Below the pieces are notes generated by a model. The model had not been told where the DNA came from. It worked only from the letters and a program-made list of their open reading frames with translations, and did no database searches. 48,472 bases of DNA from NCBI GenBank assembly GCA_015295905.1, contig DVEB01000087.1, forward strand, positions 1 to 48,472, written 5' to 3'. This stretch comes from Synechococcales cyanobacterium M55_K2018_004 (GTDB taxonomy: Bacteria > Cyanobacteriota > Cyanobacteriia > Elainellales > Elainellaceae). Positions 1-48,472 of the stretch are shown here, piece by piece. The position numbers and the translations under genes are program-made. How positions within the stretch are numbered: the stretch's first letter is position 1; each line of letters opens with the position of its first letter.

Positions 1-79
1 CCCCAAAAGCCTCAATCCTCCGTGCGCGTCGCGCACGGAAAAGCAAGGGTTTCAGCTTATCCAGAATTCACGTCACGTT
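1..79 (-). mobile_element. Element P, copy A, cut by the window edge
   Basis: On the minus strand it starts with the left terminal repeat (AACGTG...GAATTC, then GGATAAGCTGAAACCC) and runs into the first hairpin, whose core GTGCGCG-A-CGCGCAC is intact. The outer stem has decayed: the two arms no longer match beyond the core. The second hairpin lies beyond the window start. The left end carries an extra ACGTG. It lies downstream of purD. Confidence 0.8.
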
Positions 80-108
80 AAAAACCAGCGATTCTCAAGC
101 TCAAAACT

Positions 109-153
109 AGGAATCGGAGGGGCGCAGCCGCAGGGTGCGCCCCTCCGATTCCT
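109..153 (-). terminator. Intrinsic terminator of purD
   Basis: A perfect inverted repeat with 18-nt arms (109-126 and 136-153) and a 9-nt loop. On the minus strand it begins 10 nt after the purD stop codon and is followed by TAGTTTTG. A strong GC-rich stem with a short T-run fits a Rho-independent terminator. Confidence 0.75.
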
Positions 154-159
154 GATGTG

Positions 160-188
160 ATGTTAGCCCGCCACGGGTGGGCTAACAT
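160..188 (-). repeat. Hairpin across the purD stop codon
   Basis: Ten-nt arms ATGTTAGCCC (160-169) and GGGCTAACAT (179-188) with a 9-nt loop. The arm at 160-169 contains the TAA stop of purD (163-165), so the stem would form over the end of the reading frame, just upstream of the main terminator hairpin. Confidence 0.6.
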
Positions 189-1485
189 TTCCTACCTTCA
201 GGACGCGGTGACCAATATCTCGCCGATAATAGGCTCCTTCAAACTGGATGCGATCGCACGCAGCATAGGCCCGGTCAATTGCCTCCTGCAAACTCTCACC
301 CACTGCCGTCACCCCCAACACTCGCCCACCATCAGTCACAACATCCGGTGGCTTGAGGCGAGTGCCCGCATGAAACACAATCGCCCCCGTTGCTTCCGCC
401 GCTTCAATGCCCCGGATGGGAAACCCTTTCTGAAAATCACCCGGATAGCCCCCAGAGGCCATTACCACACAGGCAGCCGCTCCGGCTTTCCACTCCAGCG
501 GCGGGAAGGACTCCAGCCGCTGCTGAGCACAGGCCAGCAGCAAGCTATCTAAGGGAGTATCCAGCAAGGGCAGCACAACCTGGGTCTCTGGATCCCCAAA
601 GCGACAGTTAAACTCAATCACATTCGGGTCGCCCTGGGGCGTAATCATCAGTCCAGCATATAGAATCCCCCGGTAGTCGATGCCACGTTTGCGGAGGGTG
701 GCGATCGCTGGTTCTAAAATTTCCCGTTGAATGCGTTCCATCAAGGCTGAAGTTACTACAGGGGCTGGTGCATAGGCTCCCATACCGCCCGTGTTGGCCC
801 CAGTGTCCCCCTCGCCAATGCGCTTGTGATCCTGGGCTGGCAACAGGGGGCGAATCGTGAGACCATCCGTGACTGCTAGCACAGACGCTTCTTCCCCCAT
901 CAAATAGGCTTCAATCACCACCCGCTTACCCGCTTCGCCAAACTGCCCGCCAAAGGCAGCTTCCAGAGCAGCCTGGGCTTCCTCCAAGGTTGTGGCGACC
1001 GTGACTCCTTTCCCGGCAGCTAAGCCATCCGCCTTGATCACAATCGGGGCACCTTGGGCTTTCGTGTAGGCGATCGCCTGCGATAGGTCAGTAAACACAG
1101 CCGCCTTTGCCGTAGGGATGCCAGCTTCCTGCATTAAGTCCTTGGCCCAAGCTTTGCTGGCCTCAATTTGAGCACCTGCTTGGGTGGGGCCAAACACTGT
1201 CAGGCCCTGCTGTTGCAACGCATCCGTGATTCCCGCCGCCAGGGGTGCCTCCGGGCCAACCACCGTCAAGCCAATGTTATTCACCAGGGCAAACCGGGCA
1301 ATGCCTTCAAAATCACTCATCGACAGCGCCAAGTTGCGGCAACGAGGCAGGGTAGCAGTCCCACCATTGCCCGGAATGCAAACCACCTCAGAAATGTGGG
1401 GCGATTGCAGTAGTTTCCAGGCGAGCGTATGTTCTCGTCCACCGTTTCCAATCACTAAAGCTTTCACACCAACTGCACTCCCCAT
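163..1485 (-). CDS. purD: Phosphoribosylamine--glycine ligase (GARS)
   Basis: Catalyses the ATP-dependent joining of phosphoribosylamine and glycine in purine synthesis; cytosolic. The N-terminus has the GARS signature (ALVIGNGGREHTLAWKL) and the C-terminal half has the ATP-grasp metal-binding motif NCRFGDPETQ. ATG at 1485 gives 440 aa and GTG at 1467 gives 434 aa; both fit the family's usual 420-440. The frame is open up to 1581, but that extension (CSVRKTSKPEG...) does not resemble the family. It is a single gene, convergent to nothing in the window, and ends in a strong hairpin terminator. Family assignment is secure; the exact start is not. Confidence 0.95.
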   Translation of the reverse strand: MGSAVGVKALVIGNGGREHTLAWKLLQSPHISEVVCIPGNGGTATLPRCRNLALSMSDFEGIARFALVNNIGLTVVGPEAPLAAGITDALQQQGLTVFGPTQAGAQIEASKAWAKDLMQEAGIPTAKAAVFTDLSQAIAYTKAQGAPIVIKADGLAAGKGVTVATTLEEAQAALEAAFGGQFGEAGKRVVIEAYLMGEEASVLAVTDGLTIRPLLPAQDHKRIGEGDTGANTGGMGAYAPAPVVTSALMERIQREILEPAIATLRKRGIDYRGILYAGLMITPQGDPNVIEFNCRFGDPETQVVLPLLDTPLDSLLLACAQQRLESFPPLEWKAGAAACVVMASGGYPGDFQKGFPIRGIEAAEATGAIVFHAGTRLKPPDVVTDGGRVLGVTAVGESLQEAIDRAYAACDRIQFEGAYYRRDIGHRVLKVGNVSPPVAG

Positions 1486-1606
1486 TGTGGCAACTGAAGC
1501 ATCTAGAGCAAGGCTGCTCTCTGGCAAGCGGGGGCAAAGTCCCTCTGGCTTGCTTGTTTTTCTGACTGAGCAACACTCCACAGAGCATTTTATTATGTCA
1601 CTTTGT

Positions 1607-2326
1607 CTAGGAATTTGTTGATGATTTTGGCAGAGAAAAACTCAACTGCTGCTCTGTTGAAAGAAGTCCCGACGCGAGTTTATGGGCAAAGCGGGTGGTC
1701 TCAGGCAGGCGGTAGCGGGTGGTGCAGCCCATCACATAGACGATCGCCGTTTCCAGAGAAATGCGGTGACCTGGAGAAATGAACAGTGGATTGGTATTCA
1801 CACGAGTCCGCAGGACGGCCCCGATTGTTTCACCCTGGTGTCGCAGCGGCACCCAGGCCCCCCGCTGGTTGGGTACCGGGTCATGCGTCCCCACTAACCG
1901 TGATTTGCCTACACCGATGCTGGGAATCTGGGTCAAGAGGCCCAGGTGACAGGCAATTCCCAGCCGGCGGGGATGGGCGATGCCTTGACCATCACACAGC
2001 AACAGGTCAGGGGTCAGTTGCAGTGTTTCCAGGGCATCCAGAACCGTGGGGACTTCTCGAAAGGAGAGCAACCCTGGAATGTAGGGAAAAGTAGTGGGAC
2101 GACGGGCGATCGCCACCTCCAGCAACTGCAAATCGGGGAACCCCAACACCGCCACCGCAGCCCGAGTCGTGTTCCCGCCCTGCTCAAACCCGACATCAAT
2201 CCCTGCCACCCGCTGCACGTCCCCGAAGTCGTCCTGGGTCACGACTTCGGCGCGCAACACCTGCTGCAGGGCGATCGCCTCCTCTGCGGTTAAATTCCAG
2301 TCATGGCGGTGGTAGATCTTGACCAT
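1607..2326 (-). CDS. nfi: Endonuclease V (deoxyinosine 3' endonuclease)
   Basis: A DNA repair nuclease that nicks the second phosphodiester bond 3' of deoxyinosine. The 239-residue protein has the family motifs in order: VAGIDVGF (first catalytic Asp), the wedge motif PYIPGLLSFRE, LLCDGQGIAHPRRLG (second catalytic Asp) and IGVGKSRLVG. Length matches bacterial EndoV. It is transcribed divergently from the HlyD-type gene, with 79 nt between the two starts, so the promoters share that gap. It lies just upstream of purD on the same strand (about 120 nt), so cotranscription is possible. The family call is firm. Confidence 0.94.
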   Translation of the reverse strand: MVKIYHRHDWNLTAEEAIALQQVLRAEVVTQDDFGDVQRVAGIDVGFEQGGNTTRAAVAVLGFPDLQLLEVAIARRPTTFPYIPGLLSFREVPTVLDALETLQLTPDLLLCDGQGIAHPRRLGIACHLGLLTQIPSIGVGKSRLVGTHDPVPNQRGAWVPLRHQGETIGAVLRTRVNTNPLFISPGHRISLETAIVYVMGCTTRYRLPETTRFAHKLASGLLSTEQQLSFSLPKSSTNS

Positions 2327-2405
2327 GTTTCAATCTTCCCCACAATTGCAAGTCTCACTCCTATGATGGGAACGATTGACTGGTCAGTGCTACTCCTTCT
2401 TGCGT

Positions 2406-3788
2406 ATGGCTTCTATTCCTCCCAACACCCCCGTACAGGCACGGCAGACCCGCCAGCGGTTTGCCAACCCAGAAGACTATCTCTCCTTCGAGTTAGGCAA
2501 GGCGGTACGAGAATTGCCTCCCGTCTATACCCGCTTGCTGGCAGGGACGATCACCGCGATCATGCTGGGAGCGATCGGCTGGGCACACTTCAGCCATGTC
2601 GATGAGGTGGCGGTCGCCAGAGGCGAGCTGGTGCCTACCCAGACGATTCGTCCGGTGCAGGCGCTCCAGGGCGGCAAGATCCGGGCAATTCGGGTCAAGG
2701 AGGGCGATCGCGTACAGACGGGTCAGGTGCTGATCGAACAGGATGCAGCGGTATCGCAGGCAGAGGTCGATCGCCTAACGCAGTCCGTCCGTCTGCTGCG
2801 ACAAGAAATTGACCGCCTAGAGGCCGAGCGTGCTGGACAGACCAACACTGACACACCCTTACAAAATGAGTTACTGGCGGCTCGTTTGCAGGAGTTTGAC
2901 GACCGTCAGGCTGCCGCCAGAGCCGAGGCCAGCCGACAGCAAGCCCAGATTGGGGAAGCGCAAGCCCGCCTAGCCCGCTTGCAGGAAAACCTCCAGAATG
3001 CCCGCCGCACCCTAGTCAACGCCGTCGAACGGGAGCGCAGCCTACGGACCTTGGTCGATCCCAGCAATGGTGCAGTGCCCCGGTTTGACTACCTGGAAGC
3101 CAAGGACCGGCTGACCCAGGCTCAGGACCAAGTGGCCTCACTGGAACAGGACATTGCGGCTCAACAGGAGGCCATCCGTCAGGCTCAGGCCGCTTATCTA
3201 GTCGCACAACAGGCAGCAAAGCGGCTATCCTCTGAACGACAGAGCGAAATTCTCAGTCAGCTTAACCAACGCAGGCAGGAACTCGCCAATTTAGAAGGCC
3301 AGCTTCAGCAGTCCACCCGTCAACAAGAGCAGGAAACCGTCCGTGCCCCCATTGCGGGAACCGTTTATCGCCTGCAAGCCTCCCTGGCGGAGGGCACAGT
3401 GCAGCCGGGGGAAGAACTGCTGTCCATCCTGCCGGAGAATAATCATTTACTCCTAGAAGTGAAAATCTTAAATCAGGACATTGGTTTTATTACACCGGGG
3501 ATGCGAGCAAAGGTAAAGCTGACGACCTTTCCCTTTCAAGAATTTGGCACGATTGAGGGTGAAGTGGTGCAGGTCAGTCCTAACGCCACGCTAGACCAAG
3601 ATTTAGGGCTGGTGTTTACTGCTCAGGTGCGGCTCAGTCGCAACACGATGCGGGTGAAGGGGCAAGATGTGGCATTGGTGCCAGGAATGACAGCGATCGC
3701 CGAGATCGTCACCCGGCAGCGCTCCGTGCTGACCTTCCTGCTGGAGCCAATCACTCGCCGGTTCGACGAAGCCTTTCAAGCTCGTTGA
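2406..3788 (+). CDS. HlyD-family periplasmic adaptor (membrane fusion protein)
   Basis: Membrane fusion component of a type I secretion or efflux system, linking an inner-membrane ABC exporter to an outer-membrane channel. The 460-residue protein has a short cytoplasmic N-terminus, one transmembrane segment near residues 48-66 (LLAGTITAIMLGAIGWAHF), a lipoyl/biotinyl half-motif (GGKIRAIRVKEGDRVQTGQ), a long Gln/Ala-rich coiled coil at roughly 120-310, the second lipoyl half (APIAGTVYRL) and a beta-barrel C-terminus. ATG at 2406 is chosen over the upstream in-frame ATG at 2376 because family proteins start close to this point. No ABC exporter or TolC-type gene lies in the window, so the partner must be encoded elsewhere. 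Substrate unknown. Confidence 0.9.
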   Translation: MASIPPNTPVQARQTRQRFANPEDYLSFELGKAVRELPPVYTRLLAGTITAIMLGAIGWAHFSHVDEVAVARGELVPTQTIRPVQALQGGKIRAIRVKEGDRVQTGQVLIEQDAAVSQAEVDRLTQSVRLLRQEIDRLEAERAGQTNTDTPLQNELLAARLQEFDDRQAAARAEASRQQAQIGEAQARLARLQENLQNARRTLVNAVERERSLRTLVDPSNGAVPRFDYLEAKDRLTQAQDQVASLEQDIAAQQEAIRQAQAAYLVAQQAAKRLSSERQSEILSQLNQRRQELANLEGQLQQSTRQQEQETVRAPIAGTVYRLQASLAEGTVQPGEELLSILPENNHLLLEVKILNQDIGFITPGMRAKVKLTTFPFQEFGTIEGEVVQVSPNATLDQDLGLVFTAQVRLSRNTMRVKGQDVALVPGMTAIAEIVTRQRSVLTFLLEPITRRFDEAFQAR

Positions 3789-3829
3789 GGCGCGGACAGT
3801 GTCATTGGTGTCTTAGCACGGTGTCATTC

Positions 3830-3985
3830 GCGTCAGTTCAGCTTAAGCGGGCTGTAGAGCGCTGCCTGGTACGCGGCGTCACACAATCTTTGATGTTCTC
3901 TGCACGACGCGCACAAAAAAGCAAGGGTTTTAGGGCACCGCGCTTGGCGCGGTGCCCTAAAACCCTCTTAACCAGAACTGACGTT
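3830..3985 (+). mobile_element. Element P, copy B
   Basis: The right half is well kept: the second hairpin TTTTAGGGCACC...GGTGCCCTAAAA, then the right terminal repeat ending GAACTGACGTT. The first hairpin has decayed. The left boundary (CGTCAGTTC...TTAAGCGGG) resembles an inverted right terminal repeat rather than a left one, suggesting rearrangement. The element ends 2 nt short of the stop codon of the TPR gene, in a convergent gene pair. Confidence 0.75.
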
Positions 3986-3987
3986 CA

Positions 3988-5169
3988 TTACTGTCTAAGC
4001 TCCTGCAATTGGGTGGTGAAATAGTCTGTCCTTTGGGGATAGTTTAACTGCTGAGACAGCTTGAGTGCCTGTTCAAAGGCGATCGCCGCCTCTCCCCGAT
4101 TTCCCTCAGCCCGTTGGATGCGGCCAATTTGTGCGAAGGTATTCATCACTCCCAACTGGTCGTAGGTCTGCTGATGCACGTCCAGCAACAGACGGTAGAC
4201 TACTAACGCATCCGCAGGACGGTTGAGGGACTCGTACAATGTTGCCAGACGTTGCAGGGCATCGGCAGCAAAGCCGTACTGCTGGGTCGTGCGGGCCAGG
4301 ACAAAGGCTTCCTGATACTGGAGCGCCGCTTCACGGGGGCGATTGAGGGCGCGGTGGTTATCGCCAATTGCCAGCTTCAACGGCAGAATGAGCAGGGGTT
4401 GCTGCCGCCGCTGGTACAGGTCGATGAGTTGCTGCTGGGCGACGATCGCCCGTTCGCGCTCGTTCCCTCGCTGATAGAGGTAGGCTAACTGCTGTAAAGC
4501 CTCGGCCTCAGCGATGAGATCCCGTTCATTACGGGCGATCGCCAACAGATCCCGATACACGGCTGCTGCTTCGGCGTAGTTAAACCAGGCCAGGTGAAGT
4601 TGGGCCAGCGCAAGCAGAGCCGTCTTCTCCGCAGGGCGATCGCCCGTCTGCCTAGCTCTAGTCAGGTGTTGGGTCTGGAGTGCAACCGCTGGATCATAGG
4701 CTCTCACCGCCTGATAGCCCGCTGCGATCGCCTGGAGAAGCGCTGTATCGATTGGCGACTGGCGCTGTGCCTGAGCCTCAATCTGTTGCAGGCGTTGGGT
4801 GATGGCTCGCACCAGGACGAATTGATTTTCACGCCATGCAATTGCCCCCACCCGGTTGAGCGCGGCCACCTCCTCCTGGACCCCCAGATACCGGCGCAAC
4901 CGCAATTCCCGCATCCAGATCTCGAAGGCAGCCGCAGTATCGCCCCCCTGCAAGGCCGTTTCACCCTGCTGCTGCAAGACATCCAGCGATCGCCGCAAGT
5001 CTCCAATCTCTAGGGGGCTGAGGGGACGGGCAATCGGGGGACGGGGCAGCAAGGGGTCAGGTTGGGTCGTTTCGAGCGGATTGACCAAGGGGGAGGCAAC
5101 CCCTGGTGTTGCAAGTGTTACCCCCAATCCGAACGCAATTAATCCTGCTTGAACCCGGCTCAAATTCAT
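3988..5169 (-). CDS. Exported TPR-repeat protein
   Basis: Residues 1-26 form a signal peptide (MNLSRVQAGLIAFGLGV, then TLATPGVASP). The remaining roughly 365 residues are Ala/Gln/Leu-rich helical repeats of TPR type: for example the AAAVYRDLLAIARNERD, ALQYQEAFVLARTTQQY and AAIAFEQALKLSQQLNY units. It is probably a periplasmic protein-protein interaction scaffold. No enzymatic motif is visible, and the partner is unknown. The gene is convergent with the HlyD-type gene, with a copy of element P ending 2 nt beyond its stop codon. Confidence 0.85.
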   Translation of the reverse strand: MNLSRVQAGLIAFGLGVTLATPGVASPLVNPLETTQPDPLLPRPPIARPLSPLEIGDLRRSLDVLQQQGETALQGGDTAAAFEIWMRELRLRRYLGVQEEVAALNRVGAIAWRENQFVLVRAITQRLQQIEAQAQRQSPIDTALLQAIAAGYQAVRAYDPAVALQTQHLTRARQTGDRPAEKTALLALAQLHLAWFNYAEAAAVYRDLLAIARNERDLIAEAEALQQLAYLYQRGNERERAIVAQQQLIDLYQRRQQPLLILPLKLAIGDNHRALNRPREAALQYQEAFVLARTTQQYGFAADALQRLATLYESLNRPADALVVYRLLLDVHQQTYDQLGVMNTFAQIGRIQRAEGNRGEAAIAFEQALKLSQQLNYPQRTDYFTTQLQELRQ

Positions 5170-5739
5170 TGGCTTCTACCTTGTGATGGCCCCCTTTCAG
5201 AGGGGCGATCGCCTTCCCTCAGGACGCTTGCCCACCATCCAGAGTTCCTCAGCACATCGTTCATGTAATCGCCACTGTAACAGACATTGCCCTCAGCGAA
5301 CGGCCTTACCCAGCAATCCTCCCCGGTCTTATAGCGCTCGTGCACATTCTCCGTGCCTCTGTGGTGATTGCTTGACCAGTCCTGGCGATTACTTCAAGGT
5401 AACGCTGAACTCGTGCATATTACTCTGTGCCTCTGTGATGATTGCTTGCCTCTGTCGTGATGTTTACAGAGCATTTAATCCTCTCAGAGCAGCAAGGGAC
5501 AGCAGAGACAATGCTAAACCTTAAGACAAATGCAGGATTTGTTCAACAACGACCAGTCAAATTTCAGAATAATAGGATCCTAGGTTCTAGTTGAGTGGTG
5601 GCGGTTTGGAGCCGCACTGCGCCACGAAGCTGGAATTGCACACAACAGCACTCCCAGAATTTTCCTTGCTTTGCGCTGTTCAGGAAGTTGAGAGCATCGC
5701 CCGCCTCACTCCCAGTCCTTCCGAGACAGGAGCTTCACA
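5170..5739. other. Intergenic region with a short direct repeat
   Basis: A 570-nt gap between divergent genes. It contains two imperfect copies of a sequence of about 20 nt, TGCCTCTGTGGTGATTGCTTG (about 5353) and TGCCTCTGTGATGATTGCTTG (about 5430), with a shortened echo after the second. An open frame at 5183-5524 has no protein-like features. I see no RNA gene. A good Shine-Dalgarno (AGGAG, near 5728) precedes the next gene. Confidence 0.5.
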
Positions 5740-6660
5740 ATGTCTCAAAATGCGCTGACCTATTTTCCTGGTGAGTCCCAAGACGCACTCTCAATTCACG
5801 ATCGAGTCCAGATTGCACTGGCGATCGCCGAACCTGACCTACTCAAGTCTCTGCTGGTCAACTGCACACCTGCCCTGGCCCACCCCGACCGCCTAGGCAT
5901 GGTGACGGCCTCGATTGGGGTACCCGTTGAGTCGCGGCAAGTCGCAGATGGGGTAATTGCCTACGAGACAGTCCACTGTGTCCTAGCAGATTCACCCGCA
6001 GCAATTGAAGAACAGATTGCCGCCCGCACAGAACCCAAACTACTACGGCGAGAATTTCTCAAACTGACGCGCTGCGAGTCGGAAACCTACACGCTGGGGA
6101 AAAACCTCACCTTGGCCCAGGCGATCGCGCTGCTCGAGCACGCAGGCTTTGGGCCTGAAGCAGTCGCAGATATTATCAACATTCCCACCGAAGCTTGGCA
6201 CAAGTCCTGGTGGTACACACTGGACAGTGAAGGCAATTTCTCGGTGCCATTCCTACGCCTGATGCGGACGCTGCGCTTCCCAGATGGCAGCTTCACTCTG
6301 CAATACAAGGACTATTTTGCCCAAGATAAACCCACCTGCTTCACTCGCCACCAACACAAGGTTCTGATCGAGATCAAGGCAGCCGCCCATAGCTTCCGCA
6401 AAACCCTGGAGCGCATTAATCTTGCCAGAGCACACCTGGGAATTCAGCAGGCATTGCTGATCTGCGATCGCCTCTCCCCGCTTGAAGCCCAGGGATTTAT
6501 GAGCCAGGGGATCAGTGTCTACACTGCGCAAGAACTGGTGCTGCACACCCACTCTGACTGCTCCCTCTGCATCAACTCCGACTGTCCGCTCAATGGGCAG
6601 GAAGACTCCCCTGTGCTGATGTGCAAGCGCTTCTGCATCGATGCTCTGCCTCAGGATTGA
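5740..6660 (+). CDS. Conserved cyanobacterial protein; possible PD-(D/E)XK-like domain with C-terminal Cys cluster
   Basis: Not firmly recognised; 306 aa, soluble, no signal peptide. Residues about 205-265 read as a strand (KVLIEIKAA, with E211 and K213), a long helix, a second strand (ALLICDR) and a strand/helix ending QGISVYTAQEL. That resembles the E-x-K core of restriction-endonuclease-like folds. It is followed by Cys274-x2-Cys277-x4-Cys282 and Cys295-x3-Cys299, a likely metal or Fe-S site. The N-terminal 160 residues have no feature I can name. ATG is supported by AGGAG 9-12 nt upstream. It is convergent with the DUF4126 gene, 11 nt apart. The nuclease fold is inference from pattern only. 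Confidence 0.75.
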   Translation: MSQNALTYFPGESQDALSIHDRVQIALAIAEPDLLKSLLVNCTPALAHPDRLGMVTASIGVPVESRQVADGVIAYETVHCVLADSPAAIEEQIAARTEPKLLRREFLKLTRCESETYTLGKNLTLAQAIALLEHAGFGPEAVADIINIPTEAWHKSWWYTLDSEGNFSVPFLRLMRTLRFPDGSFTLQYKDYFAQDKPTCFTRHQHKVLIEIKAAAHSFRKTLERINLARAHLGIQQALLICDRLSPLEAQGFMSQGISVYTAQELVLHTHSDCSLCINSDCPLNGQEDSPVLMCKRFCIDALPQD

Positions 6661-6671
6661 ACCACCCCGCG

Positions 6672-7262
6672 TTAATCTGGATCCTGTTTCCCCCGACGCG
6701 GGTGGCGGGGGTTCTGCTGCGACTGCTCCCGATACCAGCGCTGCCACTCCACGGAACTGCGGATGGCCAACCACAACAATAGGAGGGCGATCAGTCCTCC
6801 CTGCTGGGGTGCATCGAAGGCAAACAGCACCAGAGTGACACAGAGAAAATCCTGTATGAAAATTGCCCAGAGGGGTAAGCCTCGCAATCGATAAAACCAA
6901 CCCACTTGCACGAGGTGTAGCACTAGTGCCAGCAATCCCCCCACCACTCCAACTATAGGGATCAGCCAGCTCATCATCTGCACACTGCGGGCAACGGCAA
7001 TTCCAGCGATCGCCCCAACGATAGGACTGAGTGCCAACTCAACAATCTGTAGGAGGCGCTGGGCGACACGTTCCTTTGAGAAGAGCAGCTCTATCAAAGA
7101 CCAGCTCACTAACACACCCAGCACGATCGGGGGAGAGATCTGCGACAAGATCGGTACATTTGACCACAGATCGTTGCTCAAAAGGCCAATCAACAGGAGC
7201 GGCAGGGCGAGGCGAATCCCAGCAGCAGCGGAAATGGAAAGGGCAGCGAGTAGCTCGATCAT
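6672..7262 (-). CDS. DUF4126-type integral membrane protein
   Basis: 196 aa, with about five hydrophobic segments: residues 3-28, 42-60, 75-92, 96-118 and 130-165. The N-terminus LAALSISAAAGIRLALPLLLIGL and the Gly-rich PIVGAIAGIAV repeat fit the DUF4126 family. The C-terminus is a charged cytoplasmic tail (REQSQQNPRHPRRGKQDPD). Function is unknown for the family. It sits 50 nt from tRNA-Arg on the same strand and could be read from the tRNA promoter. The family call is from memory of the pattern. Confidence 0.8.
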   Translation of the reverse strand: MIELLAALSISAAAGIRLALPLLLIGLLSNDLWSNVPILSQISPPIVLGVLVSWSLIELLFSKERVAQRLLQIVELALSPIVGAIAGIAVARSVQMMSWLIPIVGVVGGLLALVLHLVQVGWFYRLRGLPLWAIFIQDFLCVTLVLFAFDAPQQGGLIALLLLWLAIRSSVEWQRWYREQSQQNPRHPRRGKQDPD

Positions 7263-7313
7263 GAATCACTACATTTCCAATTCCACAACTACCACGAACT
7301 GGACTGAGTGAAA

Positions 7314-7387
7314 CGCCCCAGGCAGGACTCGAACCTGCGACCAACTGCTTAGAAGGCAGTTGCTCTATCCAGCTGAGCTACTGGAGC
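7314..7387 (-). tRNA. tRNA-Arg (anticodon UCU)
   Basis: A complete cloverleaf on the minus strand: acceptor stem GCTCCAG/CTGGGGC, D-arm AGCTCAGCTGGATAGAGC, anticodon loop CTTCTAA (anticodon TCT), T-arm CGCAGGTTCGAGTCCTGC. The discriminator base is G and CCA is not encoded. It decodes AGA (and AGG by wobble). Confidence 0.96.
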
Positions 7388-7844
7388 ATCAATGCAAGCG
7401 GAGGCAGCGGTGACTGGAGGCAAGTCCAGCGAGAGATTGGAGCTAATTGAACCACAAAATCATCTTTTTACGTTAACCATTGCTCTGAACCAGGGCACTA
7501 TGGAGAAAGCGATTTTGCATTCCAAAACCACTATAGTACAAGGCAGACGGGAAGGGCAGATCAAACCTGTGGCATCTGAACGACCCCTCGGACGATGCCC
7601 ACCCAGGGATTGCATGGGATGAACCGCGGGAACTCGGTTTTTGCAGCGCTCCGCTAAAGTAGTCCGGCAAATCGGGTGTACACTTAAACCAATTCTTTGC
7701 GGTTGGCGCTTCCTCAGGACAGAAGCCAAATCTCTTTTCGTTTTGCCTCTTTGTCTGTGTGGACCTCCGCTTTCGCAGATGAGTTCTGCCTGTACCCCTT
7801 GCCCCGCCCCACTTCCGCCCCGATAGGAGACCATTGGCAGCGTC
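7388..7844. other. Intergenic region, no gene seen
   Basis: Holds the promoter of the tRNA on the minus strand and the leader of the following gene. Several frames are open but none has protein-like composition or a ribosome-binding site. No hairpin of note. Confidence 0.5.
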
Positions 7845-8534
7845 ATGTTTATCTTAAAGCGGCAGGATGTCGAGATTACTAGTGTTCAGCATCCCAAAAA
7901 GGAGCAACAGATCCCAATTTTGCACTACCAGGGGCAAACATTTCGCCTAATTAGCGTGTTCAATGCAGCTCAGGAAGAGGAGGCCAAGGCATTTTGGCGA
8001 GACCTGACTGACAATCGGGGGAAAGCCTGTGTGCTCCTGGAGGAGCCAGAACGGTATAGCGTGTGGGGCAAGGTGCGCTTAGAACAACTGGCCGCAGAAA
8101 TGTCTGAGCCTACTCCGGTCGCAACCCGCAGTGTTACAACTGCAGCCCCCCCGGCGTTTATCCAAGCGGCCCTAGTGCTGCTACAGGCTGTTTATTTTGA
8201 TATCGAAGATTTGTTGGGAGCGCGACAGGCTGGCGTATTTCAGAAGGAAATTGCTGGCGTGTTTCAGCAGGGCCGCTTCCCACAAACCGAGTCGGCTGAC
8301 GCGATCGCCCAACTGATGACGGTTGATCCCCTGGCTTCGCTGCAAATGCCACCCTGGCAGGAACATCATCTGCATACGCTGTTGCAGGAGTTATTTCGCC
8401 TGGGCAAGCAACATTTTGGGAATGCTAGCTTCACTGGGCGCGTCTTAGATGCTTTGCAGGATATGTCTGCGGGCGATCGCCAACAGTTTCTCTCCTGGCT
8501 CCAGCAGTCCCCTGCTGGCAAAGACTGGAAATAG
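7845..8534 (+). CDS. Conserved cyanobacterial protein (Npun_F0813-like)
   Basis: 229 aa, soluble. The strongly conserved-looking N-terminus (MFILKRQDVEITSVQHPK, then PILHYQGQTFRLISVFNA) matches my recollection of a cyanobacteria-only family named after Npun_F0813. A Pro/Ala linker near residues 88-105 separates it from a helical C-terminal domain (residues about 110-225) rich in Gln and Leu. No catalytic motif is visible and the function is unknown. It appears to be a single gene. A purine-rich AGGAG lies 15 nt upstream of the ATG, farther than optimal. Confidence 0.8.
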   Translation: MFILKRQDVEITSVQHPKKEQQIPILHYQGQTFRLISVFNAAQEEEAKAFWRDLTDNRGKACVLLEEPERYSVWGKVRLEQLAAEMSEPTPVATRSVTTAAPPAFIQAALVLLQAVYFDIEDLLGARQAGVFQKEIAGVFQQGRFPQTESADAIAQLMTVDPLASLQMPPWQEHHLHTLLQELFRLGKQHFGNASFTGRVLDALQDMSAGDRQQFLSWLQQSPAGKDWK

Positions 8535-8540
8535 GGCAAA

Positions 8541-8563
8541 CGACTAGTCACGACTAGTCACGA
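8541..8563. repeat. Short tandem repeat
   Basis: The decamer CGACTAGTCA occurs twice in tandem, followed by CGAC, just after the stop codon of the preceding gene. ACTAGT within each unit is self-complementary. Confidence 0.6.
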
Positions 8564-8659
8564 CCAATCCACTGTGGTCATCATCAAGTTTGTTCGCTCT
8601 ACTCCCAAATCACTAAACTCCTAACCCCTTTCTTGTCATTCCTGAAAATCTTTCCCTGT

Positions 8660-9646
8660 ATGCTGCATCTAAGGAACCGTGACGTGAATAAGAAAGCCTC
8701 TGGATCTGGGTTCACTCTATCAACTCAAGTAGTAGTCATTGCATCGATTGCCTGGGCTGTCATCGCGCTACTGTTTTTTCTCCTGTTTAGCGTGCCAATC
8801 CCGGGTGAGGGCCGGCCAAGTTGGTATACTCCTGTTACCTACGTCTTGGAAAATATGGCCTTGATTTGGGCAAGTCTGCTTTGTTTTCGGAACTGGCGGA
8901 GTTCCCAAATTGTCAGTGGGCGAACGGTCTGGCTACTATTCAGCCTGGGAATATTTTCCTACTTTATTGGCAATCTCATCCTGGCTCAATGGGAGTTGGG
9001 CTGGGGAAAAACGCCTGATGTCTCTCCGGCAGACCTGTTTTTCCTGCTGACCTACGTCCTACTTGGCATTGGGATGGGATTGGCAGTTGTCTCCCGTAAG
9101 CTCAGTTTGAGCGCCATGCAGTGGCTCATTCTAGGCTTAATCCTGATTCTCGGTATTGTCGTTGCTTATTTTGTGGGGTTTGCTCCTGAGAGTGCCACCG
9201 AAGTGCCACCCCCTGTCCTTGAGCAGGCTGCGCCAGCAGCACTCCCGACTGAGGCGCCTGCGGCGATCGCGCCTGAAGCGCCAGATACGTCGGCTGCGCC
9301 AAGCTGGGCGATCGCCCTTGAGCAGCAACTAGAACCATTCTCCGATTTCGTCTTGAAGCTTTATATCATTGGCGACATTATTCTGGTCGTCATGGCAACC
9401 ATGCTGCTGCTGGCCTTCTGGGGCGGTAAGTCATCTCTGCCCTGGCGCTTTATCGCCGCGGCAGCCTTTTCGTTCTATATCGCTGATCTGTGGCTGTTCT
9501 ATGCACTCAAATACATCTCGGACTACGAAACAGGGGCACTCCTAGAAGTCTTTTGGATTTTTAGCGGTTGTTTGTTTGCAATTGGCGCAGCCCTAGAGTA
9601 CGACTTTTCTACCCGCTCCCGCCGAGGAAGTCGCCGCCGTACGTGA
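8660..9646 (+). CDS. Multi-pass membrane protein of unknown function
   Basis: Not recognised. From ATG 8660 the protein is 328 aa; GTG at 8684 is an equally plausible start, and the frame is open from a TTG at 8633. It has about eight transmembrane segments in two blocks. They are separated by a Pro/Ala/Glu-rich extramembrane linker at roughly 170-225 (PPPVLEQAAPAALPTEAP...). The tail is Arg-rich (STRSRRGSRRRT). The layout recalls the membrane part of cyanobacterial sensor proteins, but no cytoplasmic signalling domain follows. No operon partner. Confidence 0.75.
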   Translation: MLHLRNRDVNKKASGSGFTLSTQVVVIASIAWAVIALLFFLLFSVPIPGEGRPSWYTPVTYVLENMALIWASLLCFRNWRSSQIVSGRTVWLLFSLGIFSYFIGNLILAQWELGWGKTPDVSPADLFFLLTYVLLGIGMGLAVVSRKLSLSAMQWLILGLILILGIVVAYFVGFAPESATEVPPPVLEQAAPAALPTEAPAAIAPEAPDTSAAPSWAIALEQQLEPFSDFVLKLYIIGDIILVVMATMLLLAFWGGKSSLPWRFIAAAAFSFYIADLWLFYALKYISDYETGALLEVFWIFSGCLFAIGAALEYDFSTRSRRGSRRRT

Positions 9647-9854
9647 CTTTGCTTGCTTCTACAGCGATTAGCAATGAGCAGGCTAGTCGCACCGATGCAC
9701 AACCGATGCAAAGTTTTAAAGGGGTTGCCAGAACGATAGACACACCCCTTCTAATAAGGCTCTACACTAGGAAAAGTATGTCTTTCACGGGGCTGGAGCG
9801 CCAGCGTGAAACGCATATCTGGCATGGTGCGATCGCTCGTTAGGGATAGTGTGC

Positions 9855-10814
9855 ATGGCTCCTAAAAAACTTTCTGACGCAGATAAGCAGGAAATTTTGA
9901 CTCTTTACCGCGAGTCGGAGGAGACGGCTTCGTCGCTGGCAAGTCAGTATGGGGTGAGTACCTCAACCATCAGTCGATTCCTCAAGCAAAGCCTTGCCGA
10001 TGACGAGTATGAGGCATTAATCCAGCGGAAACGCAGCGGCGGTAAGGGGCAGCTTGAACTAGACGTGGCTGATCAAGATGCGGTTGAGCCGGTCCCTACG
10101 CTGGTGACTTCGCCTGCTCTGGAAAATGAGGGAGAAGAAGACGCCGCGGTGGTCTCGCCTACTACTCCCCAACGTCGTCAGCGGAAACGCTCCTCGGCGG
10201 CACATCGAGAGGGGGCGATCGCTCCAGATGTGCCTGAACTGGCGATCGCGCCTACCCTTGGCTTTTCAACGGCGATGGAAGATGAGCATCAGGATCTCAT
10301 AGAGCCGATGTTTGCTTCCGACGCAACCGTACTCCAGGAGCTAGACGAGAAACTGGGCGAGGCTGAAGAAGAGGAGGAGGACGATCTTGACACCGATGAG
10401 GACTTTGACGATCTGGAAGAGGATGAGCTGGAGGACGATGAAGATCTTGCCGGCGAAGAAGGTGAATTACTGGAGATTGCTCCTCTCCACATTGCCGATG
10501 GCAAGCCACTAGAGGTGCTGCCCCTAGCAGCGGCCAATATTCCTAAGACGTGTTACCTGGTGGTCGATCGCGCTGCCGAGTTGATCACGCGTCCGTTGAA
10601 AGACTTTGGTGAACTAGGACAAATCCCCGAGGCTGAAGTCCAGGAAAAAACGCTCCCAGTCTTCGATAACCATCGAGTAGCTAAGCGTTTTATGCGGCGC
10701 ATGCAGCGAGTGGTCAAAATCCCCGATGGGCAAGTTCTCCAGAAGGTTGGCCCCTATCTGCAAGCCAAGGGAATTACGCGCCTGCTGATTGATGGGCAGG
10801 TCTATTCTCTGTAA
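9855..10814 (+). CDS. Transposase-type HTH protein with acidic central region
   Basis: 319 aa from ATG 9855; a GTG two codons earlier is also possible. Residues 5-45 (SDADKQEILTLYRESEETAS, then LASQYGVSTSTISRFLKQ) are a helix-turn-helix like those at the N-terminus of transposases. There is no DDE catalytic domain. Residues about 165-205 are almost entirely Asp/Glu. The C-terminal 95 residues (PKTCYLVVDRAAELITRPL... to IDGQVYSL) form a compact domain that looks conserved but that I cannot name. It is probably a domesticated DNA-binding protein, with the acidic stretch as a flexible or histone-mimic-like linker. Function unknown. Confidence 0.8.
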   Translation: MAPKKLSDADKQEILTLYRESEETASSLASQYGVSTSTISRFLKQSLADDEYEALIQRKRSGGKGQLELDVADQDAVEPVPTLVTSPALENEGEEDAAVVSPTTPQRRQRKRSSAAHREGAIAPDVPELAIAPTLGFSTAMEDEHQDLIEPMFASDATVLQELDEKLGEAEEEEEDDLDTDEDFDDLEEDELEDDEDLAGEEGELLEIAPLHIADGKPLEVLPLAAANIPKTCYLVVDRAAELITRPLKDFGELGQIPEAEVQEKTLPVFDNHRVAKRFMRRMQRVVKIPDGQVLQKVGPYLQAKGITRLLIDGQVYSL

Positions 10815-10827
10815 TCACGTCAGTTTA

Positions 10828-10875
10828 GGTGATAGCCGCTTGCAGTAGTGTGGTCTGTAACCACACTACTCACCC
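10828..10875. repeat. Palindrome-type repeat (GTAGTGTGGT family), copy 1
   Basis: GATAGCCGCTTGCAGTAGTG, then TGGT-CTGTA-ACCACACTACT: the arms AGTAGTGTGGT and ACCACACTACT are exact complements around a 5-nt loop. It sits just downstream of the HTH gene, could act as its terminator, and shares its left arm sequence with the repeat at 24881. Confidence 0.65.
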
Positions 10876-10898
10876 CCTTCACTAGCGGGATCCTAACT

Positions 10899-11020
10899 AA
10901 CGTGAATTCGGGATACGCTGAAATTCTTGCTGTTCCGTGCGCGACGCGCACGGAACAGCAAGAATTTTGGGTCACCGCGCACTGAAAATCAAGGGTTTCC
11001 ACTTATCCGCAATGCCCGTT
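10899..11020 (+). mobile_element. Element P, copy C (mosaic)
   Basis: Left terminal repeat AACGTGAATTCGGGATACG, then a perfect first hairpin with 23-nt arms around a single A. Its outer stem reads AAATTC/GAATTT where other copies have AAACCC/GGGTTT, a compensatory set of changes. The second hairpin is broken. The right end is an inverted left-type terminal repeat (GGATAAGTGGAAACCCTTG read on the minus strand). Lies in a convergent gene pair. Confidence 0.85.
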
Positions 11021-11094
11021 ACTGTAGTGGGCAGCACCGCTGGAGTGGATGCGCTGCACCCACTCCAGGCCATAGAAACGACTGCAACAGCGTG

Positions 11095-12474
11095 CTAACG
11101 ACCAATTCCAACGTAGCGGAAGCCCGCTGCTTCTAGCGTCGCTTGGTCAAGGAAGTTGCGACCGTCAATCATGACGGGGTTATTCATCAACTTCGCCATA
11201 GCTGCATAATCGAGGGATCGGAATTGCTTCCAGTCGGTGACCAGGACTAGTGCATCACAACCATCTGCTAGGCGCTCTGGATCGGTCTCAACGATGACGT
11301 TAGAAAGACCATGGCGCATTCCAGTTTGGGAGACCAGTGGATCAAACGCCTTAACTTTGGTTCCCAATCGGCTGAGATGTTCGATCAAGTCGAGGGCAGG
11401 CGCATCGCGCAGGTCGTCAGTGTCGGGCTTGAAGGTCAGCCCTAGTAACCCTACTGTCTTGCCCTTCAAAATCTTTAACACTTGTTGCAGTTTTTCAACA
11501 GCAATCAAACGCTGACGCTGATTCACGCTAACGGCGGCTTTGAGCAGTTGAGCCTCGTAACCGTAGTCATCCGCAGTATGAATCAAGGCAGCCACATCTT
11601 TAGGAAAACAAGAGCCACCCCAACCAATTCCGGCCTGCAGGAATTTGCTACCAATGCGGGAGTCAAGGCCAATGCCTTGAGCCACCTGAGTTACATCGGC
11701 TCCAACCCGATCGCAAATGTTCGCAATCTCGTTAATGAAGCTAATCTTTGTTGCCAGGAATGCGTTTGAGGCGTATTTCACCATCTCTGCAGAGCTGAGG
11801 TCAGTCACAAGCACGGGAACAGTAGGGAGTGACTTGTCTTCAGCAAACTGACGCGAGACGATGGGTGCGTAGAGTTCCTTCATCATGGCGATCGCCCGTG
11901 GGCTACTGCTCCCTAACACAATTCGGTCAGGGTTAAAGGTGTCAAAAACTGCTGATCCTTCTCGCAGAAACTCAGGATTGCTGACCACGTCAAAATCCAC
12001 TTTGGGTTCAGTCGTAGCATTGACTCCAGCAGGTACCAACGACTTCTGGCGTTCCATCACACCATCCATCACAATCATGCGAACCCAATCTCCCGACCCA
12101 ATCGGGACAGTGGACTTGTTCACAATCACTTTGTAGCCACCGTTCAGGTTCTCGCCGATCCCCCGGGCAACTGCCTCAACATAACGGGTGTCACTTTCAC
12201 CAGTTGGCAGGGGTGGTGTGCCAACAGCAATAAACAGGATCTCACCGTGACCAACCCCTTTTGCCAAATCAGAGGTAAATTCAATGCGTCCCGCCTGAAT
12301 CGAAGCCTGCATCAGCTCTGACAGCCCTGGCTCAAAAATGGGGGACTGCCCAGATTGCATCAGCTTAACTTTTTCCTCATTGTTGTCAACGCAAATCACC
12401 TGATGTCCAATATGGGCAAGACAGACCCCTGTGACAAGGCCAACATAACCCGTACCGATCACGCAAACACGCAT
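11095..12474 (-). CDS. ugd: UDP-glucose 6-dehydrogenase
   Basis: Oxidises UDP-glucose to UDP-glucuronate with two NAD+ in the cytosol. 459 aa. Rossmann motif VIGTGYVGLVTG (residues 5-16), nucleotide-binding PEFLREGSAVFD (residues 167-178), and the catalytic-Cys motif GIGWGGSCFPKD with Cys289; the C-terminal domain has GLTFKPDTDDLRDAPA. It lies 153 nt downstream of the UDP-glucuronate decarboxylase gene on the same strand. Its product is that enzyme's substrate, so the two probably form an operon for UDP-xylose supply to exopolysaccharide or lipopolysaccharide. Length and motifs are typical. Confidence 0.95.
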   Translation of the reverse strand: MRVCVIGTGYVGLVTGVCLAHIGHQVICVDNNEEKVKLMQSGQSPIFEPGLSELMQASIQAGRIEFTSDLAKGVGHGEILFIAVGTPPLPTGESDTRYVEAVARGIGENLNGGYKVIVNKSTVPIGSGDWVRMIVMDGVMERQKSLVPAGVNATTEPKVDFDVVSNPEFLREGSAVFDTFNPDRIVLGSSSPRAIAMMKELYAPIVSRQFAEDKSLPTVPVLVTDLSSAEMVKYASNAFLATKISFINEIANICDRVGADVTQVAQGIGLDSRIGSKFLQAGIGWGGSCFPKDVAALIHTADDYGYEAQLLKAAVSVNQRQRLIAVEKLQQVLKILKGKTVGLLGLTFKPDTDDLRDAPALDLIEHLSRLGTKVKAFDPLVSQTGMRHGLSNVIVETDPERLADGCDALVLVTDWKQFRSLDYAAMAKLMNNPVMIDGRNFLDQATLEAAGFRYVGIGR

Positions 12475-12598
12475 AAAGATTACACCTCACTCAAGAGCAG
12501 GTCAAAACAACGGCACTAGAAAAGTTCCGAGGGGTATTGGGGACGTGCCCTACGCAAGAGTTCCACCCCTGCGTCCCACCCCAAGTAACACTTCGGTT

Positions 12599-12644
12599 CC
12601 TCTATCAAAGCGACGACATAGCCTCTATCAAAGCGACGACATAG
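12599..12644. repeat. 23-bp tandem duplication at the 3' end of the UXS gene
   Basis: The unit at 12599-12621 is repeated exactly at 12622-12644. The second unit covers the last codons (SMSSL) and stop codon of the decarboxylase gene; the first lies just downstream. No mismatch between units, so the duplication is recent. Confidence 0.9.
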
Positions 12645-13590
12645 AGGGATAACGCACTGCAGCATCAGCGACCCGGGAACGGAAATCCTCAATAGTACGA
12701 GTTAAGCCTTCCTGCAAAGAAATGGTCGGTTGCCAGCCTAACCAAGTCTTGGCGCGGGTGATATCGGGTTGTCGCCGCCGGGGATCATCCTGAGGCAGTG
12801 GCTCAAATTTCAGAGCAACATCAGGATTCACCATCGTTTGGATAGTTTCCGCAAGTTGGCGGATGGTGTACTCCTCTGGATTACCGAGGTTAACAGGCCC
12901 TATATAGTCACCATTCATCAAACGCATGAGCCCTTCCACCAGGTCGGAAACATAGCAGAAGCTGCGGGTCTGGGAGCCATCGCCGTAAACTGTGAGCGGC
13001 TGTCCCCTGAGAGCCTGAACAACAAAATTGCTGACAACTCGCCCATCGTTTTCTAGCATTCGTGGTCCGTAGGTGTTGAAGATCCGGGCAACCCGAATTT
13101 CAACATCGTTTTGACGGTGGTAGTCAAAGGCCAAAGTCTCTGCAACCCGTTTTCCTTCGTCGTAGCAACTCCGGATTCCAATTGGGTTAACATTGCCTCG
13201 ATAATCCTCGGTCTGAGGATGGATTTCTGGATCGCCGTAGACTTCTGAGGTGGACGCCAGCAGAAAGCGAGCCTTGACTCGCTTTGCCAGTCCCAACATA
13301 TTCAGAGTACCCATGACATTGGTCTTAATTGTCTTGACTGGGTTGTATTGGTAATGCACTGGGGACGCCGGGCAAGCCAAGTGATAAATTTGCTGCACTT
13401 CTAGCCGAATAGGCTCGGTAATATCGTGGCGGATTAGCTCAAAGTTGGGGTGATTGAGCCAACGCAAAACATTGCGCTTATGCCCCGTATAGAAGTTGTC
13501 AAGACAAATCACGTCGTGCCCTTGATCCATCAGGCGATCAATGAGGTGAGAACCAATGAAACCTGCACCACCTGTCACTAAAATTCGCAT
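12628..13590 (-). CDS. uxs: UDP-glucuronate decarboxylase (UDP-xylose synthase)
   Basis: Short-chain dehydrogenase/epimerase-fold enzyme converting UDP-glucuronate to UDP-xylose with bound NAD+. Starting at the ATG of [16 protein letters not shown] it is 320 aa, the usual length for bacterial UXS. Rossmann TGGAGFIGS at 6-14, [20 protein letters not shown] at 71-90 (a UXS hallmark), the STSEVYGDP stretch at 113-121, catalytic Tyr143 and Lys147 in [12 protein letters not shown]. The open frame extends upstream to 13689, but that part is unlike the family. The gene precedes ugd. Its 3' end carries a tandem duplication. Confidence 0.94.
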
Positions 13591-14009
13591 AGCTACCTGC
13601 TTCCGATACCAGAAAACTGCAAAGAAAGAACATTGAGCAAACGAGGGGCATCGACAAATTTGCTGAAAACCATTCCCCAAACAAGCCATTCCCCAAACAG
13701 AGTATTGCTTGATCTAGGCTTAATTTCGGATGAGAGGTGCACAGAACGAGGATCTCATCCGAGCTTCACCCTGCCCATCAGCAACCCCCAAACAGAGATT
13801 AACTCAGTCAGAGAAGACCTGCATCTGCTTGACTGCTGCTAATCTACTGAAATTCTGAAATTTTGCATAACAACTTGTAATGAGAACTTAGCAGAGTTCT
13901 CGTAGGGATCCCGGGTATCTCGCTGGCATTCACTAAATCTTTACTTTGAGTTAGAGGTGTGGTAAACACTTACGTCACCTCTTCTCAAAAGAGAATCAAC
14001 CCTGCCCAA
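13591..14009. other. Intergenic region upstream of uxs
   Basis: Holds the uxs promoter region and a spaced inverted repeat CGGATGAGA (about 13728) / TCTCATCCG (about 13752) that could be a regulator site or a weak hairpin. No gene seen. Confidence 0.4.
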
Positions 14010-14125
14010 AACGTCCGTTTGGGTTCAGAGGATTTTGGGACACCACGCAGTGCTCCAAAATCGTTAATTTCTCGTGCGCAGCGCCCACAAACAATCACGG
14101 GGGTGAGATTTTCCGAATTCACGTT
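14010..14125 (-). mobile_element. Element P, copy D (decayed)
   Basis: Minus-strand orientation. Both terminal repeats are recognisable (AACGTGAATTCGGAAAAT at the right edge read in reverse; AACGTCCGTTTGGGTTCAG at the left edge). Both hairpins are heavily mutated. Flanks TGCCCAAAA and TTACCAAAA agree at 7 of 9 positions, consistent with an eroded 9-bp target duplication. It ends about 18 nt from the lepA stop codon. Confidence 0.75.
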
Positions 14126-14143
14126 ACCAAAAGATAATGAGGC

Positions 14144-15949
14144 CTACTGAAGCTTGAGTACAGCCATAAACGCTTCTTGAGGCACATCAACAGTTCCGAT
14201 CGCTTTCAGCCGCTTCTTCCCTTTTGCTTGTTTTTGCAACAGTTTTTTCTTACGGCTGATGTCACCGCCGTAGCATTTGGCGAGCACATCTTTCCGCAGG
14301 GCAGGGATATGTTCGCTGGCAATGATACGGCTGCCAATGGCAGCCTGAATAGGGATCTTAAACTGGTGGCGGGGGATCAGTTCCTTGAGCTTTTCGACCA
14401 GGGCTTTGCCAACGTAGTAAGCTTTGTCGCGATGGACAATGGTTGCCAATGGGTCTACTGGCTCTCCGTTGATGAGAACATCGAGTTTAACGAGGGGATT
14501 TTCCCGATAACCGATGACGTGGTACTCCATGCTGGCGTATCCGCGCGATCGCGACTTCATTTGGTCGAAAAAGTCAGTCACCACTTCTGCTAAGGGCAGT
14601 TCGTAGGTGAGAGTAGTGCGCCCCTGAGTTAGGTACTTCATGTCTTTAAACACCCCCCGACGGCTCTGACTGAGTTCCATCAGTGTGCCAACATACTCTT
14701 CTGGGGTAATCATATCGACCTGCACATAGGGTTCCTCGATTTTCTCTCGGTGCTGGGGGTCTGGCAGGTGACTGGGGTTGTCGATGAAAAGCTCTTCTCC
14801 TGTGTTGGTTGTGACCTTATAGATCACGGAAGGCGCAGTGGTAATTAGATCTAGGTCATACTCTCGTTCAAGGCGTTCCTGCACAATCTCCATGTGCAGC
14901 AATCCCAAAAAGCCACAGCGGAATCCAAAGCCCATGGCGCTAGAGGTCTCCGGTTCGTACTGGAGGGCGGCATCGTTGAGGCGCAGTTTCTCCAGGGCTT
15001 CGCGCAAATCTTCAAATTGGTCTGCATCGGTAGGGAAGAGACCACAGAAGACCATTGGTTTTGCTTCGGTGTAGCCTGGTAAAGGAGCAGAGGCGGGGGC
15101 AGTTGCCAGAGTGATGGTGTCTCCCACGCGGGCATCCTGGACGGCTTTAATGGCGGCAGCCAAGTATCCTACTTCGCCCGCATGGAGTTCATCTACCTGC
15201 ACCTGATTTGGAGATAAAACACCCAATTCGTCGATCTCGTATTCTTTGCCAGAAGCCATCAGACGGATGCGATCGCCTTTTTTGAGAGTGCCGTCCATCA
15301 CCCGGAAATAGACGATCACGCCTCGGTAGGGGTCGTAGTAGCTGTCGAAAATCAGCGCCCTCAGCTTTTCCTGAACGGTGTCGCGCGGCGGTGGCACCAG
15401 GTGGACAATGGATTCTAGAATTTCGGTGATGCCAATGCCTTCCTTAGCGGAAGCCAGAATTGCGCCGCTACAGTCTAACCCAATGATTTCTTCGATTTCA
15501 CCCTTGACTCGGTCAGGTTCTGCCCCTGGCAAGTCAATCTTATTCAGGACTGGAATAATTTCCAGGTTGTGTTCCAGCGCCAGATAAACGTTAGCGAGGG
15601 TCTGGGCTTCGACTCCCTGAGAGGCATCCACTACCAGCAATGCGCCCTCACAGGCAGCCAGTGATCGGGACACTTCGTAGGAAAAGTCAACGTGGCCGGG
15701 GGTGTCAATTAGGTTGAGCACATATTGTTCGCCGTCCTCCCCGGTGTAGTTCATGCGGGCGGCCTGCAGTTTAATCGTAATTCCCCGTTCCCGCTCCAGT
15801 TCCATATTGTCGAGGAACTGCTCTTTCATCTCGCGTGAACTGACAGTGCCCGTCACCTGGAGCAAGCGGTCAGCCAAGGTAGACTTACCGTGGTCGATGT
15901 GGGCAATGATGGAAAAGTTACGAATGCGAGAAACGGGTACGTCTGTCAT
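14144..15949 (-). CDS. lepA: Elongation factor 4 (LepA, ribosome back-translocase)
   Basis: Translational GTPase of 601 aa. G1 AHIDHGKST near residue 15, the G2 region with RGITIK, G3 DTPGH, G4 NKID, followed by the EF-G-like domains and the LepA-specific C-terminal domain ([20 protein letters not shown]...[17 protein letters not shown]...[14 protein letters not shown]). The start [19 protein letters not shown] is preferred over the ATG five codons upstream because family proteins begin this way. No domain is missing. Transcribed away from the small RHH-like gene. Confidence 0.96.
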
Positions 15950-16170
15950 AGACTTCAACGGCAAACCAAGGGAAGGGAGAAGCAGACATCAGACTGCTTA
16001 AAATATTGTAATGCGATTGGAATGTGTCTGTTCTTGAAAGATCAAGCAGACTGAGAGTGATAAACTCAGAGTAGAGTAAGAATTTAGAGTGAGATCTCAA
16101 AACTTTTGATCTATCTGGCAGGATTCAACTCGTCATCGTTTCTAAGCTGACTGAGTGACGCTTGCTGACT

Positions 16171-16215
16171 AAGGTTCTATTCAAGGTTCTGTAAGTCGAG
16201 ATTCTACAAGGTTCT
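16171..16215. repeat. Three AAGGTTCT repeats
   Basis: AAGGTTCT occurs at 16171, 16183 and 16208, within the roughly 330-nt gap between the divergent lepA and RHH-like genes. It could be a regulator site cluster for either gene. The rest of the gap shows nothing else I can name. Confidence 0.4.
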
Positions 16216-16277
16216 ATCAGGTGGCGATCGCTACCTAACCTTCCACTCCTGTCTCCTGTTTTCCCACTAGGTCTCCT

Positions 16278-16508
16278 ATGAGCGATCCCACTGTTCAGCC
16301 AGAGCAGTTACCCAGCAAGGTCAATCTTTCGATTCAGATTGATCCAGAACTGCTTGACCAGATTACTCACCTGACGAACGACCCCAGTAAAGTCATTGAG
16401 GTTGCTGTTCGGCAATGGTTGCGAGGCGGAGGTCGGAGGGATGACGATTTGACTCGCACCCTCCAGCGCAATCCACCCGTGCCACCACGGGGTGAGTGGA
16501 ACGATTAA
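16278..16508 (+). CDS. Small ribbon-helix-helix-like protein
   Basis: 76 aa. The central part (VNLSIQIDPELLDQITHLTN, then DPSKVIEVAVRQWLRG) has the beta-strand, helix, helix pattern of CopG/MetJ-type DNA-binding proteins, with an Arg/Pro-rich tail. Such proteins bind DNA as dimers, often as antitoxins or repressors. No toxin gene is adjacent; the next gene on the strand is a histidine kinase 620 nt away. ATG follows CTCCT rather than a clear Shine-Dalgarno. The fold call is by pattern only. Confidence 0.7.
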   Translation: MSDPTVQPEQLPSKVNLSIQIDPELLDQITHLTNDPSKVIEVAVRQWLRGGGRRDDDLTRTLQRNPPVPPRGEWND

Positions 16509-17128
16509 GGGAGCTGCTGCAAGGTCGTTGCCGAGACGTAGGCAATCGACTTCAGTTAATCTTGGCCACCTGAGACGGAAGCAAATGCTTGGTGCACTCC
16601 AGTACTTCTGCCAATGGCCCAAAGGCCTTCCTAAAGGCATCGCTGACTGTTTTTGTGCAGGGCCCAAGGCGATGTTAGCTTGCTAGTGGAGCCTGCGACC
16701 GAGGGGCCAACATCCAACATATCCAGCGTTGGCAAGGGCTAGTCACCTGACTAAAGGGTTTGTATCCCTGTCCCCTTTTGCTGTATTTGTTGTTGACTGG
16801 TGTTGACTAGGACATTGACTCGAAACCAATCAGTGTGTTGTTTCGACTAGAAATCCAGAAGCAGCAGGGTGTTTTTTTGAGACGCTGGTCGTAATATGGA
16901 TAGGAAGTGCTCTAAGTGGGGCTTGCACCTCCAGCAGATCAGCCTCCCCGAATATTGCTTGTAGCTCTGCGGTGCGAACTGGAGAATGCTAAGGAGGCAT
17001 CTGGAAATTCTCTGCTGAAATAGCGACTCGACGAGAGTTCTTAGAGTTTAAGGGTTGCGTCTATCTAACCGCATCTTCGGTTGGCAGATGAATGAAGTTC
17101 AAACTTGATTTCTTGCGGTGATACGCTG
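16509..17128. other. Intergenic region with three TTGACT boxes
   Basis: 620 nt. TTGACT occurs at 16793, 16803 and 16815, at roughly helical spacing. It may be a set of -35-like elements or a binding-site array upstream of the histidine kinase gene. A T7 run lies at about 16872-16878. No convincing small gene or RNA. Confidence 0.4.
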
Positions 17129-18919
17129 ATGATCTCGCCCGGCGATCTCCCAATTTCAGTGTCTAAGTCAATTGACCTGACCATTCCTCGGCAGTTTGAC
17201 CCTTTTTTGCCAACGCCTCAGGCCGTTGATCTGATATTCACTCAGGATGCAGCGGGCTGTATTTTTTCATTTCATTGGCCTGAGGCCGACCAATTTGGGT
17301 GCAATCCTGCGCTAGTCGTTGGGCGATCGCTGGTCGATTTACCTGGTGTTTTTACCCCTGTGGCGATCGCTCCCTATCTGTTGCGGATCCAGCAGGTAAT
17401 CAACACTTTGGCTCCCCTGCAATTTCAGTATCCGTTCCGCTGTACTGACCAACTCGTCCAGTTCAATCTCATCCTTAGCCCAATCTTGCTTCCGAATGGG
17501 AGCGCGCAAATGGTAACCGTGCTAGGGCAATGTTTGGGAACTTGCACCGAAGAACAAGCCCTGCAAATGATTGACGCTCTATCTAGGCTGGATGTAACGT
17601 CCCTGGCAACGCTACCTTCCCCTGCCTCTAGTCGCTACCAAAAGTTGCTGACACAGGTTGCCTGGAACATCCGCCGCACCCTGGACCTAGAGACCATCTG
17701 GCAACAAACCGCCGATGGCTTGGGGCATGCCCTGGATGCAAGCCGCTGCCTCGTCTTTTTCTACATGCCAGGCGGAGAACAGGTCAAGGTTGTGGCCGAC
17801 TACCATCTGCCCCACCTCCCTTCGTTGCTGGGGCAAGAATATCAGCTCACTGAAGAACCTGAGATTTATCAAGTCTTGACCACGCTGAGACCGCTGCAGA
17901 TTGAACAGACGGCCCCTGGGCAAAATTTCACAACACGGCTCATTGTTGCGACAGGACATCAAGACCAGGCAAATGGCCTGATCTTACTAGAGCAGACTGA
18001 CCCCCTCAAGTGCTGGAGTGCAGAAGAAATTGATTTGATCCAGGAAATTGCGGACCAAGTCGGAACTGGTGTTGCTCATGCCACTCTGTTTGCAGCCAGT
18101 CGCGACCTCGCATCAAAGCTGCAACTAGCTAACGAGAATCTCGTGAAGCAACACCATGAACTAGAAGAAGCCCGCTGTCAGGCTGAAGCGGCCTCAAGGC
18201 TGAAGAGCGAGTTCTTGGCTAACACGTCCCATGAACTGCGGACCCCCTTGAACGGCATCATTGGCTTTCTCAAGCTGATCATGGATGGCATGGCAGACGA
18301 CCCCAAAGAGCAGGAAGAATTTATTCAGGAAGCTCACCGCTCTGCGGTACACCTACTTGACATCCTCAACGACATTCTAGACATCGCCAAAATTGAGGCA
18401 GGCAGGATGCAGCTCGACCGCAACCCGCTGAAACTAGATGACCTGCTGAACGATGTTGAGAAACTGACCCGTCCCCATGCTCAACAGAAGGGACTGAGCT
18501 TTGAAATTCGGATTCCTGCGACGCGGGATGACATCATTCTTCTAGGCAATTACCAACGATTGCTGCAGGTGATGCTGAACCTAGTCGGGAACGCAATCAA
18601 GTTCACCCACGAGGGAGGAATTACTATCTCCGCCGAGATTCTGCCAAAGACGACAGAAGATAGCGCCGGAATGGTCAAAATTAGCGTTGCGGATACAGGC
18701 ATTGGAGTATCCCTAGAAAATCAAGACCGATTGTTCCAGTCTTTCAGCCAGGTAGATAGTTCTCGCACCAGACCCTACGGTGGTACAGGGTTAGGATTGG
18801 CCATTTCTCAGAAACTTGTCGAGGCAATGGGAGGTGTTGTCAATTTCTACAGCTTGGGCGAGGGACTAGGGTCAACGGTGACATTTACAGTGCCGCTGTA
18901 CCAAGAGCCATTGATGTAG
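17129..18919 (+). CDS. PAS-GAF sensor histidine kinase
   Basis: 596 aa, no transmembrane segment, so a soluble sensor kinase. An N-terminal PAS-like region lies around 30-135 ([20 protein letters not shown]...), a GAF domain around 180-322, a short coiled coil at 325-358, and HisKA with phospho-acceptor His368 in [16 protein letters not shown]. The ATPase domain has N-box [10 protein letters not shown]1 ADTGIGV and G2 [12 protein letters not shown]. The GAF lacks an evident bilin-binding Cys-His pair, so it is probably not a cyanobacteriochrome. No receiver domain and no adjacent response regulator: an orphan kinase. ATG 17129 is used; a TTG at 17105 is possible. Confidence 0.92.
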
Positions 18920-18924
18920 TTTTT

Positions 18925-19048
18925 AATGTGAATTCGGGATAGGCTGAAACCCTCAATGTTCCGTGCGCGGCGCGCACGGAACATTGAGGGTTTTGGGGCA
19001 CCGCGCCAAGCGCGGTGCCCCAAAACCCTCTTAATCTGAACTGACGTT
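18925..19048 (+). mobile_element. Element P, copy E (complete)
   Basis: The best complete copy. Left repeat AATGTGAATTCGGGATAGG, first hairpin with 23-nt perfect arms around one G, second hairpin TTTTGGGGCACCGCGC-CAA-GCGCGGTGCCCCAAAA, right repeat ending GAACTGACGTT. Flanked by an exact 9-bp direct repeat TAGTTTTTA, a likely target duplication. It lies immediately after the histidine kinase stop codon, in a convergent arrangement with psbY. Confidence 0.9.
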
Positions 19049-19151
19049 AGTTTTTAGGCAAGGAGAGCGTTGACCGCATCTCAGAAGTGGCTGAAATTCG
19101 GACTATACTGCGTAAACAATCAGCGCAGCGCATTAATTCCAAAGATTTGAA

Positions 19152-19201
19152 GGCATCTTGGACACCGACACTAGAGGTGCCCAAGATGTCTTCGGGTTTT
19201 T
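19152..19201 (+). terminator. Hairpin with T-run, plus strand
   Basis: GGCATCTTGGACACC pairs with AGGTGCCCAAGATGTC across a short loop and is followed by TTCGGGTTTTT. Reads as a Rho-independent terminator for transcription coming from the histidine kinase gene. A TATACT box at 19104-19109 just upstream could instead drive a short RNA of about 85 nt ending here; no good -35 is visible. Confidence 0.6.
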
Positions 19202-19219
19202 AGTACAGACGCTGATGGC

Positions 19220-19319
19220 ATAGCGCTACAGGCATAGGTAAAACAAAACGTTTTGTGGAAATCCCGTGCAGCAGGGTGTGCCACAAAACGGTTTTTACCT
19301 CATGAGCGCGTAGCGCTAT
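19220..19319. repeat. Palindromic repeat family Q, copy 1
   Basis: A 100-bp interrupted palindrome. Outer arms ATAGCGCTAC / GTAGCGCTAT are exact; inner arms AGGTAAA...AAACGTTTTGTGG pair with CCACAAAACGGTTTTTACCT with small interruptions. The right end (CATGAGCGCGTAGCGCTAT) is shared with the repeat at 45250-45400. Confidence 0.7.
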
Positions 19320-19342
19320 CCTTGATGGAAGAGTTCTAGGGT

Positions 19343-19371
19343 CCTTTGAAGGGTTCAAGTGCCTTCAAAGG
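19343..19371 (-). terminator. Hairpin downstream of psbY
   Basis: Arms CCTTTGAAGG (19343-19352) and CCTTCAAAGG (19362-19371), 10 bp with a 9-nt loop, 27 nt beyond the psbY stop on the minus strand. No clear T-run follows, so it may be a 3'-end stabiliser rather than a strict terminator. Confidence 0.5.
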
Positions 19372-19398
19372 TTTTGACGGATCAGATTCAGGGCTGAA

Positions 19399-19515
19399 TT
19401 AGGATTTACTGAGAAAGGTTTTGACTTGGGTCAATGCTGCTGCCGCAATGTTGAAACCAGCCCAACCTGCTGCAATAATTACCGGCAGCAGAACAACCAC
19501 TACACGCCAATCCAT
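19399..19515 (-). CDS. psbY: Photosystem II protein Y
   Basis: A 38-residue single-span membrane protein: [18 protein letters not shown] is the transmembrane segment start, followed by [17 protein letters not shown]. This matches cyanobacterial PsbY in length and sequence pattern; PsbY sits at the edge of photosystem II next to cytochrome b559. A strong Shine-Dalgarno (AGGAGGG) lies 6-7 nt before the ATG. It is the only photosystem gene in the window. It sits between the gamma-CA-like gene (same strand, about 130 nt upstream) and the convergent histidine kinase, followed by a hairpin. Confidence 0.92.
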
Positions 19516-19646
19516 GAGAATCCCTCCTCTAAAGATTTGTGAAACACTTTCATATTTGTCTACTATTTTGCGGCTAAGTGTCGCATTTTGCCAGAGGAAC
19601 CCCTGAGGAATTTACCGTTGATTGAAGCACTGCACCAGTTGGTTAC

Positions 19647-20162
19647 TCAAAACCCTAGTTCTGATCCTTTGCCAGCGTGAACTAGGGCAAGTTTCTCATA
19701 CTTTTTAGCATGGTGAATCAGGTCGAGGGCTTCTTCGTCGGAGACGGGACGCACGACTTTACCGGGAATTCCAACAACGAGCGATCGCGGCGGCACATCT
19801 TTTGTGACCACTGAGCCAGCACCGATAATGCTACCGCTGCCAATCCGAACACCATCTAGAATAATGGCTCCGATCCCAATCAAACTGCCTCGCTCGACAT
19901 AGGCACTGTGAACGACGGCACGGTGTCCAACGGTCACGTAATCCTCCAAAACAGTTGGCTTGCCAGGATCTCCATGTAAAATTGCGCCGTCCTGGACGTT
20001 GGTATACTGGCCAATCTTGATCTGTTCAACATCGCCTCTGAGCACTGCCCCATACCAGATGCTTGCTCCTGAAGAAATTTCGACCTGACCGACAATCGTC
20101 GCAGACGGCGCGACAAACGCTGCTTTGGAAAGATCGGGGGGTGACCAAAACGACATACTCAT
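19647..20162 (-). CDS. Gamma-carbonic anhydrase family protein
   Basis: 171 aa, left-handed beta-helix (hexapeptide repeat) protein of the gamma-CA/YrdA type. Repeats are visible as [38 protein letters not shown] and [20 protein letters not shown]. The candidate zinc ligands are His in ILHGD and the two His in [11 protein letters not shown]. Family members form trimers. Whether this short form is an active carbonic anhydrase is uncertain, as many short homologues are not shown to be active. ATG at 20162 is taken; a second ATG lies two codons in. It lies upstream of psbY on the same strand. Confidence 0.9.
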
Positions 20163-20385
20163 GAAATCAGAATCAAGCGCAATAAAGACTAGCCGCTACA
20201 CAAGCAAAGAGCATTGAAAGATTTTGCTGTAAATCTGGAATTTTGGCTGCAACTCAAAAGGATTGGGATATGATCGGTCAGAATGGCTGGAGATTTCGCT
20301 CCCAACGGGAACCAAGGCTCGTTTTTTACGGAGTATAATGGAGCCACTCTTGATGGTACATGGAGATTGCACCGGCAGCGGTTTC

Positions 20386-20895
20386 ATGATGAATCCAGCC
20401 CTACAGTATCCCATCTTTGGCCCGGAAATTCAGTGCCCCCACTGCCGACAGACGATTCCGGCGCTGACGCTGACGGACACTTACCTTTGTCAACGTCACG
20501 GCGCCTTTGAGGCGAATCCTAACACAGCTGAGTTAGTCCACCTACAATCTGGACGACACTGGCGACGGTGGAACAACGAATGGTATCGCCAGCATACCCA
20601 TCCGGATGGCATTCGCTTTGAAATTCATGAAGCCCTTGATCGTCTCTACACTCAGGGCTATCGAGCAACGCGGGTGATCATTGCGCGTCGTTATCAGGAT
20701 CTCATCAGCACTTATCTGGAACGGAGTACTCCCTGGCGTGGGCAGGCTGATGGGTCACGGCCTCGCCTATACGGATTACCGGTTGAGTTTAGCCCCGACC
20801 CAAAGGATGAGCCATGTTGGGATGTGATTAACTTTGACTTGGTTAAGGAGCCAGGGGCGCCCGTCCGGTATCCTTATTTTCGGTTGTTTGAGTAG
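20386..20895 (+). CDS. TIGR02652-type cyanobacterial protein
   Basis: 169 aa from ATG 20386 (MMNPALQYPIFGPEIQCPHC). The frame is open from 20263, but the upstream part does not look like the family. A small zinc-finger-like motif CPHCRQTIPALTLTDTYLC, then RHGAFEANP, is followed by an Arg/Trp-rich domain (SGRHWRRWNNEWYRQH) and RVIIARRYQDLISTYLERS. The pattern matches a family I know as TIGR02652, restricted to cyanobacteria, of unknown function. It is divergent from the gamma-CA gene (224 nt between starts) and precedes the VOC gene by 47 nt, so the two may be cotranscribed. Confidence 0.85.
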   Translation: MMNPALQYPIFGPEIQCPHCRQTIPALTLTDTYLCQRHGAFEANPNTAELVHLQSGRHWRRWNNEWYRQHTHPDGIRFEIHEALDRLYTQGYRATRVIIARRYQDLISTYLERSTPWRGQADGSRPRLYGLPVEFSPDPKDEPCWDVINFDLVKEPGAPVRYPYFRLFE

Positions 20896-20942
20896 ACGGT
20901 TATTCCTTTAATTGAGGCTAGGGGTAGTCTCAACTCTACTTG

Positions 20943-21395
20943 ATGGCGACGATGCATCACGCTTCAATTCGGACAGCCAATATCCATCGGGCGATCGCCT
21001 TCTATGAACTGCTTGGTTTCGAGGTGCACGAGCGGTTTACTGCGGGGATCACCCTAGCCTGCTGGATGGAGGGATTGGGTGGGAGAATTGAACTCCTCCA
21101 GGTGCCTCGGCCTCGTCCGGCTGCCGATGCCTTTGCGGACGAGCATTACACAGGCTATTATCACCTTTCTTTTGATTTGACTGAGGCAACGGATGACCTG
21201 CCAGCGTGGTTAGAGGCTTTGAGCGATCGCTTCTTGCAGGCAGCGCGTGCATCAGATCAGGTCGAGCCGCTCAAGATCCTCCTCCAGCCTACCCAGCAAA
21301 TTATTGGCGATCGCGTCTATGAAGTCACCTTCATTGCCGATGCAGATGGTTTACCCCTGGAGTTTATTCGTGTCCTAGGGAAGCGGGGGGAGTGA
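20943..21395 (+). CDS. VOC-superfamily (glyoxalase/dioxygenase-fold) protein
   Basis: 150 aa. Paired beta-alpha-beta-beta-beta modules: MHHASIRTANIHRAIAFYEL with LGFEVHERF, and YYHLSFDLTEATDDLPAWLE ending with DADGLPLEFIRVLG. Likely metal ligands are His in MHHASI and His in YHLSF plus the Glu in LEFIRV. The substrate cannot be deduced: glyoxalase I, bleomycin-type and extradiol enzymes share the fold. ATG 20943 is used; ATG 20952 is equally likely. Ends 14 nt from the convergent GNAT gene. Confidence 0.88.
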   Translation: MATMHHASIRTANIHRAIAFYELLGFEVHERFTAGITLACWMEGLGGRIELLQVPRPRPAADAFADEHYTGYYHLSFDLTEATDDLPAWLEALSDRFLQAARASDQVEPLKILLQPTQQIIGDRVYEVTFIADADGLPLEFIRVLGKRGE

Positions 21396-21409
21396 TCAAA
21401 CTCCCTGCC

Positions 21410-21976
21410 TCACGGCCTGCGTGTCCGTCGTTGTTTGACCCGTTCTGCCTTGTCCCGCTCGTAGGCAATCAACCTACCATAAATCTCGTGTTTACTGAGA
21501 TTCATCGATAGGTAGACATGGCGACGAGCATTCCCGAAGCCCTTCCGTTTGAAGAAACGAATCGCAGGTTCGTTGGCCGGGTCAGTATCTACCAGCATAA
21601 AGCGCGCTCCTTCCTCAATCATGCGCTCGACAATTTTATCCACCAGCTTGTCTGCCACCCCACGGCGTTGAAATTTAGGGCTGACGCCCAACCAGATAAT
21701 GTAGCCGTAAACCCAGGTGGCTTTGCTGATAATGGTGCCCAGCACAAAACCAGCCAACTCCTCTTCAACCTCTGCAACCAGGCAATACTCTGGATCAGTG
21801 TTGTACTGTCCAATCACCTCCCACTCGTCCCAGGTGCGATAGAGGCTGGGATATAGGTTACTGGTAAAAAGCTGTTCCCCCAGATGATAGACCAGAGCAA
21901 TATCATCAATAGTCATCTCCCGAATTTCAGTGGAGGAGTTATGAGAGGCATGGTTAGGCTCAGACGGATTCGGCAT
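21410..21976 (-). CDS. GNAT-family N-acetyltransferase
   Basis: 188 aa. The GNAT fold is visible as TIDDIALVYHLGEQLFTSN (alpha1), YCLVAEVEEELAGFVLGTII (beta2-4), and the acetyl-CoA loop LGVSPKFQRRGVADKLVDKI (Q/R-x-x-G-x-A), then FMLVDTDPANEPAIRFFKRKGF (motif B). The protein resembles RimI-like and archaeal N-terminal acetyltransferases. An Asn/Ser/His-rich N-terminus and an Arg/Lys-rich tail flank the domain. Acceptor unknown. Transcribed on the same strand as the downstream histidine kinase but well separated. Confidence 0.9.
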   Translation of the reverse strand: MPNPSEPNHASHNSSTEIREMTIDDIALVYHLGEQLFTSNLYPSLYRTWDEWEVIGQYNTDPEYCLVAEVEEELAGFVLGTIISKATWVYGYIIWLGVSPKFQRRGVADKLVDKIVERMIEEGARFMLVDTDPANEPAIRFFKRKGFGNARRHVYLSMNLSKHEIYGRLIAYERDKAERVKQRRTRRP

Positions 21977-22163
21977 GATTACACCTGAAAAGGATGACCA
22001 GAAGAATCATGGGGATAATAAATCCTGTCGTTATTGTCCTACAAGTTTCCAGTGTGCTGGGGCAGAAACTCTTGCCCACTTCGTGAGTAGGGGCAAAGCA
22101 TCTCATCCACACAACCGATAACAAACCCACACCTGAACTGACGAAAGCCCGTTGCAGGAATGC

Positions 22164-23792
22164 TCAAACACGCCGCAGGGGAAGCTTCACCTTAAAGGTA
22201 GTCCCTATTCCTTCCTGGCTCTCAAAGGAAATTTCTCCCAGATGTTGGGTCACACATTGTTTGACAATCGCCAGGCCTAATCCAGTCCCCCGAATCGTTT
22301 TGGCATTACTGGCTCGGTGGAACGACTCAAACAGCCGAGGTTGGTCTTCCTGGGGAATGCCAATACCCTGATCGGCCACCTCCAGCAGGATGAATTGCCC
22401 CTGACAGGAGACAGTAAACCCAACCGTACTACCTGCGGGAGAATACTTGATAGCGTTGGAAAGCAGGTTTGTCAGAATAGACCGGAGTAATTTTGGATCT
22501 AGGTAAACGTTTTCACAATCCCCCTGAATCACCAAATCAATAAAGTGGCTATGCCCGATCGCCACTCGCATCTCTTCGACCAATTCCGTACAAAATTGGT
22601 GCAGTGCTAGGGGAATCGGTTGGAAGCCCAGCTTACCTGCTTCGGCCTTACCCATCACCAACACATCATCAATTAACTGATTCATTGTGTCGATTGAGCT
22701 GCGGCTCCGTTGAAAGTACTCCTGCCGCTTGGCCTCAGGGGCCAAATGACCGTAACGTTCCAAGAGCTCTAGGGAAGTTCGGACGACGGTGAGGGGGGTA
22801 CGCAGTTCGTGGGAAACCATTGACACAAAGCGCGATTTCAATTCGCTCAGTTCTCGTTCTTCCTGGAGAGCGAGGCGCATTTCGTCCTCAGTGCGTTTGC
22901 TCTCACGGATCAGTTGCTCGCGCACGCGGATACTTTCTACCATCGTGCCAAACACCTGGGCAAGCAGATTTAGCTCATCGGGCAAGCGCGATCGCCCCAA
23001 AGCAGACACATCGAGACTGTAATCTCCACCACCAATTTGCTTTGCCGAATGGGTGAGTTGCTTCAACTGCCGGGTTAAAATCCCCGACATAACATAAATC
23101 AGGATAAAAAAGACTGCATACGTGACAATGAATGAGATCAAGACTCGGTTGCGGATCGCAGTTTGTAGTTGATGGACATAGGCAGCATCGATATCCAAGC
23201 CTAAAACTGCGACAACTTCACCACGAGCATTTCTGAGGGGTGCAGACGCCGACATCCAGGTGCCCCACTGGTCAGTGTAAATTTCTGACTCAAACATATA
23301 ACCACGCAATGCACGTCTAGCAGCAATGCCTGCTTGGTCAGCTTGCAAAAAACGAGCCGCCTTTTGCACATCGTAATTTGACCAGAGATCGACCAGATAA
23401 ACGATTTCTAGCTCGTTAGGGGGAACGGCAGCACTGCCAATTCGCCGATTTTCTGATGCTTTGCCAACAATGTAGGAATAGAGCCAGACCCGTGGTTCGA
23501 TCGAATGGACAGTTTCAAACCAGGAGAGTTGACGCAGGTAGCGGGGGTCGTCCGAGAAGCCTACTGCATTCGGTTGACCTTCGCGGTAGAGAGCCAACAA
23601 TTCTTCAACATCAACTCCCTCAACCGCTCCCATCAAGGTTGCCCGCATATCTGTCCGCAGGCGAGCCATCACCCTTTCAGTCGTAAACGTATAGAACCAG
23701 TAAAATGCGCCAGCAAACACCAGGGTAAACACCACGCTAAAGCCAACCAGCAACTTGACTCGTAGACTCACGGGTCGAAGAAGCAGGGGCAT
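22164..23792 (-). CDS. Membrane sensor histidine kinase with extracytoplasmic domain
   Basis: 542 aa from ATG 23792; the frame opens upstream with a TTG at 23849 that is less likely. TM1 about 12-34, a periplasmic sensor region about 35-216 (probably a Cache-like fold, by position only), TM2 about 217-239, HAMP about 240-292, a short coiled coil, HisKA with His328 in [14 protein letters not shown], then the ATPase domain with N-box NLLSNAIKYS, G1 VADQGIGIP and G2 [13 protein letters not shown] complete class I kinase. No receiver or response regulator nearby. Signal unknown. Confidence 0.93.
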   Translation of the reverse strand: MPLLLRPVSLRVKLLVGFSVVFTLVFAGAFYWFYTFTTERVMARLRTDMRATLMGAVEGVDVEELLALYREGQPNAVGFSDDPRYLRQLSWFETVHSIEPRVWLYSYIVGKASENRRIGSAAVPPNELEIVYLVDLWSNYDVQKAARFLQADQAGIAARRALRGYMFESEIYTDQWGTWMSASAPLRNARGEVVAVLGLDIDAAYVHQLQTAIRNRVLISFIVTYAVFFILIYVMSGILTRQLKQLTHSAKQIGGGDYSLDVSALGRSRLPDELNLLAQVFGTMVESIRVREQLIRESKRTEDEMRLALQEERELSELKSRFVSMVSHELRTPLTVVRTSLELLERYGHLAPEAKRQEYFQRSRSSIDTMNQLIDDVLVMGKAEAGKLGFQPIPLALHQFCTELVEEMRVAIGHSHFIDLVIQGDCENVYLDPKLLRSILTNLLSNAIKYSPAGSTVGFTVSCQGQFILLEVADQGIGIPQEDQPRLFESFHRASNAKTIRGTGLGLAIVKQCVTQHLGEISFESQEGIGTTFKVKLPLRRV

Positions 23793-24498
23793 GGTTGTTT
23801 TAGATGACTGCTGTCTGCCCAACTCTTTTTGCAAGATTGCCTCAACCAAAGTAAACCCAAAATTGAACCCAAAAGCCCATCTGAGTTTTAAGGAATACAG
23901 ACATCTTAGACCACAGGTTTGGGGGGCAACCAGTATCCTGACTTGATCCTGCGCTCTTAAAACCAGGATCCTGAAGTTTCGATCAGTGATTGGCCTTGAC
24001 CAGAAATCAGAATTGACACTCCTCGTTTCATCAGCTTAAGGATGTACCCATTCAGAAACTGCTTTTCAGCAGTCTAAGTGCTATCCTTCACACGTTCAGC
24101 AGGCAGGCGTCCCAACTTTGTCAGGGGCGCGGTTTCTCACAACCTAATCTCACAACCTAGTTGCAGAAAACGACAAACCAGAATGCACTGAGTCTGAGAA
24201 CGCTTGAGGCTTTGAGCTAAATTGTTCTTACGAAACGTCGTCGTCTGAATCCAGTCATTGCTAGTACGATCTGTCTTCCAACTCAAAAAGGAAGCTGGTG
24301 ATTCGTAATCTTCTATTTGGGTATACAGCAGTGATCTGAGGAAATCAGCAAAATGAGCACAAGAGTTTGGCTAGTTTAAGAAACCTTTTTGGGAGGATTG
24401 GGGAATCGTGTTTCCGAAGGAACTTTTTCTGGAAAAAAGGTTGATAACCACCTGTCAGCAAGCCAGAAGCAATATCCTGTGAAGCGCTTTGATTGGCG
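23793..24498. other. Long AT-rich intergenic region
   Basis: Part of the longest gene-poor stretch (23793-24951). No open frame with protein-like character, no tRNA-like cloverleaf and no clear terminator. It holds the promoter of the kinase gene on the minus strand. Composition is noticeably more AT-rich toward 24360-24830 than elsewhere. Confidence 0.4.
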
Positions 24499-24624
24499 CT
24501 AACGACACTCTATATAACCAGAATGACACGGTGGATTTTTAATTTGAGGTTCCAATATAGAAATCGCTTGAGCGTTGGAGATAATTGAAGTCAAAAAAAT
24601 GATAATAGAGAGGAGGATTTCCAT
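24499..24624 (-). CDS. Possible small secreted peptide (41 aa)
   Basis: ATG at 24624 opens a 41-residue frame. Its first 20 residues look like a signal peptide: MEI, a hydrophobic core LLSIIIFLTSII, then SNAQA as a cleavage site. The mature part would be about 21 residues with two Cys (PPCHSG and IECR). No good Shine-Dalgarno precedes it, and the frame stays open upstream without a better start, so it could be a fragment or chance. It sits alone in an AT-rich gap. No homologue is known to me. Confidence 0.3.
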   Translation of the reverse strand: MEILLSIIIFLTSIISNAQAISILEPQIKNPPCHSGYIECR

Positions 24625-24833
24625 AGTTCCAGGTAGATGCGAGCTAGTGTAGATGCAAGCTACTAAGAATAGTGGCCTATGAAGGTTGACTTCTCAATCC
24701 GAGCATTTAACGAACTCTTGCAGAAAACGGGATTCAGCGTTCTGTAAATATACGGTTATCAGTGAAATTACTGAAAAAACAATGTGAGGCCAAAGTCAAT
24801 GAACATGAATAAATTAGAAAATCAGGTAGTGAT

Positions 24834-24881
24834 AACGTGACTGAGCGATCAGCTAAAACCTTTTCAACCCAAACTGACGTT
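24834..24881 (+). mobile_element. Element P, copy F (minimal, hairpins lost)
   Basis: 48 bp: AACGTGACTGAGCGATCAG, then CTAAAACC joined directly to TTTTCAACCCAAACTGACGTT. It keeps the two ends and a short join but neither hairpin. Directly followed by the palindrome at 24881. Confidence 0.7.
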
Positions 24882-24928
24882 ATAGCTGCTTGCAGTGGTG
24901 TGGTCACAGACCACTGCAAGCAGCTATA
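24881..24928. repeat. Long palindrome (TAGCTGCTTGCAGTGGT family), copy 2
   Basis: Perfect 19-nt arms TATAGCTGCTTGCAGTGGT and ACCACTGCAAGCAGCTATA around a 10-nt loop. It lies 24 nt beyond the stop codon of the pentapeptide gene on the minus strand, so it probably ends that transcript. The left arm is nearly the same as in the repeat at 10828. Confidence 0.75.
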
Positions 24929-24951
24929 GGCTATCGTTCATGATTTTTGAA

Positions 24952-25998
24952 TCAATCGTGAACTCTGCCATCTGGCATGATGGCTCCTGTCAGGCGGGCC
25001 CCCTCCAACTGAGCTTCCCATAAATTGGCCTGTCGTAGGTTTGCATGGCTCAGGTCTGCACCTTTCAGGTTAGTGCCGCTCAGATTTGCCATACTCAGGT
25101 TGGCTCTTCGCAGACTGGCTCTTTGAAGATCCGCTTCATGGAGTGAGGCTTCCCTCAAATCGGCTTCGTTGAGGGTGGCATCACATAGGGTTGCTTTATA
25201 AAAATTTGCACCAATCAGGTTTGTACCAATCAGAATCGTGCCACGGAGATTGGCATGGCTTAAATTTCCCATACACAGATTCGCCATACTCAAATTGGCT
25301 CGACTCAGGTTAGCTCGAAAGAGGGTCGCGCCGATCAAGTTCGCAACGCATAGGACTGCCATGCTGAGATCTGCCTGTCGCAAGTCGGCTTCTCGTAAAT
25401 TTGCTTGACTGAGGGTTGCCTCTCTTAAATCTGCCTGTGTTAAATTTGCGCCGTACAACGTTGCATGGGAAAGGTCTGCTGTATAGAGCCGGGCGGCTCT
25501 TAAATCTGCCCGACTCAGATCGACCTCTTTTAAGTTGGCCATGCAACAATCTGCGTGAGTCAGAGTGGCATGGCTAAGATTAGAGCCTTCTAAGGTGGCC
25601 TCCCGCAACTGTGCTTCCCGCAAGTCGGCCATACAGAGAGTTGCTGTTCTGAGAGTGGTCAGGCGCAGGTCGGCGCCGCCCAAATCAGCCTCGCGCAGGT
25701 CGCTGCCGAGAAGATTTGCTTCACTCAGGTTTGCCTCGCGCAGGTCTGCTGTGTAGAGAATGGCCTCCTTAAGGTTGGCACGGCGCAGATCGGCGCGGCG
25801 CAGGTTGGCCATGCAAAAGTCCGCTTGGTCGAGCAGACCTTCCCGCAAATCTGCCTGTTGTAAGGTCACTTCTCGCAGGTTGGCTCCATCGAGGGGTGCT
25901 CGCCATAGCTCAGGATTGGTTTCAGTGTGGACTTGCCGCCACTGGTTCCAAGCTGATGGGCCTTGCTTGAGTAGAGCCACATGATCCGGATTTGCCAT
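24952..25998 (-). CDS. Pentapeptide-repeat protein
   Basis: 348 aa. After about 38 residues of non-repeat N-terminus (MANPDHVALLKQGPSAWNQW, ...) nearly the whole chain is tandem A(D/N)LxX pentapeptides. Such chains fold into a right-handed quadrilateral beta-helix. Repeats such as LCMANL and LSMANL recur. The C-terminal cap ends GAIMPDGRVHD, a common ending of cyanobacterial pentapeptide proteins. No signal peptide, so probably cytosolic. Function is unknown; some relatives mimic DNA and bind gyrase, but there is no specific sign of that here. A single gene ending in a strong palindrome. Confidence 0.93.
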   Translation of the reverse strand: MANPDHVALLKQGPSAWNQWRQVHTETNPELWRAPLDGANLREVTLQQADLREGLLDQADFCMANLRRADLRRANLKEAILYTADLREANLSEANLLGSDLREADLGGADLRLTTLRTATLCMADLREAQLREATLEGSNLSHATLTHADCCMANLKEVDLSRADLRAARLYTADLSHATLYGANLTQADLREATLSQANLREADLRQADLSMAVLCVANLIGATLFRANLSRANLSMANLCMGNLSHANLRGTILIGTNLIGANFYKATLCDATLNEADLREASLHEADLQRASLRRANLSMANLSGTNLKGADLSHANLRQANLWEAQLEGARLTGAIMPDGRVHD

Positions 25999-26053
25999 CT
26001 ATCGCTAACCTTGACTCAGTCCAGATGGGATAGCGTAATAAACCGCTTCGATA

Positions 26054-26080
26054 CAAAAGGCTGGGCTGAAAGGCCTTTTG
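26054..26080 (-). terminator. Possible terminator of the tenA-ATPase pair
   Basis: CAAAAGGC and GCCTTTTG (8-bp stem) with an 11-nt loop, about 170 nt beyond the ATPase stop codon on the minus strand. On the plus strand it is followed by GTTTTG, so it may work in either direction. Weak. Confidence 0.35.
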
Positions 26081-26252
26081 GTTTTGATCTCAATACTTCA
26101 GGAAGCGTTCGATGCACGTTTAATTATGGGTAGTATTCCCAAAATGTGAAGAAAATCTATCTTTAGAAGGAGAAAATTACTGAGGCCGGGGGGCTGCTTG
26201 GCGAAGAGGGGAAGCGATGAGAGTCGGACTAGTTTAACGTCTTTCTCACCCC

Positions 26253-28127
26253 TCAGACGAACTGATGAACTGCAAACGAGCGTAATCGGTTCAGCGCAGC
26301 GGCTAATTCTAGTGAGCGGAAGCAACTGAGATCTCCCTGGGGAAAGGGGGTGAGACCATCGAATCCCTGCTCTTCGAGATCGGCAATGACGGCATCCAGA
26401 ATTTCGCTCAAGGAGCGGCGACCATCCAGATAGTGGTGTTGCAGGTGGGCGATCGCTGCTCCAATGGCCTGCAGTTGTCCTACTTCGACCAGTTGTTCTA
26501 CGGCTGCAAGGTCAATCACTTCAGTCCCAAACACCAGTTCATTCACATTGCGGACTTTCAGTTTGGGGCCGCGATCGGCAGGGCGGTAGCTGGCAATGTC
26601 TTCAGCGTTGCTGGAAGTATCTTCCTCCTGCCAGCGATCGCCACCATCAGAACGGCCTGTGCGAGGGTAGGGATGGGAACGGCAGTCTTGCGGCCAGTGC
26701 CCTCTAGGGGCACGATCGCGGCCCCAGCGCTGCCGCCCTTCCGGAGGAGAGTCCAGTCGTTTGGGCAGGGGAATGCGGTCGGTGATGTCGCCAAAATCAT
26801 CTCCCCCTTCAGGGACGCGGTCAGTGCTGTACTGTGTGGCGATCGCCCTAGCCTGCGCCGTCACGTCCGAGGGTTCGTAGTCGGTCATGGCGATCACTAT
26901 ATCTGCCACATCGAAATAATCGCCACTACCGCCCATAACCAACACCGTGGAAACGGAGTAGTCGCGGTAGAGCAGGCGAATTTTGTCGATGAAGGGGGTG
27001 ATGGGTTCCTTGTCTTTGGCAATGAGGGCCTGCATGCGGCGATCGCGGATCATAAAGTTAGTGGCAGACGTGTCCTCATCCACCAGCAGCACTGTTGCGT
27101 CGGCTTCCAGCGCTTCGATGATGCTGGCAGCCTGGGAGGTGCTGCCACTGGCATTTTCGGTGCAAAAGTAGGTGGTGGAGCGCCCTTGCGGCAAGTGATT
27201 GATGAAAGGAGAAATATCGACCCCAGCGATGCTGCGCCCGTCTTCGGCACGAATTTTGACGGCTCCGGGGTCAGTCACAAGCTGTTCGCGTCCGTCGCCG
27301 GGGATGTGGTTATAGATACCGAGGGCGATCGCCTCTAGCAAGGTTGATTTGCCGTGGTAGCCCCCGCCAACGATCAGCGTGACGCCAGTGGGAATGCCCA
27401 TGCCAGCAATCTTGCCTTGGTTGGGACGATCAAACTCGACCTGGAGGGAGGGGGGAGAGTGGAAGGGGAACGCTCCTTGCTTGAGGGGGGCATCATCGAC
27501 TCCACTCTGGCGAGGCAGGATGGCTCCATTGGGGATGAAGCTGACCAAGTTGTGCGTGGGCAATTGCGATCGCAACCAATCAGCATCTTCCACCACCTCA
27601 ACATGGTGTTGGATGGCCTTGGCGTTGAGGCTGGCGTACTTCAGGGCGGCGTCCACGATATCGGGCAAGTCCTGACAGAGCAGTTCAGCGGCCTGTCGTC
27701 CCAGGATAGTGCGTCCGCGTGCCGGTAGGCCAACAGTGAAGCGGGCTTCAACTTCCTGGTCGTTGACCCAGATGGCACTGCGTTCCAGCACTTGTTGACC
27801 GGGGTGGGCGATCGCAATCAGGCCGCTCTTCCCACTGCCCCGTTTTTCGGACAGCCTGCTGGCGACTTGTTCAAACTGGCGGTTCAGGTAGTCCCGCAGA
27901 GCAATGGCGCGGCTACGGGAGTGGTAGAGTCCCAGTGGAAATCCGGCCTTTGATTGCGGTACCTTCACCCGTAGCCGGCTAGGGGCTGCAAACGGATCGC
28001 CCTGGACATGATCAATAATCAGAGTAAAGTCGGGAAACTGATAGCCACCCTGGATATCTTTATAGGCTTTGTAGCTAAGTCCATCCAACTGGAGCAGACG
28101 TTGGTAGAGTCTCTGGGACGTGGTCAT
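26253..28127 (-). CDS. Predicted ATPase of the ABC class (COG3044-type)
   Basis: 624 aa, soluble. Walker A in GGGYHGKSTLLEAI, a Walker B-like VLLVDEDTSATNFMI, and the ABC-class-specific SFIPNGAILPRQSG and FINHLPQGRSTTYFCTENASGSTS (signature-like) stretches. These match a family of stand-alone ABC-fold ATPases without transporter domains, of unknown role. Residues about 475-530 form an Arg/Pro/Asp-rich insertion (PEGRQRWGRDRAPRGHWPQD...) that looks disordered. The start overlaps the stop of the upstream TenA-like gene by 4 nt (28124-28127), so the two are translationally coupled and probably act together. Confidence 0.88.
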   Translation of the reverse strand: MTTSQRLYQRLLQLDGLSYKAYKDIQGGYQFPDFTLIIDHVQGDPFAAPSRLRVKVPQSKAGFPLGLYHSRSRAIALRDYLNRQFEQVASRLSEKRGSGKSGLIAIAHPGQQVLERSAIWVNDQEVEARFTVGLPARGRTILGRQAAELLCQDLPDIVDAALKYASLNAKAIQHHVEVVEDADWLRSQLPTHNLVSFIPNGAILPRQSGVDDAPLKQGAFPFHSPPSLQVEFDRPNQGKIAGMGIPTGVTLIVGGGYHGKSTLLEAIALGIYNHIPGDGREQLVTDPGAVKIRAEDGRSIAGVDISPFINHLPQGRSTTYFCTENASGSTSQAASIIEALEADATVLLVDEDTSATNFMIRDRRMQALIAKDKEPITPFIDKIRLLYRDYSVSTVLVMGGSGDYFDVADIVIAMTDYEPSDVTAQARAIATQYSTDRVPEGGDDFGDITDRIPLPKRLDSPPEGRQRWGRDRAPRGHWPQDCRSHPYPRTGRSDGGDRWQEEDTSSNAEDIASYRPADRGPKLKVRNVNELVFGTEVIDLAAVEQLVEVGQLQAIGAAIAHLQHHYLDGRRSLSEILDAVIADLEEQGFDGLTPFPQGDLSCFRSLELAAALNRLRSFAVHQFV

Positions 28128-28753
28128 GGTCCTTCAGCGTTAAACGCCATTTGCCAGAATTCCTTTTCCAACTGAGCCACCGTCTGAAAGGCTTGTTCTG
28201 CCTGCTGTTGCACTGCTTCAGGCGCCACTTGCAACGCATCGTCTGCTTGCTGCGCCAATAGCTGAACATAGACTGTAAAGCCTGGATTGCCCCAACGGTC
28301 GGCAAACTCGTCGTAGGGAGGAGTCATAGCACCAGGGAGTTGCCAGCCTTGGTTGTAGGCATACTCGATCGCCCAGAAAGCAGTGGCCTGCACGGCGTAG
28401 GGTTGTTCCGCCAGCTCTGCCATAAACTGACAGTAGGTCTCACAGGTAGGTTGTTTGGCCGTATTGAGAGTGAGCGATCGCTCCTCAGCTTTTTCGCGGA
28501 ACCAGTTTAGTTCTGCTTTTATGGCCCCTAGCCCTGCCAGTAGCGTGTCAAAGTGCTCGACGGGCGACGCTGCCAGCAGACGAGCGGCCAGACGGGTGAA
28601 ATCCACTACAAACAGGTAATCCTGCACTAGCCAGGTGTTGAACTGGGAGGGCCTGATTTCCCCGGTCTTGCACTGTTGCAAGAAGGGATGGACAGTGGCC
28701 TCTTGCCAAAGCTGGGGGTATTTTTGCAGGAGTTGCGCGCAGGTGAGGGACAT
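28124..28753 (-). CDS. TenA-family protein, TenA_E type (aminopyrimidine salvage)
   Basis: 209 aa from ATG 28753 (MSLTCAQLLQKYPQLW); ATG 28762 is also possible. All-helical heme-oxygenase-like fold of the TenA/THI-4 family, with ATVHPFLQQCKTGEI, FNTWLVQDYLFVVDFTRL and QATAFWAIEYAYNQGW. The segment that in TenA_C enzymes carries the catalytic Cys reads PYAVQATAFWAIEYAYNQ. It has no Cys and has the Glu typical of TenA_E proteins, which are linked to amino-HMP salvage from degraded thiamin. The stop overlaps the start of the ABC-class ATPase gene. Confidence 0.85.
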   Translation of the reverse strand: MSLTCAQLLQKYPQLWQEATVHPFLQQCKTGEIRPSQFNTWLVQDYLFVVDFTRLAARLLAASPVEHFDTLLAGLGAIKAELNWFREKAEERSLTLNTAKQPTCETYCQFMAELAEQPYAVQATAFWAIEYAYNQGWQLPGAMTPPYDEFADRWGNPGFTVYVQLLAQQADDALQVAPEAVQQQAEQAFQTVAQLEKEFWQMAFNAEGP

Positions 28754-28877
28754 AGGAGGCATGAACAACGTAGTAGGATTCTGCCGAAGGCTTTTTGGAA
28801 GAGGATTTGCAAGGTCAAAGACGCTGCAAAATCAAAGACGCTGAAAAAAAATTGAGTCCTTCACTATTGGGTACTTT

Positions 28878-28956
28878 AACCTGAATTCAGGATAAGCTGA
28901 AACCCTTGATCTTCCGTGCGCGGCGCTCCAAACCCCGTTTCACCCGAACTGACGTT
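28878..28956 (+). mobile_element. Element P, copy G (internal deletion)
   Basis: 79 bp. Left end AACCTGAATTCAGGATAAGC and the 5' arm of hairpin 1 up to GTGCGCGGCG are joined directly to the 3' part of hairpin 2 (CTCCAAACCCC), then the right end CCCGAACTGACGTT. The break lies between the two hairpin apexes, as expected from a slippage deletion. Located between the M16 and TenA genes. Confidence 0.8.
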
Positions 28957-28982
28957 CCTTGAACGAACTGAACGCTCTAGTC

Positions 28983-30491
28983 CTAAGTGTTTTTAGGATC
29001 AGGTGGGATGGTGATGTCGATGGGAATAACGGGTTGGCCGGGCTTCAGCGTACTTAAACTGGGAGTAATTGCAGCATTATTGCCAACAACCAAGGTCACC
29101 AGATGTTCGGGCTTGAGATGGCGCTGGGCAGCCCGCTGAATATCGGCGGGTGTGGTGGCTTCGACTTCACGCCGATAGCGAAAGATGAAATCGCGTGGGT
29201 AGTCGTAGTATTCGTAGCGCATCATGCGAGACAGCGTTTGTCCGGGGGTCTGGAAATTGAAGACAAATTGGTTGAGAACGGCTTCCTTAGCCTGCTGAAG
29301 CTCCTCGTCGGTAATCGGAGTAGTGCGGACTTTCTGGATCTCTGCCAGGACAGATTGAATAAAGGGGACAGTGGCTTCAGAGCGGGTCTGCCCACCACTG
29401 ACAAAAACTCCAGGATAGTCAAAGCGAGGACTCCAGTAGGCATAGACGACGTAGGCAAGCCCTTGGCGCGATCGCACCTCATTTACCAACCTGCCGCCAA
29501 AGCCATTGAGAACTTCATTCATGACCGCAAGGGGAGTGTAGTCCTCGTCCTTCAGTTTGCCACCCAGATGGCCGATTTGGATGTAACTCTGCGTCAGTTG
29601 GGGTTGGTCAACGAGAAAGACACCACTCGTTTTGGCCTGACGAACTTCAGGAAGAGCAGCAAATCCAGGTTTTTCAACATTGGGATCGGCCTGCCAGTCG
29701 CCCAATTTCCGTTCTATCAGTTGACGCATCTGAGCACTGTCAAAGTCGCCCACAATTCCCAACAGCATGTTGTTAGGTTGGAAGTATTTTTGATGGAAAT
29801 TGACCAAATCGCTGCGAGAGATGCGATCAAGGGTGGTGTATTCCACCGTGCGGGCATAGGGACTATCCGCACCGTAGATCAGTTTTTGAAACTCGCGCCC
29901 CGAAATATCGTCGGGGCTGTCGTTGCGACGGGCGATCCCTCCCCGCAGTTGGGTCTTCACCAGGTCAATTTTGTCCTGGGGGAAGGCTGGTTGGCGAATG
30001 ACTTCGGCAAATAGGCCAAAAATTTCGTCTAAATCCTCGCTGAGACCACTGAAGCCAGCGCTGCCAACCGCCGTGTCGATACCGGTTTCAACCGATGCAG
30101 CCCGCTGTTCCAGCAGACGATTGAGCTCCTCGCCGGGGTGCTGCTGACTGCCACCACTCCGCATCACGACTCCAGTAATTGTTGCCAGTCCAGTCTTTTC
30201 TGCAGGTTCCAGGCGAACACCCGTGCGAATCATCGCGGAACCACTGACTAGCGGCAGTTCGTGGTCTTCGACGAGGTAGACCACTAGACCGTTGGAGAGT
30301 TTAAAGCGAGTGTAGTCTGGCAGCTTGATCTCTGGCAGGGGTGGAAAGGTGAGTTGGTCGTAATGACGGGCAACTGCCGCCTGCGCTGGCATTGGACTCC
30401 AGCCATTGAGCAGCAACACTAGACTGGAAACCAGTGCAGTGAGCCATACCCACTTGATGCGACGTTGACCAACCATCTGACCCCATTGCAT
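28983..30491 (-). CDS. M16-family protein lacking the zinc motif (non-catalytic subunit type)
   Basis: 502 aa with an N-terminal membrane anchor or signal (LTALVSSLVLLLNGWSPMPA) and two M16 halves: FKLSNGLVVYLVEDHELPLV, GLATITGVVMRSGGS, and the C-terminal NEVRSRQGLAYVVYAYW. At the position where catalytic M16 peptidases have HxxEH, this protein reads RSGGSQQHPGEELNRLLE, with no such motif. The C-terminal R/Y substrate-binding motif is present. It is therefore probably the non-catalytic partner of a two-subunit periplasmic processing peptidase. The catalytic gene usually lies next to it, but here the neighbour is a ferredoxin, so the partner is encoded elsewhere. Confidence 0.88.
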   Translation of the reverse strand: MQWGQMVGQRRIKWVWLTALVSSLVLLLNGWSPMPAQAAVARHYDQLTFPPLPEIKLPDYTRFKLSNGLVVYLVEDHELPLVSGSAMIRTGVRLEPAEKTGLATITGVVMRSGGSQQHPGEELNRLLEQRAASVETGIDTAVGSAGFSGLSEDLDEIFGLFAEVIRQPAFPQDKIDLVKTQLRGGIARRNDSPDDISGREFQKLIYGADSPYARTVEYTTLDRISRSDLVNFHQKYFQPNNMLLGIVGDFDSAQMRQLIERKLGDWQADPNVEKPGFAALPEVRQAKTSGVFLVDQPQLTQSYIQIGHLGGKLKDEDYTPLAVMNEVLNGFGGRLVNEVRSRQGLAYVVYAYWSPRFDYPGVFVSGGQTRSEATVPFIQSVLAEIQKVRTTPITDEELQQAKEAVLNQFVFNFQTPGQTLSRMMRYEYYDYPRDFIFRYRREVEATTPADIQRAAQRHLKPEHLVTLVVGNNAAITPSLSTLKPGQPVIPIDITIPPDPKNT

Positions 30492-30753
30492 TGTTTTGAA
30501 CTCCTGTCGCTGTGTTGAACGCTATCAATACGCTGATCTGAAATCTTGGCCGACATCAAGAACGAAACCTCTTCTCCTCAGACGTGAGTTGAAACGCCTG
30601 GTGAAGGGATGGTATCGCGCGCGTCTGATGCAGAGAAATCAACTTTTCAAACAACCTCATTAGACGCAACCAATGCGTATAAGAGTTCCAGTGGTCGAAA
30701 TTGGACAGCGATCGCCACAAAACACCACAAAACCAGAACCCCCTCAGCCATCT

Positions 30754-30981
30754 CTACTGCGGCGTTTGCTGTAACTCAGGTCGCTCTTCTGGAACGATCG
30801 CCCCCTCAACCGGACAGACCGAAATGCAAATTCCACAATCGATGCAGGTGGCAAAGTCAATCCAATACCAGTCGGTTCCTTTGGTATTTTTGCCAGGGCC
30901 AGGATGAATACAGGCGACGGGGCAGGCATCAACGCAGTCGGCAATGCCCTCGCAGGTATTGGTCACAATCGTATGAGGCAT
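30754..30981 (-). CDS. Seven-iron-type ferredoxin
   Basis: 75 aa. Motif 1 is C10-x5-C16-x3-C20-P with C24; motif 2 is C46-x2-C49-x2-C52-x3-C56-P. Motif 2 with C24 fits a 4Fe-4S centre. Motif 1 is missing the second Cys of the usual CxxCxxC, as in seven-iron ferredoxins that hold a 3Fe-4S centre. A small soluble electron carrier; partner enzyme unknown. A single gene between the M16 gene and a divergent TPR gene. Often misnamed as a pyruvate or indolepyruvate oxidoreductase subunit. Confidence 0.9.
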   Translation of the reverse strand: MPHTIVTNTCEGIADCVDACPVACIHPGPGKNTKGTDWYWIDFATCIDCGICISVCPVEGAIVPEERPELQQTPQ

Positions 30982-31123
30982 AGGGGTTTTGCTCCATCAG
31001 GTTGGCTCAGTCAGGACGGGAAATTACCCAAAAAGTCCACTTCTTAGCCTAACGGATCTTGGTTCTCCTCGCCGTTTGGGAAAAACCCAGTCAGCCATTC
31101 TGATTTTGGACCGCTTGGGCCTC

Positions 31124-31166
31124 TAGTGTGGTTTTAGCCCATCTGTGGCGGGCTAAAACCACACTA
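31124..31166. repeat. Palindrome (TAGTGTGGT family), copy 3
   Basis: Perfect 17-nt arms TAGTGTGGTTTTAGCCC and GGGCTAAAACCACACTA around a 9-nt loop, followed by a second partial copy AACCACACTATA (31171-31182). The arm start TAGTGTGGT is shared with the repeats at 10828 and 24881. Confidence 0.7.
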
Positions 31167-31181
31167 TAAAAACCACACTAT

Positions 31182-31222
31182 AAGTGGGATATTCGCACCA
31201 CGTGAGTGCAAATATCTCACTT
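31182..31222. repeat. Imperfect inverted repeat
   Basis: AAGTGGGATATTCGCAC and GTGCAAATATCTCACTT pair with two mismatches around a short loop containing ACGTGA. It is directly upstream of the TPR gene and could be a regulator site or part of the adjacent repeat. Confidence 0.45.
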
Positions 31223-31309
31223 CATCATTTTCATCCTGAGACTTGTTTTAGCGATGCACTCTGGTAGGGTTTGGAGTTTGGATGTGGAAAACTCTGCCGC
31301 CAGGTAACC

Positions 31310-32275
31310 ATGAATGCAATCGAGCATTTTTGCCGATCCGTCGCCCTATCGTCTAAGCTATCAGAGAAACGTTTACAACCCCTGAGATTCGTAACTGTGC
31401 TAAAGCGCTTTCCTCTCATTGTTCTACCGCTCCTGGTTGGTGTTTGGGGAATTGCCCGACCGGTAGTCGCCCAGGCGGTTATCCCTCCAGTTTTGCAACT
31501 GGACCCAAGACGGTTAGAGCAAGAAGGCTTGACTCTGGCCCAGGAAGCAGCTCAATTGGCCCAGTTTCAGCAGTACGAGATGGCACTGGCACGGGCGCAA
31601 TTGGCGTCGCAACTGATTCCCCGCAACCCTCAGATCTGGGCATTGTTAGGGAGCTTATATTTGCAAGTTGATCAGTATCGTCAGGGGGTCAATGCATTGC
31701 AGCAAGCGCGATCGCTCGATCGCAACAATCCCGCTCTCCTGTTTGCGTTGGGGACGGCTTACTTTCGGTTAGAGGACTATAACCAAGCCATCTCCTACCT
31801 TCAGCAGGGCATTCGTCTGAAAAGTGATGAACCTGGTGCCTTTTTTGATCTGGGCAACGCTTACTACATGCTGAAGCGCTACGAAGAAGCAATTCGTAGC
31901 TATGAGCGAGCAGTGCGTCTGGATGCTAAGTTCTGGCCCGCAGTGAACAATATTGGCCTGGTGCTGTACGAGCAGGGCAATGTGGATGGTGCTCTAGAGC
32001 GCTGGCGAACCGCTGCCCAGATCGACGCGCAGCAGGCCGAACCGCAACTGGCGATCGCCGTTGCCCTCTATACCCGTGGACAGCAGGAGGAGGCCCTGCG
32101 CCTCGGGGAAGCTGCTCTGCGGCTGGATGACCGCTACGCCGACCCAGAGTTTTTGAAGGAAAATTTGTGGGGCGATCGCCTCCTTGCTGAAGCGCGGACG
32201 TTTTTGCAATTACCGAAGATCCGGGAGGTTCTGGCAAGAATTGGGCAGAACCAAGTGGGTGCACCCCAACGATGA
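31310..32275 (+). CDS. TPR-repeat protein, probably exported or membrane-anchored
   Basis: 321 aa from ATG 31310. A Lys/Arg-rich start and a hydrophobic stretch at about 33-48 (PLIVLPLLVGVWGIA), then a Pro/Val-rich site ARPVVAQAV that looks like a signal peptidase site. Residues 70-270 are classic TPRs: MALARAQLASQLIPRNPQIW, PALLFALGTAYFRLEDYNQA, PGAFFDLGNAYYMLKRYEEA, and WPAVNNIGLVLYEQGNVDGA. No enzymatic motif; probably an adaptor. It is convergent with the GHL10 gene, with element P in between. Confidence 0.88.
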   Translation: MNAIEHFCRSVALSSKLSEKRLQPLRFVTVLKRFPLIVLPLLVGVWGIARPVVAQAVIPPVLQLDPRRLEQEGLTLAQEAAQLAQFQQYEMALARAQLASQLIPRNPQIWALLGSLYLQVDQYRQGVNALQQARSLDRNNPALLFALGTAYFRLEDYNQAISYLQQGIRLKSDEPGAFFDLGNAYYMLKRYEEAIRSYERAVRLDAKFWPAVNNIGLVLYEQGNVDGALERWRTAAQIDAQQAEPQLAIAVALYTRGQQEEALRLGEAALRLDDRYADPEFLKENLWGDRLLAEARTFLQLPKIREVLARIGQNQVGAPQR

Positions 32276-32300
32276 GGCCAACCGCGATCGGTCTTGTCTG

Positions 32301-32417
32301 AGCATTAAGTAAGCTGAAGGCCTTGATTTTCTCGGTGCGACGCACCCAGAAAATCAAAGGGTTTGGGGCGCTGCCCACCGCGCGGTGCCCAAAATTCGCT
32401 TAGCCCGAACTGACGTT
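32301..32417 (+). mobile_element. Element P, copy H
   Basis: Left end worn (TAAGTAAGCTGAAGG remains). Hairpin 1 pairs CCTTGATTTTCTCGGTGCG with CGCACCCAGAAAATCAAAGG: the stem differs from other copies at several positions, but in matched pairs. Hairpin 2 is weakened. The right end GCTTAGCCCGAACTGACGTT lies inside the GHL10 reading frame and supplies its stop codon. Confidence 0.85.
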
Positions 32418-33605
32418 ATGGGTAACTGTGGGGCGTTGGGCAGGGTGAGGAAACATGGCGTGGAGGGCGGCATCTCGTCCATTCAGAGTTTCGTAAAAGA
32501 AGAAAGACACCCCAGCAAACCGGCGATCGCGCACCGCGTTTAGTTTTGCGGCAATCAAGCGGGTATCGATCGGAGGTTCCTCAATCAGTCCAGTCAGAAT
32601 ACCAACTCCGACAGGAATGTGAGTGCGGGCCTGTTGCACCTCTGGGCGATCGAGTTCCTGAGTGAACGCATCGAGATGGCGACGATAGACCTGCAGGATC
32701 AGTTCTTCCACATAGCCCCGGCGTTCCCAATTGCCCCAGTCCTGCAAAAAGTTTTGATAGGCAAACTCGCGGCTGTTGGGGGAGAGAGCAATAATGCAGT
32801 CACTTTTCCTGGCTTTAACTGTCTCAAACACTTGGGCCATCATTCGAGTCATCTGGTCGGCCCGCCAGCGCATCCACTCCGGGTCTTTGGGATTGCGTGG
32901 GGGTGAGCTGCCGTTGTGGGATCTGCGATAAAGTTGCACAGTCAGCGGGTCGTAGCCCATCTCAATCGGCAAGCCAAAGTGGTCATCGAGTTGGATGCCA
33001 TCAATCTCGTACTCACTCACAATTTCCCCGATCAACCCAACGATGAGCTGCTGCACCTGCGGGTGGAAGGGGTTGAGCCAGACGCGGGGATATTTGCCCT
33101 GCATCCATACGGTGGTGCCATCCTGACGGCGACTGAGCCAGTCTGGGTGACGCAGCGCCAACTCTGAGTCTACCGGGGCCATCAGGCCAAACTCAAACCA
33201 AGGCACGACCGCTAATCCCCGCTGGTGCCCCAGTTGCACCACTTCTTGCAACATATCTCGCTGCTGAAAGCCAGGGTGTGGATCGACGGGATACCCAGTG
33301 ACCTCGGCAGCAATGTTGCTGGGGTAGAGCGTATAGCCCCAGTTCCAAACCGTAGGATAGACGGTGTTGAAGTTCAGTCGGGCTAGGCGGTGCAGGGCGC
33401 GATCGAGGTGGCGACGGGAGAATAGAACATCGCTGTCGATGTTGGTCAGCCAAACTCCCCGGAGTTCGGGAGATGAGGTCTGAGCGGTGGCAAGCAAGGG
33501 AGAGCGGAGGGACAAGGCGATCGCCACTCCCAGAAAAAGGCCCAGCAGCATGGAGAGACATCGTCTGGGTGATTTACAAATGCTTTGCAGGCGTTTAGGG
33601 TTCAC
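32400..33605 (-). CDS. Glycoside hydrolase-like protein (GHL10/YngK-type)
   Basis: 401 aa with a signal peptide or anchor (LSMLLGLFLGVAIALSL, mature part after ATAQ). A TIM-barrel domain of the GHL10 family (PF02638 type): ELRGVWLTNIDSDVLFSRR, LNFNTVYPTVWNWGYTLYPS, LAVVPWFEFGLMAP, VWLNPFHPQVQQLIVGLIGE, EIDGIQLDDHFGLP, IALSPNSREFAYQNF. The Asp pair in IQLDDHFG is the likely active-site region. Such enzymes act on cell-wall or extracellular glycans; substrate uncertain. The last five codons and TAA (AAC GTC AGT TCG GGC TAA) are the terminal repeat of element P, so the natural C-terminus was replaced by an insertion. Confidence 0.88.
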   Translation of the reverse strand: MNPKRLQSICKSPRRCLSMLLGLFLGVAIALSLRSPLLATAQTSSPELRGVWLTNIDSDVLFSRRHLDRALHRLARLNFNTVYPTVWNWGYTLYPSNIAAEVTGYPVDPHPGFQQRDMLQEVVQLGHQRGLAVVPWFEFGLMAPVDSELALRHPDWLSRRQDGTTVWMQGKYPRVWLNPFHPQVQQLIVGLIGEIVSEYEIDGIQLDDHFGLPIEMGYDPLTVQLYRRSHNGSSPPRNPKDPEWMRWRADQMTRMMAQVFETVKARKSDCIIALSPNSREFAYQNFLQDWGNWERRGYVEELILQVYRRHLDAFTQELDRPEVQQARTHIPVGVGILTGLIEEPPIDTRLIAAKLNAVRDRRFAGVSFFFYETLNGRDAALHAMFPHPAQRPTVTHNVSSG

Positions 33606-33630
33606 AACATTTGCGAGTAGAAGGTTTGTA

Positions 33631-33910
33631 TTTACGGTGCTACACGCTCATGCTGTCAAACGCGTTTTGTGGGAAACCCTGCTGCGTGGGGTTTCCCACA
33701 AGACGCGTTGTCCTAACCGATGCGCGTAGCGCTGTAGCAGCAACGTTCACGGTGCATCCTTAGTTTGAGCAGGAGATAGACTGCATCAGCCCAGCATCCT
33801 TCAGATTGTGGTGACCGCTTGAGGGGGCAGACTGAAGTCAGCACAACAACCGAGCACGACACGCAATTCCCCCACAAGCTACGTAGGTTTGCAGCTTTCA
33901 GCACCGTAAA
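33631..33910. repeat. 280-bp segment with 11-bp terminal inverted repeats, containing palindrome family Q
   Basis: TTTACGGTGCT (33631-33641) and AGCACCGTAAA (33900-33910) are exact complements. Within it, 33660-33710 is a strong hairpin (ACGCGTTTTGTGGGAAACCC pairing with GGGTTTCCCACAAGACGCGT) and GCGCGTAGCGC follows, as in the repeats at 19220 and 45250. Non-coding in all frames. It could be a non-autonomous mobile element. Confidence 0.5.
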
Positions 33911-34004
33911 CATACCTTGTCAGACCTGACGCAAACCAGCAGCATGAGTTGCTGATTTTTGGCAGCGCTTCATCCCCAAAATCTGTCAGAATAGGACTGA
34001 TGTA

Positions 34005-34403
34005 CTATTCTTTGGGGAGGAGTGCCATGACCTGATCGACAAATTGCTGATGGTCAACCACGGGCTTTGAGATGTAGTCATCCGCGCCGCTCTGTTGCAA
34101 AAAGTTTTCGCGATCGCCCTCCATCGCATGGGCAGTCACCAGGATGATGGGGAGGTGCGCCGTTTGTGGATCGGCCTTGAGCATTTGGGTAATCTTAATG
34201 CCATCCACTGCCTTGCCCTGGTAGACACTGTGGGATAGCGAAACATCCATCAAAATAATGTCCGCCTGATGCTCCTGGGCAATCTGCATGACTTCATCGA
34301 CATTTTCTGTGTGCTTGACATCCAACCCTCCACGCTTGCTCAGGATCTTGGAAAAGACCCGCGCGTTGGTCAGGTCATCCTCCACAATCAGCACCGTTTT
34401 CAT
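34005..34403 (-). CDS. Single-domain response regulator (DivK-like)
   Basis: 132 aa, receiver domain only. Acidic pair Asp9-Asp10 in IVEDD, phospho-acceptor Asp53 in IILMDVSL, Thr90 in LVTAHA, Lys113 in SKPVV. An insertion SHSVYQGKAVDGIK after the phospho-Asp is typical of cyanobacterial DivK/PatA-like receivers. No output domain, so it probably relays phosphate or binds a partner. No kinase is adjacent; the two orphan kinases earlier in the window are candidates only by proximity. It is divergent from gyrA. Confidence 0.92.
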   Translation of the reverse strand: MKTVLIVEDDLTNARVFSKILSKRGGLDVKHTENVDEVMQIAQEHQADIILMDVSLSHSVYQGKAVDGIKITQMLKADPQTAHLPIILVTAHAMEGDRENFLQQSGADDYISKPVVDHQQFVDQVMALLPKE

Positions 34404-34850
34404 AGGTTTCCCCGATTATTACGTCCTAAAAAATTAACTTACAAGCCAAGTTTGGTCTGATCAGGGATGTGATAAGAAACATTCACATTGTTCTCCCATC
34501 TTACAAAACCAAGATTTCCCTGGAGGTGGCATTCATTTACACAGAACCATGAATTTACCAATTCTTCTCATTCGTCCTAGCAACAACACAAGTCTTAGGG
34601 AGTAGGGGTTCTACCCCTCGCCACGGCAGAACTGCTGCTACAAGCGTGCCCACTTTGTGCCACACTTCTGCAGCAGCAGTGATGGCATCCTCATTCACTT
34701 ATCACTCGCTCTGTTCACTAGTTCTATTAACTAACCGGGTAAGTTAACAATGACAGTGAGCGTGATACAAGGAGAATAGAACACTCCACCTGTTCATCCT
34801 TGGCCCCCGGCCCCGCATTTATTGTTTCAATTCCCCCAAAAAGAACGCGA
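34404..34850. other. Regulatory region between receiver and gyrA-type genes
   Basis: 447 nt between divergent genes. Contains the small hairpin AGGGGT-TCT-ACCCCT (34604-34618), a spaced inverted repeat ACTGCTGCT (34631) / AGCAGCAGT (34672), and TTAACT...AAGTTAA near 34736-34750. No small gene seen. Confidence 0.45.
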
Positions 34851-37391
34851 ATGGCTAGACAGTTGAATCTCACCTCAGGACAAGTGGTCTCGACTGCACT
34901 TCACACTGAAGTGCAGCAGTCGTACCTGGAATACGCCATGAGCGTGATTGTGGGGCGTGCCCTACCGGATGTGCGCGATGGCCTCAAGCCAGTGCATCGT
35001 CGCATCCTCTACGCCATGCACGAGTTGGGGTTAACGCCCGATCGCCCCTTCCGCAAATGTGCCCGTGTGGTGGGGGATGTGTTGGGGAAATACCACCCCC
35101 ACGGTGACCAAGCTGTATACGATGCCCTGGTGCGGATGGTGCAGGACTTCTCTAGCCGTTATCCTCTGCTGGCAGGGCATGGCAACTTTGGCTCGGTGGA
35201 TGATGACCCCCCGGCAGCAATGCGCTACACCGAAACACGCCTCGCTCCCGTCAGCCATGAAGCGCTGCTGTCGGAAATCAGCGAGGCAACGGTCGATTTC
35301 ATCCCCAACTTCGATAATTCACAGCAGGAGCCTGTCGTTCTACCGGCTCAGTTGCCCTTCCTGTTGCTGAATGGTTCGTCGGGCATTGCGGTAGGCATGG
35401 CGACCAACATTCCCCCCCACAACCTTGCGGAACTGGTGGATGGCGCGATCGCTCTGATCGATAATCCAAATTTGCCAGACGAGGAACTGTTTGCTCTCAT
35501 CCCTGGCCCCGACTTCCCAACTGGCGGCGAAATTGTCGGCACTGATGGCATTCTCGATGCTTATCGGACAGGGCGCGGCAGTATTCCGATTCGAGGGATT
35601 GCTCAGTTCGAGGAAATTCAGCCAGGACGAGGCCGCCATCGTCGGCCTGCCATCATTGTGACGGAGTTGCCGTTTCAGGTGAACAAAGCCGGCTGGATCG
35701 AAAAAGTTGCGGAGCTCGTCAACCAGGGGCGGATCGAGGGGATCCAGGATATCCGGGATGAGAGCGATCGGGACGGGATGCGCGTGGTGATTGAACTCAA
35801 GCGAGAAACCAACGGTCAGCGCGTGCTCAACCAGTTGTATAAGCTCACGCCGCTACAGATCAACTTTGGGGCCATTTTCCTGGCCCTAGCCGATGGTCAG
35901 CCGCGCCAGATGTCCCTGCGGGAGATGCTCCAGCACTTCCTCACCTACCGCGAGCAAACGCTGACGCGCCAATACAGCAACGAACTGGAGCAGGCCGAAA
36001 ACCGGTTGCACTTGACAGAAGGGATGTTGCGGGCGCTGGAAAACTTGGACGCCATTATCGACATCCTGCGGCATGCCCCCGACGGCTCGACGGCAAAGGT
36101 TCAATTTCAGGAAGAATTTGAGTTGAGCGATCGCCAGTCTGATGCCATCCTCGCGATGCCCTTGCGGCGGCTGACGGGCATGGAGCGCCAGAAACTCCAG
36201 ACCGAGTATGACGAACTAGCAGCCCGTATGCAAGAACTGCGGACGCTACTAAACAATCGTAAGGAACTGTTGAAGTCTCTCAAGAAAGACCTGCGTGGCC
36301 TCAAGAAGAAATTTGCCGATCCGCGTCGTACGCGCATCCAGTCTACAGCCGAGAGAACCGAGGAAGCGGCAGCCCTAGCAGCAGCAACCCAAGAGTCTCA
36401 CGAGGTAGAAGAGGTGGTTTTGGAGTTTACCCAGCGGGGGTATGTGCGGCGCTCCACCCCTAAAGCCTTTGAGCGACAGCTTGCCAAACAAATCGAGCAG
36501 CCCACCCACACATTGGTGGCAAGCGAAGACCTTACCTTCCAGATTGAGGAAGCCAGGACAGATCAGGATTTGCTGTTGCTGACCCGCAGCGGTAAAGCCT
36601 ACACGGTAAAGGTGGGTGAGATCGCTCCCACCAGCCGCCAGTCGAAGGGGACTCCGCTGATCACCCTGTTGCCCCAAGCGGTCCAGGATGGCGATCGCGA
36701 CGCCCTAGTTGCACAATTTGTGCTGCGGGAAGACCTGGAAGAGTGGGACCTAGTCATGGTGACAGCGCAGGGACGGATCAAACGGCTGCCACTGTCGGAG
36801 TTTACCAGCATCACCGGACGAGGACTGACCGCCCTCAAACTGAAGGAGGACGACGTACTCCAACACGTCTTCCTGGCACAGACCGGCGACCATTTGGTGA
36901 TGGGAACCAGCGGTGGTCGAGTCCTCCGCTTTGAGGTAAATGACGATCAGTTGCCAGTCATGGGTCGTGCAGCCCAGGGCTTGCAGGCCGTGCGGTTGGG
37001 CAAGCAGGAACGCTTGGTGGGATGTGTTGCCCTGACCCCAGAGGATGAAGTACTGCTGGCCACTACCCAGGGGTATGGCAAACGAGTAGCGGTTAGCAGT
37101 CTGCGGATGGCAAACCGGGGCGATCTGGGCCTACAGGTTATGCAGTTTGCTAGCAAAACTGACCAATTGATTGGCTTGGTTCTGGTGTTACCAGGGACGA
37201 ACGTGACCTTACTGACCAGCGAGGACCGGATGGCCAGAATTCCCATGGCAGCAGTGCCCTTGGCAGGGAAGGATCACTCCGGTGAGCGACTGGTTAAGCT
37301 GAACAGGGGAGAACGCATTACCGCGCTAATTCCCCCCGCGCTGCCAGCGGAAGAGGAGGACGAGGCAGCCGCGATCGCCGAACCCGAGTAG
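34851..37391 (+). CDS. gyrA: Type IIA topoisomerase A subunit (GyrA/ParC-like)
   Basis: 846 aa from ATG 34851 ([13 protein letters not shown]); an upstream in-frame TTG at 34800 is less likely. N-terminal breakage-reunion domain with active-site Tyr126 in [10 protein letters not shown], helix motif [17 protein letters not shown], then a coiled coil (about 430-510) and a C-terminal beta-pinwheel. In the pinwheel I cannot find a canonical GyrA-box (Q-R-R-G-G-K-G); the first blade reads [10 protein letters not shown]. It may therefore be the second, ParC-like paralogue that many cyanobacteria carry. Gln87 stands where E. coli GyrA has Ser83. The product is a DNA-cleaving topoisomerase subunit; gyrA versus parC is unresolved. 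Confidence 0.85.
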
Positions 37392-37678
37392 TGTCTTGTT
37401 GAGAAATTGGTGCAGCGTCTTTGATCTGGCGCAAATTTAGTCCCCCATAATTTAGCGCAAGCGAGCAGGACGTTCGATTGACTCAGGAGTCCCGAAGGGC
37501 AAAGTTAATCACCCACAAGCGCACCCACAAGCGATCCCTTGCAGGGGGGGCAGCGTTGCCCCCCGGCTGGGGGTCTAGGGAATGGCATCCCCCCGGTTTA
37601 AACCCCCAACACCCTGTCAAGAATTGTGCCTCCATACGCGAAAATAAGCAGAGATTCCATCCATCCCTATCGTTCACC
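37392..37678. other. G-rich structured intergenic region
   Basis: Holds a 12-bp tandem repeat (CACCCACAAGCG twice, near 37510-37533) and a strong hairpin GGGGGGCA-GCGT-TGCCCCCC (37545-37564), followed by more G/C runs. It may end gyrA transcription or stall polymerase. It may also be leader RNA for the ABC ATPase gene. Confidence 0.5.
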
Positions 37679-38950
37679 GTGGCGCAGGTTGTCCTAGAGA
37701 ACATCTACAAAAGTTTTCCCCGTCGGTCACAGTCCGCACCGGGTGAAGCCGATGCTGTCAGCGTTTTGCGACGCATCAACTTAGCGGTGCGCGATGGTGA
37801 GTTTATGGTGTTAGTAGGGCCGAGTGGTTGTGGCAAAAGTACGCTGCTGCGGCTGATTGCAGGTCTGGAGCGGGCTACCGGAGGCAATATTTGGGTGGGC
37901 GATCGCCTCGTTAACGACCTTCCGCCCAAGCAGCGGGACATTGCGATGGTGTTCCAAAGCTACGCCCTTTACCCCCACATGACGGTCTACGAAAACCTGG
38001 CTTTTGGTCTGCGGCGCACTGCCCAGGCAACTCCCCCTCGTCTTGAGGCAGACTCCCAGTCTACGGCGTCCACCACCGCCAGAACCCTACCCATCTGGAC
38101 TCAAGATCTGCTCGTCAGCGCCACCCGCTCCTTACCGAAGGGGTTGCGCTACATGACCGACCGGGAAAGGGCGATCGCCCAGCGAGTGCAGACTGTCGCT
38201 CAAATGCTGCAGATTGAACCACTGTTAGACCGTTTTCCCAAACAACTGTCAGGTGGGCAGAAGCAACGGGTGGCATTGGGACGGGCAATGGCGCGGAATC
38301 CCCAGGTGTTTTTGATGGATGAACCGCTGAGTAACCTGGATGCCAAACTCCGGACAGAGACGCGATCGCAGATCGTGGCGCTGCAACGCCAACTGGGCAC
38401 CACCACAATCTACGTCACACACGACCAGACGGAAGCGATGACAATGGGCGATCGCATTGCTGTGTTGAATGGCGGCCAGATCCAGCAGATTGCCACGCCC
38501 CTGCAACTTTACAACCGGCCTGCCAATCGCTTTGTAGCAGAGTTCATCGGCTCGCCGCCCATGAACTTCCTACCAGTGCAGGTGAAGGGTGCGCTGGTGA
38601 TCAGCCATCCCCAGTTCCGCATGACCCTCCCCGGCAACTGGGAAGCCGCTCTGCGCGATTACCAAGGCAAAACAGTTTCGCTAGGCATCCGCCCCGAACA
38701 CTTCACAATCGCAGTCCCCGCTCCCAAAAACTTACCCGTAACGGTGGAACGATTGGAAGCACTGGGATCTGACACTTACCTGACTGTGACCCCTAAGGGG
38801 GCATCCTTCCACACAGCCAACCTCTTGCAGGTGCGGGTGGAACCCGATCGCCCCATCTCCCTGGGTGAGGAACTCTGGCTGTCACTAGCTCCTGACAAAC
38901 TGCACCTGTTTGATGACCAGACTGGAGAAGCGATCGCACCGCTGCAATAG
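37679..38950 (+). CDS. MalK/UgpC-type ABC transporter ATP-binding protein
   Basis: 423 aa starting at GTG 37679 (MAQVVLENIYKSFPRR). ATP-binding subunit of a sugar or glycerol-phosphate type importer. Walker A GPSGCGKST 47-55, Q-loop Gln93, signature LSGGQ 190-194, Walker B VFLMDEP 210-216, H-loop His248, then the regulatory C-terminal OB domains (GIRPEHF, LHLFDDQTGEAI). An insertion of about 50 residues at 113-165 lies between the Q-loop and the signature (includes SATRSLPKGLRYMTDRERAI); I recall similar ones in other cyanobacteria. No permease or binding protein is nearby, so it may serve several transporters. Ends 1 nt from the convergent EVE gene. Confidence 0.9.
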   Translation: MAQVVLENIYKSFPRRSQSAPGEADAVSVLRRINLAVRDGEFMVLVGPSGCGKSTLLRLIAGLERATGGNIWVGDRLVNDLPPKQRDIAMVFQSYALYPHMTVYENLAFGLRRTAQATPPRLEADSQSTASTTARTLPIWTQDLLVSATRSLPKGLRYMTDRERAIAQRVQTVAQMLQIEPLLDRFPKQLSGGQKQRVALGRAMARNPQVFLMDEPLSNLDAKLRTETRSQIVALQRQLGTTTIYVTHDQTEAMTMGDRIAVLNGGQIQQIATPLQLYNRPANRFVAEFIGSPPMNFLPVQVKGALVISHPQFRMTLPGNWEAALRDYQGKTVSLGIRPEHFTIAVPAPKNLPVTVERLEALGSDTYLTVTPKGASFHTANLLQVRVEPDRPISLGEELWLSLAPDKLHLFDDQTGEAIAPLQ

Positions 38951-38951
38951 C

Positions 38952-39404
38952 TCAGCGAGCCATTGCAAGAATCTTCTGGGCGATCGCCTCATCAACAGGC
39001 ATCACCGATAGACGGTTGCCCTGCCGCACAACCCAGAGTTCATCGGGTGAAAACGTCTGACGCAACATTTCCAGCGTCACCATGGTGGGAAACTGCTCAA
39101 CAAACTCCACCACCACCGTGCGCCAGCGGGGATTGTCCGGGGAAGACTTAGCATCAAAGTATTTGCTTTTGGGATCAAACTGGCTAGGATCCACAATGTC
39201 GGGTTTAGACACCGTCATCAGGCCAACGATCCCCGGCGGCGTGGTGTTGGAGTGATAAAAAAAAGCCAAGTCACCGGCTTGCATCGAACGCAGGAAGTTG
39301 CGGGCTTGATAGTTTCGCACCCCATCCCAAACCGTTTCAGTATCACGTTGCAGGTCAGTGATGCTGTAAACATCAGGTTCAGACTTCATCAACCAGTAGG
39401 CCAT
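38952..39404 (-). CDS. EVE-domain protein (thymocyte nuclear protein 1-like)
   Basis: 150 aa from ATG 39404 (MAYWLMKSEPDVYSI); an upstream open frame exists but does not fit the family. PUA-like EVE fold with MKSEPDVYSI, TVWDGVRNYQARNFLRSMQ, GDLAFFYHSNTTPPGIVGLM, and WRTVVVEFVEQFPTMVTLEM. The aromatic pocket is expected to bind modified bases in DNA or RNA. Function in bacteria is not settled. Its 3' end nearly touches the MalK-type gene, and the tail-to-tail overlap leaves no room for separate terminators. Confidence 0.9.
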   Translation of the reverse strand: MAYWLMKSEPDVYSITDLQRDTETVWDGVRNYQARNFLRSMQAGDLAFFYHSNTTPPGIVGLMTVSKPDIVDPSQFDPKSKYFDAKSSPDNPRWRTVVVEFVEQFPTMVTLEMLRQTFSPDELWVVRQGNRLSVMPVDEAIAQKILAMAR

Positions 39405-39505
39405 AGACGCGAGGCAGAGGAATGGGTGTGAATGCTTCAGAAGAGAGGCGATCGCCCCCTTCAAGTCAGAGACAATTGTAGACTATAGCAACCACAGGGA
39501 TACCG

Positions 39506-39552
39506 AAGGTCAGTTCTAGTGAAGCGGGTTTCAGCCTATGCCGAATCACGTT
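39506..39552 (-). mobile_element. Element P, copy I1 (minimal, hairpins lost)
   Basis: 47 bp on the minus strand: AACGTGATTCGGCATAGGCT, then GAAACCCGC joined to TTCACTAGAACTGACCTT. Both hairpins are absent, as in the copy at 24834. Lies next to another, larger copy, as a tandem pair. Confidence 0.65.
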
Positions 39553-39556
39553 AGGT

Positions 39557-39696
39557 AACAGCAGTTCTAGTGAAGCGGATTTAGGGACACCGCGCCGGGC
39601 GCGGTGCCCTAAGTTCTCGATTTCCGTGTGTGCGGATTTCCGTGTGTGCGTCGCGCTCGGCACATCAAGGGTTTCAGCTTGTCCGAAATGCCCGTT
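39557..39696 (-). mobile_element. Element P, copy I2 (mosaic)
   Basis: Contains hairpin 2 (TTAGGGACACCGCGCCGGGC with GCGCGGTGCCCTAA), a short tandem duplication of ATTTCCGTGTGTGCG inside hairpin 1, and a left-type end with AACGGGCATTTCGGACAAGC. The AACGGGCAT variant of the end also occurs in copy C (11020). Confidence 0.65.
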
Positions 39697-39743
39697 TGAG
39701 TAGGCTGTGCCCACTAAAGTATCCCACTTTCAACCGATTGAGC

Positions 39744-41207
39744 CTAACGATTGGTGCGGGGATTGATGAACGGAGCCGGTGGAGAAAACGAATTGGCAGA
39801 GTCGTGGTGATCGGATTCCTCCGCAGGAGCTAACTGCTCAATGCGGATTTGGTTGAGTCGTGGTCCCTGAACGGAAGCAACCGTAAATTCTAAATTTCTG
39901 AACCGCAGACGTTCGCCCTGGGCCGGGATTTTCTGCATTTGATGGATCAGAAAGCCCCCTAGAGTTTGGTAGGACTCTTCAACCGGAAGATCCAGGTTCA
40001 GTTGGTCGTTCACTTCATCGAGGTCAAGCTGGGCTTGCACTAACACAGTGTGATCGTCAAGGAACTGAATGTCAGACTCCGCGCCTGGTTCTTCGGGTTC
40101 TTCGGGGTAGCCGATGATCTCAGAGGCCAAATCCTTTAAGGTAACTAGGCCAGCAGTGCCACCAAACTCATCCACCACCATCACCAAGGCCTGCCGAGAG
40201 CGTTGCATCAGTTGCAGCAACTCGCTCAGGGGAATATGCTCGGGGACAAACTTGGCCGGACGGATCCATGGTTTAATTGGGCTTTCCAGAGTCAGTAGCC
40301 CTTGGGAGAGCGGAGCCGCTAGCTCTTTGAAGTAGACAATCCCCTTAATGTCGTCCAGAGATTCTCCCATAACAGGATAGCGGGAGTGGCGGGACTCTGC
40401 TACAAGATGCAGCAGCATCTGAAACGTCGCATCTTCGGGAACTGCCACAATGTCAATGCGGGGCACCATCACTTCTCGTACCGAAACATCGGCGAACTCC
40501 AACACATTGCTCAGCAGTTCGCGCTCCTCGGCCTCTAGCCCCGGTGACTCAGCACTGGTTTGAATGATCAGTTGCAGTTCTTCCGGTGTGACCCGATTGT
40601 ACCAACCCTGGCCACTGTACTGAATGCCAACTAGCTTAAGTAGCCAGCGGGTAGACTGGTTGAGGATCCAGATAAACGGGTTGAAGAAGCGGGCGATCGC
40701 CAGACTAGGTGGCCCCAAAAGCCGAGCAAGCTGTTCTGGATAGAGCAATGCAACTGACTTAGGACAAAGCTCGCCCAGCACAATTTGCAGGTAGGCAATT
40801 AACAGGAATGCTGCGGGGACTGCAATGGAGTGAACAATAAATTGTTGCAGGGTTGGGGGGAGGGGGAGTTGCTCTGTCCAGTAACGCAAGAGCACTGCCA
40901 TCGTGCTTTCGCCAATCCAGCCAAGCGCCAGACTAGAGAGGGTAATGCCCAGTTGTGCAGTGGAAAGCAGGCGCTCAATGCCACGTTGTAAGTCCTGCAC
41001 CGTCCTAGCCTGCACATCTCCAGCAGAAGCAAGTTGATTGATCCGCGACTGGCGAACCGAAACAATGGAAAATTCCGCAGTGACGAAGAAGGCATTAATC
41101 GCAATCAACAGCAGCACAGAGAACAATCTCAGGGCAATATCTGCACCTGTCAATCGGAGGGGAAGGTCGGCAGGAGGTGCCTGGGCAAGCGGGATCATCC
41201 TTGGCAA
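39744..41207 (-). CDS. CNNM/CorC-HlyC family membrane protein
   Basis: 487 aa. A DUF21 transmembrane domain at about 20-200 (LFSVLLLIAINAFFVTAEFS, LGITLSSLALGWIGESTMAV, IAVPAAFLLIAYLQIVLGEL), two CBS domains at about 225-345 (VREVMVPRIDIVAVPEDATF, LLQLMQRSRQALVMVVDEFG) and a C-terminal CorC_HlyC domain at about 365-455. Homologues are ion transporters (Mg2+ or Co2+ export) or are named hemolysins from old activity claims. The N-terminal three residues may not be translated; ATG 41198 is an alternative. It precedes the membrane-anchored gene on the same strand, with element P downstream. Confidence 0.92.
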   Translation of the reverse strand: MPRMIPLAQAPPADLPLRLTGADIALRLFSVLLLIAINAFFVTAEFSIVSVRQSRINQLASAGDVQARTVQDLQRGIERLLSTAQLGITLSSLALGWIGESTMAVLLRYWTEQLPLPPTLQQFIVHSIAVPAAFLLIAYLQIVLGELCPKSVALLYPEQLARLLGPPSLAIARFFNPFIWILNQSTRWLLKLVGIQYSGQGWYNRVTPEELQLIIQTSAESPGLEAEERELLSNVLEFADVSVREVMVPRIDIVAVPEDATFQMLLHLVAESRHSRYPVMGESLDDIKGIVYFKELAAPLSQGLLTLESPIKPWIRPAKFVPEHIPLSELLQLMQRSRQALVMVVDEFGGTAGLVTLKDLASEIIGYPEEPEEPGAESDIQFLDDHTVLVQAQLDLDEVNDQLNLDLPVEESYQTLGGFLIHQMQKIPAQGERLRFRNLEFTVASVQGPRLNQIRIEQLAPAEESDHHDSANSFSPPAPFINPRTNR

Positions 41208-41270
41208 TGAAGACAGAACAACAGCAGCAATCTTTCTTGAGGATGGTTGTTCAAGGGTTGTTCGCGAGGC

Positions 41271-41924
41271 TTACCGCACGACAGGAATACCAGAGAGTTC
41301 AAACTTCAGTTGCTGGTCAGGATAGTCCATCAATGTTAAAGACAGAGTTTCAGAACCCGCGAGCAACGCCAGAGGAATACTGATAGTACCAGCAAACACT
41401 TCTCCGCCGGGGGGAAGTTCTCCCGGCAACCCTTCGGTATTGGCGTTAAACATCTTCCCCTGGTTGTCGGTCAAGCTGAGGGAACTATAGAGAAACTTGA
41501 CAGGGGTATTGCTGCTGTTTTGCAAACTGACGTTAAGTAACAAAACATCGCCCTGCTTTTGGGCGTTGAGTACCTGTAGGGTGACCCCTTGAACTTCGCT
41601 GCTAATAGGAAAGTTGCCGTTGGAGGGTGGCGTGACTTGAGGCGTGGGGCTGGGAGCAACGGGGGCAACAGCGGCGGGCGAAGCAGGTTTACCAGAGATA
41701 CGAGCTTGTACGTCTGCCAAAATCTTTTCTTCGGGCACTATCATCATGGCCTGGTGAGCAGCCTTTTTCTTGTTGGCTTCCCCCACTGCTGTAGGGCGCA
41801 AGTCTGGTTGAGTAATGCCTTTGAGGGCTTCACGACCCAGGGCATAGCCGAGGGAGGCACTGACGAAACCAGCACCCATCATCAGGGTTAGCAGCAGTAA
41901 GGTAAGAATGACAGTGGGGTTCAC
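41271..41924 (-). CDS. Membrane-anchored protein with beta-sandwich-like domain
   Basis: 217 aa. One N-terminal transmembrane segment (VILTLLLLTLMMGAGFVSAS), a charged middle (GEANKKKAAHQAMMIVPEEK), a Pro/Ala/Thr-rich linker, and a C-terminal region of about 110 residues with regular beta pattern: VTLQVLNAQKQGDVLLLNVS, then PVKFLYSSLSLTDNQGKMF. It resembles Ig-like or DUF4352-type domains by pattern only. Probably extracytoplasmic. Transcribed ahead of the CorC gene with 63 nt between them, so probably one operon. Confidence 0.8.
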   Translation of the reverse strand: MNPTVILTLLLLTLMMGAGFVSASLGYALGREALKGITQPDLRPTAVGEANKKKAAHQAMMIVPEEKILADVQARISGKPASPAAVAPVAPSPTPQVTPPSNGNFPISSEVQGVTLQVLNAQKQGDVLLLNVSLQNSSNTPVKFLYSSLSLTDNQGKMFNANTEGLPGELPPGGEVFAGTISIPLALLAGSETLSLTLMDYPDQQLKFELSGIPVVR

Positions 41925-42230
41925 AGGCTCAAGGACTGAATAGCAAAGAGGATATAGAAGAGATGTTATGTGCCGATTGTAGACTGAGTTTCTGCAAACG
42001 GGTATGCCCCAGAGGGCGCTTTAAAGGTCTGACTATGAGTATCAACGGCTACGATCCCCCTGCATCTCCCTTAGAAACAGGGATTTTTCAACCTGTTTTC
42101 CGTCTTTTGAAGGAAAGCTCAGGGGGAATCTCTGAGTGCCGCATATTACAGGCCATTACTTTTTAGGCATCGTCTCAGTGTTGGTGATGTTAGGGACTCG
42201 TGTGAAACTAAAATTCTCATCGTGCATTCT

Positions 42231-42256
42231 GGTAGCCGTGGTGCGTTACGGCTACC
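42231..42256. repeat. Hairpin GGTAGCCGT/ACGGCTACC
   Basis: Nine-bp stem with an 8-nt loop. Sequences of this kind (GGTAGCCGTAACG) are recurrent in cyanobacterial intergenic DNA. Only this copy is seen in the window. Confidence 0.5.
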
Positions 42257-42317
42257 GCCTATCCATCCTACGACGGGTAGATTGCTTAGGTGCAAATTCC
42301 TGACAACAATTCTGCTG

Positions 42318-42442
42318 AAGATGAATTCCGGATAAGCTGAAGCTCCTGATGTTCCGTGCGCGTTGCACACGGAACATCAGGGGTTTTGGGGCACTGCGCT
42401 GAGCGCGGTGCCCCAAAACCCTGCTTAACCAGAACTGACGTT
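42318..42442 (+). mobile_element. Element P, copy J (complete)
   Basis: Left end AAGATGAATTCCGGATAAGC, hairpin 1 with CTGATGTTCCGTGCGCG / CACACGGAACATCAG (apex mismatched), hairpin 2 TTTTGGGGCACTGCGC...GCGCGGTGCCCCAAAA, right end CTTAACCAGAACTGACGTT. The flanks TGCTGAAGA and TGCTTATGT agree only partly, so a target duplication is possible but eroded. Confidence 0.85.
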
Positions 42443-42508
42443 GCTTATGTCTTTGTTGCTGCCCCCTGAAGCAATTCCCGTTATAAGCCTTAGGAGAGAT
42501 TTTAGGTT

Positions 42509-42567
42509 AACTGTGGCAGGCCACAGTTCCACCTCAAGAACAGTCCCACCTCAAGGACAGTTCACAC
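42509..42567. repeat. Palindrome and short direct repeat
   Basis: AACTGTGG-CAGG-CCACAGTT (42509-42528) is followed by two copies of CCACCTCAAGRACAGT. The region has no gene. It could be a mobile-element remnant. Confidence 0.5.
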
Positions 42568-42800
42568 CCGTCAGGTGCGAAACTCTTACTCTAGGTTTTT
42601 ATCCAAAGAATTGCTGCGATTAGAGTGAGTCATGATTTACCCCTTTTCTAAGGCAAGATACAATAGAAGCCTAATTTGGGGAGATGTTTGACTTTAGGTG
42701 CTAGTTTTGTGGTTGCAAGACTAGGGCGACTGGGTCAAACTTAGTATCAACTAGATGCTCATCTACTCCAAGACTCACCTGTTGGGTTGATTACATTAGA

Positions 42801-42873
42801 CCAGGGTTGGCCGAGCGGTTTAGGCAGCGAACTCATAATTCGCCTCAGGCAGGTTCGACCCCTGCACCCTGGA
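42801..42873 (+). tRNA. tRNA with CAU anticodon, probably tRNA-Ile2 (or Met)
   Basis: Cloverleaf with acceptor CCAGGGT/ACCCTGG plus A, D-arm TGGCCGAGCGGTTTAGGC, anticodon stem-loop GCGAACTCATAATTCGC (CAT), T-arm GCAGGTTCGACCCCTGC. The D-arm start TGGCcGA and the loop context CTCATAAT resemble tRNA-Ile(CAU), which is lysidine-modified and reads AUA, more than elongator tRNA-Met. Automated tools would report Met. No 3' CCA is encoded. Confidence 0.85.
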
Positions 42874-42961
42874 TTTTGGCAGCATTCGATCAGTTTGAGA
42901 TGCCTGATTCTAAGATGGATTGAGGAATGAGAGGCGTGCTCCGTGTACCTCTGATTTGAAG

Positions 42962-43085
42962 AACGTGAATTCCGGATAAACTACAATCTTTGATGTTCTG
43001 TGCGCGTCGCGCACGGAACATCAAAGGTTGCGGGGCACTGGGCGAGCGCGATGCCCCGCAACCCGCTTAACCAGAACTGACGTAA
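42962..43085 (+). mobile_element. Element P, copy K (complete)
   Basis: Left end AACGTGAATTCCGGATAAAC. Hairpin 1 arms are CAATCTTTGATGTTCTGTGC and GCACGGAACATCAAAGGTTG around GCGTCGC. Their two differences are T opposite G, that is, wobble pairs. Hairpin 2 is TTGCGGGGCA...TGCCCCGCAA, changed in matched pairs from the usual TTTTGGGGCA. The right end CTTAACCAGAACTGACGT lacks the final T. It lies just after the tRNA. Confidence 0.85.
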
Positions 43086-43111
43086 CGACTCAGGTACTTC
43101 TCGATGTGCCG

Positions 43112-43217
43112 AGTCGCCCTCATCCCCCAGCCCCTTCTCCCAAAAAAAGGAGGAGGAGCGCTGAGCATCTCAAAAGTCCCGCTCCCCAGTTGGGAGCGGG
43201 ATTGAGGGTGAGGGCAA
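43112..43217. repeat. Cyanobacterial CCCTCATCCCC-type repeat
   Basis: Begins GCCCTCATCCCCCAGCCCCT and ends GCGGGATTGAGGGTGAGGGC, imperfect inverted ends; CCGCTCCCCAGTTGGGAGCGG forms an internal stem. A shorter relative occurs at 43730-43780. This style of repeat is common in cyanobacterial genomes. Confidence 0.6.
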
Positions 43218-43317
43218 GCGTAATATGCACCTGTTACAGGTCTTGCGTGAATTGCAGGAAGCGCGATCGTCCATGTCTCACAGTGAGCAACTGGGGTCTC
43301 CCCCATTTTTGTCAGTA

Positions 43318-43890
43318 AGAGGCTGTTTAAAGAGTCTTGCGAGCGGTTGAGTTTTCAAACAAATCCTAAGATGGGGCTGCGTCTACACTGCTTGCAAAAT
43401 TGGTTTTAGATATCTGCTAACGTGGGATATCTGCCCACTTAAAGAGCCTGCTTGGGGTGCATCAATTGAGCTTGGCTGCCCTTGAGAAGCCTCATCCCCT
43501 GGGAACCAAGTTAGATTTTAAGAACTTTTTCAGGCTGGATTACTCCCCTGCTTTAAAAAAGGATTATGCAGGGTAATTTTGCAGTCATTTCTCAGAGGAA
43601 TTTTGACTAAAAATCACCATTTTTAATTAAATTTAGGATACACTTTTGGGCATTCAAAGGTTGTTTGAGAGTCTGCTCTAAAAGGATGACTGTACCTACT
43701 CAAGCTACGCTCTGAGTGCCGAGCTGCTCTCATTTCCCAATCTCTTTTCCCTCAACTTGGGAGAGGGAGAGCCAGATTCAAGGGTGTAGCTTGCTTCCTG
43801 GGGGGTGATCTCGATGAAGCCACGCCTGCCATCAGGGAGAGGGGCCTTGTTTCCTAACTTGGGTGACTGCTGTTGATGAGGAGTGACATG
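43318..43890. other. Intergenic region upstream of the polysaccharide deacetylase
   Basis: About 570 nt, locally AT-rich (43590-43660). A TTGACT at about 43604 followed by an AT-rich stretch could be part of a promoter. GTGGGATATCTGCCCAC (about 43423) is a short palindrome. No gene seen. Confidence 0.35.
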
Positions 43891-43904
43891 AAGGAGAGGA
43901 TTTC

Positions 43905-45236
43905 ATGACGTATGCGGGTACGTTCAACCATCAGTATGCTCGGTACTATCAACCCACATTGCTAGAGTTGGCGCGGGAGGGTAATTTTCAGGCGATCGCC
44001 TACTGGCTCAACAGCCTCTTGGCCCCCCAGGGCATTCACACCCAAGTCGGCATGACTCGTTCGGGGCGGCTGAAAATTCAACTCCACTTCCCTAGGCGCA
44101 GTTCGAAGGACGGCGTTTATCGATTGCGCGATCGCCTAGTGCGGTTTATCTGCTATCGGTTGTGGACGCTGAACTCCTCCAGCATCAGCGATGTGTGGAT
44201 CGTGGCCCAGCAAAATGGCACCTCTGAAGTTCTCTGGCAGCAAGGAGTTCGTATCGCCACTCCAGCTAACGAACGTCTATTGCGCACCCTGCCGAGAGTA
44301 CCCCGGCGCCGTCAAGTAGCTCGTTATCGTTTTCAGGTGATGCGCTCCCTGCTCCTCAGCAGCATGGCGACCAGCGGCTTTTTCCTAGGCTACTGGTTAT
44401 TTTACCTGCGGGTGATGGGAGCAGAGGCAATCCCGCAGTCACCAGCAGCACCCAAGCCAACGACTGCCGTGGTGAACCAGCCCAACATCGAGGCTAATCA
44501 AACCAAAGTTCAAAGCCTCAGACGGGCGATCGCACCGCTTATTTTACGGCCCGCAGCTGTGAAGCCGCCCAATCAAGGCCACACCGTTCCCCAACAGTAT
44601 CAGGGGCAGGTCGTCCGTGAGGTGGTTCCCGCTGGGCATGAGAAGGTGGTAGCACTCACCTTCGATGATGGCCCCTGGGCAGGCTCGACGACCCAAGTGC
44701 TCGACGTTCTCAAGCGCTATAACATCCGGGCCACCTTCTTTATGACGGGGATGCAGGTCGAGAAACACCCAGAAATCGCGCGGCGGGTGGTGGAAGAAGG
44801 CCATGCCGTCGGCAACCATAGTTGGAACCACCCGATGACACATTTAGATCCCACAACTGCGGCGCAAGAGGTCAATACCGCTGCTCAGGTGATTGAACAA
44901 ACAACGGGAGTTCGGCCTCAATTGTTTCGTCCGCCGGGAGGCAATTTGACGAATGGCTTGGCAGACTATGCCAAACAACGCAACCAAACAGTCCTGATGT
45001 GGTCAGTTGATTCGGAGGACTACTTTGTTTCCGCTCCGCTCATTCTTGATAACGTATTGCGGGATGTGCGACCAGGCGGCATTGTGCTTCTGCACGATGG
45101 CGGTGGCGACCAGTCCCACACCATCACAGCCCTGCCCCAAATCATCACCGCTCTGAAGCAGCAGGGCTATCGGTTTGTCACCATCCCCGAACTACTGGAG
45201 CTAGGTGCAACCCCTACGGCTCCCTCGCCAATTTGA
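43905..45236 (+). CDS. Polysaccharide deacetylase (NodB homology domain) with an N-terminal cyanobacterial extension
   Basis: 443 aa. The C-terminal NodB domain (residues 245-435) removes N- or O-acetyl groups from sugars such as peptidoglycan or exopolysaccharide. Motif 1 LTFDDGP (Asp254-Asp255), motif 2 HSWNHP with His305 and His309 as metal ligands, RPPGG near 337, DSEDYF near 367 and LLHDGGG near 395 are present. Residues 1-140 are a separate basic domain I do not recognise. A transmembrane segment at about 150-170 and a Pro/Thr linker follow it. The catalytic part should therefore face the periplasm, with the N-terminal domain in the cytoplasm. Strong Shine-Dalgarno AAGGAGAGG precedes the ATG. 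Confidence 0.9.
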   Translation: MTYAGTFNHQYARYYQPTLLELAREGNFQAIAYWLNSLLAPQGIHTQVGMTRSGRLKIQLHFPRRSSKDGVYRLRDRLVRFICYRLWTLNSSSISDVWIVAQQNGTSEVLWQQGVRIATPANERLLRTLPRVPRRRQVARYRFQVMRSLLLSSMATSGFFLGYWLFYLRVMGAEAIPQSPAAPKPTTAVVNQPNIEANQTKVQSLRRAIAPLILRPAAVKPPNQGHTVPQQYQGQVVREVVPAGHEKVVALTFDDGPWAGSTTQVLDVLKRYNIRATFFMTGMQVEKHPEIARRVVEEGHAVGNHSWNHPMTHLDPTTAAQEVNTAAQVIEQTTGVRPQLFRPPGGNLTNGLADYAKQRNQTVLMWSVDSEDYFVSAPLILDNVLRDVRPGGIVLLHDGGGDQSHTITALPQIITALKQQGYRFVTIPELLELGATPTAPSPI

Positions 45237-45252
45237 CAAGGGTTTGAACTAA

Positions 45253-45404
45253 ACCACGGCAACACATCAGCGGCGCAAAAGGCGCTCTGTAAGGGCGTTT
45301 TGCAGCACAATCGAGGAAATCAATCCAACCCTCAGGATTTCATACCGACTCCGTCGGTTATTGAGAACGCGGTTTACATCATGAGCGCGTAGCGCCATAG
45401 ACGT
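45253..45404. repeat. Repeat with family Q end
   Basis: Begins CACATCAGCGGCGC and ends CATCATGAGCGCGTAGCGCC; the end matches the repeat at 19220 over about 20 nt. The inner part has short arms only (ACCGACTCCGTCGGT) and differs from the other copies. It lies between the deacetylase gene and element P copy L. Confidence 0.5.
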
Positions 45405-45410
45405 TAATTT

Positions 45411-45534
45411 AACGAGAATTCGGGATAAGCTGAAATCCTTGCTGTTCCGTGCGCGACGCGCACGGAACAGCAAGGATTTTGGGTCACCGCGCCCGGCGCG
45501 GTGACCCAAAACCCACTTAACCAGAACTGACGTT
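45411..45534 (+). mobile_element. Element P, copy L (complete)
   Basis: AACGAGAATTCGGGATAAGC, hairpin 1 with perfect 23-nt arms around one A (stem AAATCC/GGATTT), hairpin 2 TTTTGGGTCACCGCGC...GCGCGGTGACCCAAAA and right end CTTAACCAGAACTGACGTT. Flanked by TTAATTTAA on both sides, a likely 9-bp target duplication. The match extends to 13 nt because the left flank also carries GACG. Confidence 0.9.
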
Positions 45535-45686
45535 AATTTAAGTCCCACATCCAAAATGCCTTGAGCTTGCCCACACCAAACCGGACAAAATCCGGACAAA
45601 ATAGTGCAGAATAGGCGCAACAGTTTTCAATCCTGGTTCGACTGCGATCGCTCCAGGGAGTCATGCAGTTGCGAGGAGTTGCCGAC

Positions 45687-47183
45687 ATGAACTTGAGAGA
45701 ATTGCTGAACACATTGCCAGGGGCGGTTTCTTGGCCTGAGCATGGTGCGCTAGATGCGGAAGTCAAAGGACTAGCGACCAACTCCCATGCCTGTCAACCA
45801 GGGGACTTGTTCATCGGGATGCCAGGAACTCGCGTCGATGGGGGCGAGTTCTGGGCCAGTGCGTTGGGGGCGGGGGCGATCGCTGCCATCGTTTCCCCCC
45901 AGGCTATCGCGACAAAGCCTCCCACAGCTGAGCACTGCGTCCTCTCCTATCCCGATATGGCGATCGCCTGCGCTCGATTGTCTGCGGCCTTCTATGGCTT
46001 TCCAGGGCAAACCATGAAGCTAGTGGGCGTAACGGGTACCAACGGGAAAACAACTACGACCCACCTGATCGAGTTCTTCCTGCAACAGGCTCAGCGTCCC
46101 GTCGCGCTCTTGGGGACTCTCTATGCCCGCTGGCCTGGCTATCAAAAAACTGCCCTACACACCACGCCGTTTGCCCTGGAATTGCAGGAACAGTTGGCCG
46201 CAGCCCAGCAGGCAGGCACCGAAGTGACAGTGATGGAGGTGAGTTCCCACGCCTTAGCCCAGGGACGAGTGCTGGAGTGTCCCTTTGAGGTGGCCGTCTT
46301 TACTAACCTCACCCAAGACCACCTAGACTTCCACAAGGATCTGGAAGACTACTTTGGGGCCAAAGCCCTTCTCTTTTCGCCGCAATACCTGCAGGGACGA
46401 GCCATCGTCAACATCGATGACCCTTTTGGCCGACGACTGGCCGACGGCCTCGACACAAGCCAACTCTGGACGTATAGCACGCAGGACAACCGCGCCGACC
46501 TGTGGACAAGTGACCTCGTCTACGAGCCAGATGGCGTGCGGGGCGTGCTGCACACACCGGCAGGGGAAATCGCGTTTCGATCGCCCCTCGTGGGGCAGTT
46601 CAACCTGGCCAATTTGCTGGCCTCAGTGGGGGCAGCCTTGCATCTAGGGGTGTCGCTGGATGCGATCGCCCAATCCTTGCCCCAGTTTGCGGGAGTGCCT
46701 GGTCGGGTCGAGCAGGTGCAGGTCAGACCTGATCAGGACATCAGCGTGATCGTAGACTATGCCCACACGCCCGACAGTCTGGAAAACCTACTGAAGGCAT
46801 CGCGTCCCTTCATCCGGGGACGCATGATCTGCGTGTTTGGCTGTGGAGGTGACCGCGATCGCACCAAGCGTCCGAAAATGGGGGCGATCGCTGCTCACCT
46901 CTCAGATTGGGCAATCGTCACCTCTGACAACCCCCGCACCGAAGATCCAGAGCGCATTTTGCAGGATATTGTGGCAGGCATTCCCGCCTCTGCCAACCCG
47001 ACGGTGATCAGCGATCGCGCCGAGGCCATCCGTACCGCCATCCTGCAAGCCCAGCCGGGGGATGGGGTGTTAATCGCCGGGAAAGGGCATGAGGACTATC
47101 AGATCCTCGGCACCGAAAAGGTGCATTTCGACGACCGCGAACAAGCCCGCAGCGCGCTGGAGGCGCGGCTTGCCCAGCGCTAA
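45687..47183 (+). CDS. murE: UDP-MurNAc-tripeptide synthetase (MurE)
   Basis: 498 aa from ATG 45687 (MNLRELLNTLPG); an ATG eight codons upstream is possible, but GGAG precedes this one. Mur ligase with ATP-binding GVTGTNGKTTTTH (residues 114-126), EVSSHALAQGR, FTNLTQDHLDFHKD, and the diaminopimelate-specificity motif DNPRTEDP (residues 414-421), so it adds meso-diaminopimelate to UDP-MurNAc-Ala-Glu. Cytosolic step of peptidoglycan synthesis. It is not in a dcw-type cluster here: the next gene is convergent and unrelated, ending 9 nt away. Confidence 0.96.
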   Translation: MNLRELLNTLPGAVSWPEHGALDAEVKGLATNSHACQPGDLFIGMPGTRVDGGEFWASALGAGAIAAIVSPQAIATKPPTAEHCVLSYPDMAIACARLSAAFYGFPGQTMKLVGVTGTNGKTTTTHLIEFFLQQAQRPVALLGTLYARWPGYQKTALHTTPFALELQEQLAAAQQAGTEVTVMEVSSHALAQGRVLECPFEVAVFTNLTQDHLDFHKDLEDYFGAKALLFSPQYLQGRAIVNIDDPFGRRLADGLDTSQLWTYSTQDNRADLWTSDLVYEPDGVRGVLHTPAGEIAFRSPLVGQFNLANLLASVGAALHLGVSLDAIAQSLPQFAGVPGRVEQVQVRPDQDISVIVDYAHTPDSLENLLKASRPFIRGRMICVFGCGGDRDRTKRPKMGAIAAHLSDWAIVTSDNPRTEDPERILQDIVAGIPASANPTVISDRAEAIRTAILQAQPGDGVLIAGKGHEDYQILGTEKVHFDDREQARSALEARLAQR

Positions 47184-47192
47184 TCACCATGT

Positions 47193-48098
47193 TTACCGGG
47201 GAGTCGCAGGCGTGGGGAGCACAAGGATAGGGGCGATCGCCGGCGGCGGGGTGGCGCTGCTAGGGGCTGGCGTCAGCACGGGTGGGGGAGATGGCAATGG
47301 CAGCGGGTCAGACGCAGTCACCTGCGCCTCCACAAATTGAATGACCGGCTCATTGGCTAGGGCCGTCAGATTGACAGACTGCATCAAGCTGGCCCAGTCT
47401 GCCCGCAGCGAAGCATCGGCAGGATTTTCAAGGTGCAGGGTGGCCAGCGCCGTCAGGGTGTCTTGCCAGTAACCGGAGCGGGCAAACAGCGCCGGGCGAT
47501 CGCGCTGGGCGGTTCGTTCAATGGTTCGCGCTAGGGCCGGGTCTAGCGCCTGCCGTTGCAACCAGCCTTCAATGAAGGCAGGATCGGTAGATGTTCCTTC
47601 TTCATCGCAGACTAGGGCAAGCGACCAGTGGTAAGGTTTACCCACTTGCAGTTCTACCGGTAACGTAATACCGATAACACCAGGACGACCGGGCAGCGTA
47701 ATGCGAGACTCAATATTGGCCCGGTCTTCCTGGCTAAAGATCAGACTGGCCTGCTTTGCAGTAGTGCGGGGAATGTAAACAAACAGAACGGGGCGGGCAG
47801 ACACGGTTGTTTCAATATCTAATTGCCCCTGCCGATTGACAGCAGGTTGCACTGCTGTTAAGTCAAGGGGTGTGTTAGTCTCGACACAGCTTCCCCGCGC
47901 AAACCCGCCGATGCGCTGTCGCGAGGGTCGCACCCCCTGCAACGAAAATCCTAGGTTCCCGGTGGTCGGTCTGCGTTGCGCGGTAGGACTGCCACTAGGA
48001 AGAGTCTGGGCAGCAGCTTGCAGCAGCCCCCCACTGATCACTGCGATCGCCACCGCCGCCACCGCCATTACACCCTTAAAACCATTGAAATATGCCAT
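47193..48098 (-). CDS. DUF928-type exported protein
   Basis: 301 aa. Signal peptide (GVMAVAAVAIAVISGGLLQA, cleavage near AAAQT). The mature domain has RGSCVETNTPLDLTAVQP, ARPVLFVYIPRTTAKQASLI, ITLPGRPGVIGITLPVELQV, GKPYHWSLALVCDEEGTST and WLQRQALDPALARTIERT, a pattern I associate with DUF928. The C-terminus is Pro-rich (LPLPSPPPVLTPAPSSATPP). Function is unknown; in cyanobacteria these genes sometimes neighbour CHASE2 or TPR genes, which is not the case here. Convergent with murE. Confidence 0.8.
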   Translation of the reverse strand: MAYFNGFKGVMAVAAVAIAVISGGLLQAAAQTLPSGSPTAQRRPTTGNLGFSLQGVRPSRQRIGGFARGSCVETNTPLDLTAVQPAVNRQGQLDIETTVSARPVLFVYIPRTTAKQASLIFSQEDRANIESRITLPGRPGVIGITLPVELQVGKPYHWSLALVCDEEGTSTDPAFIEGWLQRQALDPALARTIERTAQRDRPALFARSGYWQDTLTALATLHLENPADASLRADWASLMQSVNLTALANEPVIQFVEAQVTASDPLPLPSPPPVLTPAPSSATPPPAIAPILVLPTPATPR

Positions 48099-48419
48099 AG
48101 CAACCTTTGAAGCTGGGGATAAGGAAAACTCAGTTGACGGCCCCCTGATGTCAATCGTGTTCTGGTGGAGACCGATTCAGGGGATGGCTTGGGTCAGTTC
48201 AGTGTCAATTCATGCGTGAGCACTCGGTTAAGACATCAGGTCGGCACCCACTCCTCATCAGGCCAGTGCACCTGATGCAAGCGCGCCCGACTCAACGCTG
48301 GTTGCCTGCCCCTACACGCCAATTTCTGATGGGCGATCGCTCCTATTCTACTGAACCTTTTTCGGCCATAGGCAAGGTCAGCCCCCCTACACGATGTCGA
48401 GGATGCACCCAGCTACTTT
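48099..48419. other. Intergenic region at the window end
   Basis: Upstream of the DUF928 gene, ending at element P. No convincing gene, RNA or hairpin. An open frame at 48212-48421 has no protein-like features. Confidence 0.4.
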
Positions 48420-48472
48420 AACGTGAATTCGGGATAAGCTGAAACCCTTGCTGTTCCGTGCGCGACGCGCAC
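48420..48472 (+). mobile_element. Element P, copy M, cut by the window edge
   Basis: Left end AACGTGAATTCGGGATAAGC, then GAAACCCTTGCTG and the first arm of hairpin 1 through CGACGCGCAC. It matches copies C and L. The rest lies outside the window. Confidence 0.85.

Follow-up and report, generated by a model that had tools for sequence, protein, structure and literature searches.

Element P in the window

The stretch of DNA analysed here, called the window below, is the entire contig C136 (48,472 nucleotides) of genome G000 (5.01 Mb, 362 contigs). A histidine-kinase ORF at 17105-18919 is followed on the forward strand by a full copy of a dispersed repeat, Element P, at 18926-19047. The flanks of this copy carry the 9-bp target duplication TAGTTTTTA in exact form (18917-18925 and 19048-19056), and the TAG stop codon of the ORF falls inside the left duplication. 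Element P is about 122 bp long and follows the plan proposed in an earlier, sequence-only reading of this DNA: left end, hairpin 1, hairpin 2 and right end. In the copy at 18926, hairpin 1 (18947-18993, forward strand) has 23-bp arms, AAACCCTCAATGTTCCGTGCGCG and CGCGCACGGAACATTGAGGGTTT, around one central base, while hairpin 2 (18988-19028, forward strand) includes an outer GGGTTT/AAACCC arm that it has in common with hairpin 1. The two hairpins overlap at GGGTTT and their pairings are mutually exclusive.

Three further full copies, also on the forward strand, lie at 42319-42441, 42963-43083 and 45412-45533, so that all four copies named in that reading are present, with refined limits. The first no longer has an exact target duplication; the last has a 7-bp duplication, TAATTTA, at 45405-45411 and 45534-45540. 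The reading had also counted about ten decayed or partial copies, and an nhmmer profile search finds about nine more in the window. Two are cut by the contig itself, at its start (1-75, reverse strand) and at its end (48418-48472, forward strand). Decayed copies lie at 14008-14126 and 39556-39697 on the reverse strand and at 32310-32419 on the forward strand, and another, with an internal deletion, at 28876-28956 on the forward strand. The region 3828-3987 contains either an overlapping pair of decayed copies or one rearranged copy (3885-3987 on the forward strand, 3828-3933 on the reverse strand), and a rearranged copy at 10898-11021 consists of a left end, hairpin 1, part of hairpin 2 and then an inverted left end. 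The stem words on which the earlier argument was built are correctly quoted; the partial copy at 10898 is the source of AAATTC/GAATTT, and that at 3885 of AGGGCACC. The further statement that the arm differences in the copy at 42963-43083 are two T opposite G, and tolerable in RNA, holds for hairpin 1. Hairpin 2 of this copy contains, in addition, C-A and G-G mismatches that would not be tolerated in an RNA stem, and the claim is thus limited to hairpin 1.

Two other repeats were seen in the window. A second dispersed hairpin family, with stem TTTTGTGGGAAACCC...GGGTTTCCCACAAAA and end CATGAGCGCGTAGCGCTAT, occurs at about 19230-19320, 33640-33735 and 45366-45398, and stretches resembling it follow several Element P copies in other contigs. 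Separately, a perfect 23-bp tandem duplication, CCTCTATCAAAGCGACGACATAG, at 12599-12644 overlaps the end of the ORF at 12628-13689.

Abundance, anatomy and derived forms

An initial search gave 920 candidate places for Element P in G000. A sample of 903 kb (0.90 Mb) from this genome yielded 224 non-overlapping places at E<1e-5 and 115 full copies, which extrapolates to roughly 600 full copies across the genome, a figure that is probably slightly high since the sampled contigs were picked partly for containing matches. The 12-base right end, GAACTGACGTTA, occurs 259 times in G000, compared with a single occurrence of the reversed control. Copies are strongly intergenic, with 188 of 197 lying outside ORFs longer than 150 aa while coding sequence, by a crude call, makes up about 80% of the total. 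Nearly half of the G000 contig termini that were examined (35 of 76) fall inside copies, both ends of the window among them, and Element P thus largely determines the fragmentation of the assembly.

In general, hairpin 1 consists of 23-bp arms and hairpin 2 of 17-bp arms, each around one central base. The order of the outer segments is left AAACCC, middle GGGTTT and right AAACCC, and the middle segment can pair with AAACCC on either side. The left and right outer segments are therefore direct repeats of each other. Genome G003, which belongs to another genus and has the same plan, favours one of these pairings: the middle segment pairs with the right one in 30 of 30 copies, and the left pairing is often incomplete. 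Single-strand folds of the copies are far beyond those of dinucleotide shuffles (z = -5.6 to -12.3).

Several derived forms occur alongside the full element. In 46-bp forms, left end-AAACCCTC-right end, both hairpins are missing and exactly one outer segment is left (L069:11375, L081:6726, L051:11818, L117, L118, L212); some of these have exact target duplications, including two of three in the sample. They may well have arisen by deletion between the two direct repeats that flank the palindromes. Palindromic forms, in which hairpin 1 lies between a left end and an inverted left end (LE-H1-LE') or hairpin 2 between an inverted right end and a right end (RE'-H2-RE), are also found; they have no target duplications and look like products of recombination.

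Element P as an IS982-type MITE

Element P is a non-coding, multicopy MITE with ends of the IS982-family type, an identity that, like the target duplications, the sequence-only reading had not recognized. Its 122 bp leave no room for a transposase gene, and its two ends are inverted repeats of each other, though imperfect ones: ACGTGAATTCGGGATAAG at the left and, read inward, ACGTCAGTTCTGGTTAAG at the right. Exact flanking direct repeats of 5-9 bp accompany 27% of the full copies in G000, as against 0.5% when the right flanks are shuffled, and the first base of these duplications is T in 30 of 30 cases and the last is A in 26 of 30. In two relatives the duplications are better preserved: exact repeats of 6-8 bp flank 39 of 47 copies in G015 (the cyanobacterium Kaiparowitsia implicata GSE-PSE-MK54-09C) and 27 of 30 in G003.

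The link to IS982 comes from elements with the same ends and a gene between them. In G015 these ends bound an element of 981 bp with an ORF that the IS982 model NF033520 recognizes (E=1.3e-43). In genome G021, ACGTGAGTACGGGATAAG and ACGTCAGTACGGGTTAAG enclose an IS982 transposase of 292 aa that is intact, and the duplication is TAGCTA. Furthermore, a 30-base query of the left end matches at 25 of 25 bases directly outside the gene of an IS1592 (IS982-like) element on an Actinobacillus plasmid; a distant search of plasmids with a whole Element P copy gave no match. Of 291 genomes belonging to the same class, 121 contain the exact end pattern, and the reversed control is absent from the matches listed.

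IS982 partners occur in G015 and G021. In G000, a search for an IS982 transposase gave no match above the model cut-off, and the G021 transposase had only a weak match of 32 aa there. With no recognisable transposase in G000, the family is probably orphaned in this genome, or its partner lies on contigs outside those searched. A partner present in the same genome is usual for MITEs, yet an old MITE family does not need one. Two other sources of a partner were considered and set aside: the DDE_Tnp_1 (PF01609) genes of G000 have unlike ends, save for one decayed Element P-like copy near C174, and, of the orphan left ends in 0.9 Mb, which could have marked the edge of an autonomous element, those that were inspected proved to be truncated, hairpin-less, decayed or palindromic copies. 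Judged from its ends and duplications, Element P appears to have been mobilized in trans by an IS982-family transposase, which would recognize the ends and duplicate a target of 6-9 bp of the form T...A.

G015 also contains three near-identical IS982 copies, L136 (G015:C35:19437-20141), L138 and L135, all interrupted by an identical set of three in-frame stops. Two of the three have both ends, and neither showed an exact target duplication. They may represent a broken element that spread passively, or the copies may have arisen via duplication.

Among 60 genomes, six match the Element P query, G000 itself included. G015 and G003 have the same double-hairpin plan, and in G003 the stems are largely different from those of G000 and are still paired. 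G009, G037 and G271 have only the ends in common with Element P and their interiors are unrelated to it (L102, L107, L101, L106, L224-L230), so the IS982-type ends mark a wide class of MITEs in which the double-hairpin interior is one lineage. The single-contig-like genomes G154 and G178, considered together with G271 as better assemblies in which to examine the loop flips, likewise carry IS982-type ends around other interiors.

Covariation of the stems

The sequence-only reading held that the stems differ between copies and pair nonetheless, and this proved true beyond both chance and shared ancestry. Across 110 aligned full copies, the inner pairs of hairpin 1 are Watson-Crick in 86.5% of cases, compared with 75.5% when partners are shuffled, and the pairs of hairpin 2 in 85.0% compared with 78.6%; pairing exceeds the shuffles in every helix. 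To account for ancestry, changes were placed on a tree, with ancestral states assigned by parsimony on short sequences and a null in which partners are re-dealt among columns of the same arm. Hairpin 1 shows 81 double changes where the null gives 25.9 (maximum 43 of 100 re-pairings). The signal in hairpin 2 is weaker, with 26 double changes against 12.7 (maximum 20).

Young copies show the same pattern. Those of G015 have 13 paired doubles where about 1.2 are expected, together with 12 single breaks, and those of G003 have nine where about 1.1 are expected, so that paired doubles are about as frequent as single breaks. Some changes affect all three arms at once, as in L190, where the three segments read AAAGCC/GGCTTT/AAAGCC, and in L174. 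In G015 there are also copies with an insertion in one arm of hairpin 2 that is matched in the other (L193). The covariation of Element P stems is thus real, and the suggestion that the fold rather than the sequence is kept is borne out both across copies and, through the stems of G003, across genera.

Origin of the compensatory changes

Two causes had been offered for this pattern, namely selection on RNA structure and arm-to-arm correction during replication. Our analysis supports the latter: Element P is probably a MITE moved in trans by an IS982-family transposase, with 6-9 bp T...A duplications, in which stem compensation results from copying between the arms at the level of DNA. During replication, one arm of a hairpin would be copied from the complementary arm by template switching, most plausibly on the part of the polymerase, and a mutation on one side would thus be either erased or passed on to the partner arm. 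A switch that crosses the centre of the palindrome would leave the loop inverted. Because point mutations are mostly transitions while inversion gives the complement, the central base can be used as a marker of such events. Complement swaps account for 25 of the 38 changes inferred at the centre of hairpin 1, whereas in the ends they account for 59 of 375 (p=1e-10); at the centre of hairpin 2 the figure is 13 of 29 against the same reference (p=4e-4). In G015 the central base of hairpin 2 is the most frequent sole difference between two copies. Loops of three nucleotides are found in both orientations among near-identical young copies (GAA/TTC, GTT/AAC, TTT/AAA). In G003, which has many such loops, most loop types co-occur with their own reverse complement, and some copies with intact target duplications differ solely in the orientation of the loop. 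Together with the paired doubles, which are about as common as the singles in young copies, the matched indels and the three-way changes, these inversions argue for arm-to-arm copying. Arm doubles and loop flips do not share branches of the tree in excess of expectation (p=0.44). Published work shows that template switching yields both homogenized arms and inverted spacers; arm change and loop inversion in one event are rare even in clear cases, and in a yeast study nine of ten inversions occurred without a change in the arms (PMC8604942, PMC8794818).

If Element P were instead transcribed and its hairpins kept for a function in RNA, for example as a terminator, stabilizer or regulator, the strong folds and the covariation would fit, as would the location of 49 of 145 classified copies between convergent genes, in gaps that make up about 16% of intergenic bases. 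However, an RNA stem tolerates G.U and not A.C, so selection on one strand should leave more G.T than A.C, and the two are close overall (217 and 198): an excess in the inner stem of hairpin 1 alone (120 to 72) is set against the opposite leaning of hairpin 2 (70 to 94). Change is as rapid in the stems (11.2 events per column) as in the unpaired ends (10.1), mismatches rise from 6% in the freshest copies to 28% in the most decayed, orientation with respect to flanking tandem genes is unbiased (40 to 35), and the complement swaps at the loop centres are left unexplained. An Rfam search of the window matched a tRNA only, with no match for Element P. Selection on RNA structure is thus not supported and is very unlikely as the cause; the enrichment between convergent genes fits the loss of insertions in promoters, and Element P may act as a terminator at some sites as a side effect. 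The high pairing of young copies (about 99%) and its decay in old ones are also what would be expected if pairing mattered for movement, such that well-paired copies move better and only compensated versions spread. Against such selection at the level of transposition, single breaks in young copies of G015 are close to the number that the ends predict (12, against about 15), though in G003 they are fewer than predicted (10, against about 24). Such selection would not invert loops, and the 46-bp forms with exact target duplications, like other IS982-ended elements that lack such hairpins, show that the hairpins are unnecessary for movement. We thus regard this selection as an improbable explanation in itself, although it could act together with arm copying.

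Exchange between copies offers another route to both kinds of change. Gene conversion, including inverted alignment of hairpins, could spread arm changes and turn loops, and the hundreds of similar copies in both orientations, the recombinant-looking LE-H1-LE' and RE'-H2-RE forms and the recurrence of certain paired changes in different copies would all be in keeping with it. It nevertheless seems unlikely as the main source, as some paired changes are private to one young copy (L190, L174, L207) and have no obvious donor among the sampled copies. The orientation of loops was read from draft assemblies, and the genomes bearing the element are multi-contig drafts in which, for G000, the termini so often lie inside copies; loop flips might thus be artefacts of assembling palindromes. 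However, the contig breaks typically lie some 55 bases inside the element, which suggests that the assembly word is longer than the hairpins (47 and 35 bp) and that the loops are tied to unique flanks. Flipping of the loop by the assembler is thus unlikely; moreover, flips occur in three independently assembled genomes and the arm doubles would not be accounted for, and we consider it highly improbable that artefacts explain the flips. Finally, it is conceivable, though doubtful, that a folded single-stranded or hairpin intermediate of transposition has its arms recopied and its loop turned, each jump thereby proofreading the palindromes. If true, palindrome proofreading during transposition would add a new aspect to the biology of DDE transposons.

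Comparison with known systems

As regards its mobility, Element P is of a known kind, an IS982-type MITE, and it is its double-hairpin interior that is unusual and new as a variant. Like the IS1592-like insertion sequences of the IS982 family and the MITEs derived from them, it has ends of the type AACSTSARTTCGGGWTAAG, which take one form on the left (GGGATAAG) and another on the right (GGGTTAAG), short duplications with A/T edges, no coding capacity and many intergenic copies. What sets it apart from them is that, in place of a shrunken transposase gene, it contains two conserved hairpins that share an arm, and that it is present in very many copies in a genome with no detectable partner gene. 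Nezha is another short MITE of cyanobacteria (Zhou et al. 2008, via PMC10969869).

A parallel for the stems is template switching at quasipalindromes, which similarly gives homogenized arms and inverted spacers, including ttc/gaa in yeast genes (PMC8604942, PMC8794818). The published cases concern single genes or rRNA genes, and loop inversions are rare in rRNA (PMC8604942, PMC8794818). In contrast, Element P is mobile and multicopy, inverted loops are common in it, and many of its copies can be recognized as young by their intact target duplications.

REP/BIME and ERIC-type palindromes are likewise dispersed, intergenic and palindromic, REPs proper being repeats of 20-40 bp. The target duplications and IS982 ends, however, place Element P with the MITEs. 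Mitochondrial double-hairpin elements also combine two hairpins in a dispersed mobile repeat; Element P differs from them in being bacterial and in its IS982 ends and exact target duplications, and the likeness meant here is one of design.

Covariation is the usual proof of a selected RNA structure. In Element P, strong covariation is better explained by a mutational process acting on DNA, and the family is thus useful as a negative control when bacterial repeats are tested for covariation. Furthermore, with hundreds of copies, many of which have intact target duplications, it allows arm copying and loop inversion to be measured in nature and their rates to be compared.

Follow-up and report, generated by a model that had tools for sequence, protein, structure and literature searches.

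The last five codons and the TAA stop of a GHL10 glycoside-hydrolase-like gene in the window (the whole 48,472 nt stretch of DNA analysed here) coincide with the right end of a ∼124 nt palindromic repeat. We consider it highly probable that this repeat is a non-autonomous IS982-type MITE which inserts at TA targets and for which stop codons are harmless TA sites. This account is based on the sequence itself, on target duplications, on the statistics of copy positions, on the tails of homologous proteins and on termini shared with IS982 elements.

Sample and searches

The sample of the study genome (G000) comprised 85 contigs with a total length of 1,329,734 nt, 263 copies of the repeat and 855 genes called using our own dicodon script, not a standard gene finder. 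The first 40 stretches were taken from contigs chosen for holding copies; 60 more contigs were picked by number, with some already-seen ones left out. Copies were located using a profile of 124 positions derived from 48 complete copies. The right-end pattern occurs 576 times genome-wide, compared with a single occurrence of the reversed control pattern.

The GHL10 gene and copy H

The open reading frame at positions 32400–33605 of the minus strand encodes a protein of 401 residues which was assigned to GHL10 in a family profile scan (PF02638, 309 bits). Its C-terminus (...FPHPAQRPTVTHNVSSG) runs from RPTV through T to HNVSSG. The terminal 18 nt of the gene (32400–32417, minus strand), read as AAC GTC AGT TCG GGC TAA (N V S S G stop), are the right terminal repeat of a copy termed copy H, as an earlier note had proposed from the sequence. 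Strictly, 17 of these 18 nt are element-derived, since the initial A (32417) still belongs to the target site as its final base. Copy H (32310–32417, plus strand; profile search, E = 1.6e-22) covers profile positions 16–124 of 124. The left terminus (32296–32312) has decayed, and the hairpins and the right end are retained; the copy folds well (z = −2.7). A putative target, TATGGGTA (TACCCATA on the gene strand), is placed at 32417–32424 (plus strand) by the TANN(N)TA rule described below, with no second target copy recognizable at the decayed left end. The copy occupies the gap between two convergent stops, one at 32275 belonging to a gene for a TPR protein (31271–32275, plus strand; open reading frame and profile scan) and the other at 32400 belonging to GHL10. 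With a decayed left end and a nearest homologue of 64% identity, neither the empty site of copy H nor any lost codons could be reconstructed.

The search for GHL10 homologues covered 60 related genomes, of which 59 gave a match, together with 80 loci from named genomes. Among the 97 distinct sequences (109 rows; row L064 was unreadable) none ends in NVSSG, in agreement with the expectation of the earlier note that homologue tails would differ. The two nearest homologues (64% identity) terminate RPTVS* and further ones at ∼62% identity terminate RPRV* or RPRVG*, and the element thus starts where the conserved protein stops. No residues conserved among near relatives are missing from GHL10. Beyond the RPTV point, 96 aligned homologues carry tails of 0 to 14 residues, and in 56 of them a W within a semi-conserved tail falls at the place of the junction. 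A tail of this kind could have been lost from GHL10; the nearest homologues are without it. The altered protein is presumably both expressed and tolerated. That NVSSG might be a native tail which resembles the repeat by chance, or that the GHL10 reading frame has been misread, is favoured by no finding and has a negligible probability given its absence from all of the homologues, a match of the DNA to the repeat along ∼108 nt and the occurrence of NVSSG at the same repeat end in two unrelated proteins.

The second copy named in the earlier note (3885–3985, plus strand; profile search) ends, exactly as described there, 2 nt from the TAA of an open reading frame at 3988–5169 (minus strand, 393 residues), which the note labelled as a TPR gene; TAATGA would be a 6 nt target. 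Two complete copies are located at 18925–19048 and 45411–45534 (both plus strand), with target duplications TAGTTTTTA and TAATTTA, respectively; the first TAG of TAGTTTTTA is the stop of the open reading frame at 17105–18919. The edges of the window (2–73 and 48420–48472) fall inside copies of the repeat, as do the ends of many other contigs of the study genome (C59, C73, C92, C120, C146, C166 and C176 among them). Since contigs start or end within its copies, the repeat breaks the assembly. An Rfam search gave no match at the repeat, and a single tRNA was the sole match in the window.

Other genes that end within the repeat

In-frame reading into a copy up to the stop at positions 16–18 (frame 1) was found in five cases among the 263 copies and is a minority form. 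Three of these enter through the right end and all end in NVSSG*: GHL10, a protein on contig C8 that we take to be HemW-like and one on C164 that we take to be O-antigen-ligase-like, both named from the look of their sequences. The other two enter through the left end, on C37 and, in a decayed copy, on C216. Additionally, two left ends (C19 and C179) end the gene at a TGA in another frame, and a decayed left end on C204 does so at an early TAA. The HemW-like protein ends LF-NVSSG*. The LF is shared by 15 of 19 homologue rows and is followed in these by ∼3 to 10 variable residues; in the remaining four rows, the core ends in IF, LL or MF in three and one is a partial paralogue. The ligase-like protein likewise joins the element at the end of its conserved part, with homologue tails that are more variable. 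Within 22 nt, the left end of the repeat offers stops in each of the three frames, compared with a single frame that has an early stop at the right end; genes that enter the right end in either of the remaining frames would gain long tails.

Identity of the repeat

The repeat shows the traits of a MITE, a non-autonomous DDE element, with a length of ∼124 nt, no gene of its own, terminal inverted repeats (AACGTGAATTCGGGATAAG/AACGTCAGTTCTGGTTAAG) and 263 copies in 1.33 Mb. With the duplication set aside, its ends are ACGTG and ACGTC, with the AC start of the IS982 family. According to PMC7335449, this family is characterized by AC ends and by direct repeats that vary in length. A scan for elements with the same ends and a different interior retrieved 979 nt elements in the relative G015 (ends ACGTGAGTTCGGGATAAG and ACGTCAGTTCGGGTTAAG), in which a broken gene matches the IS982 transposase NF033520 with 149 bits (cut-off 130). 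In a second relative, G021, an open IS982 gene of 303 residues lies between such ends in a 967 nt element flanked by the 6 nt duplication TAGCTA. G015 is probably Kaiparowitsia implicata, as its GHL10 C-terminus and identity match the named record (L020 and L045), and G021 is probably strain LEGE 07170, for which L017 and L043 share the GHL10 C-terminus. The ends held in common with elements that carry an IS982 transposase, together with the AC start and duplications of variable length, identify the repeat as an IS982-type MITE, which would have been mobilized by an IS982 transposase acting in trans.

In the 362-contig assembly of the study genome, a family search with controls detected no IS982 gene above the cut-off (best score 26.5 bits, cut-off 130). 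Pairs of repeat ends lying 600–4000 nt apart in its first 758 kb were inspected for a parent element and rejected, as they enclose ordinary genes only, plus one open reading frame that is presumably the helix-turn-helix part of another IS. A RAYT/REP origin was also discarded, since Y1_Tnp (PF01797) has no matches in the study genome and gave control matches in five of 14 genomes. At E = 0.001, the repeat is matched in four of 60 relatives, with the study genome counted. Two others, G043 and G009, yielded 372 and 175 first-look candidates and no match at this threshold; these candidates perhaps represent other palindromic repeat families.

Target duplications and empty sites

In the study genome, 16 of 73 complete copies are flanked by an exact duplication of at least 4 nt, and the duplicated targets begin with T and finish with A. 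G015 contains 40 exact right ends, for 37 of which (loci among L171–L210) the left end was located by pattern. Its copies are near-identical, and perfect duplications flank 29 of the 37; these are 6 nt (20 copies), 7 nt (eight) or 8 nt (one) in length and mostly of the form TANN(N)TA. The remaining eight copies show no duplication or one of 2 nt only. The near-identical copies with perfect duplications suggest a recent burst of the MITE in G015, where IS982 elements persist, although mostly in broken form. When the flanks were joined to restore the empty site, the last TA of the target turned out to have carried the stop of a gene at three of the 37 loci (L177, L179 and L192). After insertion, the stop stands at the same codon, now as T|AA, and the length of the protein is unchanged. 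In the study genome, some copies are positioned at the end of another copy or directly against it (G000:C86:22048-22299 and G000:C34:220-343); the terminal repeats of these other copies also contain TAAC.

Position of the copies relative to stop codons

Ends with no more than two terminal positions missing were counted as intact (203 of 276 ends facing the 3' end of a gene and 140 of 177 facing a 5' end). In the sample, stop codons are clustered at the ends of copies, and the precise abutment pointed out in the earlier note does recur, beyond what chance would give. Among the 203 intact 3'-facing ends, 25 have a stop across the junction (−2/−1; T|AA and in a few cases T|AG or T|GA), in 26 the stop opens the target duplication (2–5 nt) and one lies 0–1 nt from a stop; none of the 140 intact 5'-facing ends falls into the same bins (Fisher test, 8e-14). 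Spaces between convergent genes account for 68 of 191 spaces with a copy and 68 of 607 without (p = 2e-13). At ends far from stops, TA|A is found in a fraction of 0.56 of 263 cases, compared with 0.040 for TA in intergenic DNA.

A pattern of this kind might be left behind by random insertion if only harmless positions survived, the peak at stops then being a residue of purifying selection. Such an origin would fit the finding that called genes contain just one of the 263 copies and that 5'-facing ends are far from genes (median distance 244 nt, compared with 56 nt for 3'-facing ends). It is nevertheless very improbable, as uniform insertion beyond stops predicts 3.7 junction stops and 7.8 target-start stops against the 25 and 26 seen, and as the preference for TA|A persists far from stops.

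We constructed a TA-weighted model with a variable target length of 6–9 nt, TA at both ends and insertion restricted to 3'-end space. For 104 ends located between −2 and 60 nt, it predicts 13.7 junction stops and 16.0 target-start stops; these figures omit the preference for A at the third target position, and more TAA stops would be expected if it were included. As TA weighting brings the expectation to this level, target choice explains most of the abutment. In total, 51 stops abut a copy against 29.7 expected (Poisson p = 0.004 for junction stops and 0.013 for target-start stops), leaving a ∼1.7-fold excess unexplained. An earlier position-weight expectation with a fixed 7 nt target (3.5 stop insertions for 147 copies) would inflate the excess and was replaced by the variable-length model, which we judged to be fairer. 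Furthermore, TGA is used by five of the 51 abutting genes compared with 243 of 855 genes overall (p = 0.003), as follows from a TA target.

The excess is one of several observations that could be taken to mean that stop supply is itself selected, with repeat ends that evolved an in-frame TAA and hosts that keep copies as tight stops or terminators. The presence of TAA at positions 16–18 of both terminal repeats, the stops in all three frames at the left end and the enrichment of copies between convergent genes point the same way. We regard this explanation as improbable, if less so than random insertion, since TA preference covers more than half of the abutment and the stop pre-existed in all three junction stops with a readable empty site. 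In addition, the right end provides an early stop in a single frame, and copy H showed no site resembling a terminator. The earlier note had left it undecided whether gene ends are a tolerated or a selected niche for the element. Tolerance is upheld and selection is not needed, as a TA-rich target and an element end that starts with A explain most of the abutment and the stop was kept in the three exact empty-site comparisons.

Proposed mechanism

In the account that we favour, insertion of an IS982-type MITE at TA targets, an IS982-family transposase would act in trans, now or formerly, cutting at TANN(N)TA and duplicating 6–9 nt around an element that itself begins and finishes with ACGT. 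TAA and TAG stops would be TA sites at which a hit is harmless, so that insertions at gene ends survive, and frame alone would decide among three outcomes. A stop that forms the first TA of the target would remain upstream of the element. One that forms the last TA would be rebuilt as T|AA by the A of the element. If the target is out of frame and situated within the final, dispensable codons, the ribosome would read five codons into the element and add N-V-S-S-G at a right end or N-V-N-S-G at a left end before the TAA that is present in both terminal repeats. GHL10 is a case of the third outcome.

A bolder proposal, which we consider speculative and rather unlikely, is that the IS982-type machinery of these cyanobacteria prefers the 3' ends of genes beyond its requirement for TA. 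The TA target, the A-first ends and the TAA at position 16 of both repeats would then make insertion at stops nearly cost-free and amount to a built-in safe-site strategy, by which the repeat might have reached an extrapolated ∼1,000 copies and placed the same pentapeptide tail on unrelated proteins.

Significance and comparison with known systems

A target that resembles stop codons, combined with an end that rebuilds them, would offer a mobile element a simple route to harmless sites. Wherever a genome contains such repeats, 'safe-site' insertion can be tested from the sequence by itself, and most of the placement of the repeat at gene ends can be explained without invoking selection. Gene catalogues of these genomes call for caution, as a short C-terminal tail can stem from an element. 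No paper combining the IS982 family, MITEs and cyanobacteria was found in open-licence PMC, and no description of stop-codon-abutting IS982 MITEs was found there among the matches listed. As far as these searches go, what is new is the quantified connection of the stop codon with the target sequence and the end of the element; overlap of MITEs with gene ends was already known.

REP/BIME elements are palindromic, present in many copies and located near the 3' ends of genes. Unlike REP/BIME systems with RAYT, the study genome is without a Y1 transposase and the repeat has target duplications and terminal inverted repeats. The repeat resembles the IS982 family, as set out in part of PMC7335449, in its AC ends, in inverted repeats of ∼15–35 bp and in direct repeats of variable length, and IS982 relatives with these very ends carry the transposase NF033520. 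It differs from the 979 nt IS in its length of ∼124 nt, its two hairpins and its lack of a gene, with only ∼18 nt common to both at each end. RUP, Correia/NEMIS, ERIC, RPE and YPAL are small inverted-repeat elements, most of which have TA ends and a target duplication and some of which give fused reading frames (PMC2229807, in part); they have other sequences and mobilizers, and the fusions covered in that part involve contiguous MITE reading frames rather than a tail of five codons. A parallel in gene structure is provided by Coxiella, in which copies of QMITE1 and QMITE2 extend 1–50 bp into the C-terminal end of functional genes and, in one strain, a MITE supplies the C-terminal residues of enhC (PMC5896051, in part). 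In the portion of that source available, the stop is placed immediately beyond the element and a link between TA targets and stops is not described; the overlap of a MITE with the end of a gene is the same as in GHL10.
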